NCBI RefSeq assembly: GCF_000376945.1
Contig: NZ_AQXU01000025.1
Span: 1-64,000 of the forward strand
DNA from: Leeia oryzae DSM 17879
Lineage (GTDB): Bacteria > Pseudomonadota > Gammaproteobacteria > Burkholderiales > Leeiaceae
DNA: 64,000 bases
Direction: 5' to 3'
The notes under the pieces were generated by a model. The model saw nothing but the letters and a program-made list of their open reading frames with translations, was not told where the DNA came from and made no database searches. Shown here piece after piece: positions 1 through 64,000 of the stretch (positions are counted from its first letter, which is position 1; every line of letters begins with the position of its first letter). The position numbers and the translations under genes are program-made.

Positions 1-1187
1 TCGATGATCTTAGCAACCACACCCGCGCCAACGGTACGACCGCCTTCACGGATAGCGAAACGCAGACCGTCTTCCATCGCGATTGGCGCAATCAGGGCAA
101 CTTTGATTGACACGTTATCGCCTGGCATCACCATTTCTGTACCTTCTGGCAATTCTACTGCACCGGTCACGTCTGTGGTACGGAAGTAGAACTGTGGACG
201 GTAGCCATTGAAGAATGGTGTATGACGACCACCTTCATCTTTAGACAGCACGTAGATCTCTGCGCTGAATTTTGTGTGTGGGTTGATAGAACCTGGCTTA
301 GCCAAAACCTGGCCACGCTCTACGTCTTCACGCTTGGTACCGCGCAACAGAACACCCACGTTATCACCAGCTTGACCTTGATCCAGCAATTTGCGGAACA
401 TTTCAACACCGGTACATGTGGTCTTCTGAGTTGCTTTCAGACCAACGATCTCAACTTCTTCACCAACCTTAACGATACCACGTTCGATACGGCCAGTCAC
501 CACAGTACCACGACCAGAGATAGAGAACACGTCTTCTACTGGCATCAGGAACGTACCGTCAACAGCGCGTTCTGGTTCTGGAATGTAGCTATCCAGCGCA
601 GCTGCCAGTTTGAAAATCGCTGGCTCGCCGTATTCAGACTGGTCACCTTCCAGCGCCAGTTTGGCTGAACCAGTAACGATTGGTGTATCGTCACCTGGGA
701 AGTCGTATTTAGACAGCAATTCACGAACTTCCATTTCTACCAGTTCCAGCAACTCGGCATCATCAACCAAGTCTGCTTTGTTCAGGAACACAATGATGTA
801 TGGCACACCAACCTGACGAGCCAACAAGATGTGCTCGCGGGTTTGTGGCATAGGACCATCAGCTGCTGAACATACCAGAATCGCGCCATCCATCTGCGCT
901 GCACCGGTAATCATGTTCTTCACATAGTCAGCGTGACCTGGACAGTCAACGTGAGCGTAGTGACGGGTTTCTGTTTCGTATTCTACGTGTGCAGTATTAA
1001 TGGTAATACCACGTGCCTTTTCTTCTGGCGCGCTATCAATCTGATCGTAACCTTTTGCTTCGCCACCGAATTTCTTGGACAGAATCGTGGTGATCGCTGC
1101 GGTCAGAGTGGTTTTACCATGGTCAACGTGACCAATCGTGCCCACGTTAACGTGCGGTTTCGTCCGCGTGAATTTTTCCTTAGCCAT
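1..1187 (-). CDS. tuf: Translation elongation factor Tu (3' end cut by window)
   Basis: EF-Tu is the GTPase that carries aminoacyl-tRNA to the ribosomal A site. Read from the ATG at 1185-1187, the protein starts [16 protein letters not shown] and shows the G1 loop GHVDHGKT (about residues 19-26), the G3 motif DCPGH and the G4 motif NKAD. The reading frame is open to the window edge. It ends in KII plus the first two bases of a Glu codon, so only one base and the stop are missing from a product of about 396 residues. It lies directly downstream of tRNA-Tyr, tRNA-Gly and tRNA-Thr on the same strand, the classic tRNA-tufB arrangement of proteobacteria. It is probably co-transcribed with them from the promoter near 1593-1621. 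Whether a second tuf copy exists elsewhere cannot be seen. Confidence 0.98.
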
Positions 1188-1251
1188 TGCGCAAAACCTC
1201 GTCTTATATATAAATGTAAATGCGAAAGTTCACAACCCAACCAAGGGCGGT

Positions 1252-1326
<75 letters not shown>

Positions 1327-1339
1327 ACAACTAGAAACC

Positions 1340-1413
1340 TGGAGCGGGTGAAGGGAATCGAACCCTCGTCTTAAGCTTGGAAGGCTTCAGCTCTACCATT
1401 GAGCTACACCCGC
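1340..1413 (-). tRNA. tRNA-Gly (anticodon TCC)
   Basis: The 74-nt cloverleaf has acceptor arm GCGGGTG/CACCCGC, anticodon TCC in the loop CTTCCAA and an encoded CCA. Only 13 nt separate it from tRNA-Thr, so it is processed from the same tRNA-tuf transcript. Confidence 0.97.
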
Positions 1414-1492
1414 CTTAAACTTCTGTCGAGTAATTCGGACTGTATATTTATATATACAACCTTATCGCCGACCGCTAGTTGCAGCATAATCT

Positions 1493-1579
<87 letters not shown>

Positions 1580-1592
1580 AAAAGAGATGCGC

Positions 1593-1621
1593 ATTATGAA
1601 TACCTACACAAAGCTTGTCAA
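1593..1621 (-). promoter_or_regulatory. Sigma70 promoter of the tRNA-Tyr/Gly/Thr-tuf unit
   Basis: On the minus strand there is a perfect -35 TTGACA (1616-1621), a 17-nt spacer and -10 CATAAT (1593-1598). A GC-containing discriminator follows, as is usual for stringently controlled stable-RNA promoters. Confidence 0.85.
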
Positions 1622-1964
1622 CACCATTTGCATCACATTTTGTAGGAAATCGTGACACTCAGCCATATTAACTATCTAAACCCATGAATTCATACAGTAA
1701 TTTATTTTAGGCATTGATGAAATAAATTTCACTTAATAGTGGCTTGGCGTCTGCCGCTGGTCTTGCCAGGCACAGATGTCAGGCCAATGCCGACTATCAG
1801 GCTTTATATAGAGGGCAGTTTCTTCCCGGAATATTGCTGATATAGCTTTTTACCTAACCCTTCTCAGGCGCGAAAAGTTATTGTGTTAGATATCTTTTCT
1901 TTAGGCTGCTTCTTCCAGGCTTTATGGTCAGTTGAAGTTTTTTGCATAATAAGCTCCTTGTCTA
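1622..1964. other. Gene-poor interval between two divergent tRNA units
   Basis: About 340 nt lie between the tRNA-Tyr and tRNA-Phe promoters. I see no recognisable gene. The only coding-like signal is a 27-codon minus-strand ORF at 1864-1947, listed separately. The sequence is AT-rich toward the tRNA-Tyr side. Confidence 0.5.
1864..1947 (-). CDS. Possible 27-residue small protein, lysine-rich
   Basis: The ATG at 1945-1947 follows a consensus ribosome binding site AAGGAG with a 6-nt gap. It opens a 27-codon frame (MQKTSTDHKAWKKQPKEK at the start) ending in TGA. The same frame stays open for a further 19 codons after that TGA before a TAA. The product would be strongly basic with no membrane segment. 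I do not recognise it. The good SD is the only real support; it may be a chance ORF or a remnant of a longer gene. Confidence 0.25.
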   Translation of the reverse strand: MQKTSTDHKAWKKQPKEKISNTITFRA

Positions 1965-1993
1965 TTGACGGGGCCTTTTAAATAGGGTTTAAT
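1965..1993 (+). promoter_or_regulatory. Sigma70 promoter of the tRNA-Phe pair
   Basis: -35 TTGACG (1965-1970), a 17-nt spacer and -10 TTTAAT (1988-1993) lie 19 nt upstream of the first tRNA-Phe. Confidence 0.8.
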
Positions 1994-2012
1994 GCTCGAC
2001 TCTTGTGCATGT

Positions 2013-2088
2013 GGCCGGGTAGCTCAGTTGGTAGAGCAACGGATTGAAAATCCGTGTGTCGGCAGTTCGATTCTGCCCCCGGCCACCA
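2013..2088 (+). tRNA. tRNA-Phe (anticodon GAA), copy 1
   Basis: The 76-nt cloverleaf has acceptor arm GGCCGGG/CCCGGCC, anticodon loop TTGAAAA (GAA), T-loop TTCGATT and an encoded CCA. It is identical in all 76 positions to copy 2. Confidence 0.97.
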
Positions 2089-2117
2089 TCGTACTTGAAG
2101 TCAACTTATGTTGTGTT

Positions 2118-2193
2118 GGCCGGGTAGCTCAGTTGGTAGAGCAACGGATTGAAAATCCGTGTGTCGGCAGTTCGATTCTGCCCCCGGCCACCA
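2118..2193 (+). tRNA. tRNA-Phe (anticodon GAA), copy 2
   Basis: Identical to copy 1 and 29 nt downstream of it, so the two form one short transcription unit that ends at the hairpin at 2219-2239. Confidence 0.97.
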
Positions 2194-2218
2194 TATATAT
2201 CTATATATGTCATTCAAT

Positions 2219-2239
2219 AGCCACTTTGTGGCTTTTTTT
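2219..2239 (+). terminator. Rho-independent terminator of the tRNA-Phe unit
   Basis: The stem AGCCAC/GTGGCT has a TTT loop and runs into a T-tract. Confidence 0.8.
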
Positions 2240-2406
2240 ATTTCTACTGTTGTAGCCCCCTCCACCTAGATGTCCCAGCTGTTGGTATTTACCTGAAATG
2301 ACTGCGGTGTCATATAAACGTCACGGCTGTGTAGCATTGCCTCTGTATAAATCGCCCTGCTTACCGATCAGCAATGATCTTATTTTTAATCAGGGAGTTT
2401 ATTTAA

Positions 2407-3531
2407 ATGCGTAAAGTACTATCTGTCGCAGTTGCGGCACTGTTTGTTTCTCCAGCCGTCTTTGCAGACAGCGGTAATGTCACCATCTACGGTAAAGTAC
2501 GTGCGGGTGTTGAGTTTTTGAATGCAGATGCAAAAACGACTGACCCTACCTCTAGTTCTCACACTTCTCAGACACTGGTCAGCAGTTTCAAGAGCCGTAT
2601 CGGCTTTAAAGGTACCGAAGATTTGGGTAACGGTCTGAGTACCGTATGGCAGATTGAGAGCGGTTTTAATGCGGATGATGGTTCAATGGATACATTGTCC
2701 TCTTCCAAGAAACTGAACGGTAACGGTACGCTGGCTTCTCGCGATACTTTTATCGGCCTGCAAAGCGCGAGCTTGGGGACACTGAAAATTGGTCGTGTTA
2801 CCTCTCCATACGACAACGTGGGTACCAAGTTTGATGGTTTTGTCGGTAGTGACCGTATCAATGGTTTCTTTGAACAGACCAACACCGACGTTGACCCATC
2901 TGCTACCGGCGGTGTTTACAACTTCCCGATTAACGTGAAGCAGAACCGTAAAAATAACGCAATTCACTATACCTCTCCGACCATCAACGGGTTTAGCGGT
3001 GCTGCCGAGTACTACCTGAACGAAAATGCGACAACAACCCAAAAAGCAGGCCGTGGCATTTCTACACGCTTATCTTACGCGGCGGATGGTTTGTCTGTTG
3101 ACTGGGGCTTTGAGCAGAACAAGACAGGTGCAAGTGCACCTGGCAACAAAGAGACTGCCAACCTGCTGAGCATTGGCTATGACGTTTTGCCTAACCTGAC
3201 ACTGGGTGGCCAAGTTTACTCACAGAAAAATAATGCTGCACAAGACATCAAAGACAAGGGTTATGGCCTGTTTGCTACCTACAAGGCATCCCCAAATCTG
3301 ACGCTGCGTGGTTTCTATGGCCATCTGAAGGCCAGCAAGAATGATGGCTTGGACACAACAGATGATTACACCCAGAAGCGTCTGGTGCTTGGCGTGAATT
3401 ATGCGTTCTCTAAGCGTACATCCATTTTTGCTGAATACCTGAATGACAAGATTAACCGCAAAGCCGTATCAGCAACCAAAGTGAATACCAGTGCCCGTAC
3501 GATCAGCATTGGTCTGTCTCACGACTTCTAA
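2407..3531 (+). CDS. Gram-negative porin
   Basis: This is an outer-membrane general-diffusion porin of the neisserial/betaproteobacterial type (374 residues, usual family size 340-400). Residues 1-20 form a signal peptide (MRKVLSVAVAALFVSPAVFA). The mature protein starts with NVTIYGKVRAGVEF, a typical first beta strand. The middle contains the conserved FKGTEDLGNGLSTVWQIE stretch, and the C-terminus HDF has the terminal Phe recognised by the BAM machinery. A good SD (AGGGAG) precedes the ATG. It is a single-gene unit flanked by the tRNA-Phe terminator and its own terminator at 3583-3611. Substrate preference cannot be read from sequence. Confidence 0.95.
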   Translation: MRKVLSVAVAALFVSPAVFADSGNVTIYGKVRAGVEFLNADAKTTDPTSSSHTSQTLVSSFKSRIGFKGTEDLGNGLSTVWQIESGFNADDGSMDTLSSSKKLNGNGTLASRDTFIGLQSASLGTLKIGRVTSPYDNVGTKFDGFVGSDRINGFFEQTNTDVDPSATGGVYNFPINVKQNRKNNAIHYTSPTINGFSGAAEYYLNENATTTQKAGRGISTRLSYAADGLSVDWGFEQNKTGASAPGNKETANLLSIGYDVLPNLTLGGQVYSQKNNAAQDIKDKGYGLFATYKASPNLTLRGFYGHLKASKNDGLDTTDDYTQKRLVLGVNYAFSKRTSIFAEYLNDKINRKAVSATKVNTSARTISIGLSHDF

Positions 3532-3582
3532 GTCGTAAATGGATAGGCATTTGCAGCACATCCGTTGATTGCCGTATTGATT

Positions 3583-3611
3583 GGCCGCCCCTAACCGGGC
3601 GGTCTTTTTTT
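3583..3611. terminator. Terminator shared by porin and the AbrB-type gene
   Basis: The stem GGCCGCCC/GGGCGGTC has one wobble and is followed by seven T on the plus strand. The stop codon of the opposing gene (3591-3593) sits inside the loop, so the two genes converge on one hairpin. Confidence 0.8.
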
Positions 3612-4637
3612 ATCTGCAAACCACAATTTATAGATAATGCTGGCTGAGCACAGCAAGAAGACTAGTCGGCATAACTGGCTGGCAGTGATATAGGCAACGC
3701 CCAGATGCAGGTTGCGTGCGGTCAGGCACATCTCGGCCATACCGCCTGGTGCGGTAGCCAGTATGGCAGTAGCAACCGGAATATGGTGAACCTTGGCCAG
3801 TAGCACGCCAAACAGCACCAAGAGCAGCTGACTGAGTGCCAGACTGGCTAGCAATCTAGGCATCAGTTGTTTAATGGACGTAAACATGCCGGGTTTAAAG
3901 CGGCAACCAAGTGCACTGCCGATCAGCCATTGGGCGGCATTAAGCATCCAGTGGGGTAAGGCGGAAAGTGGTGTACCTGAGGCTGTCAGGATGATGCTGA
4001 TCAGCAAGGGACCGAATAGCCATGCATTTGGCAGGTTTGCATGATGGCACAGAAAGCCGGCCAGTAGAGCCAGTGCCATCAGGAGGGCAAACTGCTGGTG
4101 ATCATAGTTTAGATAGATGCTTTGGTAGCTATCGTGCCCTTCTACCCCTGAGATGAGCATGGCAAAGGGAATGGTCGAGACGACACTGACAACCCTGAGA
4201 CTGTGGCAAAGGGCAATCATGGCGGGATCGCCTCCTTGTCTGGCACCTAAAACGGCCATTTCGGCCGCGCCACCGGGGAGCATGGAAAAAAAGGCGGTTG
4301 CTGGCGTCAAGTGGTTCGCCAGCAACCGCATGGTAAGGAGACCTGCAAACAGCGCGGCCAGACAGTTAGCCAAGAGCCAGGGGGCATCTGTCAGTACGGC
4401 AGCGAGGACGGGCGCGGTGAAGTAGTGCCCCAAGGCGACCCCGGTGAGCAGTTGTCCGAATTGACGCCCGCCCTCTACAACATTGGTTTTTACACCATAG
4501 ACACCTGCCAGCCCGGTAGCAAACAGCGGGCCCAGCATCCAGGGCAGCGGCAGATGGATAGCCGCTGCCCCCCATCCTGCAAGCAGGCTTAATATGGCAG
4601 TGTTAACCAGAACTGTCAGGCGGTCGGGAAGAGCCAT
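3591..4637 (-). CDS. AbrB-family integral membrane protein
   Basis: This 348-residue hydrophobic protein has about ten predicted membrane segments and an internal duplication. The motif PGGAAEM at 121-127 recurs as PGGMAEM at 297-303, and the WMLGP/WLFGP blocks repeat around residues 33 and 206. These are hallmarks of the AbrB/ammonia-monooxygenase-like putative transporter family (Pfam AbrB), which is unrelated to the Bacillus regulator of that name. Family function is poorly known. The gene starts inside the last 22 nt of the upstream ATPase gene, so it is very probably the fourth cistron of the ABC-importer operon, suggesting it handles the same or a related solute. The stop lies in the loop of the shared terminator. 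Confidence 0.85.
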   Translation of the reverse strand: MALPDRLTVLVNTAILSLLAGWGAAAIHLPLPWMLGPLFATGLAGVYGVKTNVVEGGRQFGQLLTGVALGHYFTAPVLAAVLTDAPWLLANCLAALFAGLLTMRLLANHLTPATAFFSMLPGGAAEMAVLGARQGGDPAMIALCHSLRVVSVVSTIPFAMLISGVEGHDSYQSIYLNYDHQQFALLMALALLAGFLCHHANLPNAWLFGPLLISIILTASGTPLSALPHWMLNAAQWLIGSALGCRFKPGMFTSIKQLMPRLLASLALSQLLLVLFGVLLAKVHHIPVATAILATAPGGMAEMCLTARNLHLGVAYITASQLCRLVFLLCSASIIYKLWFADKKRPPG

Positions 4638-5713
4638 AGTGCATCTGCCGGGAATGAGAGTTGGTGCTCACCTGTTGCCAGTGGCACCGCCCCGAATGCG
4701 CGGATGCGAATGGTGTCTGCTCCGTTATGCAGGTGGAACAGGTGCTCCCAGCGATCTCCCAGGAACATGGACGTAATCAGCTCTGCCTGGATGACATTTT
4801 CGCCTTCTGCATTGGTTCTGACCTGTTCCAGACGGATAAGCGCCGTGCAGGCTTTCCCGGCCTGGATGATACCTTTGCAGACCCCTTTGAGTACCCGGCC
4901 CGCAACTTCAATGCTGGCCATGCTGCCTTCTGCCTGTACGACATTGGCCGGCAGGTGGTTGTTGCTGCCCATGAAGTCGGCGGTGTAGAGTGACTCTGGA
5001 TGCGCATAAAGGGATTGCGGTGTACCGGCTTGCTCGATGCGGCCGTCTTTGAGCAGCAAGATGCGGTCTGACATCGCCATGGCTTCGGTCTGGTCATGGG
5101 TCACAACCAGTGCCGACAGGCCCAGGGTGACGATCAGCTCACGCAGCCATGCCCGGGCTTCTTCCCGCAGTTTGGCATCCAGGTTGGACAGCGGTTCGTC
5201 CAGCAGGATAACCGGCGGGTTATAGACCAAAGCACGGGCGATGGCGACACGTTGCTGCTGACCGCCAGACAACTGGTGCGGATAGCGTTCTGCCAGATGA
5301 CCCAAACCCAGGTTTTTCAGGGCTTGCGAGACACGGTCTTTGGTTTCTTCTGTGCCGACCTTGCGCAGTTTCAGACCGTAAGCGACGTTATCAAACACTG
5401 TGCGATGCGGCCAGAGTGCGTAGCTTTGAAACACCAGCCCCAGATTGCGCTTTTCTACGGCCAGCTCGAAGTCTTTGGCTCCATCGAACAAGGTGGTTTT
5501 ACCGAGGGTGATTTCTCCCTGGCTTGGATGCTCCAGACCGGCAACGGCACGCAGCAAGGTAGTTTTACCGCTACCGGATGCGCCTAGCAGTGCGACCACT
5601 TCGCCGGGGGCCAGGGTAAAGGACACGCCTTTCAGGATCGGGTTGTCGCCATATTGCAGGTGCAGATTGTTGACGGTCAGATGCAGTGCGTCGTGTTGGG
5701 TTGACTTATTCAT
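4616..5713 (-). CDS. ABC importer ATP-binding protein (FbpC/PotA type)
   Basis: This is the cytoplasmic ATPase of an importer, 365 residues. It shows Walker A GASGSGKTT (44-52), Q-loop Q96, signature LSGGQQQR (148-155), Walker B VILLDEPLSNLD (168-179) and the switch His206. A C-terminal TOBE-like beta domain (about 280-365) is typical of the iron(III)/polyamine/phosphonate/sugar-phosphate importer group. The ATG overlaps the permease stop by 8 nt, with a GGAG about 9 nt upstream inside the permease gene, so translation is coupled. It works with the binding protein at 7509 and the permease at 5706. The substrate is not deducible from the ATPase. Confidence 0.95.
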   Translation of the reverse strand: MNKSTQHDALHLTVNNLHLQYGDNPILKGVSFTLAPGEVVALLGASGSGKTTLLRAVAGLEHPSQGEITLGKTTLFDGAKDFELAVEKRNLGLVFQSYALWPHRTVFDNVAYGLKLRKVGTEETKDRVSQALKNLGLGHLAERYPHQLSGGQQQRVAIARALVYNPPVILLDEPLSNLDAKLREEARAWLRELIVTLGLSALVVTHDQTEAMAMSDRILLLKDGRIEQAGTPQSLYAHPESLYTADFMGSNNHLPANVVQAEGSMASIEVAGRVLKGVCKGIIQAGKACTALIRLEQVRTNAEGENVIQAELITSMFLGDRWEHLFHLHNGADTIRIRAFGAVPLATGEHQLSFPADALWLFPTA

Positions 5714-7388
5714 GAAGGTTTACTCCAAACTTCAGGGCGATGGCCAGGCCAATGGCAACCAGCGCCACGTTAATCAGGGACAGGGCAGCGACAATATCGA
5801 CAGCTCCGGCAGCCCACAGGGATACCAGCATGGAACCGATCACTTCGGTACCTGGGGACAGCAGATAAACACCGGTTGAGTATTCGCGCTCAAAGATCAT
5901 GAACATCAGGACCCAGCTGGACAGCAAGCCAAAGCGGATCAGCGGTAATGTCACGTCTTTACTGACGCGTGCAGCAGATGCACCAAGGGTGCGGGCACTT
6001 TCTTCCAGCTCGGGTGCGACTTGTAGCAGTGCACTGGAGATAAGGCGCATGCCGTAGGCCAGCCACACCACCATATAAGCAAGCCAGACACTGATCAGCG
6101 TACTGCGAATTTCTTTCAGCCCCGGGACAAACAGGAACACCCACAGGAAGGCCAGACCGGCCAGCAATCCAGGTACGGCGCGAGGGATCAGCACCATGTA
6201 GTCGACAATGCGGGTCAGGCCATCTTGCTTGCGATGGGAGGCGAGACCGATGGCGGTATAGGCCATAACGGCAACCCCGCCACCAATCACACCGATCAGC
6301 ACGCTGTTGAGCACGGCGCGCAGCAGGTTAGGCTGGTTCCAGATTTCGACAAAGGCGTGCAAGCTGAAGGCTTCGGCAAAGCTGACGCCCTCCCCCCAGA
6401 AGCTGACAAATGCCCGGAAGGTAATGCCACTGAGCGGTACGATAACGGTAACCAGCAACCAGAACAGCACCAGCGCCAAGGCTGGCAAACGCCATTGCCC
6501 TAAAGGCAGTCGTTTCTGGCGGGTGACCTTGCCTTTGACGGCGATATAGCGGTTAGCACTGCGCAGCAGGTAGCGTTGCAGCAGCACCAGCGGAAACGTC
6601 ACGCCAATAATGCAGACAGCGACGGCGGCCATCAGGTGATAGCTGGGGATACCCAGTTTGTTGGTCAGCTTGTACAGGTAGGAGGCCAATACCAGATGGC
6701 CTTCCGGATCGCCCAGAATCAGGGGGAGGCCGAAAATCTCGAAACCAAGGAAGAATACCAGCACACCTGAATACAGGAGGGAGGGGGCAACCATCGGCAA
6801 GCTGACGCGTCTGGCCACTTCGAATGGACTCGCGCCCGTTACCCGTGCGGCTTCTTCGACATCAGAACCGAGGTTTTTCAGTGCGGAGCTGGCATACAGA
6901 TAAACGTGCGGCACATGGGTCAACCCGGCAATCAGGGCGATGCTTGGCAGGGAATAGACATTCCAGGGTACCGTGCCGATCAGGTTTTGCACCCACAGGG
7001 TATAAAAACCCACCGGGCCGGTAGCGACCACATAACCGAAACCCAACACGAAAGGTGACACGAATACGGGCACCATAACCATGAGTTCGATCGGACGACG
7101 GCAGGGCAAGTCGGTTCTGGCCAGCAAGAAGGCCAGCGCGCCACCCAGTGGTACAGCAATGACCAGCATGGAGACGGCAATGAAGACCGTGTTCTTTAAT
7201 GCACTCCAGAAATCCGAGTCATCAAAGATGAATCTGAATGCATCCAGACCATACGCATGGTTGGGCATGAAAAATGGGGCGTTCAGCGTGCTTTGCCACA
7301 ACACCAGGCCAATCGGCATGAAGACGGCCAACGCCATGACCAGTACGACCATCGTCCGCGATAGCCCGTAACGAGCAAGAGCGTTCAT
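5706..7388 (-). CDS. ABC importer permease, two fused MetI-type halves
   Basis: This 560-residue inner-membrane permease of the FbpB type has two homologous transmembrane halves fused in one chain. The ATPase-contacting EAA loops are EEAARVTGAS (about 178-187) and EESARTLGAS (about 462-471), each followed by LPMVAP/LPLIRF. About twelve membrane helices are visible. I start at the ATG at 7386-7388 (MNALARYGL) because GAAAGGAATC precedes it; an in-frame upstream ATG at 7439 lacks a good SD. It is the second gene of the operon, 120 nt after the binding-protein gene, with a GC-rich hairpin in that gap. The fused architecture is usual for iron(III), phosphonate and sugar-phosphate importers. Confidence 0.93.
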   Translation of the reverse strand: MNALARYGLSRTMVVLVMALAVFMPIGLVLWQSTLNAPFFMPNHAYGLDAFRFIFDDSDFWSALKNTVFIAVSMLVIAVPLGGALAFLLARTDLPCRRPIELMVMVPVFVSPFVLGFGYVVATGPVGFYTLWVQNLIGTVPWNVYSLPSIALIAGLTHVPHVYLYASSALKNLGSDVEEAARVTGASPFEVARRVSLPMVAPSLLYSGVLVFFLGFEIFGLPLILGDPEGHLVLASYLYKLTNKLGIPSYHLMAAVAVCIIGVTFPLVLLQRYLLRSANRYIAVKGKVTRQKRLPLGQWRLPALALVLFWLLVTVIVPLSGITFRAFVSFWGEGVSFAEAFSLHAFVEIWNQPNLLRAVLNSVLIGVIGGGVAVMAYTAIGLASHRKQDGLTRIVDYMVLIPRAVPGLLAGLAFLWVFLFVPGLKEIRSTLISVWLAYMVVWLAYGMRLISSALLQVAPELEESARTLGASAARVSKDVTLPLIRFGLLSSWVLMFMIFEREYSTGVYLLSPGTEVIGSMLVSLWAAGAVDIVAALSLINVALVAIGLAIALKFGVNLHE

Positions 7389-7464
7389 GATGATTCCTTT
7401 CAGACAGCAGACATCCTGCAGGGTTACGCATGTAACCATGTCAGGCAGATAAACCAGGGAATGT

Positions 7465-7494
7465 TGCCGGCCGCACCCGGGGGTACAGCCGGCA
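7465..7494 (-). promoter_or_regulatory. Intercistronic hairpin between binding protein and permease genes
   Basis: TGCCGGC (7465-7471) pairs with GCCGGCA (7488-7494). No T-run follows. Such hairpins often stabilise the upstream binding-protein mRNA so that it is made in excess over the permease. That role is inferred. Confidence 0.5.
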
Positions 7495-7508
7495 GGATCA
7501 GCAGTTGC

Positions 7509-8600
7509 TTAGCGACCTAGCGCTTGCTTCCACTGTTTGATGAAGTCCAGACGTTTGGCCTGATCCAGATAGGTCAACAGGCCTGGGCCGACGGCAACCG
7601 GCTTGAGTGCGGCACCCAGGACACGTCCCAGATAGTCGCCAGAAGCCTGGCCGGCGATATCTTTACGAACGGAGTACAGATCGGCAGACATGGCCAGGAT
7701 GCTTTGGCCACGACGGGACAATACATAATCCACCCACACCTTGGCGGCATTAGGCGCTTTGGCTGTTTTGGACACAAACATCAGACGAGAGATCACCAGC
7801 GAGTAGTCTGTTGGCATCACAAAGCCAATGTTCGGGTCTGTCTTGGCACGGGTAATGGCGTAAGAACCCAGAATGTTATAACCGATCAGGTTCTCGCCGG
7901 AGGAAATACGCTCCATCATGCCGCCGGTGGAAGATTGCAGTTTGACATCCACCGCACCAAATGCCTTGGCCAGATTCCAGAAGGCGGGGTTTACTTTGGC
8001 ATCCTGGGTGACAAACAGGAAGCCGGTACCGGATTTCTCGATATCGTAAGTGGTAACCTTGCCTTTGTACTTGGCGGTATTTTTGGTCAGCAGGGTGACC
8101 AGCTCTGCGTGGGTTTTTGGCACTTCGCCGGCAGGAACCAGGCGCTTGTTGTACACGATGGAGATCGGCTCGTAGGTAGTACCGAACACTTCATCACGCC
8201 AGTGGGCCCAGTCTGGCAGGTTCTTCACTTCTGGCGTAGCGTATTTCATGGCATAGCCATCGTTCACCAGCTTTGCCTGCAAGTCCATGGCAGAGCTCCA
8301 CAGAACGTCTGCAGATGCGCCGCCAGCGGCCGTTTCACTGATGTAACGGTTATACAATTCAGTAGAGTTCACATCGTTGTATTCCAGCTTGATCGCTGGA
8401 TACATTTTCTGGAAATCTTTTAGCAGGGGTTGCATCAGGGCGGTATCGGTCGTCGAATACACCACCAGCTTGCCTTCTTTGTTGGCAGCATCAATCACAG
8501 CCTGATAGCTGGCAGGGTAGCCAGCGGGCACAGCGGCAAACGCTTGTGCAAATGGAAGAGCGGCCAGTACAGCCAGCATAACGCGACGTTGCTTATTCAT
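7509..8600 (-). CDS. Periplasmic substrate-binding protein of ABC importer
   Basis: This 363-residue protein has a signal peptide of about 22 residues (MNKQRRVMLAVLAALPFAQA). The mature part begins with the VYSTTD strand typical of the FbpA/AfuA-like solute-binding family (family 1). The ATG at 8598-8600 is preceded by GGAGA at the right distance; an upstream in-frame start at 8708 would bury the signal peptide and is rejected. It is the first gene of the operon, divergent from a TctDE-like two-component system that probably controls it. I see no clear iron-ligand Tyr-Tyr pair, so an organic anion, phosphonate or sugar phosphate is as likely as iron(III). Confidence 0.9.
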   Translation of the reverse strand: MNKQRRVMLAVLAALPFAQAFAAVPAGYPASYQAVIDAANKEGKLVVYSTTDTALMQPLLKDFQKMYPAIKLEYNDVNSTELYNRYISETAAGGASADVLWSSAMDLQAKLVNDGYAMKYATPEVKNLPDWAHWRDEVFGTTYEPISIVYNKRLVPAGEVPKTHAELVTLLTKNTAKYKGKVTTYDIEKSGTGFLFVTQDAKVNPAFWNLAKAFGAVDVKLQSSTGGMMERISSGENLIGYNILGSYAITRAKTDPNIGFVMPTDYSLVISRLMFVSKTAKAPNAAKVWVDYVLSRRGQSILAMSADLYSVRKDIAGQASGDYLGRVLGAALKPVAVGPGLLTYLDQAKRLDFIKQWKQALGR

Positions 8601-8744
8601 CTTCGTGTCTCCAATATCTACGTTTGTAATAATTATCTGGCCTAACCATTTTTTGCAGACAATCGTCAGGCAGTGATGGCATGATAAAAAAGACAAGCTT
8701 TCAATCACCTTTCATTGATATTGTTTTTTTGCAAGGTTACCGAT

Positions 8745-9419
8745 ATGCGTTTACTGCTGGTTGAAGATAATCTGGAATTGGCCGAATCATTACGCAGGGC
8801 ACTGACGGCAGCCAGCTTTGCGGTAGATGTGGTACACGACGGGCTGGCGGCAGACCAGGCACTGCATCGGGATGACTATGCGCTGCTGGTTCTGGATTTA
8901 TCGCTACCCAAATTATCTGGCTGGGATGTCTTGCAACGCCTGCGCAAACGCGGCAGCAGCCTGCCGGTATTGATTCTGACCGCTCACGGCAGTGTTGAAG
9001 ACAGGGTTAAAGGACTCAACCTGGGGGCGGATGATTATCTGGCCAAGCCCTTTGAACTGACAGAGCTGGAAGCACGGCTCCGGGCCCTGCTCCGCCGGGC
9101 CAATGGCGCACCTTCCGCCGATATTTGCTGTGCCAGCCTGTGCTATGACAGCAACCAGCGGCGTTTTACCCTGGCAGACCAGCCTGTCAGCCTGCCGCCA
9201 CGCGAACACGCGGTGCTGGAAGTCTTGCTGCTGAAACAGGGAAAAACCGTCAGCAAAGAAGCGCTACTGGAGCAAATTTGCAATTTTGACGACAGTGTCA
9301 GTATCGAGGCCATTGAAATCTACATCCATCGTCTGCGTAAAAAGCTGGAAGGCGCGGATGTCCAGATTGTTACCTTGCGCGGGCTAGGCTATTTGCTGGA
9401 GCAGCGGCATGACGTTTAA
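8745..9419 (+). CDS. OmpR-family response regulator (TctD/QseB-like)
   Basis: This 224-residue two-domain regulator has a receiver domain (1-115) with phosphoacceptor D51, T79 and K101, and a C-terminal winged helix (about 125-220) ending RGLGYLLE. I take the ATG at 8745 (MRLLLVEDN) because the acidic pocket begins there and AAGG lies upstream; the longer frame from 8715 adds only leader residues. The kinase gene overlaps its end by 11 nt. It is divergent from the ABC-importer operon across about 145 nt, the usual layout for a system that regulates its neighbouring transporter. Confidence 0.95.
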   Translation: MRLLLVEDNLELAESLRRALTAASFAVDVVHDGLAADQALHRDDYALLVLDLSLPKLSGWDVLQRLRKRGSSLPVLILTAHGSVEDRVKGLNLGADDYLAKPFELTELEARLRALLRRANGAPSADICCASLCYDSNQRRFTLADQPVSLPPREHAVLEVLLLKQGKTVSKEALLEQICNFDDSVSIEAIEIYIHRLRKKLEGADVQIVTLRGLGYLLEQRHDV

Positions 9420-10812
9420 GGTGGCCAAAAGCCTGCGGGCCGAATTGCTCTGGTGGCTAATGGTACCGCTGGGCATTCTGTTTGCCTTCAACAGCTGGCG
9501 CACCATTGATACCTCCAGAGAGCTGGCCAATGTCGCTTACGACAGGACATTGCAAGCCTCTGTGCGCACCATCGCCGAACGGGTCACCGTCGATCAGGAT
9601 GGAGTCCACGTGGATATCCCCGCCGCTGCGCTAGAAATGTTTGAGTCCCAGTTCCAGGACCGGGTGTACTACAGCGTACATCTGAATAACGGCAAACTGC
9701 TCACCGGCTACGACCAGCTGCCCCAACCCGACCGCTTGCATCAACCCGGGCTGGACCGCATTGTCTTCTTTGATGCGCGCTATAAAGGTGAAGACGTGCG
9801 GTTTGCCATCTATAGCCGGCCACTGTTTGAGCAGGACAATCGGTTGAGTGCCATTGTACAGGTGGGGGAAACCCTGTCATCCCGCCAGGCGCTGGCCAGG
9901 CAGATTGTCTGGGATGCCATGCGGGATCAGTTGTGGATGATGGCGCTGGCCGCCATTTTTGTAGTGATTGGCATTCAGCGGGGGCTAAGACCATTGCTGA
10001 CACTGAGGGATAAGATCCAGCGCAGGGATGAAGGCGAGCTATACCCGTTTAATGTCCAGAAGGTGCAAACCGAACTGCAACCACTCGTGGTCAGCCTGAA
10101 CCAGAACATGCAACGCTTGCAGGAAGAACTGGACGCCCGACAGCGGTTTATTGCGGACGCATCGCACCAGCTACGCACCCCCCTTACCCTGTTAAATACC
10201 CAGGCAGAGCTGGCCTTGCGTGCCCAGGAACCTGCGGCCATGCATGCAGCGCTGATAGAGCTGCATCACAGCACCCGCCAGACCGTCCGGCTGGCCAACC
10301 AGCTGCTTTCCCTGTCACGCGCAGAGCCTGACAGCGTCAGACAATTGGCCTTTGAACCCATGGACCTGACAGATTTTGCCCGGTCCCTGACCGCCGAATT
10401 TGCACCTGCGGCGAGAAGCAAGCAAATTGATCTGGGATTCGAAGGCGAAGACGCCTGTTACATTTCGGGCAATACCCTGCTGCTGCATGAACTGATATCC
10501 AACCTGCTGGACAATGCCATTCATTACACTCCGGCAAATGGCATTGTCACCATTCGGGTAGAAGCACAGCATGCCGACATCTATCTGACCGTGAGTGATA
10601 GCGGCCCCGGCATTCCACGGTCAGAGCGATTGCGGGTCTTCGAGCGGTTTTACCGTATTCTGGGCACCAAAGAATCCGGCTGTGGCCTTGGATTGGCCAT
10701 CGTCAAGGAATGTGCTCAGGCCCACGAGGCTGTCGTCAGCCTGAGTGATGCAGAAGAAGGCGGGCTGAAAGTCACCGTTCGCTTTCCGCCTTCCCCGCAC
10801 CGGCATTTCTAG
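9409..10812 (+). CDS. Sensor histidine kinase (TctE-like)
   Basis: This 467-residue membrane kinase has TM1 at about 13-30, a periplasmic 2CSK_N-like sensor (31-170) and TM2 at about 175-192. The HisKA box FIADASHQLRTPLTLL carries phospho-His253. The ATPase domain has N-box NLLDNAIHY (about 365-373), G1 DSGPGIP (397-403) and G2 GCGLGLA (424-430). The ATG has GGAG 7 nt upstream, within the regulator gene, and overlaps it by 11 nt. The N-terminal domain type is that of TctE, which senses tricarboxylates, but the ligand here is unknown. The 3' end overlaps the converging gene at 10809 by 4 nt. Confidence 0.95.
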   Translation: MTFKVAKSLRAELLWWLMVPLGILFAFNSWRTIDTSRELANVAYDRTLQASVRTIAERVTVDQDGVHVDIPAAALEMFESQFQDRVYYSVHLNNGKLLTGYDQLPQPDRLHQPGLDRIVFFDARYKGEDVRFAIYSRPLFEQDNRLSAIVQVGETLSSRQALARQIVWDAMRDQLWMMALAAIFVVIGIQRGLRPLLTLRDKIQRRDEGELYPFNVQKVQTELQPLVVSLNQNMQRLQEELDARQRFIADASHQLRTPLTLLNTQAELALRAQEPAAMHAALIELHHSTRQTVRLANQLLSLSRAEPDSVRQLAFEPMDLTDFARSLTAEFAPAARSKQIDLGFEGEDACYISGNTLLLHELISNLLDNAIHYTPANGIVTIRVEAQHADIYLTVSDSGPGIPRSERLRVFERFYRILGTKESGCGLGLAIVKECAQAHEAVVSLSDAEEGGLKVTVRFPPSPHRHF

Positions 10813-11705
10813 TTAGCCGTTTTTGACAGTTCAGCCACGGCCTTTTGCATCATGCTATTGACGGCCATGGCAAATTTTGGCGACAGCGCCGACCAGTACT
10901 CGAGATTCTTGTGACTCTCGCCGGAGGGTACGCTCAACGCATCGGGTTTCATCGACAACCACAGCAGTGGCTGATCCCCATTGCCAAATCCCTGCCCTTT
11001 ACCCAGACACTTGAGAGACAGCTCGATCACCCGCATCGTCTTGCGGTCATTCACCACCTTCACCGACCAGGCCAACGTGACCGGCACACCGGCCAGTTCC
11101 CGGACTTTTGGTGATACCTCACTGTCAGAGATATCAAACATGCCCGGGCTGCGATATTTATAGCCCAGCACCGGCACTTGCTGATAGCCAAAGTAATAAT
11201 CCGGCTTGAAAAGCCCGCCTTTGACATTCTCGGTATCGGTAGTAAGCGCGACTTCCCCTTTCACCTTGCCATAAAAAGGGGCACTGGTCACGGTGTCCGG
11301 CGGTACCAGTTCCAGTTTGTTTTGCTGTACAGCCCCTACCACTGCCGTGGCGATATCCGCCGCGATGGCCTTGGCCATGTCAGCAGACAAATGATCTTCT
11401 ACCGGTTCCCGACTGGCAAAATCCACCCCGCTACCCGCCCCCATCAAGGTAAACGCCCCTGCCAGCAAGCCGGACGTTACTTTGCTGTCGGTATGCCCTT
11501 CCCCGCTCAGGAGCGTCAGCCGTTCCAGATGCACCCCAAGTTTGACATTCAGTCCGCTGATGGCCACCTTGGTCACCGGCAGAATATCTTTGGCGTACTT
11601 CAGCACATTGTTCTTTTCTTCGATCGGGAAAGGATCATCTGCCGCCTGGCTTAGCCAAGGGGTCAGCGTCAGTACACCCACGGTCATCATGCGTTTCCAG
11701 CACAT
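10809..11705 (-). CDS. Exported protein of unknown function
   Basis: This 298-residue protein has a plausible signal peptide (MCWKRMMTVGVLTLTPWLSQA, cleavage near 21-22). The SD GGGAGA precedes the first ATG. The mature part starts ADDPFPIEEKNN. It has an Ala/Gly-rich segment around residues 85-120 and otherwise mixed alpha/beta character, without membrane helices or cofactor motifs. I do not recognise a family. It converges on the sensor kinase gene with a 4-nt overlap and is divergent from cysG, so it appears to be a single-gene unit. A periplasmic location is inferred only from the signal peptide. Confidence 0.75.
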   Translation of the reverse strand: MCWKRMMTVGVLTLTPWLSQAADDPFPIEEKNNVLKYAKDILPVTKVAISGLNVKLGVHLERLTLLSGEGHTDSKVTSGLLAGAFTLMGAGSGVDFASREPVEDHLSADMAKAIAADIATAVVGAVQQNKLELVPPDTVTSAPFYGKVKGEVALTTDTENVKGGLFKPDYYFGYQQVPVLGYKYRSPGMFDISDSEVSPKVRELAGVPVTLAWSVKVVNDRKTMRVIELSLKCLGKGQGFGNGDQPLLWLSMKPDALSVPSGESHKNLEYWSALSPKFAMAVNSMMQKAVAELSKTAN

Positions 11706-11901
11706 CCTGTTCTCCCTGCGTCATTCGATGATTTTTTCATCATAATTCAGGCAGAAGGGTGTGACCATGCCATGAAGCGGCAGAATGCACACGGCTTAAC
11801 AACGATTTACAATTGGGAAACCGCAATATTTCAACCGTTGCTTCTGGCAAGCTGGTTTAAAATAAGATTTTCTCTGCCGCCCTACCCAACTGGAACCTGT
11901 C

Positions 11902-13296
11902 ATGGATTACTTCCCCATTTTTCTGAATTTGAAACAGCAACATTGCCTGGTGGTAGGCGGGGGAGAAGTTGCATTACGCAAGGCCAGCCTGCTCGCCCAG
12001 GCACAGGCGATTGTCACGCTGGTGTCGCCCGAGCTGCATCCGGACCTGCAAGCGCAAGTCGACGCAGGTGCCATGCACTACATTGCCGGCGAGTTTGCGC
12101 CTGAGCATCTCACTGGCAAACGGGTGGTCATTGCCGCCACGGATGACAAAGCCGTCAACCGGCAGGTTTATGAACTGGCAGAGCAGCTGGGTATCCCGGT
12201 CAATGTGGTGGACCAGCCCGACCTGTGCCGTTTCATCATGCCGGCCATCGTAGACCGTTCTCCCTTGGTGATTGCCATTTCCACATCAGGCGGCGTACCG
12301 GTGCTGGCTCGCCAGCTAAGAACCAAACTCGAAAGCCTGATCCCGCATGGCTACGGCGTGCTGGCCAAGCTGGCCAGCGAATTCCGCCACAAGGCCAAGC
12401 AGAAGCTGCCAGACGTAGGTACCCGTCGCCTGTTCTGGGAAGAAGCCCTGCAAGGGACAGTGGCCGAGAAGGTATTTGCCGGCAAAGTGGAAGAAGCCCG
12501 CCAGGATCTGGACCATCAGCTAGAGACAGCCGACATCGCGCGTTTGCAGCAAGGCGCGGTATACCTGGTAGGTGGAGGCCCTGGCAACCCGGACTTGCTC
12601 ACCTTCCGTGCCTTGCGGCTGATGCAGCTGGCCGATGTGGTGCTATACGACAACCTGATTGCCCCGGCGATTCTGGACCTGGTCCGCCGTGATGCAGAGC
12701 GGATTTATGTGGGCAAGAAAACCAATAACCACGCCCTGCCACAAGACGATATCAACCAGCTGCTGGTCAAACTGGCCAAAGAAGGCAAGAAAGTGCTGCG
12801 GCTCAAAGGAGGCGACCCGTTCATTTTCGGTCGCGGCGGTGAAGAAATCGAAACTCTGGCCGAAGAAGGCATTCCGTTTGAAGTGGTACCCGGCATTACC
12901 TCTGCCTCCGGCGCCTCCTGCTTTGCGGGCATCCCGCTGACGCACCGGGATTATGCCCAGGCCTGTACATTTGTCACCGGCCATCGCCGAGCAGGCGAAA
13001 CCGAGCTGGACTGGCCGCGGCTGGTACAAGCCAATGAAACAGTGGTGGTGTATATGGGCGTGGGTCAGGCCAAAGAGATTTGCCAGCAGCTGATCCAGCA
13101 TGGCCGTGCCGCAGAGACACCGGTCGCCATTGTAGAACAGGCGACTACGGCACAGCAGCGGGTCGTGGTCGGCACGCTGTCTACCCTGCCCGACAAGATC
13201 ATCGAGGCAGGGGTCAAATCTCCCGCGCTGATCATCATCGGGGAAGTAGTCAAACTGCACGCCAAGCTCGCGTGGCACACCAAGCCAGCAGGCTGA
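11902..13296 (+). CDS. cysG: Siroheme synthase, trifunctional
   Basis: CysG makes siroheme for sulfite or nitrite reductase from uroporphyrinogen III: two SAM methylations, NAD-dependent dehydrogenation to sirohydrochlorin and iron chelation. The 464 residues match the usual length. The N-terminal dehydrogenase/chelatase module (1-205) has the Rossmann motif VVGGGEVALRK (17-27) and D104. The C-terminal SUMT module (about 217-460) has VGGGPGNPDLLT (223-234), YDNL, RLKGGDPFIFGRGGEE and VPGITSASG. It stands alone, ending at a strong terminator. No cys or nir genes are adjacent. Confidence 0.97.
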   Translation: MDYFPIFLNLKQQHCLVVGGGEVALRKASLLAQAQAIVTLVSPELHPDLQAQVDAGAMHYIAGEFAPEHLTGKRVVIAATDDKAVNRQVYELAEQLGIPVNVVDQPDLCRFIMPAIVDRSPLVIAISTSGGVPVLARQLRTKLESLIPHGYGVLAKLASEFRHKAKQKLPDVGTRRLFWEEALQGTVAEKVFAGKVEEARQDLDHQLETADIARLQQGAVYLVGGGPGNPDLLTFRALRLMQLADVVLYDNLIAPAILDLVRRDAERIYVGKKTNNHALPQDDINQLLVKLAKEGKKVLRLKGGDPFIFGRGGEEIETLAEEGIPFEVVPGITSASGASCFAGIPLTHRDYAQACTFVTGHRRAGETELDWPRLVQANETVVVYMGVGQAKEICQQLIQHGRAAETPVAIVEQATTAQQRVVVGTLSTLPDKIIEAGVKSPALIIIGEVVKLHAKLAWHTKPAG

Positions 13297-13301
13297 TGTG
13301 A

Positions 13302-13337
13302 AAAAGCCGATGCCACCATCGTGGAGCATCGGCTTTT
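13302..13337. terminator. Bidirectional terminator between cysG and the MCP gene
   Basis: A 12-bp perfect stem (AAAAGCCGATGC / GCATCGGCTTTT) provides T-runs on both strands, serving the two converging genes. Confidence 0.88.
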
Positions 13338-13359
13338 ACTACCTTGTGCAGCGAACGAT

Positions 13360-14979
13360 TTACAGCGAGAAGCGTGCCACGGACTGACGCAAATCCCCCG
13401 CCAGATGGCTTAGTCGGGCCACAATTTCACCAGTGCTCGATACTTGCACCACATTCTCTTTCGCCAGAGAGGCAATATCGTTTACGTGGCGCTCCATCAT
13501 GTCGGTCACCCCAACCTGATTATCGTACACTTGTACCAGCGCCTGCAGGTCTGCATAGGTTTGCTGAGCCCCCTGGTTTAACCGGTCTAGCGCGGGTAGC
13601 AGGTCGTTGATACTCTCGACCCCTTTGGCGACCTGGCGTGTACCCTGCTGCATGGACTGAACGGCACGCTCGGCTTCAGTTTGTAGCGCCATCAGTACCT
13701 GCTGGATATCGGTCGTGGCATTGGCGGTTTTTTCTGCCAGCTTGCGCACTTCATCCGCCACCACCGCAAAGCCGCGCCCCGCCTCGCCGGCACGTGCGGC
13801 TTCAATGGCAGCGTTCAAGGCCAGCAAATTGGTCTGTTCTGCAATCTCCTTGATCACGGTCGCAATGCCGCCAATCTGTGCGGCGCGTTGTTCCAGCTGA
13901 TCAATATTACCTGCCGATTTCTGGATACCGTCCGCCAGCAGGTTGATCTCGTTCGCCGCGCTGGTTGCCGATGCACTCCCCTCGCCAGACAAGTTGGCCG
14001 CTTCATAGGCGCGCGTCTGCACAGACTTGCTGCGCTGACTGAGCTCGGAAAAACTGCCAGCGACTTCGTGAATGGCTACAGACACTTCTTCTGCTGCCGT
14101 TCTTTGCTGTGAGGCACTGTTGCTGACCACCCCAAAGGTTTCATCCAGAATGGTGGCCGAATCCGCCAGCTGGTCAGCTTGCTCGCGCACTTTGGCAAAC
14201 ATGCTGCGCAGTTCATCCTGCATTTTGACCAGCGCACTGAGCAATACCCCGGTTTCGTCGGCGTGCAGTTGCGTCAGTCGCCCAGACAAATCTCCCGAGG
14301 CGATTTTCTGCGCAAAACCAATGGCATGGTTGAGCGGGTTGGTAATCGAACGGATCACCGAGAATCCAAGCCCGATGGCCAGCACAAAACCGACCACGGT
14401 AACGATCAGCAACAGGTTCTGCATGGTCGTCATGTCAGAACCGGCCTGGATATGGGAGGCATCAGCCAGCTTGCGCTTCATTTCCAGCAGCTTGGTAATC
14501 TGGCCGGTTAACTGGTCAAAGATATCCAGCGCTTCAGAACGGTAAATCTGCAGACCCTCGTCCCCCACCCCGGCCAAGGCCTTCGCAATGGCTGGCTGGC
14601 GTGCTTTTTTATAAGCTTCCCACGCCTTGGCCGCCTCACCAATCAGTTTGACCTCTTCAGGATCACTGGCGGATTGGCGGATGTGCGTCAGATGGGTATC
14701 GATATCTTTTTCGAGCAAGGTGACTTTGGCCAGCGGCTTTTTGGCGTAGTCTGCATCCGGCGTGCCAAAGGCAACCAGCAGCAAGGCCTTGGAGCGGTGC
14801 AGTTCATCCAGAGAAATCGCAGCTTCAGTCAGTGGCACGGTGCGAAGATTGAATTCTTCATCCAGCCTGGTGGACTGCTTGTGCATGCCCCACAAGCCGG
14901 TCAGGCTGGCGGCAAGAAGCAAGGCACACGAGAAAATGGCGAATAGCCACAGTTTTTGTCTGATGGTAAGTTGGTACAC
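13360..14979 (-). CDS. Methyl-accepting chemotaxis protein
   Basis: This is a transmembrane chemoreceptor of 540 codons. It has TM1 near residues 8-28, a periplasmic four-helix-bundle-type sensor (about 30-185), TM2 near 190-210, HAMP, and a long cytoplasmic signalling hairpin containing the conserved tip [17 protein letters not shown] choose the GTG at 14977-14979 because AAGGGGAGA lies 4 nt upstream; the longer frame from 15003 starts with TTG and would include that SD. It is monocistronic, ending at the terminator shared with cysG. The ligand is unknown. No che genes are in view. Confidence 0.94.
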
Positions 14980-15112
14980 AAGCTCTCCCCTTGGGTAATG
15001 CAACCAGATACGTCATTGCGCTAGGCGGATGACATACGTAAATCTACGTATTAAATTCTGGCCGCGGCCTAATTCTAGAGAGAGAAACAGATTATGTAGT
15101 CAGAGAGCGCGA

Positions 15113-15160
15113 CATGGATGGTCAGTATTGCGCCATATATTGCACAAATGACCATCCATG
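15113..15160. repeat. 12-bp perfect inverted repeat upstream of the MCP gene
   Basis: CATGGATGGTCA (15113-15124) and TGACCATCCATG (15149-15160) flank a 24-nt AT-rich centre. No T-run follows, so it looks more like an operator or a stable hairpin than a terminator. It lies between trhP and the chemoreceptor gene. Confidence 0.6.
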
Positions 15161-15203
15161 ATGTGATAGGTCTCCCCGCAAGGAGGAGAAAAACAAGGTG
15201 TTG

Positions 15204-16583
15204 TTAAGCAGCAGGTGCCAGCAGACGTGCCAGCAAAGCGCCATTCAGTTCAGCTGGCAACGGAATGCTCACGGCGTGACCGCTACCGGCGGCCAGTTCC
15301 ACTGGCTGTTCGTTGTTGGAATTACGCATGCTGGTCACTTCGATCACGCGATTACCGCTTGGATGGATCACTTCCAGACGATCGCCCACTCCAAAACGGT
15401 TTTTCACGTCAATTCTGGCCCAGCCATCGACGATCTCGACCACATCACCGACATATTGGCTGCGGCCAGACTCGGAATAACCGGTCAGATAGTTCTGGTG
15501 ATCTTGCGTATGGTGGCGCTGGTAGAACCCATCGGTATAACCGCGGTTTGCCAGGCCTTCCAGCTCGCCCAGCAAGGTCGGGTCAAACGGACGGCCCGCC
15601 ATGGCGTCGTCAATGGCGCGACGGTAAACCTGTGCAGTACGTGCCACGTAGTACAAGGATTTGGTACGGCCTTCTACCTTCAGCGAATTCACACCGATTT
15701 TGGCCAAACGCTCCACGTGCTCTACCGCACGCAGATCCTTACTGTTCATGATGTAAGTGCCGTGCTCGTCTTCCATGATCGGCAACAGGCTGCCAGGACG
15801 ATTGGCTTCTTCGATCAAATAGACCTTGTCGGCTTCCGGATGGCGGGGCATGTTGCCCAGACCAGAGAACGACTGGTCGGCATCTTCCATGGCCTTGCGA
15901 TAATCAAACTTCAGGGTCTCGACCGGAATGCGGGCGATATCGCCGGTTTCATTCTCCGCAGCTGGTTGGACGTTATAGTCCCAACGGCAAGAGTTGGTAC
16001 ACGTACCCTGGTTAGGATCACGGTGGTTAAAGTAGCCAGACAGCAGGCAACGGCCGGAATAAGCAATACACAAGGCGCCATGGACAAATACTTCCAGCTC
16101 CATGTCCGGACAGCGCTGGCGGATTTCTTCCACTTCATCCAGGCTCAGCTCGCGCGACAGAATCACGCGGGTCAGGCCGATTTTCTGCCAGAACTTCACG
16201 TCCGCCCAGTTGGTCGCGTTCGCCTGTACTGACAGGTGAATCGGCACCTCTGGCCATTTCTCGCGCACCATCATGATCAGGCCCGGGTCGGCCATGATCA
16301 GTGCATCCGGCTTCATCTCGATCACCGGGGCCATATCGTTCAGGTAGGTTTTCAGCTTGGCGTTATGCGGGAAGATGTTGCTGGCCACAAAAAACAGTTT
16401 GCCGCGTGCATGGGCGCCATCAATCCCCGCTTTCAGGCTTTCCAGTGACGAAAACTCGTTATTACGGGCGCGCAGGCTGTAACGCGGCTGGCCAGCGTAA
16501 ACGGCATCCGCACCGTAATCAAACGCGGCGTGCATTTTGGTTAAAGAACCGGCTGGCAATAAGAGTTCTGGAGAAGCGGGCAT
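15204..16583 (-). CDS. trhP: Peptidase-U32-family tRNA hydroxylation protein TrhP (YegQ)
   Basis: TrhP is needed for prephenate-dependent 5-hydroxyuridine formation at wobble U34 of tRNAs. The 459-residue protein opens with PELLLPAGSLTKMHAAFDYG and then YAGQPRYSLRARNNEF, as in E. coli YegQ. It carries the U32 signature (EVFVHGALCIAYSGRC) with Cys at about 172 and 179 and two more at 195 and 199, which likely bind an Fe-S cluster. The C-terminal quarter forms the U32_C beta domain. I prefer the ATG at 16581-16583 (GGA about 9 nt upstream) over one three codons earlier. It is divergent from lexA. The paralogue RlhA lacks the QPRYSLRARNNEF sequence. Confidence 0.9.
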   Translation of the reverse strand: MPASPELLLPAGSLTKMHAAFDYGADAVYAGQPRYSLRARNNEFSSLESLKAGIDGAHARGKLFFVASNIFPHNAKLKTYLNDMAPVIEMKPDALIMADPGLIMMVREKWPEVPIHLSVQANATNWADVKFWQKIGLTRVILSRELSLDEVEEIRQRCPDMELEVFVHGALCIAYSGRCLLSGYFNHRDPNQGTCTNSCRWDYNVQPAAENETGDIARIPVETLKFDYRKAMEDADQSFSGLGNMPRHPEADKVYLIEEANRPGSLLPIMEDEHGTYIMNSKDLRAVEHVERLAKIGVNSLKVEGRTKSLYYVARTAQVYRRAIDDAMAGRPFDPTLLGELEGLANRGYTDGFYQRHHTQDHQNYLTGYSESGRSQYVGDVVEIVDGWARIDVKNRFGVGDRLEVIHPSGNRVIEVTSMRNSNNEQPVELAAGSGHAVSIPLPAELNGALLARLLAPAA

Positions 16584-16686
16584 GACGTACATCCAACAAA
16601 GTAATGTTTAAGGTTGGCGATTATACAGAAAAAGTGTTGAAAATCAGACCCTTCTGTGAATAGGGTTGTTTTTGATGCAACAATGC

Positions 16687-16715
16687 TTGCAAGTATGACG
16701 TTCGCCACTTACAAT
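16687..16715 (+). promoter_or_regulatory. Sigma70 promoter of lexA
   Basis: -35 TTGCAA (16687-16692), a 17-nt spacer and -10 TACAAT (16710-16715) lie just upstream of the putative LexA operator and 38 nt before the start codon. Confidence 0.75.
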
Positions 16716-16716
16716 A

Positions 16717-16730
16717 AGAACGAACGTTCT
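16717..16730 (+). promoter_or_regulatory. Putative LexA operator (GAAC-N4-GTTC type)
   Basis: AGAACGAACGTTCT overlaps the expected transcription start. It fits GAAC-N4-GTTC, the form known from Gram-positive SOS boxes, not the CTGT-N8-ACAG box of E. coli. Its position right after the -10 would block initiation, giving autorepression. Confidence 0.65.
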
Positions 16731-16753
16731 AAATAAACTTAAAAGGGGGCATC

Positions 16754-17338
16754 ATGCCACCACCCAATAAAGACCACGATTATCTTGCAAAGTTGCAGGA
16801 TTATTATGCGGATTTCCGCTCGCTACCCTCTTATGCCAGCATGGGGCAACTGCTGGGTTTGGCCTCCAAATCTGCCGTGTCCGCCTTGGTCAAGCGGCTG
16901 CAACTGCAAGGTTATCTGGAATCCTCACCCGACAAACGGCTGGTACCGACCAAGCGGTTCTTTGGCCGGCCGATGGCAGAAGACGTGGTACGCGCAGGTT
17001 TGCCTAGCGAAGCCCACGACGGCATGCGTGATGCCCTCAATATCGATGAGTACCTGATCGAAAAACCGTCCGAGACCATGCTGATCGAGGTGAAAGGTGA
17101 TTCAATGATCGAGGCCCATATTCAGGAGGGTGACATTGCCGTGGTAGAAAAGCGTCTGGCCGCCCATCCCGGAGATATCGTGGTGGCGGTAGTGGATGGC
17201 GAATTCACCCTGAAATATCTGGAAAAAGACGGCCCGCACTATATTTTACGCCCGGCAAATGCAGCCTACCCGGTGATTCGCCCGACCCAGTCCCTGCAGA
17301 TTTTTGGGGTCATGGTTGGTTTGATACGCAAATTCTAA
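16754..17338 (+). CDS. lexA: LexA-family repressor, self-cleaving
   Basis: This SOS-type repressor has 194 residues, close to E. coli LexA (202). The N-terminal helix-turn-helix lies in residues 1-65 (SYASMGQLLGLASKSAVSALVKRL). The cleavage site is A81-G82 within VVRAGLP, and the S24 dyad is S117 (GDSMIEAHI) with K154 (FTLKYL). The SD AAAAGGGGG precedes the ATG. The DNA-binding domain is diverged from enterobacterial LexA, consistent with the non-enterobacterial operator found in its own promoter. It could be the principal LexA or a second LexA-like S24 regulator; no other SOS gene is in the window to decide. Confidence 0.88.
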   Translation: MPPPNKDHDYLAKLQDYYADFRSLPSYASMGQLLGLASKSAVSALVKRLQLQGYLESSPDKRLVPTKRFFGRPMAEDVVRAGLPSEAHDGMRDALNIDEYLIEKPSETMLIEVKGDSMIEAHIQEGDIAVVEKRLAAHPGDIVVAVVDGEFTLKYLEKDGPHYILRPANAAYPVIRPTQSLQIFGVMVGLIRKF

Positions 17339-17380
17339 AGCGAATCGTCAAGACTAGTGCGTATCAGCAAGTCTTGTACA

Positions 17381-17434
17381 CATGAACCCCATAAAAAACG
17401 CCACTCACAGGTGGCGTTTTTTATGGGGTTCATG
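17381..17434. terminator. Long perfect inverted repeat acting as bidirectional terminator
   Basis: Two 24-nt arms (17381-17404 and 17411-17434) are perfectly complementary around a 6-nt loop. The arms contain A6/T6 tracts next to the GC-rich core CGCCAC/GTGGCG, so each strand gets a hairpin plus T-run. It serves lexA and the converging FTR1 gene. Confidence 0.88.
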
Positions 17435-17447
17435 AACAGCAAACAGA

Positions 17448-18329
17448 TCAGCGTACGTTTGAAGTAGCTTGCTTTGTAGCTGTCTCTTGCAGTGTGCCCG
17501 CCGGTTTCATTACCGCGGCAGGTGTAACCGGCCGGTTCATCAGCCAGTACACCAGCCCCCAGTATGCTGCATAAATGATCAGCAAAGACAAGGAAGGCTG
17601 TGCTCGGTAGCCGGTAAGGGCCGCAATCAGACCACCGATACGGCCGTCATCTGCCAGAATGAAACTGCTATCCCATACCTGGTCAACAATCGTTGGAATC
17701 CATTCAAACGATTGCATCTTCTCTACACCCGTTACCAGCAATGAGGCTGCCAGCAATAACAGCAGGGCTTCAGAAAAACGGAAGAACGCTTTCCAGGAGA
17801 ATATCTTGCTACCGGCTTGCAGCAACCAGAAGGTCACCAGCGCCAGGGCAAACCCGGTCATGGCGGTCAACACAAACGTCACCAGATCCATGCCTTGCTG
17901 CGCCAACCCCAGACCGTACAGGAAAATGACGGTTTCGCTGCCTTCCCTGGCTACCGCCAGAGCGACCAGCACCAGCATGCCCCACCAGTTGGCATTTTCT
18001 GCATTGGCAGCCATGCCGCTTTCCAGTTGTTTCTTCAGGTGGCGGCCATTCTTTTTCATCCACAGCACCATCTGCACAATCAGGGCAGAAGCCACCAGCA
18101 CCATGCCCATCTGGAAGTAATCCTGGGCTTCTCCGGCAAAGAAGTCTTCAAACACCAGAATGGCACCGCCCAGCGTAAAGGCAAGCCCCAAACCCAGTGC
18201 TACCCCGCCCCAGAGGTAACGCATGCCAGCCTTGGCATCAGGATTGGCGCGCAGCCACGCATACAGAATGCCGATAACCAGCATCGCTTCTACGCTTTCC
18301 CGCCAGACAATAAATAGCACCTGCTCCAC
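17448..18329 (-). CDS. FTR1-family iron permease
   Basis: This is an inner-membrane high-affinity iron permease (EfeU/FTR1 family) of 293 residues with seven predicted helices. The two iron-path REXXE motifs are present: RESVE (10-14) in helix 1 and REGSE (128-132) in helix 4. The start is a GTG at 18327-18329 with a strong GGAGG 6 nt upstream. The preceding gene, 65 nt away, is a cupredoxin, and Fur-like boxes precede that gene, so the pair is probably induced by iron limitation. No EfeB peroxidase is adjacent; in EfeUOB it supplies the oxidase step. Confidence 0.93.
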   Translation of the reverse strand: MEQVLFIVWRESVEAMLVIGILYAWLRANPDAKAGMRYLWGGVALGLGLAFTLGGAILVFEDFFAGEAQDYFQMGMVLVASALIVQMVLWMKKNGRHLKKQLESGMAANAENANWWGMLVLVALAVAREGSETVIFLYGLGLAQQGMDLVTFVLTAMTGFALALVTFWLLQAGSKIFSWKAFFRFSEALLLLLAASLLVTGVEKMQSFEWIPTIVDQVWDSSFILADDGRIGGLIAALTGYRAQPSLSLLIIYAAYWGLVYWLMNRPVTPAAVMKPAGTLQETATKQATSNVR

Positions 18330-18394
18330 CTGATACCTCCAGAATTATGGATGACAACCTTGTTTAAGTATGCCGCAGCTTTGGCAATGCCCGA

Positions 18395-18733
18395 TTACTT
18401 GGCAACAATCACGCCTTGGCCGGTTGGCAGGTTTTCATGGAACTCGTCCACAAACTTGTATTCGCCGGCTTTCAATGCATTGATGCTGATCACGGCGGTC
18501 GCGCCTGCAGCGATCACTTTTTCTTTTTTCAGTGGCTTGCTTTCAAACTCGGCAGCCACTTTGCCAGTGTTTTTGACTTCAATCTTGAATTTCTTGCCAG
18601 ACACAACTTCCAGCTTTTGCGGACTGATCACGCCATCCTTGATCTCAAGCTTATAGACCTGAACATCTTCTGCCTGAGCAGAAAAAGACAATGAAACCAA
18701 CGCAATACAGGCTGCACCCAGAAGTTTTTTCAT
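18395..18733 (-). CDS. Periplasmic cupredoxin-like protein (EfeO N-domain type)
   Basis: This 112-residue protein has a signal peptide (about 1-21, ending FSAQA). A single cupredoxin_1-like beta domain follows, with the pattern KDGVISPQKLEVVSGKKFKIEVKNTG and the C-terminal GEYKFVDEFHENLPTGQG. It resembles the N-terminal cupredoxin domain of EfeO, without the M75 peptidase domain. No obvious type 1 copper site (Cys-His-Met) remains in the mature protein, so a role in binding iron or passing it to the FTR1 permease 65 nt downstream is likelier. The SD GAGGTAGCT precedes the ATG. Confidence 0.85.
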   Translation of the reverse strand: MKKLLGAACIALVSLSFSAQAEDVQVYKLEIKDGVISPQKLEVVSGKKFKIEVKNTGKVAAEFESKPLKKEKVIAAGATAVISINALKAGEYKFVDEFHENLPTGQGVIVAK

Positions 18734-18771
18734 AGCTACCTCAATAGTTAAGAGACAAGAAACGGGGAATC

Positions 18772-18790
18772 GTTATGAGAATCATTATTA
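18772..18790 (-). promoter_or_regulatory. Fur-box-like site upstream of cupredoxin-FTR1
   Basis: The sequence contains TGAGAATCATTATT, matching the core of the classical Fur consensus at nearly every position. It lies about 40 nt upstream of the cupredoxin start codon. Confidence 0.65.
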
Positions 18791-18818
18791 CTTATCCGCA
18801 AAAACTTGTAAATAATAA

Positions 18819-18835
18819 AAACAATTCTCATTCAG
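18819..18835 (-). promoter_or_regulatory. Second Fur-box-like site
   Basis: AACAATTCTCATTCAG (ATGAGAAT on the minus strand) repeats the half-site of the first box, 30-45 nt further upstream. Two Fur dimers could bind. Confidence 0.45.
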
Positions 18836-18854
18836 AAATATGCACAAACCTTGA

Positions 18855-19391
18855 TCATTTTTTGTGTTGGCGACGTTTGATCATGCTAGCGGAAATTTTT
18901 GCCAGCTGTTTCTCAGTCAAAAGACGTTCTGCCCATGGGTATACCTGGGTCTCTTCTTCTTGCGCATGCAAAGCATAGTGATGCGCAAATTGTTCGACCA
19001 GCCCATCATCGCCCAGATGGGCTTCATCACCCGCTTGCACCTTGTGCAACCGGGGTTTCAGTTGCCGCCACATGGTATCCAGCTGCGGGTGCTCGTGCGT
19101 CAGTTTCTGAATGGCATGCCGCAGTTCAGAAGCATCCATCCTATCCTCGCTGGCCTTCAGCAAAGCCGGGAACAGGTCCTCTTCTTCATCTGCATGGTGT
19201 AGCGGTGCCGCAACCTCAAAATAGCGCAGCACATTCGCCGCTGCCGTCTGGGCATCCAGCGTATTGCCATGGGCTGCCAGATGCTTGGACAGTTTTTGTA
19301 GCGTGTCGCAAAACTTGCGCACACGCCCGTGACACGCCACCAGCATTTCCAGTGGCGTTTCCAGCGAAGGGAGGTCGTCAGGCAATTGCAC
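18855..19391 (-). CDS. Hemerythrin-domain protein
   Basis: This 178-residue all-helical HHE protein is predicted to bind a di-iron centre for O2, NO or iron handling in the cytoplasm. Candidate ligands occur in order: H21 (VACHGR), H65/H66 with E70-E71 (PLHHADEEEDLF), H99/H101 (LTHEHPQLD), and H138/H142 with E145-E147 (HHYALHAQEEE). No signal peptide is seen. The start codon is a GTG overlapping the end of the upstream flavoenzyme gene by 14 nt, so the two are co-translated. It is the gene immediately upstream of the Fur-like boxes that precede cupredoxin-FTR1. Confidence 0.85.
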   Translation of the reverse strand: MQLPDDLPSLETPLEMLVACHGRVRKFCDTLQKLSKHLAAHGNTLDAQTAAANVLRYFEVAAPLHHADEEEDLFPALLKASEDRMDASELRHAIQKLTHEHPQLDTMWRQLKPRLHKVQAGDEAHLGDDGLVEQFAHHYALHAQEEETQVYPWAERLLTEKQLAKISASMIKRRQHKK

Positions 19392-20574
19392 GTTGTAGCT
19401 CGTCTTCCTGATTCAGTTGCGGCATGACCCCGGTCAACAGGTAGTCGATCAGTTCTTTGACAGGCCGCATGGCCGAACCGAACGGCAAAGATTCTGCACC
19501 CCGGAAGAACAAACCTTTGGAGACTTCACCCTTGAGGGCGGCTGCCAGTTGGGAATCAATGCAGAACTGGCCGATTTTCGCGATACCGTCACGCAGACCG
19601 CAGGTAGACAGGCAGTTCAGCCCGGTGGTGCAACGGGAAGCATCGCACTTGGCTTTGGTTTGCAGGAAGCTTTCGCGCTTCAGGTAATTCTTGAGCCATG
19701 GTGTCAGAACACCACGGGCAGGCAAGCCGGCCACGCTCATGAATTCAACGATGTCTTCATCTCTGGCGCCAGCCAGTACGGCCTTGAAGTTAGGGTGCGC
19801 ATCACCCTCTGTCGATACGGCAAACGCGGTTCCCAGCTGAACGCCAGATGCGCCCCACGAGAACACGTCTTTTACTTTTTCATGGCTATTGATACCCCCC
19901 GCCACAATCAGCGGGATCTCGTTTTCAACACCCATTTCCTTGAATAATTCCAGCGCGCCCGCCAGCACAATATCGAAGTTGAATTTTTCGTCTTTCAGGT
20001 CTTCAATTTTGGCGGCGCCCAGGTGACCACCGGCGTAACGCGGATGCTCGATCACGATGGCATCCGGCTTGCGCCCTTTCTTCATCCATTTTTTCAGGAC
20101 CAGCGCAATGCCACGTACCTCGGACAGAATCGGCACGAGTGCTACATTCGGGTAATCGGCCGCCATTTCTGGCAGGTCAAACGGCAGGCCTGCGCCCATC
20201 ACGATGGCATCGGCACCGCTTTCGCATGCCTGGCGTACATAGGCAGGATGGTCGGCAACCGCCTTCATCACGTTCACGGCAATCAGGCCCTCGCCACCAG
20301 ACAGGTCTTTGGCCATCTTGATTTCACGGTCAAGCGCCGTCAGGTTGGCCTGGTTCAGCACGTCCTGATCACGGACACGATGGCACTGTTCCAGCAAATC
20401 CGGATGGTGGTGCTTTAAATCCACGCTGGCAAGCGTACCAACCGCACCTTCTTTTGCCACGCTACCCGCCAGGCGGTGCGCGGAGACCCCTACGCCCATG
20501 CCTCCCTGCACCACAGGCAATACAGACTTGCCCCGGATGCGAAGCAGGGGAAACGGAGACTTGATTACAGACAT
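19378..20574 (-). CDS. NMO/2-nitropropane dioxygenase-family flavoprotein
   Basis: This 398-residue FMN-dependent TIM-barrel protein begins LPVVQGGMGVGVSAHRLAG and contains VMGAGLPFDLPE, the conserved EHPRYAGGHLGA and IVAGGINSHEKVKDVFSWGASGVQLGTAF phosphate-binding regions. Known members oxidise nitronates or act as other flavin oxidoreductases. The C-terminal region carries a compact Cys cluster (CDASRCTTGLNCLSTC), not part of the catalytic core and possibly a metal or Fe-S site. I start at the ATG at 20572-20574, which has AAGG upstream; the longer frame lacks an SD. It is co-translated with the hemerythrin gene, hinting at a redox or NO/iron-related function. Confidence 0.85.
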   Translation of the reverse strand: MSVIKSPFPLLRIRGKSVLPVVQGGMGVGVSAHRLAGSVAKEGAVGTLASVDLKHHHPDLLEQCHRVRDQDVLNQANLTALDREIKMAKDLSGGEGLIAVNVMKAVADHPAYVRQACESGADAIVMGAGLPFDLPEMAADYPNVALVPILSEVRGIALVLKKWMKKGRKPDAIVIEHPRYAGGHLGAAKIEDLKDEKFNFDIVLAGALELFKEMGVENEIPLIVAGGINSHEKVKDVFSWGASGVQLGTAFAVSTEGDAHPNFKAVLAGARDEDIVEFMSVAGLPARGVLTPWLKNYLKRESFLQTKAKCDASRCTTGLNCLSTCGLRDGIAKIGQFCIDSQLAAALKGEVSKGLFFRGAESLPFGSAMRPVKELIDYLLTGVMPQLNQEDELQRAIA

Positions 20575-20903
20575 AAGGGGCCTTTCAAAATCCTGGAAAT
20601 CACGAATGATCAAATACTAAATAGGGCTTGTATGAGAATGCCACCAATTTTCATCGTATGCATTGAGATGTATCAATACGCTTCGTGCTTTATCTGGCAA
20701 ATCCGCAAACAAGTGCGACTCAATCCGGGAAATAGGACATGCAACTATCAGATTTGGGTACAGATGCCCATATGGCAGCATTGATGGGGAAAATCCGGCG
20801 CCCGCTTTTGCATCTGTACATGAACCAATATGGTATCCAGACCCCGTAATTTCAAGAGATTGCGTATACTGAGTACTGTCCTCCTCTGCTATGGATCACC
20901 GGT

Positions 20904-22304
20904 ATGATCATTCATCAGCTTAAAGAAATCGTCGGCCCAGCCCAAGTATTGACCAGCGATGCAGACAAAGCCCCTTATTGCACTGACTGGCGTGGCCGCT
21001 ATCATGGCAAGGCGTTGGCAGTCGTCAGACCGGCGACCGTGGAGGAAGTGAGCGAGGTGGTTGCCTGCTGTGTCAAACAAGGGATCGCCATCGTGCCTCA
21101 GGGGGGTAATACCGGGTTATGTGGTGGCGCGACACCCGCTGATGATGGCAATGCCATCGTGCTCTCGCTCGGCCGCCTGAACCGGATTCGACACATCGAT
21201 CCGCAAAACCAGACCATCACGGTTGAGGCCGGCTGTACCTTGGCAGCCGTACAAGACGCAGCACGACAGCATAACCACCTGTTTCCGCTATCACTCGCAT
21301 CCGAAGGCAGCTGCCAGATTGGTGGCAATCTCTCTACCAATGCCGGCGGCGTGCAAGTACTGCGCTACGGCAACATGCGGGAACTGACCCTCGGGCTAGA
21401 GGTCGTCCTGGCTGACGGACAACGCCTGGACACCTTGCGCGGGTTACGCAAGGACAATACCGGCCTAGACCTGAAACAATGCTTTATCGGCGCCGAGGGC
21501 ACCCTCGGTATCATTACCGCCGCCACTCTGAAATTGTTCCCGTTACCCAAGGTGCAAGCCACGGCAATGGCAGCCCTGCCCTCCATCGACGCGGCCATCC
21601 GGTTGCTGAACGCCACCCAGGCAGCATTTGGCGACCGGTTGACCGCATTTGAGCTGATCTCGGATGTCTGCATGACGCTGGTCCGGCAGCATATTCCCCA
21701 GGCTCGGCTGCCGTTTGATGCGCCCGCGCCATGGTATGTCCTGATGGAGCTATCCGAAACCCGTGCAGACAGTGCGCTAGACGAGATGCTGGTGCACCAC
21801 CTGACGGCTCAGCATGCGCTAGTGGATGCGGTCGTCGCCCACAATGAACAACAGCGCCTTGTGCTGTGGTTGCTGCGGGAAGAAATCTCCGAAGCACAGA
21901 AGCAGGACGGGCTATCGATAAAACATGATATTTCGCTGCCCATCTCGGCCATTCCGGCGTTTGTAGAGGAAATGACCGAGGAACTGCGCTATTTCGAACC
22001 CGCACTGCGTTTGCAGGTGTTTGGTCATCTGGGCGATGGCAATCTGCACTTCAACGTCGGCAAATCGCCAGACGCCAGTCTTGACCTGCTGGCGCTCGAA
22101 CCCCAGATCAACAGCCTGGTTTACCAACGGGTACAGCTGAATATGGGCTCGATCAGCGCAGAACACGGCATCGGCCAGCTCAAACGCAATACGCTTCCGC
22201 TGTACGCAGACCCGGTCAAACTGCACGCGATGCAGCTGATCAAAAATGCGCTGGACCCAGATAACCTGATGAACCCTGGCAAGGTATATGCCGATCGCTG
22301 GTGA
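20904..22304 (+). CDS. FAD-linked D-2-hydroxyacid dehydrogenase
   Basis: This 466-residue flavoprotein of the FAD_binding_4/FAD-oxidase_C family has the FAD-binding loop PQGGNTGLCGGATP (65-78), EGSCQIGGNLSTNAGG and IGAEGTLGIITAATLKLFPLP. Its C-terminal half has the metal/substrate motifs GHLGDGNLHFN and SAEHGIGQLKR. This combination fits D-2-hydroxyglutarate or D-lactate dehydrogenases that pass electrons to the respiratory chain or an ETF. The glcE and glcF partners are absent, so glycolate oxidase is unlikely. The 290-nt upstream gap to the divergent flavoenzyme gene contains a TATACT -10-like element near 20868 but no convincing -35. Confidence 0.9.
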   Translation: MIIHQLKEIVGPAQVLTSDADKAPYCTDWRGRYHGKALAVVRPATVEEVSEVVACCVKQGIAIVPQGGNTGLCGGATPADDGNAIVLSLGRLNRIRHIDPQNQTITVEAGCTLAAVQDAARQHNHLFPLSLASEGSCQIGGNLSTNAGGVQVLRYGNMRELTLGLEVVLADGQRLDTLRGLRKDNTGLDLKQCFIGAEGTLGIITAATLKLFPLPKVQATAMAALPSIDAAIRLLNATQAAFGDRLTAFELISDVCMTLVRQHIPQARLPFDAPAPWYVLMELSETRADSALDEMLVHHLTAQHALVDAVVAHNEQQRLVLWLLREEISEAQKQDGLSIKHDISLPISAIPAFVEEMTEELRYFEPALRLQVFGHLGDGNLHFNVGKSPDASLDLLALEPQINSLVYQRVQLNMGSISAEHGIGQLKRNTLPLYADPVKLHAMQLIKNALDPDNLMNPGKVYADRW

Positions 22305-22342
22305 AGCAGCTCGCTGACTGGCCAATGCCCTGATAGTACGGG

Positions 22343-23938
22343 TCAGCCCAGAATTTTCTGCGCCGCCTGATATCCCCACCAGGAAGCCTCTTCGAATAGC
22401 GACAGGCCAGACAGGTCCGAATGCGCAAACAGGAGACGTCCATCCTGCTTGCGCAAGGCAGCCAGCCCCGCATTGTGCAAGAAGCCCACTGCCGGCGTCG
22501 CCATCGCGTGTCCACGTACCGTGATCTCAGCATACTGCGCATGTCGCCATAAGCGCGGACGACCATACACCTCATCCAGGTCTACCATGGCGGCATCAAA
22601 CAAATCGGCAGGTTTTGCAGCCAGCAACCACTTTCTGGCGGCATCGGGCGAGAATTGCGGCAAGTTACGGTAGGCGGTAAAGACCGTCCGTTCAGGCATG
22701 GCCTCCCGAATCCACTGATGGGTTGCCACCACATAACCCAAACCGTCGCTGCCTGCGCGCACATTATCCCAGGCCAAAGGCTCCCCATCCTTCTCTGGCG
22801 GAAATCCCTGCAGGACCAGATTGGTCACCAGCCATGGTGCGTGTGGAGGCATCTGCTGAGGCACGTCAAATCCGTAATCGGACAGGGAGACCAGATGCTT
22901 CAGCACATGCAGCGGCATGGCACAAATCACGCGTCTGGCGGCAATCGTCATTCGTGTTTTACCGGCAAGCACATCCACTGTGACATTATGCTGGCCTTCC
23001 TGAATGCGGATGGCACTGCCGGCCATTACATTAGCAGCTGGCAGCCGGTTGTACATCCACTGCGTTAACCGGCCCAGACCCTCTGGCCAGGTCAGCAATC
23101 CGCCATCGGCCCCATTGCTTGCATGGCCATCCCGGCAGGCAAAGTAATGCAACCCGGCCCAGGCAGACACGTGCGTACACCCCGCTCCATAATCATCCCG
23201 GCAGGCATAATCGAGATACGCCCTCAGCGCGCTATCCGTGTAACCTTGCTGATCCAGCCAACGGGAGAACGGCATCATGTCGAGACGTCGCCAGTCATCG
23301 TCCTGTGACGACAGCACCAGCGGAATATCAAAAAGGCGCAAACCGTCCGACCCCTTTTGCGTTTTCAGCTGCTCCACCCACCGGAAAAACCTGGCTTGCT
23401 GCCGGGCAGATTCACTATGGGCGGCGACCGGGGCAATGACCCCGGGGGACCATTTGCCGTCAGCCCAGATACGCTCATCGGGCGCGTGCAAAATGGCCGC
23501 TTCATCATAATAGGGATGGCTCTCATGCTCGCCGGAAACCAATACCCCCATGTCGGCCAATAGCTCTCGCACATGGGTAGAGGAACGGGTCGGGAAAGGC
23601 AGATAATGCGCGCCCTTTGGGTAGCGCAAGCCACGACCGGCATCCCCGTAGGCGGTATTCCCTAATGGCTCCGGACCGCTTAGCAGCAGGTAATTTCTGT
23701 AATCATGCTTTTGCAACTGCCATGCAGCTGTCAGACCCGCAACGCCACTCCCCAGAATCAAGGTATCGACGTCACGATGTTCCGTTGCAGCAGGCCATGC
23801 ATGCGCATCCCTGAGCTGATGCCCTAGCGCCATACCCGGCATGTCTACCCGGACCGGAATCTCCAGCCCCGGGAACGCATGACAGGCACTCACCCCTGCA
23901 GCCGTCGCACCCAGTAGCAGAAACTGGCGACGGTCCAT
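22343..23938 (-). CDS. Exported FAD-dependent amine oxidase-like protein
   Basis: This 531-residue flavoprotein begins with a twin-arginine-like leader (MDRRQFLLLGATAAGVSAC) whose Cys19 sits in a lipobox-like context. It may thus be a Tat-exported lipoprotein. The dinucleotide-binding GSGVAG lies at 63-68 in LILGSGVAGLTAAWQL, as in flavin amine oxidase/phytoene desaturase-type enzymes, and a GRLLFAHSDLSG segment near the C-terminus fits the second FAD contact. Its ATG shares one base with the stop of the upstream aminopropyltransferase-like gene (TGATG), so the two are translationally coupled. That pairing suggests oxidation of an amine or polyamine product, which is inference only. Confidence 0.82.
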   Translation of the reverse strand: MDRRQFLLLGATAAGVSACHAFPGLEIPVRVDMPGMALGHQLRDAHAWPAATEHRDVDTLILGSGVAGLTAAWQLQKHDYRNYLLLSGPEPLGNTAYGDAGRGLRYPKGAHYLPFPTRSSTHVRELLADMGVLVSGEHESHPYYDEAAILHAPDERIWADGKWSPGVIAPVAAHSESARQQARFFRWVEQLKTQKGSDGLRLFDIPLVLSSQDDDWRRLDMMPFSRWLDQQGYTDSALRAYLDYACRDDYGAGCTHVSAWAGLHYFACRDGHASNGADGGLLTWPEGLGRLTQWMYNRLPAANVMAGSAIRIQEGQHNVTVDVLAGKTRMTIAARRVICAMPLHVLKHLVSLSDYGFDVPQQMPPHAPWLVTNLVLQGFPPEKDGEPLAWDNVRAGSDGLGYVVATHQWIREAMPERTVFTAYRNLPQFSPDAARKWLLAAKPADLFDAAMVDLDEVYGRPRLWRHAQYAEITVRGHAMATPAVGFLHNAGLAALRKQDGRLLFAHSDLSGLSLFEEASWWGYQAAQKILG

Positions 23939-25449
23939 CAGCGGGATACCTCATGCCAGTCCTGCTCGAAATAATGCACCAGCGACTGGTTGTCCAGCCG
24001 GTTGGGTTCCATTTTCAGGGGCGACATATCTGCAGGGAACCGGAACATGCGCCGGGTTTCATCGTCATCCAGGTATTTCAGCGGGATGGGGTACTTCGCC
24101 GGCGGGGTAAAGTCTTTGGTCTTGCCTGCCAGAATAAATCCCCACTCCCCGAACGACGGCACATACGTATGGTAGGGCCAAGTGTTGAAGCCGGCCTCTT
24201 TCAGCGTGGCATCGATGCACCAGAAAGAACGAGGGGCAAAATACGGTGAGGTCGACTGCACCACCAGACGGCCATGTTCGGCCAGATGGTGTGACATCAA
24301 CCGGAACATCGGCACAGAATACAGTTTGCCCAGACCAAAATTCGACGGGTCCGGAAAATCCACCACGATGGCATCAAACATGCGCGAATGCTGTTCCAGC
24401 CACTGGCCGGCATCTTCATTGACGACCGTCACCCGCGGGTTACGCAGCGATCCTTTGTTGAGCGCCGTCAGTCGGGGGGACGTACTGAACAGCTGGGTCA
24501 TCGCCGGGTCCAGATCCACCAGCGCAATGTGTTCGATCTGCGGGTACTTCAGCAGTTCACGTACAGCCAGACCATCCCCGCCCCCCAGCACCAGCACCTG
24601 TCTCGCCCATGGCAGGCTGGTCAGCAACGGGTGCACCAGTGCCTCGTGATAACGGTGTTCGTCTTTGCTGGAAAACTGCAGGTTACCATTGATGTATAGC
24701 CGCAGGTCATCCTTCCATTGCGTCACCACCAGCCGCTGGTAAGGCGTGGTGGTCGAATACACCACTTCGTCGCCAAACAGGCCGTGTTCCGACCAATGGG
24801 TAATCCGGTCAGCGTACAGAAAAGCCGCCAGCAGACCGCCCAGAATGACCCCGCCTTTGACCAGACGGGCCGTAGACGCCGCAATGTGCTGCCGGTACAA
24901 ATGGGTCGTCCATAATGCGACCGCCACATTGCACATGCCAAACAGCAAACCGGTCCGGATCATCCCCAGTTGCGGCGCCAGCACCAGCGGGAACAACAGC
25001 GATACGGCCAGCGCCCCCAGATAATCAAAGGTCAGTACCTTGCTGACCAGATCCCGCAGCGCCATCTGCTGCCGGTCCAGCACCCGCATGACCAGTGGAA
25101 TCTCCATCCCGACACACACGCCGATCAGAAACACCAGCGCATACAACACCGAGCGGAACGGCGCGGACAGCCAGGCAAACACCACAAACAGCAAGGCGGC
25201 CGAGATCCCGCCCAGCAAGCCCACCAGCAACTCGATATCGACAAACCGGGTGAGCGCATCTTCGTCACGGATATATTTGGAGAAATGGGAGCCCACCCCC
25301 ATGGCAAACAGGTAACAACCGATAATGCTGGAAAACTGCAACAGGGAATCGCCCAGCAGATAGCTCGACAAGGCCCCGGCAATCAGCTCGTAAGCCAAGC
25401 CGCATGACGCCACCACAAACACCGAAAACACCAGCAACCGGTCCACCAT
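23938..25449 (-). CDS. Membrane-fused spermidine synthase-like protein
   Basis: The N-terminal part (residues 1-210) has about seven hydrophobic helices. The C-terminal part is a class I SAM/decarboxylated-SAM fold of the polyamine aminopropyltransferase family: LVLGGGDGLAVREL, then LVDLDPAM and the catalytic-position Asp in VVDFPDPSNFGLGKLYS. In E. coli SpeE this Asp activates the amine acceptor. I place the start at the ATG at 25447-25449 (GGGA 7 nt upstream, and homologues begin near here). A longer frame opens with TTG at 25542 without SD. Divergent across about 180 nt is the DUF350-SPFH-DUF4178 operon; downstream is a coupled flavin oxidase. No speD or speE proper is adjacent, so a non-canonical acceptor is likely. 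Confidence 0.85.
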   Translation of the reverse strand: MVDRLLVFSVFVVASCGLAYELIAGALSSYLLGDSLLQFSSIIGCYLFAMGVGSHFSKYIRDEDALTRFVDIELLVGLLGGISAALLFVVFAWLSAPFRSVLYALVFLIGVCVGMEIPLVMRVLDRQQMALRDLVSKVLTFDYLGALAVSLLFPLVLAPQLGMIRTGLLFGMCNVAVALWTTHLYRQHIAASTARLVKGGVILGGLLAAFLYADRITHWSEHGLFGDEVVYSTTTPYQRLVVTQWKDDLRLYINGNLQFSSKDEHRYHEALVHPLLTSLPWARQVLVLGGGDGLAVRELLKYPQIEHIALVDLDPAMTQLFSTSPRLTALNKGSLRNPRVTVVNEDAGQWLEQHSRMFDAIVVDFPDPSNFGLGKLYSVPMFRLMSHHLAEHGRLVVQSTSPYFAPRSFWCIDATLKEAGFNTWPYHTYVPSFGEWGFILAGKTKDFTPPAKYPIPLKYLDDDETRRMFRFPADMSPLKMEPNRLDNQSLVHYFEQDWHEVSR

Positions 25450-25630
25450 GACACATCCCGTCAGCGCTCTGATCAACAGGCTCAGAGGGTAGCCGAAAAT
25501 CCGCAGCAATGACACGGCTTTCTGCGAGTTTTCATCGGCCAATACGCCAACAGCATGCAGACTTTGCCAAAAACCCCATAAGCGACTAGGATGTCACCTT
25601 ATAAGCCACCCATTTACAAGAGGCATACAG

Positions 25631-26026
25631 ATGATGCACCTGGAAGGTTTCTACAGTTATCTGCTGTATCTGCTGAGCGGTTTTGCGCTGCTGGCCGCGT
25701 TTGTGGTGATCTATACCAAAGTCACCCCGATTGACGAAATCGACATGATCTGCAAGGGCAAGGCATCCGCCGCCCTCTCCTTTGGCGGTGCCTTTCTCGG
25801 CTTCTCGCTGACACTGGCCTCCAGCGTACTGCACAGCAACACTTATTATCTGTTTCTGGTCTGGGGCATCATCGCCATGCTGGTCCAGTTACTGACTTAC
25901 GTCATCATCAGCCGGCTGATCCCTTCGCTCAACACAGAGCTGGACAACAACAACGTGGCCATGGGCGGGCTGGCGGGCACTATTTCGCTCACGGTCGGCA
26001 TCCTGAATGCCGCTTGTCTGTCCTGA
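25631..26026 (+). CDS. DUF350 (YjfL-like) membrane protein
   Basis: This 131-residue protein has four predicted helices (about 8-29, 47-65, 72-95, 108-128), the size and topology of DUF350/YjfL. It lacks a signal peptide. AAGAGG precedes tandem ATG codons (25631, 25634). It is the first gene of a four-gene unit; its stop is 40 nt before the SPFH start. In other bacteria DUF350 genes occur beside PspA-like, SPFH, DUF4178 and spermidine/glutathionylspermidine synthase-like genes, and the same company is seen here. The biochemical role is unknown. Confidence 0.85.
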   Translation: MMHLEGFYSYLLYLLSGFALLAAFVVIYTKVTPIDEIDMICKGKASAALSFGGAFLGFSLTLASSVLHSNTYYLFLVWGIIAMLVQLLTYVIISRLIPSLNTELDNNNVAMGGLAGTISLTVGILNAACLS

Positions 26027-26066
26027 ATTCAAGTCGGATCTCAACCAATATAGTCTGGAGTTAAAC

Positions 26067-27092
26067 ATGGGACTCGGTTCGTTTATCAAGAAGCAGTTTA
26101 TCGATATCCTGCAATGGACAGAGGATACCGACGGTGTACTGGCGTGGCGCCATCCGATGGAAGACTTCGAAATCCAGTACGGTGCCAGCCTGACAGTGCG
26201 CGAATCGCAAATGGCCGTCTTTGTCGATGAAGGCAAGATTGCCGATGTCTTCGGCCCGGGTACGCACAAGCTCACAACCCAGACCCTGCCCGTTCTCACC
26301 TACCTGAAAAACTGGGACAAGCTGTTCGAATCCCCCTTCAAGTCAGACGTGTACTTCTTCAGTACCCGGCTGCAATTGGGTCGCAAATGGGGTACCCCGC
26401 AACCCGTCACCATCCGTGATCAGGATTTCGGCATGGTGCGTCTGCGCGCATTCGGCATGTATTCTTACAAGCTGGCGGATGTCAAAAAATTCCATACCGA
26501 AATCAGTGGCACCCGCGACCAATACACGCGTGACGAGCTGGAACAGCAACTCAGGAATCTGGTGGTTTCTACCCTGACCACCACCCTGGGCAGTGGTGCA
26601 GTTCCGTTCCTGGACATGGCCGGCAACCAGCTGGAAGCCGGCAATCAGGTCAAGGCCGCACTGGTATCCGTCTTTGACCAGTACGGTCTGGCGCTAGACA
26701 ACTTTGCCATCGAAAACATCTCCCTGCCGGAAGAACTGCAAAAAGCCATTGATACCCGCATTTCCATGGGCATGATTGGCAATATGGGTACCTATACCCA
26801 ATATCAGACCGCACAGGCCATTCCACTGGCCGCCCAGAATGAAGGTGGTCTTGCAGGCATGGGCGCGGGTCTGGGAGCCGGCCTGCAAATTGGCCAGGTC
26901 ATGGCACAAGCCCTGCAGCCCGGACAAGCCGCGCCCCAGGCAGCAGCACCGGCAGCCCCGGCTGCGCCACCGGTGGCGGACGAAAACGAAGCCCGCTTGC
27001 TCAAGCTAAAAGGCATGCTCGACAAAGGCTTGATAACCCAGGCAGACTTTGACACCGCCAAAGCAGAAATTATCAAAAAGATGATCGGTTAA
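26067..27092 (+). CDS. SPFH/Band-7 protein with C-terminal SHOCT motif
   Basis: This 341-residue protein belongs to the virion-core/YdjI-like SPFH group. The SPFH body spans about 30-240 (LTVRESQMAVFVDEGKIADVFGPGTHKL at its start; long helices follow). An Ala/Pro-rich linker covers about 270-300. The C-terminal LKGMLDKGLITQADFDTAKAEI (about 313-335) is a SHOCT-type short oligomerisation motif. No membrane helix is seen, so it probably binds the membrane peripherally as an oligomer. The start at 26067 is chosen for GGAG 6 nt upstream. It lies between DUF350 and DUF4178 genes with small gaps, consistent with one operon and an assembly at the inner membrane. Confidence 0.88.
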   Translation: MGLGSFIKKQFIDILQWTEDTDGVLAWRHPMEDFEIQYGASLTVRESQMAVFVDEGKIADVFGPGTHKLTTQTLPVLTYLKNWDKLFESPFKSDVYFFSTRLQLGRKWGTPQPVTIRDQDFGMVRLRAFGMYSYKLADVKKFHTEISGTRDQYTRDELEQQLRNLVVSTLTTTLGSGAVPFLDMAGNQLEAGNQVKAALVSVFDQYGLALDNFAIENISLPEELQKAIDTRISMGMIGNMGTYTQYQTAQAIPLAAQNEGGLAGMGAGLGAGLQIGQVMAQALQPGQAAPQAAAPAAPAAPPVADENEARLLKLKGMLDKGLITQADFDTAKAEIIKKMIG

Positions 27093-27098
27093 GTCCCC

Positions 27099-28565
27099 AT
27101 GTTCCAGACTGCTTGCCCATCGTGTGGCGCCAATGTCAGCTTCCGTTCGGCAACCTCTGCCATGGCGGTATGCGAATACTGCCATAGCACCCTGTTGCGG
27201 GAGGCCGATGCCGTACGCGATGCCGGCAAGATGTCTGCCATCATCGAGGACTACTCCCCTATTCAGATTACCGCGTGCGGCATGTGTGCCGGGCAGGCCT
27301 TCCAGGTGATTGGCCGCATCCAGCTGCGTTATGAGGACGGGTTCTGGAACGAATGGTATATCTGGCTGGATGATGGCAAAACCGGATGGCTATCCGACGC
27401 CAGCGGCCAGTACGTGGTCAGCTTTCAGGATGGCATCGCAGAAGAAGCACAAGCGTTTGCAGAGCTGGTTCCAGGCAGCACCTATCTCTACAAAGACAAT
27501 GTCTACTTTGCCTCGGATGTCCGTACCGCCCGTTGCGTCGCCGGCGAAGGAGAACTTCCCTTTCAGGTCGGCCAAGGCTGGGAGGCCAAGGTAGCCGATT
27601 TCCGGACCGGCACCCAGTTCCTGACGCTGGACTATTCTGAGCAAACACCGCCAGAACGCTTTACCGGCAAGGCCTACACGCTGGACGAGCTCAAGATGGA
27701 ACGCCTGCGGGATGACAGCCTGATTCTGGAAAAGGCCGGCAAGATCAAAGGTAAAACCACCTCCCTGGCCTGTCCGAGCTGTGGCTCAACGCTCAGTTAT
27801 CAGGCCGGTGCTGCGTTTCATCTTGTCTGCCCGGGTTGCAGCAGCGAAATCGACTGCTCCACCGATCAGGCACTGGTGCTGGAAAAGCATACCCAGCAAA
27901 GCAATGTCACCAGCACGCTCAAACTGGGAGACGTCGCGAAAATTCAGGGAGTGGAATGGCAGCTTATCGGCCAGATGAAATGCCAGGAACCCGACCCCGA
28001 AGAACCCTCCACCTGGTGGGAGTATCTGCTGTATCACCCCAACAAAGGCTTCATGTGGCTGATCGAGACCGATGAGGGCTGGGAACAGGTGCGTGTACTA
28101 GATAACTGGCCAACGCGCATCAGTGGCAACCAGATGCCCTATCAGAACACCACCTTTACCCATTTGTACGACTACCCCTCCAAAGTCATTTATGCGGCAG
28201 GTGCCTTTAACTGGCGTGTAAAGGTGGGCGACCAGACCCGTATTTCCGACTACCAGAAAGGTGACCAGAAACTGACGCTGGAAACCAGTGCATCCGAACT
28301 GAACTGGAGTATGGCCAAAAAAGTCCCGGCCCAAACCGTAGGCGAATGGTTTGGCAAACCGTTAGCTGCGCCAGAGAAGTCATCCGGCAGCACAAGCTCA
28401 ATCTCGGGCTCCCCGCTGTTTGGCATTGCCAAGACGATCACCTGGGTTTTTATCGGGGTCAACCTGGCGGTATGGGAATCGTATGATGGCAGTCTGATGG
28501 TGATCGTGGCAGGATTGGTTTTACTGTGGCTACCGGTATTGGTCAGCCTTGGACGGGATAAATAA
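27099..28565 (+). CDS. DUF4178 protein with two zinc ribbons
   Basis: This 488-residue protein has two similar halves. A zinc ribbon (C6, C9, C25, C28) is followed by a DUF4178-like beta-rich domain (about 52-190). A second ribbon (C225, C228, C244, C247, CPSCGSTLSY) is followed by a second DUF4178-like domain (about 268-405). The C-terminus (about 435-480) is hydrophobic, with one or two membrane helices. The ATG is 6 nt after the SPFH stop, so co-translation is likely. The DUF4178 function is unknown. The duplicated ribbon-DUF4178 architecture plus membrane anchor suggests a cytoplasmic sensor or adaptor for the SPFH partner. Confidence 0.85.
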   Translation: MFQTACPSCGANVSFRSATSAMAVCEYCHSTLLREADAVRDAGKMSAIIEDYSPIQITACGMCAGQAFQVIGRIQLRYEDGFWNEWYIWLDDGKTGWLSDASGQYVVSFQDGIAEEAQAFAELVPGSTYLYKDNVYFASDVRTARCVAGEGELPFQVGQGWEAKVADFRTGTQFLTLDYSEQTPPERFTGKAYTLDELKMERLRDDSLILEKAGKIKGKTTSLACPSCGSTLSYQAGAAFHLVCPGCSSEIDCSTDQALVLEKHTQQSNVTSTLKLGDVAKIQGVEWQLIGQMKCQEPDPEEPSTWWEYLLYHPNKGFMWLIETDEGWEQVRVLDNWPTRISGNQMPYQNTTFTHLYDYPSKVIYAAGAFNWRVKVGDQTRISDYQKGDQKLTLETSASELNWSMAKKVPAQTVGEWFGKPLAAPEKSSGSTSSISGSPLFGIAKTITWVFIGVNLAVWESYDGSLMVIVAGLVLLWLPVLVSLGRDK

Positions 28566-28569
28566 CACC

Positions 28570-28737
28570 ATGCCAAAACTCGTTTATGTCGTCTACGCCC
28601 TCATCATCACCATCGGCAGCACGGCGATCAACATGCAGGAAGATACCTCGGCCACCGGCAAGTCCAGCCGAAGCTGGAGCGGCAGCAATCGCGGCCTGTC
28701 AGGTGGCAACTGGTACTCCGGCGGTAATCACAAATAA
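28570..28737 (+). CDS. Small membrane-tethered Gly/Ser-rich protein
   Basis: This 55-residue protein has one N-terminal hydrophobic segment (VYVVYALIITIGSTAI, about 5-20). A polar tail rich in Ser, Gly, Asn and Trp ends GGNWYSGGNHK. The ATG lies 4 nt after the DUF4178 stop, with GGGA some 13 nt upstream, so translation may depend on the upstream gene. No catalytic motif is seen. The segment could be an uncleaved anchor or a signal peptide. It closes the DUF350-SPFH-DUF4178 unit and is kept in the annotation because of the tight spacing. Confidence 0.65.
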   Translation: MPKLVYVVYALIITIGSTAINMQEDTSATGKSSRSWSGSNRGLSGGNWYSGGNHK

Positions 28738-28764
28738 CCTGTGCACATCATCAACCGCTGATGA

Positions 28765-29376
28765 TTAGCGGGCAGTCAGTGCCTTTTGCAGCCATAGCAG
28801 CTGGTCTGGCAGCAAAGCCTCCAGGTCCAGATTCATGCCAGACATCATGCCGGTATGACGGCTCATCAGTAGACCATGCAGGCTGTTGAATAGAAACACC
28901 AGTCGGGAGGACAGCGCATCTGGTGCCAGCACAATGCCTTCCTTGGCCAAAGACACTCGGACAATACGTCTTGCCTGCGCCAGCGCACGCAACATCTGCA
29001 CTTGCAGTGCAAACCCCAGCGGTGCGAGCGCGGTCTGGCGGAATGACTGATACCAGAGCGGCTTTTGCATCACCAGGGCATACAGATTAAAACGGGAGAG
29101 CGCAAAGCTCATATAGTCGCTCAGCAGCACCGGCAGTTGGTCGCCCGCGTGTGCAGACAACACTTCATTGAGCTCCCGATAAAACCGGGTACACACCAGC
29201 AGCAGCACCTCGTCTTTGCTTTCAAAGCACTTGTACACATTGCCCACCGACATATCCAGCCGCTTGGCCAGATTGATCATGGTCAATGCATCACTATCTG
29301 CTTCCAGCAAAATGGCAAACGCTGCTTCGGCAATATTTTGCCGGAACAACGCCATATTTCTCTTTGGTCGAACCAT
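28765..29376 (-). CDS. TetR/AcrR-family transcriptional regulator
   Basis: This 203-residue regulator has an N-terminal helix-turn-helix (about 25-55: MINLAKRLDMSVGNVYKCFESKDEV) and an all-helical C-terminal ligand/dimer domain. Two starts are possible. The ATG at 29376 (MVRPKRN) gives the usual basic leader; the ATG at 29355 has the better SD (AAAGAGA). It converges on the DUF350-DUF4178 operon, separated by 27 nt that include a small inverted repeat (28747-28765). It is divergent from plsY across 189 nt. The targets are unknown. Confidence 0.88.
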   Translation of the reverse strand: MVRPKRNMALFRQNIAEAAFAILLEADSDALTMINLAKRLDMSVGNVYKCFESKDEVLLLVCTRFYRELNEVLSAHAGDQLPVLLSDYMSFALSRFNLYALVMQKPLWYQSFRQTALAPLGFALQVQMLRALAQARRIVRVSLAKEGIVLAPDALSSRLVFLFNSLHGLLMSRHTGMMSGMNLDLEALLPDQLLWLQKALTAR

Positions 29377-29520
29377 GCAGCCACTACCCCGTACGCGAAC
29401 AATTCACCGGCGAACAATGCCACTTCCCAGACATATCATAGCAAGCAGCACGTATCCCCAACGTGTGCAAATAGCCAATAAATATCAACAGATCGCCACT
29501 CATGCTATGGCCCGCACAAA

Positions 29521-29561
29521 AAATCCCTTACAATCGACCGTTCTTGGATTGTAAGGGATTT
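29521..29561 (+). promoter_or_regulatory. Inverted repeat that buries the plsY ribosome binding site
   Basis: The 15-nt arms AAATCCCTTACAATC (29521-29535) and GATTGTAAGGGATTT (29547-29561) are perfectly complementary with an 11-nt loop. The second arm contains the plsY SD (TAAGGGAT), 5-10 nt before the ATG at 29566. If both arms are transcribed, the hairpin would sequester the SD. If transcription starts within the loop (the first arm holds a TACAAT -10-like element), the repeat would instead be a DNA operator. Confidence 0.6.
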
Positions 29562-29565
29562 CAAC

Positions 29566-30168
29566 ATGGCAGCAATAGGTTTCATTGTGCTCAGTTATCT
29601 GATTGGCTCGATTTCATTCGCCATTCTGACGAGCAAATGCTTTGGTCTACCCGATCCAAGAACATTTGGCTCCAAAAATCCTGGCGCCACCAACATGCTG
29701 CGTACCGGTAACAAGAAAGCTGCGGCCCTGACGCTGCTGGGAGACGGTGCCAAAGGCTGGCTGGCCGTGTTCATTGCACAACACTGGGGCAGTCAGTACG
29801 GACTCTCCCACGAAGCGATGGCAGGCGTAGTGCTTGCCGTCACACTCGGGCACATGTGGCCGGTCTTTTTCAGCTTCTATGGCGGTAAAGGCGTGGCTAC
29901 CGCACTCGGCATCCTGCTTGGCCTAAACCCGTTACTGGGGTTGTCTAGCCTTGCGGCTTGGGTCATTACCCTGAAGCTGTCCAAGATTTCATCCTTGTCA
30001 GCCCTTGTGGCCGCCCTCTGCACCCCGATCTTTGCCCTCTACTTTCTGGGCACACAGCCAGAAACCGTCGCACTGGTGATTGTTTCTATCCTGTTGATTT
30101 ATCGACATAAACGCAATATCCAGGACTTGCTAAAAGGCAAAGAGAGCAAAGTCAGCAAAACCTCTTGA
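29566..30168 (+). CDS. plsY: Glycerol-3-phosphate acyltransferase PlsY
   Basis: PlsY transfers acyl groups from acyl-phosphate to glycerol-3-phosphate, the first step of phospholipid synthesis, in the inner membrane. The 200 residues match the family length. The three conserved loops are present: GSKNPGATNMLRTGNK (about 36-51), FYGGKGVATALGILLG (about 104-119) and the C-terminal YRHKRNI. Five or so membrane helices surround them. It stands alone between a divergent TetR gene and the terminator it shares with fimV. Confidence 0.96.
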   Translation: MAAIGFIVLSYLIGSISFAILTSKCFGLPDPRTFGSKNPGATNMLRTGNKKAAALTLLGDGAKGWLAVFIAQHWGSQYGLSHEAMAGVVLAVTLGHMWPVFFSFYGGKGVATALGILLGLNPLLGLSSLAAWVITLKLSKISSLSALVAALCTPIFALYFLGTQPETVALVIVSILLIYRHKRNIQDLLKGKESKVSKTS

Positions 30169-30216
30169 TGCCTGGCTGGTCATGACACAGTACGGTCACA
30201 CTTGCCAGCACAAAAC

Positions 30217-30249
30217 AAAAAGCCCTCAACACATGTTGAGGGCTTTTTT
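30217..30249. terminator. Bidirectional terminator between plsY and fimV
   Basis: A 15-bp stem (AAAAAGCCCTCAACA / TGTTGAGGGCTTTTT) with a 2-nt apparent loop has T-tracts on both strands. Confidence 0.88.
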
Positions 30250-30299
30250 GATGCTTGTAACCACAACCACGCATTTCCAGAGGTGGCGTCGCAAGAAGC

Positions 30300-32429
30300 T
30301 TAACTCTTTTTGGGTTTCTCATCTTCCGGCAACGGTGGCAAGGCATCCAGATCAATCGCCTCAGCCTGGCTAAAGTCAATCTCATCCACCTTGGTCGGTA
30401 CTGCCGCTGTTGGCAATTTAGCTTCCAGGTCCAGTTCAATTCTTGCTGCAGCGTTGTTCTCTGCAGGCTTGCCCCGCCCTTCAAAGCCAGCTGATGGCGA
30501 CTCGATACCTGGCTCATCTTTCAACCAGACTGACTCAAACTCAAGCGTATTATTCTCAGGCGTTGGCGCTTTGTCTGTCTCAGCAGCTTCCGCAACAGCA
30601 GCGGGTTCTTCAGGCACCACGGGGACCGCGACTTCTTCCACTGGTTCGGCTGCAGCAGGAACCGCAGCAGCTTGCACCGGAGGTGCTTCTTTTACGGGTG
30701 CCGTAGCAGTCTTGCTGCTTACCGCATCCATTTCTGCCTGCATTTCGCTGACTTTGTCCCAGATAGGCAAACCAAATGCGATTTCCTTGAAACGCTCGGC
30801 CAAGGCAGCAAATGGCGCTGCCATTTTTTGTTTTTTGTAAATCTCGAACAACATCAGCCACAAGTCGAGATGGTACGGATTCTTATCGATTTCTTCGCGC
30901 AATAGCGAAATCGCATGCTCATTCCAGCCATGGGACAAAAACACCTGCGCTTCTTCCACTGCCCAGCGCTCGGCGTCATCCACCACAATGGATGCATCCC
31001 CTCCCGCTGGCGCTAGCGGCGCTTCAGACGCTGTGGCAGCAGGCTTTGTTGCAACAGCAGCGGCCGCAGCAACGGTAACCGGTGCGCCAACTGCCGCAGC
31101 AGGTGCAACAGTCGGGCGTACATTCGCTTCAGGCAGACTGGCAGCTGCCATCAGCTCTTCGTCAAATGTCCAGTTTTGCGCTGGCTTTTTGCGGCGATAA
31201 AACCACATGCCCGTACCGCCAACAATCAGACCAGATAGTGCAAGCCACCAACTTCCAGGCAGGGACATGACGGATACGTCCGCCGCTGCCTTGGCTTTGG
31301 CCTCTGCCTGAACAGCCTGAGACTTTGCAGCGATCAGATCCGCAGCAGCCTTTTGCTGCTGTTGAACCTGCTCTGCTTTCAGCTTGGCCATTTCCTGGCG
31401 CATCTGCTGAATTTGTGTTTGCATCTCGACCAGATAAGCCAGCTGATCGTCAGAATTGATGATGTTGAGCTTCTGGCGAAGTTTGTCACGCTCTTCTGGT
31501 GACAGGTCCTTGACGGACGGCACCAGCTGATAACTCAATTTCAACGGGGCCTTGCCTGCATCGGTCGGTACATCTGCACCACCGGCATGATTTTCTACCG
31601 ATACGCTCAAGCGGCCTTTCTCATTAGCGGCTTGCGGAGCCTTCTCGGCAACAGGTGCCTGTGCTGGCACCGGGGCAGGCTTCTGGACTGGTGCATTTTG
31701 TGCAGCAGCGGCCCTATTCATGGCCGCCAATGTGCGCTTCAGCGCCCGTGTCGAAGGCAAGGTCAGTTTCCGTCCCTCTTCCAGAGGCTCTGCAGCTGAA
31801 GCTATGTCAGGATTCTGCTTCAGTACCCGATCTTGCATCAGGCGCTGCAGCCTTCTGTCTCCAGGGTAACGGCTCTTGGCAATCCGCTGCAACGTTTCAC
31901 CATTAGCAACCACCCAGACATTACTTGGTATTTTCTTGACCGGCGCCTTGCCAGACGACGGCAGATTGACCGTCCCGGCAGAAGGAATGCTGACAGCAAC
32001 CGGCTGCTGCATTTCTGTCGGGTCCAGCAAAATCGGGAAATCGCGCGTGACTGTACCCACGCCAGAACAGTTGATCGTCAGTGACAAGCGGAGCAATGGC
32101 TCATTGATTGGCTTGCGCGTCGCCAAAAATATGTTGGTAACACTTTTGCTTTTCTCTACCCGGAGACTGGCTTGCCGCAAATGTGACGCATCTTCCCCGC
32201 CTTCGGAGTCCAGATGAATGCAGTTACTGTCGATCTGTTCATCATCTTTTAGATAAACGGGGATGGTCGCAGAAAATGGAAAGCCCAATTTCGAGCGGAC
32301 ATTAATCTCACCCAATTGCAATGCACTAACGCATCCGGCTGTCCATAACATACCCAATCCAAATACATGCGGGAGGTATTTGTTGAAGACATAGCGGTGC
32401 ATCTTGGATTGTGGGGTGGATGCAGTCAT
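30300..32429 (-). CDS. fimV: FimV/HubP-family polar protein
   Basis: This 709-residue inner-membrane protein of the FimV family is used in type IV pilus function and polar organisation. An N-terminal signal or anchor (about 20-36) is followed by the periplasmic FimV domain (LQLGEINVRSKLGFPFSA), a LysM peptidoglycan-binding domain (about 172-226) and a coiled coil (about 325-385). A membrane helix (393-411) comes next, then a long acidic, Ala/Pro-rich cytoplasmic region with TPR-like helices (about 505-585). The usual conserved FimV C-terminal motif is degenerate. Two starts are possible (32429 or 32402), neither with a good SD. It is a single-gene unit. Confidence 0.9.
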   Translation of the reverse strand: MTASTPQSKMHRYVFNKYLPHVFGLGMLWTAGCVSALQLGEINVRSKLGFPFSATIPVYLKDDEQIDSNCIHLDSEGGEDASHLRQASLRVEKSKSVTNIFLATRKPINEPLLRLSLTINCSGVGTVTRDFPILLDPTEMQQPVAVSIPSAGTVNLPSSGKAPVKKIPSNVWVVANGETLQRIAKSRYPGDRRLQRLMQDRVLKQNPDIASAAEPLEEGRKLTLPSTRALKRTLAAMNRAAAAQNAPVQKPAPVPAQAPVAEKAPQAANEKGRLSVSVENHAGGADVPTDAGKAPLKLSYQLVPSVKDLSPEERDKLRQKLNIINSDDQLAYLVEMQTQIQQMRQEMAKLKAEQVQQQQKAAADLIAAKSQAVQAEAKAKAAADVSVMSLPGSWWLALSGLIVGGTGMWFYRRKKPAQNWTFDEELMAAASLPEANVRPTVAPAAAVGAPVTVAAAAAVATKPAATASEAPLAPAGGDASIVVDDAERWAVEEAQVFLSHGWNEHAISLLREEIDKNPYHLDLWLMLFEIYKKQKMAAPFAALAERFKEIAFGLPIWDKVSEMQAEMDAVSSKTATAPVKEAPPVQAAAVPAAAEPVEEVAVPVVPEEPAAVAEAAETDKAPTPENNTLEFESVWLKDEPGIESPSAGFEGRGKPAENNAAARIELDLEAKLPTAAVPTKVDEIDFSQAEAIDLDALPPLPEDEKPKKS

Positions 32430-32696
32430 ATAGGATCAAGCTAAATGTTAACAAAGAGAAGTATTAGCCATATGTGACTTCATGTGCAACTGTTTACGGA
32501 CAATTTAAGATAAATTTTAAATTTTCCCGGCATATACGGCGAATCTTGCACAATAAATACACATATAGCGTGTATTTAATTAATTTGCTCACAAATGAAC
32601 GCAAGGCAATCATGCGATGAATCACATAGAAACGATTCATCCCGACAATTGAACAATAGATGGTTTTTGCAGAATTACAAATACAGCAGATACAAA
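32430..32696. other. AT-rich intergenic region upstream of fimV
   Basis: No gene is visible in this stretch. It contains the AT-rich fimV promoter region, a 6-bp inverted repeat (ATACAC/GTGTAT near 32558-32576) and an 8-bp inverted repeat GATGAATC/GATTCATC (32616-32623 and 32634-32641). Confidence 0.5.
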
Positions 32697-32724
32697 AAAA
32701 CCCGAAAACACAATGTGTATCGGG
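32694..32724 (-). terminator. Terminator of tRNA-Thr(TGT)
   Basis: On the minus strand the stem CCCGA/TCGGG, extended by ACAC/GTGT, is followed by seven T. It lies 12 nt after the tRNA 3' end. Confidence 0.8.
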
Positions 32725-32736
32725 CTTTTATGCAAA

Positions 32737-32812
32737 TGGTGCCGGTTAGAGGAATCGAACCACTGACCTTCGCTTTACAAGAGCGCTGCTCTACCAGCTG
32801 AGCTAAACCGGC
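32737..32812 (-). tRNA. tRNA-Thr (anticodon TGT)
   Basis: The 76-nt cloverleaf has acceptor arm GCCGGTT/AACCGGC, anticodon loop CTTGTAA (TGT) and an encoded CCA. As read, the anticodon stem has a G27-A43 mismatch and the T-stem a U51-U63 mismatch, which is unusual for one tRNA. Confidence 0.93.
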
Positions 32813-32826
32813 ATCAAATTAGACAG

Positions 32827-33237
32827 CTATTTTACCAACTTTAATCCGGGTTTGGAAGTGCTTTTTTCAGATTTCTCTATTTTTTCTTCAATATTCTGGT
32901 TTGCACCCGCAAATTCCGGATCATCCGATATCTCAAACATCATTCCGGTATCGCTCTCGCGAGAATAGATGGCACGCACTCGATGAATGGGGACATACAA
33001 TTCTTGTGCAACCCCATTAAAGCGGGCAGAAAACGTAATTGCATGATTATCAATTTGCAACCGTTGTACTGCACGTGCACCAATATTCAGGACAATTTCG
33101 CCATCACGCACAAACTGGACCGGAACAATCGTCTGAGGCGACACCGCGACTGCAATATGCGGGGTTTCACCGGCATCAGTACACCATTCGTAAATCGCGC
33201 GGATAAAATACGGTGTCGTCGAAAGTTGATCGCTCAC
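32827..33237 (-). CDS. sspB: ClpXP specificity-enhancing factor SspB
   Basis: SspB tethers ssrA-tagged proteins to ClpXP. The 136-residue protein has the substrate-binding beta domain (YFIRAIYEWCTDAGETPHIAV, then VLNIGARAVQRLQIDNHAITFSARF) and a short C-terminal tail ending KPGLKLVK. That tail corresponds to the ClpX-docking XB motif. The start is a GTG whose last two bases belong to the sspA stop (GTGA), so it is translationally coupled to sspA, as in other proteobacteria. It is short compared with E. coli (165 residues), mainly in the linker. Confidence 0.94.
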   Translation of the reverse strand: MSDQLSTTPYFIRAIYEWCTDAGETPHIAVAVSPQTIVPVQFVRDGEIVLNIGARAVQRLQIDNHAITFSARFNGVAQELYVPIHRVRAIYSRESDTGMMFEISDDPEFAGANQNIEEKIEKSEKSTSKPGLKLVK

Positions 33238-33830
33238 TTACGCATTGCCTTTTCAGAAGCAGTCAGTGAATCAATAAATGCCTGACGGCTAAACAGCCGC
33301 TCAGCGTATTTAAGTACTGGCGCAGCAGTTTTTGGCAGCTCGATGCCATAATGCTCCAGGCGCCACAGCAACGGGGCAACCGCCACATCCAGCATGGAGA
33401 ACTCTTCACCCAGGATGAACTTCTGCTTGGTGAAAATGGGTGCCAATTGCGACAGACCATCACGGATGGCTGCACGTGCCTTGTCCAGGTTTTTGTCTTC
33501 TTTTTCCAGAGACTCGACATGAACAAACAGCTCTTTTTCAAAACGGTACAAGAACAGACGAGCGCGAGCACGCATGATAGGGTCTGCAGGCATCAACTGT
33601 GGATGCGGAAATCTTTCATCAATGTATTCATTGATGATGTTGGATTCATGCAAAATCAGGTCACGTTCAACCAGAACCGGCACCTGGTTATATGGATTCA
33701 TCACGGCCAGATCTTCAGGCTTATTGTGAATGTCCACATCAACGATCTGGAAATCCATGCCCTTTTCAAACAGGACAATCCGGCAACGATGGCTAAATGG
33801 ACAGGTTGTGCCCGAGTAAAGTGTCATCAT
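33234..33830 (-). CDS. sspA: Stringent starvation protein A (GST fold)
   Basis: SspA binds RNA polymerase and alters transcription in stress and stationary phase. The 198-residue protein has a thioredoxin-like N-domain (MMTLYSGTTCPFSHRCRIVLFEKG, then NPYNQVPVLVERD and LHESNIINEYIDERFPHP) and an all-helical GST C-domain. It lies just downstream of petABC, the conserved betaproteobacterial order petA-petB-petC-sspA-sspB. A strong hairpin at 33932-33957 separates it from petC, so it may have its own promoter in 33831-33931. Confidence 0.95.
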   Translation of the reverse strand: MMTLYSGTTCPFSHRCRIVLFEKGMDFQIVDVDIHNKPEDLAVMNPYNQVPVLVERDLILHESNIINEYIDERFPHPQLMPADPIMRARARLFLYRFEKELFVHVESLEKEDKNLDKARAAIRDGLSQLAPIFTKQKFILGEEFSMLDVAVAPLLWRLEHYGIELPKTAAPVLKYAERLFSRQAFIDSLTASEKAMRK

Positions 33831-33931
33831 AATGAGAAAAACTTCCAGTCAAAACAGAGATAAAGGATGATTCTACCAAACTCGGGGGTGCAATTTCCAG
33901 AACTATCTCTTAACCCATTGATTTACAATAA

Positions 33932-33957
33932 AAAAACGGAGGCAAGCCTCCGTTTTT
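33932..33957 (-). terminator. Terminator after petABC
   Basis: The 12-bp stem AAAAACGGAGGC/GCCTCCGTTTTT with a 2-nt loop has a T-run on either strand, between petC and sspA. Confidence 0.85.
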
Positions 33958-33981
33958 CATTTTGCACCTGCAGATGCCTGA

Positions 33982-34758
33982 TTAATGGATTTCTTTCCAG
34001 TAATCACGTTTCAGCAAGTAGACAAATGGCAACAACAAGATACCCAGGAACAGCAGGACTGCATAGCCCAGTTGTTCACGCAGGTTTTGGTGTGGCTCAC
34101 CCATCCATACCAGGAAGTTCACCAGATCGCCAACTTTCTGATCGTAATCAGCTGTATTGGCTTTGCCGCCAGACAGGCTGGTCAGCGTACCGGCTTTTAC
34201 CAGCTCAAGCTTTTCAAGCACTTGAACACTCTGGCCTTCTGCATTTTTCTCGGTTTTGAACACAGCGTGCTGTTCGCCTTGCAGTTCCCACAGCACATGC
34301 GGCATGCCCACTTTGTCAAACACCACGTTATTCCAGCCTGTTGGACGGGATGGATCGCGGTAGAAGCTGCGCAGGTAGGTATACAGCCAGTCTGCACCAC
34401 GTGCACGTGCAATCACGGACAAATCCGGTGGGGTCGCACCGAAGAAACCTTTGGCTTCTTTCGGGTTCAACGCAACCTTCATCGGGTCAGTCACTTTGTC
34501 TGCGGCGAACAGCATGTTGTCTTTGACTTGCTGGTCGGGAATCCCGATGTCAGCCAGGCCATTGAAACGCATGGCTTGTGCAGAGTGGCATGACAGGCAG
34601 TAGTTCGCAAAGGTTTGCGCACCACGCTGCAGTGACTCCAGGTCGTGTGTATTCACATCGAACTTGTCCAGCGTCGGGCCACCTTCATTTGCCATGGCAA
34701 ACATCGGAACCACACAGGCCAGGGCAAGTATTTTTTTACTGATTGACTTGAATTTCAT
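33982..34758 (-). CDS. petC: Cytochrome c1 of the bc1 complex
   Basis: This is the c-type heme subunit that passes electrons from the Rieske protein to cytochrome c. The 258 residues have a signal peptide (1-23), the heme site CLSCH (C54, C57, H58), and a C-terminal anchor helix (about 228-248) followed by KRDYWKEIH. The axial Met is likely in the central region around PMKVALNPKEAK or downstream. It is the last gene of petABC; the start is 15 nt after the petB stop. Confidence 0.96.
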   Translation of the reverse strand: MKFKSISKKILALACVVPMFAMANEGGPTLDKFDVNTHDLESLQRGAQTFANYCLSCHSAQAMRFNGLADIGIPDQQVKDNMLFAADKVTDPMKVALNPKEAKGFFGATPPDLSVIARARGADWLYTYLRSFYRDPSRPTGWNNVVFDKVGMPHVLWELQGEQHAVFKTEKNAEGQSVQVLEKLELVKAGTLTSLSGGKANTADYDQKVGDLVNFLVWMGEPHQNLREQLGYAVLLFLGILLLPFVYLLKRDYWKEIH

Positions 34759-34773
34759 GACTTGTTCCGTTCC

Positions 34774-36021
34774 TTACATGGTCACGCGGCTAGGCACAGG
34801 CTTCACTTTGTCGATCTTGGTGTAGAACGGCATCAAGTAGAAGAAGGCGAAGTAGATCACGCTATAAATACGGGCCAGTACGGTGCGAGAAGGTGTAGAA
34901 GGCAGAACCCCCAGATACCCCAAGCCACAGAAGGCAACCACAAACAATGCCAGTGCAATCTTGTAAATATTGCCACGGTAGCGGATAGACTTGACCGGGC
35001 TACGATCAAGCCATGGTAACAGTGCAAAAGAAATCACTGCCAGGCCCATCAGGGCAACGCCCGGGAACTGGGAACCGAACAATGGCGGAATGGCACGCAA
35101 GATGGCATAGAATGGTGTGAAGTACCAGACTGGTGCAATGTGCGGCGGTGTCTTCAGCGGATCAGCCGGGAAGAAGTTGTTATCTTCCAGGAAGTAGCCA
35201 CCCCCGGTAGGGAAGAAGAACAAGATCGCAGAGAACACAATCAGGAACACCACAACACCATAAATATCCTTGATGGTGTAGTAAGGGTGGCTGTAGATTG
35301 CATCCAGATACAGACCGGTTTTAGGATCTTTAGGCTGTTTCTTGACTTCTACACCGTCCGGGTTGTTTGAACCCACTTCATGCAGCGCCATCAGGTGAGC
35401 GGCAACCAGGCCAATCAGCACCAGCGGCAATGCAATCACGTGCAGTGCGAAGAAACGGTTCAGGGTAACGTCAGACACAACGTAGTCACCACGAATCCAG
35501 ACAGCCAGATCAGGGCCGATGAATGGCACAGAGCCGAACAGGTTCACAATCACCTGGGCGCCCCAGAATGACATTTGACCCCATGGCAGCAGGTAGCCCA
35601 TGAATGCCTCACCCATCAGGGCCAGGAAGATCATGACACCGAAGATCCAGATCAGTTCGCGTGGTGCCTTGTACGAGCCGTACAGCAAACCGCGGAACAT
35701 GTGCAGGTAGACCACCACGAAGAACATGGAAGCGCCGGTAGAGTGCATGTAGCGGATCAACCAGCCGCCAGGAACGTCACGCATGATGTATTCCACCGCA
35801 TAGAATGCGGTTTGTGCATCAGGCTTGTAGTTCATGGTCAGGAAAATACCGGTCACAATCTGAATGACCAGCACCAGGGCTGCCAGTGAACCAAAGTAGT
35901 ACCAGAAGTTGAAGTTTTTAGGCGCAGCGTATTTGCCCCATTGTTCTTCCCACATCTTTGTCAGCGGGAAACGGGCATTCACCCAGCCTAGCAACTGATC
36001 AGCTTTGCTATTGTTCGACAT
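34774..36021 (-). CDS. petB: Cytochrome b of the bc1 complex
   Basis: This is the diheme quinol-oxidising membrane subunit, 415 residues with eight helices. The heme ligands are H93 and H107 (YMHSTGASMFFVVVYLHMFRG) and H194 and H209 (HVIALPLVL, AAHLMALHEVGSNNP). The Qo-site motif usually written PEWY reads PVWY here (297-300), so the acidic residue is replaced by Val. This is a known natural variant in some proteobacteria. The gene starts 4 nt after the petA stop. Confidence 0.97.
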   Translation of the reverse strand: MSNNSKADQLLGWVNARFPLTKMWEEQWGKYAAPKNFNFWYYFGSLAALVLVIQIVTGIFLTMNYKPDAQTAFYAVEYIMRDVPGGWLIRYMHSTGASMFFVVVYLHMFRGLLYGSYKAPRELIWIFGVMIFLALMGEAFMGYLLPWGQMSFWGAQVIVNLFGSVPFIGPDLAVWIRGDYVVSDVTLNRFFALHVIALPLVLIGLVAAHLMALHEVGSNNPDGVEVKKQPKDPKTGLYLDAIYSHPYYTIKDIYGVVVFLIVFSAILFFFPTGGGYFLEDNNFFPADPLKTPPHIAPVWYFTPFYAILRAIPPLFGSQFPGVALMGLAVISFALLPWLDRSPVKSIRYRGNIYKIALALFVVAFCGLGYLGVLPSTPSRTVLARIYSVIYFAFFYLMPFYTKIDKVKPVPSRVTM

Positions 36022-36025
36022 TTAA

Positions 36026-36616
36026 TTAAGCTCCCTTGCCATCGTCACCAACCAGCAATGTATTACCAGTCAGCTTGTAAGGTGGAATTTCAAGGTTGAT
36101 TGGTGCTGGAGAACCGGCAAACACGCGGCCAGCCAGGTCAAAACGAGAACCATGGCAAGGGCACAGGAAACCGCCCTTCCAGTCAGCACCAAGATCGGCT
36201 GGACCCACTTCTTTGCGAAGTGTTGGCGAACAGCCCAAGTGCGTACAGACGCCCAGCGCCACGAAGATCTCTGGTTTTACAGAGCGTCCTTCGTTTTTGG
36301 CATAATCCGGCTGCTGAGGCTGCTCGGATTTAGGGTCTGTCAGTTTGCTGTCCAGTGTTGGCAAGGCAGCAAGCATTTCTGGTGTTCTGTTCAGAACCCA
36401 TACTGGCTTGCCACGCCATTCAACCACCAGCAACTGGCCCGGTTCGATTTTGCTAATGTCGACTTCCACTGGTGCACCAGCCGCTTTTGCGCGGGCACTA
36501 GGGAACCAACTTGCTACAAATGGGGTCGCAACCCCAGCCACTGCAGCTCCTCCTAACACGCCTGAAGCGGTAAGAAGAAACCGGCGCTTTCCACTATCAA
36601 CTACTTGATTGCTCAT
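36026..36616 (-). CDS. petA: Rieske iron-sulfur subunit of the bc1 complex
   Basis: The Rieske 2Fe-2S protein takes the first electron from quinol. The 196 residues have a Tat-type N-terminus ([14 protein letters not shown]) that stays as a membrane anchor. The cluster boxes are CTHLGC (C124, H126, C129) and CPCHGS (C152, C154, H155), with C129 and C154 forming the usual disulfide. It is the first gene of petABC. Upstream, 104 nt separate it from the CNP1-like gene. Confidence 0.97.
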
Positions 36617-36720
36617 CGCTCGTTTCCCGCCATGATCTAAAACTTTTCTATTCTAACGCAAAGAGGAGGATTCCTTAACCCTCTAGCGACCAAAATTGTG
36701 ACAATTTGCCACAAAGTACA

Positions 36721-37260
36721 TCAATCTCTGCTTACATTTCCTGCAACCGGCACCCCTCTGCGCAGTGCATTGATGGATTGCTCCACCTTGTACACGGCAA
36801 TCCTGCCAGGGCAAAAGTAGTCATCGTACAGAACGTTAAGCTGTCTGTTGACGGCCCATTTCTTGAAAAACACCCATTGACTGTTATGGGGTTCACGCCA
36901 TGTTTTGCTTCTGTCATCGCCAATGGCGTAAAGCTTTTGCTCGCGGGTCGCGCATCGCATGCCTTCGCGCGTCACGTTTACGGCGCCGTTTTCGCTGACA
37001 ACACGCATGGTGTAGTGCACGACACCGTCTTTGGTGATTTCAAGACTCTTGGCATCAATGTAGAAGGTATTGGTCGTGGCAGACGTGACAGTAAACTTCA
37101 GCCATTCCGGATTCTCCGGATATGGCGGAAGCTGTGTCTTCACCTCTTCCCAGGGCATGTCATCCGGCTCTTCCAGCACGGTTTCTTCTGCATGGGCAAT
37201 ATGCGACAGCATCAAACCAGATACAAACCACATAAAGAGTTTGAACATAGCATGTTTCAT
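36721..37260 (-). CDS. CNP1-like family periplasmic protein
   Basis: This 179-residue protein has a signal peptide (about 1-24, ending SHIAHA). It resembles the CNP1-like family found mainly in betaproteobacteria: PWEEVKTQLPPYPENPEWLKF, FYIDAKSLEITKDGVVHYTMRV and TREGMRCATREQKLYAIG are the recognisable blocks. Two Cys remain in the mature protein. Function is unknown. It starts 20 nt after the ychF stop and may be cotranscribed with ychF. Confidence 0.8.
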   Translation of the reverse strand: MKHAMFKLFMWFVSGLMLSHIAHAEETVLEEPDDMPWEEVKTQLPPYPENPEWLKFTVTSATTNTFYIDAKSLEITKDGVVHYTMRVVSENGAVNVTREGMRCATREQKLYAIGDDRSKTWREPHNSQWVFFKKWAVNRQLNVLYDDYFCPGRIAVYKVEQSINALRRGVPVAGNVSRD

Positions 37261-37280
37261 GGCGGTTTTTCTATGATCGC

Positions 37281-38372
37281 TTAAACGTTAAACAGGAAGT
37301 TGAGTACATCGCCATCTTTCACGATGTATTCTTTGCCTTCGGCGCGCATCTTGCCGGCTTCTTTCGCGCCCTGCTCGCCCTTGTAGGTGATGAAGTCATC
37401 AAAGGCAATGGTCTGGGCACGGATGAAGCCGCGCTCGAAATCGGTGTGAATCACGCCGGCGGCCTGAGGAGCCGTATCCCCTTTGTGAATGGTCCAGGCA
37501 CGAACCTCTTTCACACCGGCGGTAAAGTAGGTTTGCAGCCCCAGCAGCTCATAAGCCGCGCGAATCAGACGGTTCAGGCCGGGCTCTTCCAGGCCCAGCT
37601 CTGCCAGGAACTCGGCCTTGTCGGCGTCCTCGAGTTCGGCAATGTCAGATTCGATGGCAGCACAGACGGCAACCACAGGCGCACCTTCTGATTTTGCCAG
37701 TTCCGTTACGCGATCCAGCAGCGGGTTATTTTTGAAACCGTCTTCTGCGACGTTGGCAACATACATGGCCGGTTTGATAGTCAGCAGGCACAATGGCTTG
37801 ATCAGTGCTTTATCTTCTTCTGACAAGCCTGCTGAACGGGCAGGCTTGCCTTCATTCAGATGCGGTAGCAGTTTTTCCAGGATGGCGACCAGTTTCTGTG
37901 CGTCTTTATCACCGGACTTGGCTTTTTTCGAATCACGGTGGATGGTACGCTCGACCGCGGTCAGGTCGGCTAGCGCCAGCTCGGTCAGAATCACTTCGAT
38001 ATCAGAGATCGGGTCTACCTTGCCAGCGACGTGAACGATGTTGTCATCTTCAAAACAACGCACCACGTTAACGATGGCATCCGTTTCACGGATGTTGGCC
38101 AGAAACTGGTTGCCCAGCCCTTCCCCCTTGCTGGCACCAGCCACCAGACCGGCGATATCCACGAACTCCACAATGGCGGGGACGACACGCTGCGGATTGA
38201 TGATGGCTGACAGTTGATCAAGCCTTGGGTCCGGCACCTCGACCACACCTACGTTAGGTTCGATGGTACAGAAAGGATAGTTTGCAGCCTCGATACCCGC
38301 CTTGGTTAACGCATTAAACAGGGTGGATTTTCCGACGTTAGGCAAACCGACGATACCGCACTTTAGACTCAT
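37281..38372 (-). CDS. ychF: Ribosome-binding ATPase YchF (Obg family)
   Basis: YchF is a P-loop NTPase of the Obg family that prefers ATP and binds ribosomes; it modulates translation and oxidative-stress responses. The 363 residues have the P-loop GLPNVGKS (9-16), the switch region [19 protein letters not shown], a helical insertion and the C-terminal TGS domain ([15 protein letters not shown] onward). The Gln-for-hydrophobic substitution typical of HAS-GTPases is consistent with the family. It is followed closely by the CNP1-like gene. Confidence 0.96.
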
Positions 38373-38489
38373 GTTTGAAGACCTATTTATCTGAATTTTT
38401 TACATTTATTGCTATAAAAGCACCTGTTTCCATTCTGGCAACAGGGAGAATGCCGAGATTGTACACTGCCAAACGCAGTATGGGCAGGC

Positions 38490-38519
38490 AAAAAAAGATG
38501 GCGAGCCACAGGCTCGCCA
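38490..38519 (-). terminator. Terminator after the polyamine-type ABC operon
   Basis: The stem TGGCGAGCC/GGCTCGCCA with an ACA loop is followed on the minus strand by a T7-rich tract. It lies about 60 nt after the last permease gene. Confidence 0.85.
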
Positions 38520-38577
38520 AGTTCTAGTACAAAGGATATCAAATTTTCTGCGACTGGCATTGCCAGTTCTCTGCTTC

Positions 38578-39402
38578 TTACTCTGCTGTTGTACGCAGTT
38601 TTTCGCTACGGCCGCGCAGCCATTCCAGCGTCAGCAGCATCACCACCGAGAAAGCGATCAGGATGGTTGCAACGGCAGCAATCGTCGGGCTGATGTTTTC
38701 ACGGATACCACCAAACATTTGCCGTGGCAGTGTCGCCTGTTGCGGACCCGCCAGGAACAGGGTCACCACCACTTCATCAAATGAAGTCGCGAACGCAAAC
38801 AGGGCACCGGAAATCACGCCAGGGGCGATCAATGGCAACGTAACTTTAAAGAACGTGGTCAGCGGGTCGGCACCCAGGCTGGCCGCTGCACGGGTCAGGT
38901 TGCGGTTGAAGCTCTGCAGCGTGGCCGTCACGGTAATGATCACGAACGGAACGCCCAGTGCGGCGTGCACCAGAATCAGTGACAGGTAGCTGTTGGACAT
39001 GCCCAGCGGTGCAAAGAACAGGTATGTCGCCACACCGACAATCACCACCGGCACCACCATTGGGGAGATCAGGGTACTCATCAGCAGTGACTTGAAGCGG
39101 AACTCGGCACGGGTCAGGCCAACAGCTGCCATGGTGCCCAGTGTCATCGCGACCAGTGTAGCCGCAGGCGCCACGATCATGCTGTTCTTCAGCGAGCGCA
39201 TCCATTCGGCCGAGGTGAAGAAGTCCTGATACCAGCGCAGGGAGAAACCTTGCAGCGGATAGACCAGGAACGAGCCGCCGTTAAATGATAGCGGCACGAT
39301 CACCAGAATTGGCAGAATCAGAAACAGAACCACCAGGGTACACAGGATACGGAAAGCCCAGTACCAGATACGTTCAACGGGTGTCGCGTATGGTTGCAAC
39401 AT
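38578..39402 (-). CDS. Polyamine-type ABC permease (PotC/PotI-like)
   Basis: This 274-residue inner-membrane permease with six helices is of the PotC/PotI type. The EAA loop reads AAASLGADPLTTFFKVTLPLIAPG in the cytoplasmic loop before the last helices. I place the start at the ATG at 39400-39402 because GGGAGG lies 6 nt upstream; the longer frame from 39441 would overlap the previous gene. It pairs with the larger permease just upstream, with a gap of 13 nt. The substrate group (spermidine, putrescine or related) follows from similarity only. Confidence 0.92.
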   Translation of the reverse strand: MLQPYATPVERIWYWAFRILCTLVVLFLILPILVIVPLSFNGGSFLVYPLQGFSLRWYQDFFTSAEWMRSLKNSMIVAPAATLVAMTLGTMAAVGLTRAEFRFKSLLMSTLISPMVVPVVIVGVATYLFFAPLGMSNSYLSLILVHAALGVPFVIITVTATLQSFNRNLTRAAASLGADPLTTFFKVTLPLIAPGVISGALFAFATSFDEVVVTLFLAGPQQATLPRQMFGGIRENISPTIAAVATILIAFSVVMLLTLEWLRGRSEKLRTTAE

Positions 39403-39415
39403 GAGAGCCTCCCTA

Positions 39416-40675
39416 TTAACCCAGACGCAGGCGGTTTGCACCTACCAGCCAGCTATAAACGATGTACAGAATCAGTGTGGCGCCAAACAGCAGGCCGCCC
39501 AGTGCCGTTGCCATACCCCAGTTGATGGTGGTGTTGGTGTAGAAGGCAACAAAGTAGCTGACCATCTGATCATTCGGGCTACCCAGCAAGGCAGGCGTAA
39601 TGTAGTAACCAATGGACATGATGAACACCAGCAAACCACCTGCAGCCACGCCGGCCACGGTTTGCGGGAAGTACACTTGCCAGAAGGCGGCAAACGGATG
39701 GCTACCCAGCGAAATGGCGGCACGCAGGTAACTTGGGGAAATCCCTTTCATCACGCTGTAGATCGGCAAAATCATGAATGGCATCAGGATGTGCACCATG
39801 GAGATATACACACCGGTACGGTTAAACACCAGTTGCAGCGGCTGATCAATGATGCCCAGATGGATCAGGGTGCTATTGATGATACCGCCGGATTGCAGCA
39901 AGACGATCCAGGCAGCAACACGCACCAGTACCGAGGTCCAGAATGGCAGCAGCACGCAGATCATCAGCAGGTTGGACTTGCGGGTTGGCAAGGTCGCCAG
40001 CAGATATGCTACCGGATACGAGAACACCAGACACAGGATGGTCACGACAAAGCTCATCCACAGGGTACGTGCAAACACGTCCAGGTAAATGGCTTGTTCA
40101 GGTTCGGCCGCGACAATCTGACCTTGTTCGTCAATACGGTGGTCCAGTGAGGCCAGCAGATAATACGGGGTATAGGCAGAGGCGTTACGGCGAATCACCT
40201 GCCAGTAGGTCGGATCGCCCCAGCGCTCGTCCAACTCTGTCATGGCCGCTTTCACGGATGCCGGCTTCGGATCGAAAGGCAAGGCACGCGCGGTCTTGTT
40301 GATCAGGCTGCGGTAGCCTGGCAGTTCGGTGTTCAGGCGCTTGCCCAGGTCGCCCATGGTCTGGTTGTCATAGGCTACTTGCAGGTCGGCAATCAGCGAC
40401 TGGTAGACGTCTTCGGCAGGCAGGCCTTTACCGTCCCAGTGCGAAATCGCAGCAGAGGTTTTTGGCAGGGTATCGTGCACTTCGGGGTTATCCACGCTCT
40501 TTTTGAGCATGGCCACCAGTGGCACGATAAATACCAGAATCAGAAAGATGGCCAATGGTGCAATCAGCGCCAGTGACTTGATCCGGTTCATCCGTTCTGC
40601 ACGGTGTAACTGGGTCTTGAGGGGTACACCGTCAACGGTGAGAATGGGCGCCTGAGGCGCAGCACTCGTGGTCAT
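39416..40675 (-). CDS. Polyamine-type ABC permease (PotB/PotH-like) with large loop
   Basis: This 419-residue permease is much longer than E. coli PotB (about 275). After the first helix (about 30-52) a periplasmic insertion of roughly 140 residues (about 55-195) is seen, before the five remaining MetI-type helices. The EAA loop is LRAAISLGSHPFAAFWQVYFP. The insertion is hydrophilic and helical with no known motif. Such extended PotB/PotH-like permeases occur in proteobacterial opine/polyamine-type importers. It lies 27 nt after the second binding-protein gene. Confidence 0.92.
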   Translation of the reverse strand: MTTSAAPQAPILTVDGVPLKTQLHRAERMNRIKSLALIAPLAIFLILVFIVPLVAMLKKSVDNPEVHDTLPKTSAAISHWDGKGLPAEDVYQSLIADLQVAYDNQTMGDLGKRLNTELPGYRSLINKTARALPFDPKPASVKAAMTELDERWGDPTYWQVIRRNASAYTPYYLLASLDHRIDEQGQIVAAEPEQAIYLDVFARTLWMSFVVTILCLVFSYPVAYLLATLPTRKSNLLMICVLLPFWTSVLVRVAAWIVLLQSGGIINSTLIHLGIIDQPLQLVFNRTGVYISMVHILMPFMILPIYSVMKGISPSYLRAAISLGSHPFAAFWQVYFPQTVAGVAAGGLLVFIMSIGYYITPALLGSPNDQMVSYFVAFYTNTTINWGMATALGGLLFGATLILYIVYSWLVGANRLRLG

Positions 40676-40702
40676 TTCTTTTTCTCCAGTGCGTTTTGTC
40701 TG

Positions 40703-41740
40703 TTACTTACCAGCCAACCAGCTGCTAAAACGCTTTTCCAGCTTGTCACCATATAAAGCCCAGAACACGACATCCAGCGGAATGCCCTGGACCATGTTTT
40801 CAGGCGAGGTGGGTAAATCACCCTGAATCTTCTTGTTTACCAGACTGACGGCATCGTACTGTGTCGGGCCGTAAGTCATCATTTCTGCAAAAGCAGCCTG
40901 GCGCCCGGGTTTCAAGGAGGCCTCGATAAACTTGAGTGCGGCATCCTTGTTGGGAGAACCCTTGATGATCGCCCAGCTGTCAAAATCATAAATCGAATCA
41001 CGCCAGACCGTTTTTAGCGGACTACCCTTGCGTCGGGCCAGCGAAACTCTGCCGTTATAGGCGGTACTTGCAACGACCTGACCGCTTTGCAACCATTGCT
41101 GCGGCTGGTCACCAGCTTCCCACCACTGGATATAGGGGCGGAGCTGCTGCAATTTTTTAAACGCACGATTCTGGCCTTCCGGTGTTGGTAGCAGACGATA
41201 AACGTCTGTCGGTTTTACACCATCTGCCATCAGCGCAAATTCAAGATTGTATTTGGCACCTTTGCGCAAGCCCCGTTTACCTGGAAACTTGCTGACATCC
41301 CAAAACTCTGACCAGGATGACGGTTGAACGCCCTGGTTCTTGACAGCCATCACCGTAGACCAGACAAAAATGCCTGCACCACAATGACTTACTGCACCAG
41401 GCACAAAACTGGATGCATTACCCAGCCTTGACCAGCTCAACTTTTCATACAACCCTTCTTCACAGCCGCGCAGCAACTCGGGAGATTCGACTTCCACGAT
41501 ATCCCAGGCCGGTACATGGGTGTCTTTGGCCTGCTTTACCTGTGCGATATCGCCGTTGTAATCGGCAGGAATCACCTGCGTACCTGATGCAGACTGAAAA
41601 GGCGTATAAAAAGCTTTTGCCTGTGCTTCTTGGTTGGCTCCCCCGAACGAGACGATGGTCAATGAACCTGCACTTGCCAGCTGCAACCCTGAAAATACCA
41701 GTGCTGCCGTCAATGCCTGCCGAGTTAACCTTGACCTCAT
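40703..41740 (-). CDS. Polyamine-type substrate-binding protein, paralogue 2
   Basis: This 345-residue periplasmic binding protein of the PotD/PotF superfamily has a signal peptide of about 24 residues. The mature part has LTIVSFGGANQEAQ, VEVESPELLRGC, the shared blocks KFPGKRGLRKGAKY, IQWWEAG and KGSPNKD, and a Cys pair (RGC and SHCGAG) probably forming a disulfide. It is a clear paralogue of the preceding gene product, equal in length but diverged in the cleft region. The gap to the upstream copy (70 nt) has a terminator-like hairpin, so it may be expressed less. Confidence 0.9.
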   Translation of the reverse strand: MRSRLTRQALTAALVFSGLQLASAGSLTIVSFGGANQEAQAKAFYTPFQSASGTQVIPADYNGDIAQVKQAKDTHVPAWDIVEVESPELLRGCEEGLYEKLSWSRLGNASSFVPGAVSHCGAGIFVWSTVMAVKNQGVQPSSWSEFWDVSKFPGKRGLRKGAKYNLEFALMADGVKPTDVYRLLPTPEGQNRAFKKLQQLRPYIQWWEAGDQPQQWLQSGQVVASTAYNGRVSLARRKGSPLKTVWRDSIYDFDSWAIIKGSPNKDAALKFIEASLKPGRQAAFAEMMTYGPTQYDAVSLVNKKIQGDLPTSPENMVQGIPLDVVFWALYGDKLEKRFSSWLAGK

Positions 41741-41764
41741 CCGAGGGGTCCTTTTTACAAAAGA

Positions 41765-41784
41765 CCGCCCTCACATGAGGGCGG
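41765..41784 (-). terminator. Hairpin between the two binding-protein genes
   Basis: CCGCCCTCA/TGAGGGCGG with a 2-nt apparent loop is followed on the minus strand by TCTTTTG. It could attenuate transcription after the first binding-protein gene or protect its mRNA. Confidence 0.6.
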
Positions 41785-41810
41785 GATTGCACACGCAATC
41801 AGAGGGGAAC

Positions 41811-42848
41811 TTATTTAGAAGCCCATGCGTTGAAGCGCTGTTCCAGAGACTCACCGAAGTCAGCCCAGAATACAGTGTCAACACCGACAGCACCCTTGAT
41901 GTTCTTAGGTGATGTTGGCAGGTCAGCAGCAACGGCTGGTGCCAGCAGTGCAACGGCTTTCTTGTTAGAAGGACCGTAAGAGATGTTCTCTGAGTACACT
42001 TTCTGGTTAGCTGGCTGGCTAGCAAAACCGATGAACTTCATGGCTTCGTCTTTGTTTGGGCTACCCTTTGGAATGGCCCAGTAGTCGAAGTCGTACAAGC
42101 TACCGTTCCAGACCACTTTCAGGTTTTTACCTTCTTTGGCAGCGGCAGAGATACGGCCGTTGTAGGCAGAGCTCATCACAACGTCGCCAGAAGCCAGGAA
42201 TTGTGGTGGCTGAGCACCGGCTTCCCACCACTGGATGTTAGCTTTCAGCTGGTCCAGTTTCTTGAATGCACGGTCAACGCCTTTTGGTGTAGCCAGTACT
42301 TTGTAAACGTCTTTTGCAGCAACACCGTCAGCCATCAAAGCGATTTCCAGGGTGTACTTGGCGCCTTTACGCAGACCACGTTTGCCTGGGAATTTTTTGG
42401 TGTCCCAGAAATCAGCCCAAGATGTTGGTGCTGTTTTCAGTTTGTCTGCGTTGTAGGCCAGTGCGGTAGACCATACAAACACGCCAACGCCACATTGCTG
42501 AACGGCACCTGGCACGAAGTCGGCTTTGTTACCGATCTTGCTGTAATCCAGCTTTTCGAACATGCCTTCGTCACAGCCGCGAGCCAGTTCTGGAGATTCA
42601 ACTTCTACAACGTCCCAAGACACGCTCTTGGTGTCTACCATGGCCTTGATTTTGGCCATTTCACCGTTGTACTCGGATGCAATCACGTTGATGCCCTGAG
42701 CCTTGATCGGGGTGTAGTAGGCTTTTTCCTGAGCAGCTTTGTTAGCGCCACCGAAAGAGATCACGGTGATGTCTTTGGCAGATGCAGACAGTGCCATGAA
42801 AGCAACACCAGCAGCCAACACGATTGGTTTAATACGTACGTTACTCAT
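41811..42848 (-). CDS. Polyamine-type substrate-binding protein, paralogue 1
   Basis: This 345-residue periplasmic binding protein has a signal peptide (about 1-24, ending LSASA). The mature part begins KDITVISFGGANKAAQEKAYY and shares the blocks listed for paralogue 2, including the Cys pair (ARGC, QQCGVG). Codon choice is biased toward GGT, GCT and AAA, suggesting strong expression. A good SD GGAGCGAG precedes the ATG. It is the second gene of the operon, after the ATPase gene and before its paralogue. Confidence 0.92.
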   Translation of the reverse strand: MSNVRIKPIVLAAGVAFMALSASAKDITVISFGGANKAAQEKAYYTPIKAQGINVIASEYNGEMAKIKAMVDTKSVSWDVVEVESPELARGCDEGMFEKLDYSKIGNKADFVPGAVQQCGVGVFVWSTALAYNADKLKTAPTSWADFWDTKKFPGKRGLRKGAKYTLEIALMADGVAAKDVYKVLATPKGVDRAFKKLDQLKANIQWWEAGAQPPQFLASGDVVMSSAYNGRISAAAKEGKNLKVVWNGSLYDFDYWAIPKGSPNKDEAMKFIGFASQPANQKVYSENISYGPSNKKAVALLAPAVAADLPTSPKNIKGAVGVDTVFWADFGESLEQRFNAWASK

Positions 42849-42983
42849 TTAACTCGCTCCTCACACAAAAATTGGTTTGCGTTACAGCATCAAATTTAAA
42901 TAAATCGACAACTCAAAACTCTGTGACCAGGTGGCAGTATGAAAGCTGCTACCCCGCCGCGTCTGGCAGTCCCCAGACAAGGA

Positions 42984-44081
42984 TTACAGCGGGTCGAGCG
43001 CCCGGGCATGATCCATCGCCCAGCCAATCGGCACCACATCACCCACTTTTAGCTTATCGTCCAGACGGGCGATCGGCATTTTCACGACGAAGTCTGTCTC
43101 GCCACAAACTTCCATCCGGATGCGCACATGGTCACCCAGATATACAAACTCACACACACGACCACTAAAGCGGTTGGTACAAGACTCGCTGTCATTGTTC
43201 AGCAAGATGCGCTCAGGCCGGATAGAGATAGACACCGGCTGGCCGATTTCGCCCACGTTCACCTGTTTGGCTTCGATCACTTCGCCGTGCTGCAGGCGTA
43301 CCTGGCAGCTGTTGCCGTTGGCACTTTGCAGTACACCATTCATGCGGTTGTTTTCACCGATGAAGTTGGCCACGAAAGAACTGGTCGGTTCTTCATACAA
43401 GGCACGCGGTGCGTCGATCTGCTGAATGTCACCGTTGTTAAATACAGCCACACGGTCACTCATGGTCAATGCTTCGCTCTGGTCATGGGTCACGTACACC
43501 ACGGTAACGCCCAGGCGCTCGTGAATGTGCTTGATTTCCATCTGCATGTGTTCACGCAGTTGTTTGTCCAGCGCGCCCAGCGGCTCATCCATCAGCACCA
43601 GTTGCGGTTCAAACACCAGTGCACGGGCCAGTGCCACACGTTGCTGCTGGCCGCCAGACATCTGGCCTGGGTAACGGTGTGCAAACTTGTCCAGCTGCAC
43701 CATGCCCAGCACTTTCTTCACCTTCTCGTCCACCACGCTGGCGCTCAGTTTGCGCACTTTCAGCGGGAAGGCCAGGTTCTCTGCCACAGTCAGATGCGGG
43801 AACAGGGCGTAGTTCTGAAACACCATGCCGATGTTGCGCTTGTGCGGTGGCACATTATTCAATGTGCGTTCGCCCAGGCGGATTTCGCCGGCAGTCGGGG
43901 TTTCAAAACCGGCCAGCATCATCAGGCTGGTGGTTTTGCCGGAACCAGATGGTCCGAGCAGTGTCAAAAATTCTCCGCGCTGAATATCCAGATTCAAGTT
44001 TTTGACGATGAGACTTTCACCGTCGTAACTTTTCTGTACGTTGCGGAAGCTGACTAGGATGTCTTTTGATGTGTCGGACAT
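42984..44081 (-). CDS. Polyamine-type ABC ATPase (PotA/PotG-like)
   Basis: This is the cytoplasmic ATPase of the importer, 365 residues. It has Walker A GPSGSGKT (43-50), signature MSGGQQQR (141-148), Walker [13 protein letters not shown] (161-172), H-loop H199 and a C-terminal TOBE domain (about 280-362) with ISIRPERI. It is the first gene of the five-gene operon: ATPase, binding protein 1, binding protein 2, permease B, permease C. The upstream 400 nt are gene-free and rich in inverted repeats. Confidence 0.95.
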
Positions 44082-44439
44082 GATTGATCCATCCGGTTAG
44101 TAATGGATCGTATGATGCGCTTTGTTTTGGGGTAGCAATATCAGTGGTCGCGGATTTTCACTTAGGGAAAAGTCCTATTTCTTTGTAGGGTTTTCCCTAC
44201 AAAGAACAGTCACCCGAAGATTTATGTAGTCAAAATGTAGTTTTAACTGACGATTAAGTCATTGAAAAGCAATACAAATCCGAACACATCAGGCGACAAC
44301 AAACATGCAACCGCCATGGTATTACCCATCCATGCCTGATACGACGCTCAGGCAGACTATGGGGAAAAATCAGCCGATTTTTTTGCGGTAATTGATTCAC
44401 AGCCGCGCTTCATGATGATGCGCACCGAGAAAAAAGAAA
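44082..44439. other. Structured intergenic region upstream of the polyamine-type operon
   Basis: No gene is visible in this stretch. It holds a 12-bp perfect inverted repeat (TTCTTTGTAGGG 44179-44190, CCCTACAAAGAA 44195-44206, loop TTTT) and a 7-bp one (TGCCTGA 44333-44339, TCAGGCA 44348-44354). I find no convincing -35/-10 pair. The repeats could be leader hairpins or operator sites for the ATPase gene. Confidence 0.55.
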
Positions 44440-44467
44440 GCCGGACACCTGACAACAGGTGTCCGGC
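44440..44467 (-). terminator. Terminator of the kinase-regulator operon
   Basis: The 12-bp stem GCCGGACACCTG/CAGGTGTCCGGC with an ACAA loop is followed on the minus strand by a T-rich tract (TTTCTTTTTT). Confidence 0.88.
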
Positions 44468-44500
44468 ATGACAGAGGAGTCGGTACAACAGGCCGATGGC

Positions 44501-45133
44501 TTAGTGGAAGAGCTGGTTTTCCAGTGCGTAGCGGACCAGCTCGGCATTGGAGGTGACCCCCAGCTTTTGCATGATCCGTACCTTGTGCGTACTGACGGTT
44601 TTGGAGCTGATGGCCAACTGTTCGGCAATATCGTTCAGGTGCGCCCCCTTGACCAGACGCTCGAATACCTGGAGTTCACGCTCTGACAAGGCCGAATGCA
44701 CCGGTTTGTCACTGGATAAACCCACCTCAAACACCAGACGGTCTGCCAGTTCTGGCTCGATGTAACGGCCGCCTGCCGCCACCTTGCGGATGGCGGCCAG
44801 CAACAGCGCAGGGTCGCTATCCTTGGTGGTATAGCCCGAAGCGCCATTCTTGAGCGCACGGGCAGCAATTTGAGCCTCGTTATGCATCGACAGCATCAAG
44901 ATGGCCGGGGACGAAGCCATGGCCTTGATGCGCGGAATCACTTCCACGCCGTTGCAGTCCGGCATCGAAATATCCAGCAGCAATACGTCGCATGGCGTAC
45001 TTCTTACCCGCTCCAGCACCTCAGAGCCGTTCGTCGCCTCGCCGACAACAGACAGATCTGGTGCCAAGCCGATCAGTTGCTTGAGCCCTTCCCTGACGAT
45101 CTTGTGGTCATCTGCAACAATTACCCTAATCAT
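44501..45133 (-). CDS. NarL/LuxR-family response regulator
   Basis: This 210-residue regulator has a receiver domain (1-120) with D8/D9 and phosphoacceptor D54 (LLLDISMPDCNG), the LSMHN switch and K103. Its C-terminal LuxR helix-turn-helix (about 145-205) contains LSERELQVFERLVKG and SSKTVSTHKVRIMQKLGV. It overlaps the sensor kinase gene by 8 nt. The family includes UvrY/GacA-like regulators, but the specific hybrid kinase partner suggests a dedicated pathway. Confidence 0.95.
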   Translation of the reverse strand: MIRVIVADDHKIVREGLKQLIGLAPDLSVVGEATNGSEVLERVRSTPCDVLLLDISMPDCNGVEVIPRIKAMASSPAILMLSMHNEAQIAARALKNGASGYTTKDSDPALLLAAIRKVAAGGRYIEPELADRLVFEVGLSSDKPVHSALSERELQVFERLVKGAHLNDIAEQLAISSKTVSTHKVRIMQKLGVTSNAELVRYALENQLFH

Positions 45134-47513
45134 GACGTGTATGCTCCATCGTTAGCGGGACTTTAACGGTCAGTACCGTCCCTTGTCCCAGGCGGCTTTC
45201 AATCAGGAAGCTGCCGCCCATCATCTCTACCCGCTCGCGTATACCGATCAAGCCAAAAGAACGCTCTTCAGAAGCGTGCCCAGGATCAAAGCCTTTGCCG
45301 TCATCCGCGATGGTCAGCGTCAAGCCTGTCGGCGTCATCGCCAAATCAATACGGACGCTACCGGCCTCGGCATGTCGGGCAACATTGGTCAGCGCCTCTT
45401 GCACAATACGAAACAGCGCCGTCGCCTCGCTATCGGCCAGCTCCGGCAACCCGGGTGGCAAAGTGACCGCGACCGGAATCACAAACCTGGCTTCAAACCG
45501 CCGGGCGTACCATTCAAGCGCTGCTGGTAACCCCAGGTCCAGCACCGGGGGACGTAAAGCGGTTGCCACATTGCGTACCATCTGGATGGTCTGGTCGATC
45601 AGCTTCTTCATGCTGGACAGTCGCTCTTGCAAACCCGGGGTCTGGCTGGCAAATGCCAGCTCGCACATCGAGGTTTCCAGTTTCAGCGCCGTCAGAACCT
45701 GCCCCAGCTCGTCGTGCACTTCCCGGGCAATACGGGCCTTTTCCTCTTCCCGCACGGTTTCAAGGTGAACCGACAGCTCTCTCAGGCGTGCACTGGTTTC
45801 CGCCAGAGACAATTCGTTGCGCTTGTTCTCGCTGATGTCCCACAAGGTACCGTCCCAGACGATGGTATCACTGCTCAAGTGCCGCATACTGGCCTTCAAG
45901 TCCACCCAGCGGACCTGCTGATTATCCGTCAGCATCCGGCCCTGCCAGTGCCAGTCGGACAAGTGGCCCTTGGCAGATGCCCAGCTGAGCTCAAAGCTCG
46001 CCTTGTCTTCCGGATGGACAAAGCGGCTGATATCGAGCTGGCTGTGATGAATTTCTTCCGGGCTATAACCTAGCAATGCAAAACTGGCTTCCGAAAGATA
46101 GGTGAGGGAAACCTGCTTGGTGTCGGTGCGTTTTTCCAGCTGGAACACGACACCGGGCACATTGGCTGCAATGCCTTTAAACCGCTCTTCACTGTTGCGT
46201 AATGCCTGCTGGATACGCTGGCGCTCGGTAATGTCCGTGACAAAGCACACCACATATTCGTTTTCTGTCCAAGCCAGATAACTGGCGGTAACTTCGACCG
46301 AAATAGTACCACCCCCTTGCCGGGCCAGCGTGCTTTCAAAGGCCGAGGACTGCTGCTGGCGCATCTGGTGCCAGAAATCCAGCCACAAATCGACCGTGAA
46401 CCCGGGCATCAGGCGCTGCAGGGTCAGGTTGGTCAGTTCCAGGCAGGTAAAACCAGTCAGACTGGCGGCCGCCTGGTTCACATATTGTATGCGTCCATCC
46501 CAATTCACCTGAAAAATGCCGACGGTGGCGTGGTCTACCGTGAACTGGGTTTGGGACAACTGGGCTGTCATTTCATGGCGGTCCAGCAAATCCTGCTCCA
46601 GCTGCAGCAACTGCTGCTGTGACTGACGGCGTAAGCGGCGGTTGACCAGCGTCAGCCAGGCCATCCACAACGCCAGCAAGAACAAGCCAGCAGTGATCAG
46701 GCCCCAGAAAATGCGGCTGTCCAGCAGTTGAGGCTGGGGTGGCAGCATCCATTTGTTATACAGCACCCGCATGTCGGTATCCGGCACGCTTGCAATTGCC
46801 TTGTCCAGAATGTGGGCAAAATCAGGCCAGTCGGAACGCACGGCAATACGCATCAGCGAGTTGTAGCCGCTATCCCCAATCATCCGCAAACGGGCATAGG
46901 CAATCTGCCGGATCAGGAAGGTACTCTTGCCCTGGTCCAGCACGGCAATGTCGGCTTCGCCACGCACGACAGCTCCGGCCACCTCGGCCTCGGTTGCGTA
47001 GGTTTGCTGCGGCAAAATCGGGTAATTGCGTGTCAGAAAAGCCGAGACCGGTGAACCGGCCACCACCGCCAGGCGAACATCGTACAAATCTTCCAGAATG
47101 CTTTCGCCGTGATAGTCATTACGGACTAGCAACTTGTTGGACAACCGCAGATAGGGGTCCGAAAAAATGGCGTATTTCAGGGCATCCGGCGTTTGCTGCG
47201 CAGGCAGGGTAAGGTCAATTTCGTGAGACCTGAACGCACTTTCAAGTGCCTCTGGTGATTCATACCATTTGGGCTGCAGGTGAATACCCAGCTGGCGTTG
47301 CAAGGTCACCAGAAAGGCCGGCGAGTACCCCAGCAGCGTCCCGGTCCTCGGATCAATTTGCGCGTGAGGCGGGTTAGTGACCAGCCCGACGTGAATCACC
47401 GGGTGCGCCGTCAGCCAGGCAGATTCTGCACTGTTCCAGACCGGTGCGGCGCTCGCCATCCGCCCAACGGCTGACAACCACAGGATGCACAGAATAAACA
47501 AAAAACGCTTCAT
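45126..47513 (-). CDS. Sensor kinase with periplasmic binding-protein domain and PAS repeats
   Basis: This 795-residue membrane kinase has a signal peptide (about 1-22) and a periplasmic SBP_bac_3 domain (about 35-258; GLVTNPPHAQIDPRTGTLLGYSPAF is typical of amino-acid binding proteins). A membrane helix (about 268-290) is followed by two PAS domains (about 320-435 and 440-565). The HisKA_3 box ARIAREVHDELGQ carries H600, and the HATPase domain has DDGKGFDP near the C-terminus. It lacks a receiver, so it signals directly to the overlapping NarL-type regulator. The SBP_bac_3 domain suggests direct sensing of a small cationic or amino-acid-like ligand. Its position beside a polyamine-type importer is suggestive only. 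Confidence 0.93.
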   Translation of the reverse strand: MKRFLFILCILWLSAVGRMASAAPVWNSAESAWLTAHPVIHVGLVTNPPHAQIDPRTGTLLGYSPAFLVTLQRQLGIHLQPKWYESPEALESAFRSHEIDLTLPAQQTPDALKYAIFSDPYLRLSNKLLVRNDYHGESILEDLYDVRLAVVAGSPVSAFLTRNYPILPQQTYATEAEVAGAVVRGEADIAVLDQGKSTFLIRQIAYARLRMIGDSGYNSLMRIAVRSDWPDFAHILDKAIASVPDTDMRVLYNKWMLPPQPQLLDSRIFWGLITAGLFLLALWMAWLTLVNRRLRRQSQQQLLQLEQDLLDRHEMTAQLSQTQFTVDHATVGIFQVNWDGRIQYVNQAAASLTGFTCLELTNLTLQRLMPGFTVDLWLDFWHQMRQQQSSAFESTLARQGGGTISVEVTASYLAWTENEYVVCFVTDITERQRIQQALRNSEERFKGIAANVPGVVFQLEKRTDTKQVSLTYLSEASFALLGYSPEEIHHSQLDISRFVHPEDKASFELSWASAKGHLSDWHWQGRMLTDNQQVRWVDLKASMRHLSSDTIVWDGTLWDISENKRNELSLAETSARLRELSVHLETVREEEKARIAREVHDELGQVLTALKLETSMCELAFASQTPGLQERLSSMKKLIDQTIQMVRNVATALRPPVLDLGLPAALEWYARRFEARFVIPVAVTLPPGLPELADSEATALFRIVQEALTNVARHAEAGSVRIDLAMTPTGLTLTIADDGKGFDPGHASEERSFGLIGIRERVEMMGGSFLIESRLGQGTVLTVKVPLTMEHTRHD

Positions 47514-47594
47514 GGAGTCCCAGCACAGCTTCAGATAACCCGATTGTGCCAGAGGCGACCCGATATGGACAGCAAAAGCCCGGTGTCAGCCACA

Positions 47595-47622
47595 TGAAAA
47601 AGCCCCGCAATGGCGGGGCTTT
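47595..47622 (-). terminator. Terminator of the isc operon
   Basis: The 10-bp stem AAAGCCCCGC/GCGGGGCTTT with an AATG loop is followed on the minus strand by TTTTT. It lies 27 nt after iscX. Confidence 0.88.
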
Positions 47623-47648
47623 GATCACGGACAAACCTTGCGAGACCG

Positions 47649-47843
47649 TCAGTCGGCTTCATCCATCCAGTTCAGCTGGATGGCTTCCAGAATCTTTTCG
47701 CCGCAGTGACCTTCAACATCATCAAAGCCAGGCAAGGCCATGACCCAATGCATCAGATCGGTAAAGCGCACGGATTTCGGGTCCACATCCGGATGCGTAT
47801 CTGCCAGCGCAATGGCAATTTCACGGGAATCAGTCCATTTCAT
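47649..47843 (-). CDS. iscX: Fe-S assembly accessory protein IscX
   Basis: IscX is a small acidic protein (64 residues) that binds IscS and tunes cluster assembly. The sequence shows [31 protein letters not shown] and the C-terminal [12 protein letters not shown], which match the E. coli YfhJ pattern. It is the last gene of isc, 1 nt after the fdx stop. Confidence 0.96.
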
Positions 47844-47844
47844 G

Positions 47845-48183
47845 TTAATGCCCCTCTTTTGCGTGGTTCAGGCTGTATTTCGGGATTTCGATCACGATTG
47901 GCGTGTCACCGATTTTGGCCTGACAGGACAAACGGGACTGTGCCGTCAATCCCCAGGCACGGTCCAGCATGTCGTCTTCATCTTCCGTCGTATCGTTAAG
48001 AGAGTCAAATCCCTCTTTCACGACCACATGGCAAGTCGTACAGGCGCACACCTGGCCACAGGCGTGGTCAATATCAATGTCCTGATCCAGCAAGGCATCA
48101 CAGATGGTTGTGCCGGGTGCTGCCTCGATCACGGCACCGGAAGGACAGATTTCTTCGTGCGGTAAAATGGTAATTCGGGTCAT
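47845..48183 (-). CDS. fdx: ISC-type 2Fe-2S ferredoxin
   Basis: This 112-residue ferredoxin supplies electrons for Fe-S cluster assembly. The cluster ligands are C42, C48, C51 ([13 protein letters not shown]) and C87 (AQSRLSC), the E. coli Fdx spacing. An extra Cys46 lies inside the loop as in E. coli. The gene sits between hscA and iscX with very small gaps. Confidence 0.96.
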
Positions 48184-48187
48184 GGTT

Positions 48188-50050
48188 TTATCCTAATTCT
48201 GACAGTTTCTGGCCAGACAGTGCTTTACGAATACTGGCGTCCATCCTGCGGGAGGCAAATTCATCGGTCACGCGTGAGGCCTCGTCGGAGGCCTGGCGAA
48301 TGCGGGCTTCATCCTGGGCGGCGATCGCCGCACTCAGTTGCTGCAATGCCTGATCGATGATGCCGCGTTCATCCGCGTCCAGCAGAGCGTCGCCGTCTTC
48401 TGCCAGGGCCGCCTGGGTAGCTTCTATCAGGCGGGTTGCGTCCACAGTTGCTTCCGACAAGCGACGTGCCGCCATGTCATCCTGCGCGTGCTCGATACTG
48501 GATTTCAGCATGCGGGTAATTTCATCATCCGTCAGGCCGTAGGCCGGTTTGACCACCACGCTGGACTGGACGCCACTGGTCATTTCCATTGCGGTAACGG
48601 ACAGCAGGCCATCGGCGTCCACCTGGAACGTCACCCGGATCCGCGCAGCACCCGCAGCCATCGGCGGGATGCCCTTCAGGTCAAAGGTCGCCAGGGACCG
48701 GCAATCCTTGACCAGCTCGCGTTCGCCTTGCAGCACATGCACCCGCATGGCGGTCTGGCCATCCTTGAAAGTGGTAAATTCTTGCGCACGTGCCGTCGGA
48801 ATGGTGCTATTGCGCGGAATGATTTTCTCGACCAGTCCGCCCATGGTTTCCAGCCCGAGCGATAGCGGGATCACGTCCAGCAGCAGCCATTCGTCACCGG
48901 ACTTGTTTCCGGCCAGCACATTCGCCTGAATGGCTGCCCCCAGCGCAACCACTTTGTCCGGGTCCAGATTATTGAGCGGCGGTTTGTCAAAGTATTGGGC
49001 AACGGCATGTTGCACGTGAGGCATACGAGTCGAGCCTCCCACCATCACCACACCGTCGATCTGGTCTGTACTGAGACCGGCATCTTTCAGGGCCTTGCGG
49101 ACCGGCATCAGGGTTTTATCCACCAGATGGCGGGTCAGGTCAAAATAGGTTTGCTGGGTCAGTTCGACATTGATGGGAGAACCGTCTTCCAGTACGGCTG
49201 CAATCTGGGTCGACAGCTTATCCGTCAGGGCTTCCTTGGCCTCCCGGGCTTTCTGCTGCAACAAGCGGCTATCGCGTCCGCCCAGCTGGGACAGCCCGGC
49301 CTGCTCCAGCAGCCAGCAGTAGATACGGTGGTCAAAGTCATCCCCGCCCAGAGCAGAATCACCACTGGTAGCTACTACTTCAAATACACCGCGCGTCAGG
49401 CGGAGAATCGACACATCAAAGGTACCGCCGCCCAGATCATAAACAACAAAGGTACCTTCCGACGCATTGTCCAGTCCATAAGCAATGGCCGCAGCCGTAG
49501 GTTCGTTCAGCAGGCGCAGGACATTCAGACCCGCAAGGCGAGCTGCATCCTTGGTTGCCTGGCGCTGCGCATCATCAAAGTAAGCCGGCACGGTGATCAC
49601 GGCACCCACCAGTTCACCGCCCAACGAGGCCTCTGCCCGCTCGCGCAGGTTGCGCAGAATATCGGCAGAGACTTCCACCGGGCTTTTCTGCCCGCACTTG
49701 AGTTTGAACTGCACCATCCCGGGTGCATCGACAAAGCGGTATGGCAAATGTTCGGTCTGGATATCCTTCAGGCCACGCCCCATGAAGCGCTTGACGGACA
49801 CCAGCGTATCTTGTGGCTCTTTAGCCTGCATGGGCACGGCTTCAAAGCCGACCAGCGCCTTATCCTCGGCCGGGTAGTACACCACAGAAGGCAGCAAGGC
49901 GCGTCCCTGCTCGTCCGGCAGTACCACAGGCATGCTGCTGCGTACAGTAGCCACGAGCGAATTGGTCGTCCCCAAGTCGATACCCACTGCCAGTCGGTGC
50001 TGGTGAGGAGCGGCACTCAGGCCGGGTTCGGATATTTGTAACAGCGCCAT
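48188..50050 (-). CDS. hscA: Hsp70-type chaperone HscA
   Basis: HscA is the specialised Hsp70 that releases clusters from IscU. The 620 residues have the ATPase domain ([14 protein letters not shown] at about 23-36, then [45 protein letters not shown]) and a substrate-binding domain from about 390, ending without the EEVD tail. It is separated from hscB by a 124-nt gap with an attenuator-like hairpin, while fdx follows after 4 nt. Confidence 0.97.
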
Positions 50051-50066
50051 ACAGGTATTGCCTTAC

Positions 50067-50092
50067 AAAAAATGACGCCGGGTTGTCCCGGC
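50067..50092 (-). terminator. Possible attenuator between hscB and hscA
   Basis: GCCGGG/CCCGGC with a 4-nt loop is followed, after 4 nt, by T6 on the minus strand. The stem is short, so partial termination at best. Confidence 0.45.
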
Positions 50093-50174
50093 ATGGTTTA
50101 CTGATACAAAACGAATTCTTGTACCGTTATGGGATCATGACTGGATGATCCGCAACGTTCATACAGATAACACT

Positions 50175-50693
50175 TTAGCCGATGGCATCCAGTGCATTTT
50201 CAATTTCTTCGTCCAGCTTGTGCAGAAATTTCAGTTTTCTGACCAGCAACGCCGCCGCTGCAAGATCCTGCTCCTGATCAATCGTGGAGCCAAGCCGGGA
50301 TAACATGGCATTCATTTCTGACTGCAAGCGTGAAGACAAACCTGACAGGGCCGGCACGGATTTGCTGCTGACAGCTTCTGCCAACTCTTCCCGCCATTCC
50401 ATCTGCGCCATCAGGAAATCTACCGGCATGGAAGTATTGGACTCCAGCTCCGGGTCCACCCCACCCAGTTTCAGCAGGTATTCTGCACGCGCCAATGGTT
50501 TTTTCAGGGCCTGATAGGCTTCATTTGCCAGTGTAGCCCATTGCATGGCAACGCGCCGCTCGGCCTCCGACGCCATGGCAAACCGGTCAGGATGCACCTG
50601 GCTCTGCACATCACGATAGGCACTGTCCAATTGTTGCAAATCTACCGCATACGATTGCGGCAGATGAAACAATTCAAAGAAATTGGTATTCAT
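50175..50693 (-). CDS. hscB: J-domain co-chaperone HscB
   Basis: HscB delivers IscU to HscA and stimulates its ATPase. The 172 residues have an N-terminal J domain with HPD at 34-36 (FELFHLPQSYAVDLQQL, then VQSQVHPDRF) and a C-terminal three-helix bundle that binds IscU (about 80-170). The length matches E. coli (171). Confidence 0.96.
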   Translation of the reverse strand: MNTNFFELFHLPQSYAVDLQQLDSAYRDVQSQVHPDRFAMASEAERRVAMQWATLANEAYQALKKPLARAEYLLKLGGVDPELESNTSMPVDFLMAQMEWREELAEAVSSKSVPALSGLSSRLQSEMNAMLSRLGSTIDQEQDLAAAALLVRKLKFLHKLDEEIENALDAIG

Positions 50694-50713
50694 TGTGCCC
50701 TGTCTGGAAAAGC

Positions 50714-51037
50714 TTAGACGTTAAAGCTTTCGCCGCAACCACATTCGTTTTTGACGTTAGGGTTATTGAACTGGAACCCTTCGTTCAGGCCTTCCCGCAC
50801 GAAATCCAGTTCAGTACCGTCAAGGTAAGACAGGCTTTTCGGGTCAACCAGCACCGTCACGCCATTGGAAACGAACTCCAGATCACCGTCTACCCGTTCG
50901 TCAGCAAATTCCAGCTTGTACGCCATGCCTGAACAGCCGGATGTCTTGACACCCAGGCGCAAGCCGATTCCCTTGCCGCGACGGGCAATAAAATTGGCAA
51001 CATGTTTTGCCGCACGTTCTGATAGGGTTACTGCCAT
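50714..51037 (-). CDS. iscA: A-type Fe-S carrier IscA
   Basis: This 107-residue A-type carrier has cluster ligands C35 ([10 protein letters not shown]), C99 and C101 ([11 protein letters not shown]), identical to E. coli IscA positions. The ATG at 51035-51037 is chosen for AAAGGACAG upstream; an upstream in-frame ATG (51076) adds residues without an SD. It lies between iscU and hscB. Confidence 0.96.
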
Positions 51038-51132
51038 GATCTGTCCTTTAGTCTGTATAACGGGTTTGCCCGCCAAGACAACGGCGACCGACTGAGGTTG
51101 TCAGGCCAGACGCCGGTTAAACCGCTGCATGT

Positions 51133-51519
51133 TTATGATGCAGTATGCTTTGCTTTATAGTCTTCTACCGCTGCCTTGATGGCATCTTCTGCCAGGATAG
51201 AGCAGTGGATTTTCACCGGTGGCAATGCCAGTTCTTCGGCAATCTGGGTGTTCTTGATGGATAGTGCTTCATCCAGCGATTTGCCCTTGACCCACTCGGT
51301 CACCAGAGAGCTTGATGCAATGGCAGAGCCGCAGCCGTAAGTTTTGAACTTTGCGTCCTCGATCACACCGGCTTCGTTCACCTTGATTTGCAGTTTCATC
51401 ACGTCACCACAGGCTGGTGCACCCACCATGCCAGTCCCGACGCTTTCGTCACCTTTTTCGAAGGAGCCAACGTTGCGCGGGTTTTCGTAGTGATCAATTA
51501 CTTTATCTGAATAAGCCAT
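51133..51519 (-). CDS. iscU: Fe-S cluster scaffold IscU
   Basis: IscU is the scaffold on which 2Fe-2S clusters are built. The 128 residues have C37 with D39 (GAPACGDVM), C63 (YGCGSAIASSS) and H105-C106, and the HscA recognition motif LPPVK (99-103). The start at 51517-51519 has GGAGG upstream (GGAGGTTACAAA). The longer frame from 51561 is not supported. Confidence 0.97.
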   Translation of the reverse strand: MAYSDKVIDHYENPRNVGSFEKGDESVGTGMVGAPACGDVMKLQIKVNEAGVIEDAKFKTYGCGSAIASSSLVTEWVKGKSLDEALSIKNTQIAEELALPPVKIHCSILAEDAIKAAVEDYKAKHTAS

Positions 51520-51602
51520 TTTGTAACCTCCGTCATCCGGTGCACCGCCTGCATCACGCATGCAGCCACACCAGAAATTATATCAGTACTTACAGGGTGC
51601 GA

Positions 51603-52814
51603 TTAGTGGGCAGCCCACTGAACCGAGTTCAGGTCTACACCATCCTTGAACATTTCCCACAGTGGAGAAAGCTCACGCAATTTGCCAATCTTTTCATGAA
51701 TCAGTTGCACCGCGAAATCCACCTCGGCTTCGGTTGTGAAGCGACCGATCGTAAAGCGGATGGAGCTGTGTGCCAATTCGTCGGAACGACCCAGCGCGCG
51801 CAACACGTAAGATGGCTCAAGACTTGCCGAGGTACAGGCAGAACCACTGGAAACGGCCAGGTCTTTCAGGGCCATGATCAGGGATTCGCCTTCCACAAAG
51901 TTGAAACTCACGTTCAGGTTGTGCGGCACGCGTGCATCCATGTCACCGTTCAGGTGCACTTCTTCGATTTCTGAAATGCCGCGCCACAAGCGGTCACGCA
52001 GCATGCGGATGCGTTCGTTTTCGCTGGCCATTTCTTCACGTGCGATACGGAAGGCTTCGCCCATGCCGACAATCTGGTGGGTCGCCAGTGTACCGGAGCG
52101 CATGCCGCGCTCATGGCCGCCGCCGTGCATCTGGGCTTCGATACGCACACGCGGTTTGCGACGTACATACAGCGCGCCAATGCCTTTAGGACCGTAGGTC
52201 TTGTGGGCAGAGAAGCTCATCAGGTCCACTTTGAGTGCGGACAGGTCGATCGCTACCTTGCCGGTTGCTTGCGCTGAGTCCACATGGAAAATGATGCCTT
52301 TTTCGCGACAGATGTCACCAATGTCGGCAATTGGCTGAATCACGCCAATTTCGTTATTCACCATCATGACCGACACCAGGATGGTGTCCGGACGCAGGGC
52401 TGCCTTGAAGGCTTCCATGTCGATCAGGCCGTTTTCCAGCGGGGTCAGGTAAGTGACTTCAAAGCCTTGGCGTTCCAGTTCGCGCATGGTGTCCAGCACG
52501 GCTTTGTGTTCGGTTTTCATGGTAATCAGGTGCTTGCCTTTGCTGGCATAGAAATTGGCAGCGCCCTTGATGGCCAGGTTGTTGGATTCGGTCGCACCGG
52601 AGGTCCAGACGATTTCTTTGGAATCAGCATTCACAAGCTTGGCCACTTCTTCGCGGGCATTCTCTACCGCTTCTTCCGCTTCCCACCCATACGCATGCGA
52701 ACGGCTGGCCGGGTTGCCAAATTGCTCTGTCAACCATGGGATCATCTTCGCAGCCACGCGTGGATCAACGGGTGTGGTGGCGGAGTAATCGAGGTAAATC
52801 GGCTTTTTGCTCAT
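51603..52814 (-). CDS. iscS: Cysteine desulfurase IscS
   Basis: IscS is the PLP enzyme that takes sulfur from cysteine for Fe-S clusters and tRNA thiolation. The 403 residues have the PLP lysine K205 in [13 protein letters not shown]104 (TEHKAVLD), and the persulfide Cys327 in [17 protein letters not shown]. The C-terminus [20 protein letters not shown] is the IscU-binding tail. It follows iscR by 65 nt. Confidence 0.98.
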
Positions 52815-52879
52815 GATTCTGCTCTATCCTATCTATCTGGCGGCGCTGTTTTTGCCGCGTATCATCGTACCTGCTAGGT

Positions 52880-53350
52880 TTATACTGCTGCTGCCTGACG
52901 CTTGTCCTGCAGGACCTTGGTGTCAGAACAGCTTTCTTTCTGTTTGGCCTTTTGTTGCTCTACCAGTTCAGCCAGCGTCACAGAAGCCAGAAACTTGTAA
53001 ATGGTCTCGTTCAGACCGCTCCACAGTTCGTGGGTCATGCACTGGCGATCTTCGAGGCAGTTCTCTTTGCCGCCGCACTGGGTTGCATCAATAGGCTCGT
53101 CGACCGCCATGATGATGTCTGCCACCGACAGCAATGCCGTGTCTTTTGCCAGGCAGTAACCGCCGCCCGGACCACGGACACTATCAACCAGTTCTGCGCG
53201 TCTTAGCTTACCGAACAATTGCTCAAGGTAAGAAAGCGAAATATTCTGTCTTTCGCTAATCGCGGCCAGTGTGACAGGGCCACACGATGAGCGTAGCGCA
53301 AGATCGATCATCGCAGTAACTGCAAAACGACCTTTTGTTGTTAAACGCAT
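52880..53350 (-). CDS. iscR: Rrf2-family Fe-S regulator IscR
   Basis: IscR is the 2Fe-2S-dependent repressor of the isc operon. The 157-residue protein starts [19 protein letters not shown] (ATG at 53348-53350), with a winged helix through about residue 65 ([26 protein letters not shown]). The cluster ligands are C92, C98, C104 ([13 protein letters not shown]) and H107. A longer in-frame ORF from 53479 crosses the promoter and is rejected. Its own operator overlaps the -35 region, so holo-IscR autorepression is expected. Confidence 0.97.
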
Positions 53351-53389
53351 GTGAGATAGCCTGTCATTGACAAAATTAACGGATACCCA

Positions 53390-53418
53390 ATTGTAGAATA
53401 CCCGATTAATTTGGTCAA
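53390..53418 (-). promoter_or_regulatory. Sigma70 promoter of the isc operon
   Basis: -35 TTGACC (53413-53418), a 17-nt spacer and -10 TACAAT (53390-53395) lie about 40 nt upstream of the iscR start. It is a near-consensus promoter. Confidence 0.85.
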
Positions 53419-53422
53419 CTAA
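53398..53422. promoter_or_regulatory. Type 1 IscR-binding site
   Basis: The plus-strand reading ATACCCGATTAATTTGGTC plus six more bases fits the 25-nt type 1 IscR consensus at about 21 of 25 positions. It covers the -35 element and the spacer of the isc promoter. Confidence 0.75.
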
Positions 53423-54047
53423 TACCGGCACGCTTGTGCCGGATGTACTCCAGCACCATGGGCAGGAAAGACACGGCAATGATCGCCAGGATCAAGGTCG
53501 TAAAGTTGGAACGCACCCAGGGCAAATTGCCGAACAGATAGCCGGCATACACCAGCAGCGTCACCCATAGTGTTGCACCCAGTACGGAAAAGCCGATAAA
53601 GCGGCGGTACCTGAGTCCGCCCGCGCCTGCCGTAAACGGTACATAGGTGCGGATGATCGGCACAAACCGGGCGGCGATGATGGTCTTGCCGCCATGCTTG
53701 GCAAAAAACGCATGGGTACGATCGAGATAATCCCGACGGAAAATGCGGGAGTCCGGATTGGAGAACAAAGTCATGCCCAGCTTGCGCCCGACCAGATAAT
53801 TGACGTTGTCACCCGAGAGTGCGGCAAGGATCAGCAATAGTACCAGCAGGTGGGGGCTCATCCCTGAACCTACCGTCAATGCCCCGGCTGCAAACAGGAG
53901 CGAATCCCCCGGCAGGAATGGGGTGACGATCAGCCCGGTCTCGCAGAAGACAATGGCAAACAGGATGCCATAGATCCACAGGCCATATTGTGCAAACAAG
54001 GCTTGCAGATGCACATCGATATGCAGGATGAAATCAATAATAAACAT
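53415..54047 (-). CDS. DedA-family membrane protein
   Basis: This 210-residue DedA/VTT-domain inner-membrane protein belongs to the family linked to lipid carrier transport and envelope integrity. It shows the F/Y-E[19 protein letters not shown] motif, [13 protein letters not shown] and [25 protein letters not shown], with the conserved acidic and basic residues. The start at 54045-54047 has AGGAC upstream; an upstream start at 54089 is rejected. Its stop lies inside the IscR box of the downstream isc promoter. Confidence 0.92.
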
Positions 54048-54087
54048 GGTAGTCCTGACAGCGGGTTCCGGCGTAAAAAGATTGGTC

Positions 54088-54120
54088 AAAAAAACAGGCA
54101 GATGAGTTCCCCCATCCGCC
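54088..54120 (-). terminator. Terminator after secDF
   Basis: GGCAGATG/CATCCGCC (one mismatch) has an 8-nt loop and is followed on the minus strand by T7. It lies between secF and dedA. Confidence 0.8.
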
Positions 54121-54153
54121 TTGTCTTTTAGCGCATTGCGTCAATCTGCGGAT

Positions 54154-55086
54154 TTATGGCAATGCGTGCTCGACTTCGCTCTTCTTCGGTTTGATGAAGT
54201 CTTCGCGCTTGACACCAAACATCAACAGCAGCGGCGATGCCACCAGTACCGACGAATAAATACCGAACAGAATACCGATGGTCAGCGCCAGTGCGAAGTT
54301 ATGCAGCACTTCGCCCCCCAGAAACAACATGGAGGTCACCATCAGCTGGGTCGACAAGTGCGTCAGGATGGTCCGGCTCATGGTGGTGGTAATGGCGTTG
54401 TCGATGATTTCTGTCACCGTCTTGTTACGCGCTTTACGGAAGTTTTCACGAATCCGGTCAAATACCACCACGGATTCGTTCACGGAATACCCCAGCACCG
54501 CCAGAACCGCGGCCAGCACGGTCAGGTTGAACTCCCACTGGAAGAACGCAAAGCAGCCCAGAATGATCACCACATCGTGCATGTTGGCGATAATGGCCGA
54601 AACGGCGAACTTCCATTCAAAGCGGATTGCCAGGTAGATGATGATGCCGACGCACACCAGACCAATGGCGATAAGGCCACTGCTCACCAGCTCCTGCCCC
54701 ACCTGCGGGCCGACAAACTCGACCCGTTTCAGGGTGGCAGAGGCGTCTTTGGCTTTCAGTAGTGCCAGTACCTGCTCGCTTTGCTTGGCCGCATTGGCGC
54801 TCTTAGAGAGCGGCAAGCGGATCATCACGTCACGCGAGGTACCGAAGGTCTGTACCGCCACTTCGGTATAACCGAGCTTTTGCACGTCTTCCCGCACTAC
54901 GTTGAGGTTAGGTGCCTGCGCATATTGAACTTCCAGTACCGTCCCGCCGGTAAAGTCGACACCGAAGTGCAGGCCACGGCTAAACAGGAAGAACACGGCC
55001 ACCAGAAACGTCACCAGCGAAATGAACGTGGTGAGCTTGCCGTAGCTCATGAACGGTATGTCTTTTTTGGGATGGAAAATTTCCAT
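54154..55086 (-). CDS. secF: Protein translocase subunit SecF
   Basis: SecF works with SecD to drive late steps of Sec export using proton motive force. The 310-residue protein has six helices, the N-terminal FGVDFTGGTVLEVQY motif (41-55) in the first periplasmic domain, and VLGYSVNESVVVFDRIRE in helix 4-5. It follows secD by 71 nt. Confidence 0.97.
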   Translation of the reverse strand: MEIFHPKKDIPFMSYGKLTTFISLVTFLVAVFFLFSRGLHFGVDFTGGTVLEVQYAQAPNLNVVREDVQKLGYTEVAVQTFGTSRDVMIRLPLSKSANAAKQSEQVLALLKAKDASATLKRVEFVGPQVGQELVSSGLIAIGLVCVGIIIYLAIRFEWKFAVSAIIANMHDVVIILGCFAFFQWEFNLTVLAAVLAVLGYSVNESVVVFDRIRENFRKARNKTVTEIIDNAITTTMSRTILTHLSTQLMVTSMLFLGGEVLHNFALALTIGILFGIYSSVLVASPLLLMFGVKREDFIKPKKSEVEHALP

Positions 55087-55157
55087 GTTTTAATTCCCTT
55101 TTAAACCAGTCAATTGTGTTGAATACACGGCTGGCGTTTGCCAGCCATTCAAGCCGA

Positions 55158-56996
55158 TCAAATCGACAGGGTTTTGAGTTTCTTGCGTCCACCGTAGATC
55201 AGGTTGACCAGACCGCGTGATACCAGCACCGCGCTGAACATGGAGGTCAGAATCCCCAGGCAGTGCACCACGGCAAAACCGCGAACCGGACCGGTACCGA
55301 AGATCATCAGCATCAGGCCAACAATCAGGGTTGTCACGTTGGAGTCGATAATCGTCGCCCAGGCGTGCTTGTAACCTTCGCTGATCGCGATTTGTGGAGC
55401 ATTGCCTGCACGCAGCTCTTCGCGAATCCGCTCGTTGATCAGCACGTTGGAGTCAATCGCCATCCCCAGTGCCAGCGCAATCGCGGCAATACCCGGCAAG
55501 GTCAGTGTAGCTTGCAACAGTGACAGCAACGCCACCAGCAGCAAAACGTTCACTGCCAGCGAAGCCACAGAAATCACCCCGAACACGCGGTAGTACACCA
55601 CCATCAGCAGCGTCACCAGCGCAAAACCAACCCAGGTAGAGTGGAAGCCACGGGAGATGTTCTCTTTACCCAGTGACGGGCCAATGGTGCGCTCTTCCAC
55701 GATATGCATCGGCGCGGCCAATGAACCGGAACGCAACAGCAAGGCAACATCGCCCGCTTCTTGCGGAGACATGGCGCCCGAGATCTGCACCTGACCACCA
55801 CCAATTTCTTCGTTGATGCGCGGTGCGGTAATCACCTCGGCACGACCGCGGTCGATCAGTACCATGGCCATGGTTTTGCCCACGTTTTCACGGGTCAGCT
55901 GTTTAAAGATGTCGGCACCGACAGAATCCAGCTTGATGGACACGGCAGGCTGGCCGGAACGGGAATCAAAGGAAGGATCAGCCTTCTCGATATTGTCACC
56001 GGTCAGCTCGACATCGCCCTTGAGCAGCAGCTTCTTGAACGGGTTGTAAGGCTCGTTGTCATCCACCAGCACGGTGTTAGGTGGCAAGTCACCTTTAAGC
56101 GCGGCTTCCATCACGTCCGGGCTGCGCCAGTCCGCCACCACCATACGCACTTCCAGCGCTGCGGTACGGCCGATCAGGTCTTTTGCCTTGGCCGTATCCT
56201 GCACGCCTGGCAACTGCACCACGATGCGGTCTGCGCCCTGCTGCTGGATGATCGGCTCGGAAACGCCCAGTTCATTCACCCGGCTGCGCAGGGTGGCAAT
56301 GTTCTGCTCTACAGCGGCCTTGCGAACGGCGGTCAGTTCTTCTGGAGACAGTTTGGCAATAATGCGGAACTCGCCACCGTCCGTCGATTTGCTGAGGCCA
56401 ATGCCGGTCAGTTTGGCTTTCAGGACCGGAAAGGCCGCTTCCAGCGCGTCGCTATCACGGAACTTGACCGTGGTGGTATCGGTATCACGCACCACATTGA
56501 CGTAGCGGATCTTGCGATCTTTGAGCGTCATGCGGATATCGCGTGCATGGCCTTCCATGGTTTTGTCGATGGCAGCCTTCATGTCCAGTTCCAGCATGAA
56601 GTGCACGCCACCGCGCAAATCCAGCCCCAGGAACATCGGGTGACCACCCATGCTGCGCAACCAGTTTGGCGTATTTGGCACCAGGTTCAGCGCGGCCACG
56701 TAGCTGTCGCCAAAGGCGTTTTGCAGGATGTCTTTGGCTTTTAGCTGGGTTTCGGTATCGGCAAAGCGGACTTTGGCACCGTTGGTTTCCAGTTCCAGGC
56801 CATTATAGGCAACGTGCGCAGCCGTAAGGGTCTGTTCGACCTTGGCCAGCATGGCTTCGTCAACCTTGGCGGTTGCTTTTAGCGGGGAAACCTGAACAGC
56901 AGGCGCTTCGCCGAACAGGTTCGGCAATGTATAAAGAAGACCGGCCAGCAAAAACAGGCCAATCATCAGGTTTTTCCATAACGGGAAACGGTTCAT
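55158..56996 (-). CDS. secD: Protein translocase subunit SecD
   Basis: This is the larger of the SecDF pair, 612 residues. The N-terminal helix (MNRFPLWKNLMIGLFLLAGLLYTLPNLFGE) is followed by a large periplasmic region containing GLDLRGGVHFMLELD. Five C-terminal helices follow, with GMAIDSNVLINERIREELR. I take the ATG at 56994-56996 as in homologues; in-frame upstream starts have no better SD. The order is yajC-secD-secF. Confidence 0.97.
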   Translation of the reverse strand: MNRFPLWKNLMIGLFLLAGLLYTLPNLFGEAPAVQVSPLKATAKVDEAMLAKVEQTLTAAHVAYNGLELETNGAKVRFADTETQLKAKDILQNAFGDSYVAALNLVPNTPNWLRSMGGHPMFLGLDLRGGVHFMLELDMKAAIDKTMEGHARDIRMTLKDRKIRYVNVVRDTDTTTVKFRDSDALEAAFPVLKAKLTGIGLSKSTDGGEFRIIAKLSPEELTAVRKAAVEQNIATLRSRVNELGVSEPIIQQQGADRIVVQLPGVQDTAKAKDLIGRTAALEVRMVVADWRSPDVMEAALKGDLPPNTVLVDDNEPYNPFKKLLLKGDVELTGDNIEKADPSFDSRSGQPAVSIKLDSVGADIFKQLTRENVGKTMAMVLIDRGRAEVITAPRINEEIGGGQVQISGAMSPQEAGDVALLLRSGSLAAPMHIVEERTIGPSLGKENISRGFHSTWVGFALVTLLMVVYYRVFGVISVASLAVNVLLLVALLSLLQATLTLPGIAAIALALGMAIDSNVLINERIREELRAGNAPQIAISEGYKHAWATIIDSNVTTLIVGLMLMIFGTGPVRGFAVVHCLGILTSMFSAVLVSRGLVNLIYGGRKKLKTLSI

Positions 56997-57053
56997 GGCG
57001 TTTTCCAGTGACATCGGGTGCGCAAGCACCCGATATTTTGTGAGACAGGGAAA

Positions 57054-57374
57054 TTACAGAGACTTGATGGTGCCTTTTTCCAGCTTGCCGGAGATGGCAG
57101 AACGCTGAAGCACAACTTCTGTATTAGCGGCGATTTCAACAGTCACGAACTGGTCTGACACTTTCACCAGTTTGCCGACAACTCCACCGCTGGTCACGAC
57201 TTCATCGCCTTTTTGCAATGCGTCGAGCATGGCACGGTGTTCTTTGGCTTTTTTCTGTTGTGGACGGATCAGGATAAAGTAGAACGCTGCAAAAATAACG
57301 ATCATTGGCAAGAATTGCACAATGCCGGAGCCATCAGTCGGGCCGCCAGCAGCGAAAGCAGAAGTAATCCACAT
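57054..57374 (-). CDS. yajC: Sec translocase accessory subunit YajC
   Basis: This 106-residue single-pass protein associates with SecDF. An N-terminal helix (about 18-39, IVQFLPMIVIFAAFYFILIRP) is followed by QQKKAKEHRAMLDALQKGDEVVTSGGVVGKLV, the family signature. It is the first gene of yajC-secD-secF. In many proteobacteria tgt is directly upstream; here two other genes intervene. Confidence 0.97.
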   Translation of the reverse strand: MWITSAFAAGGPTDGSGIVQFLPMIVIFAAFYFILIRPQQKKAKEHRAMLDALQKGDEVVTSGGVVGKLVKVSDQFVTVEIAANTEVVLQRSAISGKLEKGTIKSL

Positions 57375-57536
57375 GGTAATTCACATCCTTGATTTGTCTA
57401 AAATTGAGGTCTTGCAGGTACTTCTGGTACGAGCATCAAACCGGCATTCTAGCGGTTAGCAGCAAAACCCGCTATGGGGACATATCGGGGCGATGTCAAA
57501 AACCACAAGTCTGCCGGACGGAATTTGACTTTTTGG

Positions 57537-59543
57537 TCAGCTTTTTGGTTCCGTCTCTGGCGGAACCTCTGCTTTGGGCGGCACAAAGAAGGCCAGCGGC
57601 GTCTCCAGGAACCGGCGGCCCAAGCGTGCCAGCAAGGCACGGCCCTGGCCAAAGCTGCCCCCGCGGGAGCGGATGGCAACGGTCAAGGCCAGGGAAAAAC
57701 TGACCAGCAAATTGACCATGCCGACCATCAGGAAGCCGGCCAGCGTCAGCAAGGCGACCTGCAGCGGGACATCAAACCCGCTGGCCACCATCGAAAAGGC
57801 CCAGTTGGCACTTGAAAAGGCAATATGACGAATATCCAGTGGCAGACCAAACATGTAACCCAGCGTACCGATGGTACCCAGCATGCAGCCGAAAAAGAAA
57901 TTACCGGTCAATGCCCCCAGGTTGTTGCCAATATACGTCGTCACGGTCGCTACTCGCCGTGCGCCCAGCAGGCGGTTCAGCCAGCCTAGTCTGGCCAGAC
58001 GCTCGGGGATGCGATTGTAGGTGGATTTATTATCGTAGTAGCCGGAAATGAGCCCGGACAGGAACAGGCATACCCCCGCGATGGCTGCATGCAGCAAGGC
58101 CAGACTATGAATCGGGTCGAGATCATGCAGCAAATGGGCGATTTTCTCGGGGTTGGCAAACGGTTTGCCAGTGAACTCGCCAACCAGCGCGGCAATCGTC
58201 ATCGCCACCGGAATGGCGACCATGATATTACCGACAATGGCGATAAATTGGGATCTCGCCACCTGTACGCACAGGTCGGTCAGCTCGTCCAGCTGCTGTT
58301 TGCCTTTAGCGGCGGCATTATCCATGCTGGCCGCTATTTTACTTGCAGTCATGGCGGGCTGTTTGGTGGCCACGGTAAAGTGCAGAATATGAATCAACAC
58401 AAAACCAAGCCCGTAGTTAAGGCTGTAGAGGGCGGCATAGCCAAACGGTGCCAGGTCGAGTCTGGACGCCAGTATCTTGAGCCAGGCCATGAAGCCGATT
58501 ACCAAGCCGGCCCCCATCGCAGAGCGCAGCATGGATAGCCATTCTGAGCGTGTGGTGGTCACGTAATGCTCGCCGGTTCTGCCTGCATGCTCTGTGACCT
58601 GCAATGCCAGTAGCTCGGTATTGGTCTTGAGCAGGTCGCGCAGGCTGAACTTGCGGTTATCGGCCTCGACCAGGCCGAACACCAGCTGAACGGCCTCCTG
58701 CCGCCAGGCAGCCGGTTTCCGCTCGTCCAGGATCGTCAGCAGATGGCGGATGCGGTCAATGCTTTGGGTCAGCCGCAGTAGCAGGCGGGTCAGGCTGACG
58801 CTGACCCCGTGGGTGGCCGCATGCTTGCGGATCTTCTGCATGATGGTTTCACACTGGGATAGCAGCACTAGAATGTGCCGCGCATCGGTGCGGCGATCCT
58901 GCAAGTTGACGACGGTGTGGTGGTAATGCTGGATAAACCGCATGGTTTCCACATTCTGCCGGACAAAGGGGGATTCGTAGCGTTCGATATCGGGGTAATT
59001 CCTGACCAGCTCTGGCTCCAGACCGATGGCGCTGACCCGGTAGGAGAGCACCTGCAAGGCTTCCAGTGTTTCCATCAGCATGTGCCGGTGCAGTTTTCGG
59101 GTATTCGCCTGCCGGTGCCAGACATACTGGAACAGGGTTTGCCAGGTTTCCATCCCGACACCCTGCACCCAGATGTAATCGTTTTTCCGGTAAAACACCT
59201 CGCCCAGCAGATCCTTGAGGTAGGCCTGGTTGGTTTCCGGCGGCAAAATGCGGTATGCCACCCGTTGCCAGAGCGCGCTCCAGAAGCCGCGGTTGCCCTG
59301 GATGCCGGTATCGGTCAGCACATGGACCAGTTTGCGATCCAGCAACAGTTTGATCAGGTAGTCTTGCAGGGCACGGCGGAAATCGGGGCGTTGGGCGAGG
59401 AGGTAACACAGTGAGCGAATCCGGTCTTTGACCAGGGCAACATCGGTTGCCTTTGAAGGTCGAAGGAGATCGACCAGTTGTACCAGCCAGCGGGCATCAC
59501 ACGCCTCTGGCCTGAGCAGCAGTTTATTTAGCAATGCATCCAT
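57537..59543 (-). CDS. Gcr-type membrane protein annotated as site-specific recombinase
   Basis: This 668-residue protein matches the SpecificRecomb/Gcr family, common in Neisseriales and other betaproteobacteria. Residues 1-310 are soluble and helical. Residues about 335-640 hold six or seven hydrophobic helices (SMLRSAMGAGLVIGFMAW, FVAIVGNIMVAIPVAM-like, ALLHAAIAGVCLFLSGLISG and others). No Ser- or Tyr-recombinase catalytic motif is visible. The recombinase name comes from an early gonococcal annotation; a membrane function looks likelier. It lies between the M16 protease gene and yajC. Confidence 0.85.
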   Translation of the reverse strand: MDALLNKLLLRPEACDARWLVQLVDLLRPSKATDVALVKDRIRSLCYLLAQRPDFRRALQDYLIKLLLDRKLVHVLTDTGIQGNRGFWSALWQRVAYRILPPETNQAYLKDLLGEVFYRKNDYIWVQGVGMETWQTLFQYVWHRQANTRKLHRHMLMETLEALQVLSYRVSAIGLEPELVRNYPDIERYESPFVRQNVETMRFIQHYHHTVVNLQDRRTDARHILVLLSQCETIMQKIRKHAATHGVSVSLTRLLLRLTQSIDRIRHLLTILDERKPAAWRQEAVQLVFGLVEADNRKFSLRDLLKTNTELLALQVTEHAGRTGEHYVTTTRSEWLSMLRSAMGAGLVIGFMAWLKILASRLDLAPFGYAALYSLNYGLGFVLIHILHFTVATKQPAMTASKIAASMDNAAAKGKQQLDELTDLCVQVARSQFIAIVGNIMVAIPVAMTIAALVGEFTGKPFANPEKIAHLLHDLDPIHSLALLHAAIAGVCLFLSGLISGYYDNKSTYNRIPERLARLGWLNRLLGARRVATVTTYIGNNLGALTGNFFFGCMLGTIGTLGYMFGLPLDIRHIAFSSANWAFSMVASGFDVPLQVALLTLAGFLMVGMVNLLVSFSLALTVAIRSRGGSFGQGRALLARLGRRFLETPLAFFVPPKAEVPPETEPKS

Positions 59544-59578
59544 TAAAAGCCTGTCCTTGTTGTTGAAACAGCAAGCAA

Positions 59579-59609
59579 GCCCCGTCGTGCCATTGATGCA
59601 TAACGGGGC
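59579..59609 (-). terminator. Weak hairpin between the M16 and Gcr genes
   Basis: GCCCCGT/ACGGGGC with a 17-nt loop has only a poor T-tract, so terminator function is uncertain. Confidence 0.35.
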
Positions 59610-59640
59610 GACACTCTTAAAATGGACGCCCAGATCGGAA

Positions 59641-62418
59641 TTAGGTTCCTGAGAAAGGGTTAACCTGAACGACCGAGATGGCTTTGTCCGATAGCCACTG
59701 GCGCGCGGCTTCGTTGACCTGATCCCGGCTGATCAAGCCCAGCTGGCGGATACGCTCGGCAATGCTCATCAAGGGTTCCTGATTACGCAAGTTGCTGGCA
59801 AGGGTCGACAAAATGGCACTGTCGCTCTTTTCGGCTTCTGACCAGACACGGACCAGACGCTGCTGGGCAGCCTCCCATTCTGAGGTAGAGATGCCTTGCT
59901 CCCGCACCGCGCGGATGACGTCCAGCGCAGCATTCAGGGCAGCGGCGGCATTGTCCGACTTACTGGAAAAATCGATATCAGCGCGGAACCCTTCATGGCG
60001 ACGAATTTCCGATGACACCGCCACGCTATACACCAGCGCATATTGCTGCCGGAGCACCTGTTCCAGCCGCTGGGAGAGCACATCATCCAGCAACTGGCGC
60101 TGCAACGACGCGGTAATACCGGTGGGAGCCGGGGTGCGGATCAGGATGGTGGTCTGGCTGCGGTCTTTGGCGTCGAACTGCTGGGTCTCCGCCGTGTTCT
60201 GGCGGATCTCCCGGAAGCCACCGGTAGGCACCAGATCTTTTACAGGCGCTATTGCAGGATGATTGTCCGGCAGGCTGGCCAGCCAATGAGCGGCCAGCGA
60301 CTCCACCTGGGCCGGCTCGGCATCCCCCACCATCACAAATGTCCATGGTCCGGACTGCTGGAACATCTGGCGGGTCAGCCGGGTCAACTGGTCTTGGGTC
60401 ACCGCCGTCACGGCGGCAGGGTCTAGCGGTTTTTTGCGGAAATCGCCCTGCCAGATTTTGGTCCCCAAGGCATTCAGTGCCTGGTTGTACATGCGGGTAT
60501 CTTCCTGCTGGATGGACTTGATCTGGCTTTGTTTCACGTCCTGAATCACCACATCATCCAGCCTTGGCTGGGTCAGCCCCAGATGCACCAGTGCCAGCAT
60601 GTCTTCCAGATCCGGCGTTCTGGCCGAGGCAGACAAGCCTTGTTCGTAGCTGCTGACCCAGGCGCGGACATCCACGGCCTTGCCGGTCAGGATGTTATCA
60701 AGGTCGGACAGGGAAAAACTGCCCGCCCCACTCTGGTTGAGCACGTCATCCAGCAACAGGCTGGCGGTAAAATCCTGGGGTGGCAGTGTCGCTGCTCCGC
60801 CCTGTGCGTAGGCGAGCAGTTGCACTTTCTGCGGTGTGTTCTGGCTGGGTTTGAAGTACAGCGTAATGCCATTGGACAGACGATACTGCCAGATGCCTTC
60901 TTGCAAGCGGGTACGCTGCAAGATGGTCCCCGGGGTGACTTGCTGCGCCGTCAGGCTGCCCACCGACTTTTCCTGCCAAGCTGGCAAGGCCGCCAGTTGC
61001 GGAGTATTTTCGAACTGTCGGGCGTCGACCGAGGCCAGCGGCGTCTGTGCAGGCACGATGACGTTGACCAGCTTCTGGCGGGCTTGCACGGTGGCACGGA
61101 AGCTTTCGTTCACGTCCGGCAGGCGGTCGCTGTCAAACCAGTGCTGGGCTGCCGCCAGCATTTGTGCTGGTGACGTCGGAACATTCTGCTGCAGGACATC
61201 ATGCAGCCACTGTGATGCCAGTTGATCAGACTCGGTGGCTTTGGCTTCTGTCACTTCCTGCTGCATGGTGGTCAACAGGTTTTTCTGGGCTTGCAGATAC
61301 TCGGCACGGGTAAACCCGTCGCGACTGACGCGGGCGATTTCCTGCTGCAGACGCTGCCAGGCCGGTACGATCTGGCCATTACGCGGAATCACCACCATAC
61401 CGGCAGAATCCCGACGGTCTACCAGTTCATCCGACAAGCTGCCACCCTTGGTAATCGGGTAGTCGGCCGACTCGGCCTGCAGCATGATGCGGCGGGTAAA
61501 CATGTCCAGTGCCAGCTGAATGGCCAGTCCTTTTTGCAGCGCGTCTTCGGTATCGACCGGCAGGCGGACAGACGGATACAGCACACGGATCAGAGGGTCT
61601 TGCAGTTCGTCATAGCGGTTGATGACCACGCCTGGCAAGGCGGAAAGCGGCAACAACGGCGGCGCAGCTTCCAGGCGTGGACTGGATGCTGGCATGTCCT
61701 GAAAAGCTTGCCGGATCAGCTGTTCTATCTGTTTCGGTTCGGCATCTCCCACGGCGATGATGGTCGCGCGCTCGGGGCGGTATTCGCGATGGTAGAAGTC
61801 TTCGAGTTGCTTGATGTCTGCCTTGCCGACCAGCGACATGTCGCCGATGGGACGACGCTTCAGATAGGCAGAACCGGCCATCAGTACGTTTTCATAGGGT
61901 TCCATCTGCTGGCGCTGGTGTTCGCTCAGCCGCCATTCTTCGGTAATGACGTGTGCTTCTTTGCGGGCTTCTGCGGGGTCAAAACGGATGCCGTCCACCC
62001 AGTCTGCCAGCAAGGTAAAGGATTTTTTCAGTTTCTCGGGTTCGTTGGCAGGTACCGGCAGCATGTAGACGGTCTCGTTAAAACCGGTATAGGCATTGGA
62101 GTCTGGCCCGATACGCATGCCGAGCGATTCGATGAATTGGCCCACGCTTTGCTTCTGGAAATGGCGGGTGTGCTGGAACGCCATATGCTCGACAAAGTGG
62201 GCATAGCCGCGCTGCTGTTCGGTTTCTCCGATGGACCCGGCCTGCATGACCAGCCGCAGTTCCAGTTTGTTGGCCGGCAAGGCATTTTTCTGGATCAGGT
62301 ACTTCACCCCGTTGGGTAACTGGCCTTGCAGAATATCAGGATGGGGTTGCAATGTTGCGGCCTGCAACCAGACAGGCACGCTACTTAACAGCGCAAGAAA
62401 GAACCGGCGAAGAACCAC
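59641..62418 (-). CDS. M16-family zinc metallopeptidase (pitrilysin-like)
   Basis: This exported protease has 925 residues from the GTG at 62416-62418, chosen because GGAG lies 7 nt upstream and it leaves a normal signal peptide (about 1-20: LRRFFLALLSSVPVWLQA). The inverted zinc motif HFVEH (about 74-78) with the downstream E in EARKEAHVITEEW identifies the active N-terminal half. The second half has the inactive M16_C fold, giving a pseudo-symmetric clamshell. An ATG at 62502 would place the start inside an inverted repeat. It is similar in layout to PqqL-type periplasmic M16 proteins. Confidence 0.9.
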   Translation of the reverse strand: MVLRRFFLALLSSVPVWLQAATLQPHPDILQGQLPNGVKYLIQKNALPANKLELRLVMQAGSIGETEQQRGYAHFVEHMAFQHTRHFQKQSVGQFIESLGMRIGPDSNAYTGFNETVYMLPVPANEPEKLKKSFTLLADWVDGIRFDPAEARKEAHVITEEWRLSEHQRQQMEPYENVLMAGSAYLKRRPIGDMSLVGKADIKQLEDFYHREYRPERATIIAVGDAEPKQIEQLIRQAFQDMPASSPRLEAAPPLLPLSALPGVVINRYDELQDPLIRVLYPSVRLPVDTEDALQKGLAIQLALDMFTRRIMLQAESADYPITKGGSLSDELVDRRDSAGMVVIPRNGQIVPAWQRLQQEIARVSRDGFTRAEYLQAQKNLLTTMQQEVTEAKATESDQLASQWLHDVLQQNVPTSPAQMLAAAQHWFDSDRLPDVNESFRATVQARQKLVNVIVPAQTPLASVDARQFENTPQLAALPAWQEKSVGSLTAQQVTPGTILQRTRLQEGIWQYRLSNGITLYFKPSQNTPQKVQLLAYAQGGAATLPPQDFTASLLLDDVLNQSGAGSFSLSDLDNILTGKAVDVRAWVSSYEQGLSASARTPDLEDMLALVHLGLTQPRLDDVVIQDVKQSQIKSIQQEDTRMYNQALNALGTKIWQGDFRKKPLDPAAVTAVTQDQLTRLTRQMFQQSGPWTFVMVGDAEPAQVESLAAHWLASLPDNHPAIAPVKDLVPTGGFREIRQNTAETQQFDAKDRSQTTILIRTPAPTGITASLQRQLLDDVLSQRLEQVLRQQYALVYSVAVSSEIRRHEGFRADIDFSSKSDNAAAALNAALDVIRAVREQGISTSEWEAAQQRLVRVWSEAEKSDSAILSTLASNLRNQEPLMSIAERIRQLGLISRDQVNEAARQWLSDKAISVVQVNPFSGT

Positions 62419-62463
62419 AAGAGACTCCGATATCAGGTAATTACAGCAGCATACAATAAACAA

Positions 62464-62509
62464 CGCCCAAATGATGCACGCAGGTACTGCACGCTGCATC
62501 ATTTGGGCG
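62464..62509 (-). terminator. Perfect 15-bp inverted repeat between tgt and the M16 gene
   Basis: CGCCCAAATGATGCA (62464-62478) and TGCATCATTTGGGCG (62495-62509) flank a 16-nt loop. On the minus strand it is followed by TTGTTTATTG, a moderate T-rich tail, so it is probably the tgt terminator. Confidence 0.65.
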
Positions 62510-62572
62510 ATTTGCCCGGTACCCCTGCAAAACAGACATGCAGCAGGGTTACCGGATTAGAAAGACGGGCGG

Positions 62573-63757
<1,185 letters not shown>

Positions 63758-63830
63758 TCAACGCCCACACACGATATGTGCGGCAAAAAAACGTTATTTT
63801 ACACCAAGTTGGCGCTGCCTGACCGTTTGA

Positions 63831-64000
63831 TCAGCCGTAGCGACGGGCGGCATCAATGGCCAGCCCGGCACCGATACTGCCGAACAGGTCGCCCTCTACG
63901 TGCCGGGCTTCCGGCAGCACGGCGGCAATCTTGGCGCGCAGATGCGGGATCCCGCTGGAACCCCCGGTAAAAAAGACGGTGTCGATATGCGCGGCCGACA
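63831..64000 (-). CDS. YegD-like Hsp70-family protein (5' part outside window)
   Basis: Only the last 55 codons are in the window: the C-terminal ATPase lobe with DTVFFTGGSSGIPHLRAKI, a helix, then GDLFGSIGAGLAIDAARRYG and TGA. The TGGSSGIP phosphate-binding loop and FGSIGAGLA pattern are those of the YegD group of short Hsp70-like proteins that lack a substrate-binding domain. Ends well before tgt; the 139-nt gap contains the tgt promoter region. Confidence 0.8.
   Translation of the reverse strand, partial: SAAHIDTVFFTGGSSGIPHLRAKIAAVLPEARHVEGDLFGSIGAGLAIDAARRYG

Follow-up and report, generated by a model that had tools for sequence, protein, structure and literature searches.

The operon type to which the present locus belongs has already been outlined (mSystems 2024, PMC11237479). 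The operon sections of that paper include a PspA-less band-7/SHOCT variant with an AdoMet decarboxylase, a polyamine oxidase and DUF350, and describe operons of DUF4178 and a 7TM spermine synthase, for which 'aminopropylation of other substrates' is suggested. In Pseudomonas aeruginosa, the speD2/speE2 pair PA4773/PA4774 encodes a 349-aa SpeE paralogue, which PMC11107197 describes as a thermospermine synthase acting on free polyamines, and in Escherichia coli, YjfC and YgiC of the yjfIJKLMC and ygiBC operons are peptide-spermidine ligases (RefSeq names; Pederick 2023, cited in PMC12568646).

The window analysed here, a stretch of 64,000 nucleotides from Leeia oryzae DSM 17879, carries six ORFs between positions 22343 and 28737 (Table 1). 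The initial annotation of this DNA had described two divergent units, mSpeE/AmOx and DUF350-SPFH-DUF4178-tail, and all six genes were confirmed with the described strands, domains and motifs, including the TGATG coupling of mSpeE to AmOx at 23938 on the minus strand. A further overlap that had been described, between DUF350 and SPFH, probably disappears, because homologues suggest that SPFH starts at 26067 (compared with homologue L011) and not at the ORF opening at 26007. Similarly, the mSpeE ORF opens with TTG at 25542, and homologues point to the ATG at 25449 as the probable start, yielding a protein of 503 aa. The SHOCT match is just above the cut-off (27.5 versus 27 bits), and a promoter/terminator scan between the divergent units returned 1 promoter-like site versus 0.4 expected. 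Consistent with the claim that the locus is a PspA-less variant, PspA/IM30 (PF04012) had no match across the whole genome. By contrast, the claim that speD is missing holds for the locus but not for the organism, since speD is located outside the window on contig C24, where its neighbour is another DUF4178 protein whose N-terminus resembles a signal peptide. Thus, all genes of the published PspA-less operon other than speD are present in the window, and speD is found elsewhere in the genome.

Table 1. Genes of the mSpeE locus in the window
Feature	Position	Strand	Evidence
AmOx: amine-oxidase-superfamily flavoprotein, probably Tat-exported	22343..23938	-	PF01593 1.8e-9
mSpeE: 7 membrane helices and predicted aminopropyltransferase domain	23938..25449	-	NF002956 694 bits
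DUF350 (YjfL family) four-helix membrane protein	25631..26026	+	PF03994 7.6e-33; four hydrophobic segments
SPFH/Band_7_1 with C-terminal SHOCT	26067..27092	+	PF13421 1.3e-75; SHOCT 2.5e-6
Zinc-ribbon and DUF4178, duplicated, two C-terminal membrane helices	27099..28565	+	PF13785 3e-28, two stretches
Tail protein, 55 aa, one membrane helix, Ser/Gly-rich, ends ...SGGNHK-stop	28570..28737	+	HK conserved in relatives

The mSpeE protein matches NF002956/PRK03612 over its full length, well above the curated cut-off of 472 bits, and is accordingly classified as a membrane-fused SpeE; it is the single strong SpeE-family match in the genome, the other being weak (24.9 bits). Alignment of its sequence to 1uir revealed the acidic GGGDG and DxxDP motifs and the Q/YHE motif, predicting an aminopropyltransferase. 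We take GGGDG and DxxDP to provide the acidic residues for decarboxylated AdoMet and the amine and, together with the Q/YHE motif, to have roles in SpeE chemistry. Residues D323, D395, D398, Q289, Y298, H299 and E300 are invariant in both alignments analysed (A2, 24 rows; A4, 30 rows), and the AF2 model (pLDDT 83.6) combines 7 helices with a SpeE fold (VIA Z 35.2 to 1uir_A).

To assess the conservation of the locus, we surveyed 300 sampled genomes of the order. The distributions of mSpeE and DUF4178 were identical, with both present in the same 47 genomes and both absent from the other 253. SpeD and DUF350 were each found in 46 of the 47 mSpeE genomes, versus 58 and 32, respectively, of the 253 genomes without mSpeE. 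This co-inheritance is not mere linkage, because in 7 of the 47 genomes the mSpeE-DUF4178 pair is separated by more than 10 kb or lies on separate contigs. AmOx was present in 37 of the 47 order loci by a strict frame-checked count; five second-frame matches (L045, L050, L060, L065 and L080) came from other frames of the same DNA and were not counted, and the AmOx label overlapping mSpeE in L214 is the same kind of frame artefact. The exact order AmOx-mSpeE / DUF350-SPFH-DUF4178-tail-SpeD recurred in 55 of the 80 named loci, an arrangement far beyond chance. The genes thus co-occur regularly, in agreement with the initial proposal of one functional, polyamine-related, membrane-bound unit; rare co-occurrence, which would have spoken against that proposal, is clearly not what the survey shows. 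The window contains a complete copy of this conserved mSpeE-centred membrane module, which has no PspA.

The 55-residue Gly/Ser-rich protein, a small membrane protein with a probably periplasmic tail, is a core part of this module. An in-frame scan of Pfam and NCBIfam assigned it to no family. In the named loci, where tails were chosen by position and Ser/Gly content, blind to the ending, 79 of 80 ended in His-Lys, whereas the rest of the tail sequence drifts; the ending is kept across these 79 tails despite synonymous codon variation, and the sole miss, L130, contains no HK-ended frame. The same ending was found in all 46 evaluable genomes of the order (44 by the rule, plus L083 and a copy in G077 that sits beside its distant speD), with G158, in which the contig ends inside DUF4178, left out of the count. 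For comparison with the order loci, the rule matched 14 of 8,274 background windows. The tail families are related within lineages, and the counts do not represent independent events. This unannotated small 'hypothetical protein', to which the initial annotation gave no role, proved more informative than any other part of the locus.

Beyond these loci, an anchored Lys-ended protein was located near mSpeE in 32 of 35 other systems (no tail was seen nearby in L203, L204 and L207), in a search that mostly selected K-ended, G/S/R/N-rich ORFs, and in 5 of 5 plasmid records examined, out of 10 found. The endings included RGGK, GSGK, RVK/RIK and THK, as well as ...RRGK/FGGK in lipoproteins. When an ending-blind rule was applied to 32 of the other mSpeE loci and 4 plasmid loci, half of the 36 picks (18) ended in K; of the 18 that did not, 14 were the C-terminus of DUF350, in loci whose lipoprotein tail lies farther upstream. 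The HK-ended ORFs in L195, L201, L203, L208 and L211 resembled chance. Out of 21 gene clusters, a single one, a lipoprotein, was Lys-ended in every member (13/13), compared with a baseline of 126 in 1,491 ORFs.

A different ending was found beside a different enzyme. Among 11 evaluable loci of related peptide-spermidine ligases, the partner had a C-terminal Gly in 8 and a C-terminal Lys in none; the remaining 3 ended otherwise, and a twelfth locus, L238, in which no partner ORF was seen, was left out. Moreover, in DUF350 operons carrying a ligase, the partner ends in Gly-Gly instead of Lys. The ending therefore follows the enzyme, ligase-type DUF350 operons having Gly-Gly and mSpeE loci Lys. 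As judged from sequence comparison, a Lys-ended partner suggests that mSpeE decorates a protein tail and does not act only on free polyamines. Our leading reading, held tentatively and with slightly less than even confidence, is that the enzyme of this module aminopropylates the tail protein on its C-terminal Lys.

From these patterns we infer the acceptor, the product, the membrane side and the roles of the other parts as follows. SpeD, usually encoded at the operon end in the named relatives, would make decarboxylated AdoMet, from which mSpeE would move the aminopropyl group to the terminal Lys of the tail protein encoded at 28570-28737. This would yield N-epsilon-(3-aminopropyl)lysine, so that a protein terminus carries the spermidine skeleton and the flexible Ser/Gly tail keeps it at the membrane surface. 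A membrane platform around the charged tail may be formed by DUF350, SPFH/SHOCT and the zinc-ribbon DUF4178 protein, and in the periplasm the Tat-exported flavoprotein may use the product or the tail as its substrate. Based on the positive-inside rule and the seven helices, the catalytic domain of mSpeE is predicted to lie outside the cytoplasm, which counts against the proposal because decarboxylated AdoMet is not expected there. A second weak point is that the AmOx alignment shows no conserved Lys.

Alternatively, the product of mSpeE could be spermidine or a related polyamine in free form, synthesized at the membrane to protect the envelope or to be exported; the tail would then bind or position it, and the Lys would remain unmodified. 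The SpeE fold and catalytic residues, the NCBIfam name (polyamine aminopropyltransferase), the precedent of PA4773/PA4774, a second speD/speE pair yielding an unusual polyamine according to PMC11107197, and the monitoring of polyamine concentration, one option in the operon sections of PMC11237479, are all compatible with this scenario. We nevertheless regard it as rather unlikely, because it leaves two patterns unaccounted for, the invariant C-terminal Lys in tails that are otherwise under little constraint and the Gly endings of ligase partners. The terminal Lys could also be conserved for another reason, for instance, as a recognition, sorting or metal-binding end (here His-Lys) read by DUF350, SPFH or DUF4178, with polyamine synthesis running in parallel. 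The strictly C-terminal position of the Lys would fit such a function, as would the fusion of DUF4178 to the tail that occurs naturally in 6 of 46 order loci, but the Lys is kept in mSpeE loci without SPFH or AmOx matches and with DUF4178 absent or divergent, and the Gly-Gly of ligase-type DUF350 operons indicates that the ending tracks the enzyme, making this explanation improbable.

The flavoprotein was considered as a possible modifier in its own right. AmOx has a putative Tat signal, with twin Arg in 32/32 rows followed, two and three places on, by Phe (30/32) and Leu (31/32), and is probably exported by this route; a possible lipobox Cys is present in 14/32 rows. Canonical flavin amine oxidases carry a catalytic Lys near flavin N5. 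In the AmOx alignment of 32 rows, no Lys column was conserved at ≥60%, and the likely equivalent of the catalytic Lys, a position matched by eye only, is Asn in 28/32 rows. Matches to PDB sequences were weak (best 2.3e-6) and mostly within the FAD-binding region. Hence, the label 'amine oxidase' given in the initial annotation stands at the superfamily level, where the PF01593 cut-off is passed, and appears not to extend further. A periplasmic lysyl oxidase, in which this protein would oxidize the terminal Lys and mSpeE would serve only as amine supplier, draws on the probable export of AmOx and the probably periplasmic tail. It is hardly credible, given that 20 of the 23 mSpeE loci L191-L213 keep a Lys-ended protein though no AmOx gene was matched in them, and given that no conserved Lys like that of canonical enzymes was seen in the AmOx alignment.

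Each DUF4178 stretch is preceded by paired-Cys zinc-ribbon motifs, and C6, C9, C25, C28, C225, C228, C244 and C247 are invariant (alignments A1 and A5). The AF2 model is mostly confident (pLDDT 80.6), and Foldseek and VIA comparisons found no clear fold match for it (best Z 4.4 over 60 residues). The SPFH protein had no match among PDB sequences at 0.001. In the initial proposal, SPFH serves as a platform and the zinc ribbon as an adaptor, and together they sense a polyamine-like product during envelope stress; the gene association at the locus is in line with this model, and the operon sections of PMC11237479 propose extracellular stress sensing linked with membrane dynamics. Nothing was found that speaks directly for or against polyamine sensing, and both the tail and SpeD are left unexplained; we consider the model very unlikely.

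Terminal-Lys aminopropylation provides a concrete candidate substrate for the widespread mSpeE enzymes and the co-travelling SpeD genes. If true, it would represent a new protein modification from a familiar enzyme fold, detectable as +57.06 Da on the tail, and an unannotated small 'hypothetical protein' would become a key part of the module. With somewhat greater reserve, we extend the idea to mSpeE enzymes generally: across several bacterial classes and at least two phyla, these may be protein-lysine aminopropyltransferases that, together with SpeD, give rise to a spermidine-like group at the terminal Lys of a small anchored tail protein, on the extracytoplasmic side. YjfC/YgiC would reach a similar spermidine-capped tail by other chemistry. 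The unexplained membrane operons of the mSpeE and YjfC types would then share one idea, a polyamine-capped flexible surface tail. None of the papers searched mentions lysine or protein aminopropylation, and DUF4178 appears in one of them.

What is new here is the exact co-occurrence of mSpeE and DUF4178 and the Lys-ended tail as a core part; the operon outline was published before. Li et al. reportedly observed SpeD alongside membrane-SpdSyn fusions in bacteria that lack spermidine and left the acceptor open, whereas a candidate acceptor is proposed for the L. oryzae module. The operons in the relevant sections of PMC11237479 share with it the protein families, their linkage and the 7TM-fused synthase, but the C-terminal-Lys tail protein and the acceptor are not named in those sections, and 'lysine' does not occur anywhere in the main text. 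PA4773/PA4774, as described in PMC11107197, likewise pair a SpeE paralogue with an additional SpeD of class 1b, although PA4774 has 349 aa and acts on free polyamines. In the E. coli systems, a secreted tail protein (DUF1190) lies beside a polyamine-attaching enzyme, and yjfL of the yjf operon encodes a DUF350 protein. The enzyme there is an ATP-grasp-type ligase that attaches whole spermidine to a peptide, and its family (GSP_synth, PF03738, glutathionylspermidine-synthetase type) is absent from L. oryzae, with 0 matches across the whole genome. The tail ends in Gly-Gly in the E. coli yjf and ygi systems and in Lys in L. oryzae.

The six genes placed in this region by the initial annotation were confirmed in the sequence where it had located them, and family scans bore out its domain calls: flavin amine oxidoreductase for the exported amine-oxidase-superfamily flavoprotein (AmOx), a spermine synthase domain for the membrane-fused SpeE (mSpeE), DUF350, Band_7_1 plus SHOCT for the SPFH protein, and two DUF4178 domains. 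The sixth product, the tail protein, is a 55-aa Gly/Ser-rich membrane protein ending in His-Lys (HK), here proposed as an aminopropyl acceptor. TGATG couples the mSpeE and AmOx genes, and comparison with relatives shifted the starts of mSpeE and SPFH (see table). The speD slot of the operon is vacant in the window; the speD of this genome (G000) lies on another contig, C24, adjoining a second DUF4178 protein whose start resembles a signal peptide, and a same-genus genome (locus L010 of G001) retains speD in the operon slot.

Coordinates of features in the window and in compared loci
Feature	Sequence	Coordinates	Remark
mSpeE	window	23938-25449	start shifted to ATG at 25449
SPFH	window	26067	shifted start
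Tail protein gene	window	28570-28737	+ strand
TetR-type regulator gene	window	28765-29376	opposite strand, directly downstream of tail gene
speD region	L009 (G000:C24:291500-311000)	about 8233-9224 and 9221-13318	speD 3' of single DUF4178 protein
DUF4178-tail fusion	L048	8442-9950	
DUF4178-tail fusion	L084	8198-9865	

On C24, speD is opposed on the other strand by a 1,365-aa protein that, judged by eye from its sequence, resembles a Pls-type NRPS with adenylation, carrier, membrane and hexapeptide-repeat parts. Another same-genus genome (L228, G002:C1:137000-148000) carries speD outside the operon, at ~1 kb from a speE-like match of the soluble type. An ORF similar to the window's TetR-type regulator in size, place and N-terminus was seen in L011.

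All four family counts were made on one identical sample of 300 Burkholderiales genomes. DUF4178 and mSpeE (over the curated cut-off) occurred in an identical set of 47 genomes, and neither was detected in the remaining 253 at the thresholds used. SpeD and DUF350 (E ≤ 0.001) were each present in 46 of the 47, versus 58 and 32, respectively, of the 253 others; Fisher p-values on this sample are too small owing to related genomes, but the exact match of the two 47-genome lists is independent of them. The single genome lacking SpeD and DUF350 (G158) is a draft in 680 contigs, and its DUF4178 contig stops inside that gene. DUF4178 and mSpeE lie <10 kb apart in 40 of the 47 genomes; the remaining 7 have them at a greater distance or on separate contigs, yet contain both. 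Across a phylum-wide sample of 383 genomes, mSpeE was found in all 25 genomes with DUF4178 (24 over the cut-off); 18 further genomes had mSpeE without a DUF4178 match, at least one of them carrying a divergent DUF4178 under the cut-off (L192, E 0.0028). Judging from co-occurrence in the order sample, the gene set forms a real unit, as the initial annotation had claimed; its focus of interest lay on the wrong part of that unit.

A contig scan with a 27-row DUF4178 alignment returned at least 535 relatives, the best 80 of which were used as named loci. These 80 contain DUF4178 (80), an HK-ended tail (79), DUF350 (77), SPFH (77), mSpeE (75), SpeD (74) and AmOx (73), and 55 of them share the exact order AmOx-mSpeE divergent from DUF350-SPFH-DUF4178-tail-SpeD; among their genera are Zoogloea, Achromobacter, Cupriavidus, Ralstonia, Chromobacterium, Janthinobacterium, Duganella and Massilia. 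Many genomes of the order show a second, sometimes incomplete, arrangement (SPFH, DUF4178, tail, half-length DUF350, mSpeE, AmOx, SpeD); this arrangement is also annotated in Novosphingobium sp. ES2-1. In it a ~70-aa half-length DUF350 (two helices) lies directly 5' of mSpeE (L043-L045, L049, L052, L053, L057, L059, L060 and others), unlike the doubled DUF350 of L191. Natural fusions of DUF4178 to a His-Lys-ended tail were seen in L047, L048, L051, L062, L078, L084, L217 and L226.

In the named loci, the tail was chosen as the most Ser/Gly-rich ORF stopping 100-420 bases past DUF4178, blind to its ending. All 79 tails so chosen end in His-Lys; an HK-ended frame is absent past DUF4178 in L130. 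The HK codons vary (CAC 66, CAT 13; AAG 43, AAA 36), and selection therefore acts on the protein end, not on the DNA. In the order sample, 44 of 46 loci carry an HK ending (38 separate, 6 fused to DUF4178) under a rule whose background was 14 hits in 8,274 random windows. Missed by this rule were L083, with an HK tail ~1.6 kb downstream, and G077, whose HK tail adjoins its distant speD (L227). The tails of many loci with the second arrangement are not Ser/Gly-rich and still end ...YHK, ...SHK, ...HHK or ...FHK. A hydrophobic segment is present in 79/79 named tails, and the slightly more positive charge before it (+1.13 versus +0.35 after) is a weak indication of an external tail. Six tails tested gave no Pfam or NCBIfam matches.

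Beyond the order, 36 loci were taken from the phylum sample, 35 of them with mSpeE, and a Lys-ended protein lies near 32 of these 35, mostly found via a filter for K endings. The endings are ...THK, DUF4178-fused ...GHK/AHK, ...GRIK/GRVK, ...RGGK/HGGK, ...GSGK and ...RSGK, and lipoproteins end ...RRGK, SRGK or FGGK. Because this filter selects for K and the HK-ended ORFs of L195, L201, L203, L208 and L211 look like chance, two checks blind to the ending were made. Clustering of 1,491 chosen ORFs (126 Lys-ended) gave 21 clusters of at least 6 loci each, exactly one of which, a lipoprotein, is Lys-ended throughout (13/13). In the second check, the short membrane ORF richest in Ser/Gly was taken upstream of mSpeE; 18 of 36 such picks end in Lys, and 14 of the other 18 correspond to the final part of DUF350 in lipoprotein-type loci (DUF350 confirmed for L191). 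Ten plasmid records with mSpeE were found, and all five examined (Novosphingobium, Ensifer, Tritonibacter, Burkholderia stagnalis and Gemmatirosa, from another phylum) have a Lys-ended tail.

In all mSpeE rows aligned, the motifs GGGDG, DxPDP, NLQF and YHE retain their key residues. Seven long membrane helices accompany a SpeE domain in the AF2 model (pLDDT 83.6); TM-scores by target length are 0.69-0.81 among the 50 matches listed, and the VIA Z against 1uir_A is 35.2 (rmsd 2.7 over 276 residues). Putrescine is the usual acceptor, and the Lys side chain resembles its butylamine end; an aminopropyl group added to Lys would yield a spermidine skeleton. Protein-tail aminopropylation is the most likely function of the module; a substantial alternative is that free polyamines are the sole substrates of mSpeE and that the Lys has some other role. 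The weakest point of the acceptor reading is topological. Loop charges favour an internal N-terminus (30/30 and 24/24 rows), which with seven helices would put the catalytic domain outside the cytoplasm, on the predicted side of the lipoprotein tails and the Tat-exported AmOx, a surprising location for an enzyme whose substrate is decarboxylated AdoMet. This substrate may be exported, perhaps via the mSpeE membrane domain, or else the helix count may be wrong.

Tat export of AmOx is likely, since all 32 rows carry the twin Arg. Conservation of Lys stays below 60% in every column of these rows, and the stretch matched by eye to the strand in which canonical amine oxidases presumably carry a conserved Lys has Asn in 28 of 32, which makes canonical amine oxidase chemistry doubtful. 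Clear AmOx genes were seen in L215, L222 and L226 but not in any of L191-L213; AmOx is therefore accessory.

The operon type is already known. mSystems 2024 (PMC11237479) describes a 7TM-synthase, DUF350, DUF4178 operon and a variant with a band-7/SHOCT protein in place of the CesT/Tir-PspA dyad, plus AdoMetDC and polyamine oxidase; with reference to Li 2019 it raises 'aminopropylation of other substrates', and the word lysine is absent from its main text. L192, one of the lipoprotein-type operons, contains DUF2170, PspA and a weak DUF4178 and resembles the PspA operon type described in that paper. Literature searches on DUF4178 and lysine/protein aminopropylation, with subscription journals mostly outside their range, found nothing closer, and as far as they reach there is no earlier description of the C-terminal-Lys partner, of the 47/47 coupling or of the Lys/Gly contrast.

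This contrast is with the peptide-spermidine ligases, the annotation that E. coli YjfC and YgiC bear following earlier published work. Twelve ligase loci, two from E. coli and ten from 138 plasmid records, gave 11 evaluable partners, L238 having no partner ORF. Gly-Gly ends eight of them (YjfM and YgiB, the partners of YjfC and YgiC, and those of Klebsiella, Rhizobium, Pseudomonas, Paracoccus, Deinococcus and Methylobacterium), and the others end GGS (Nonomuraea), SGS (Pseudarthrobacter) and IHA (Sphingomonas); the terminal residue is Gly in 8/11 and Lys in 0/11. DUF350 also occurs in the E. coli yjf, Rhizobium and Pseudomonas ligase loci, which have no Lys end, and the terminal residue thus tracks the enzyme rather than DUF350. 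The difference between mSpeE loci (Lys end in 32/35) and ligase partners (0/11) gives a Fisher p = 3e-8, uncorrected for relatedness.
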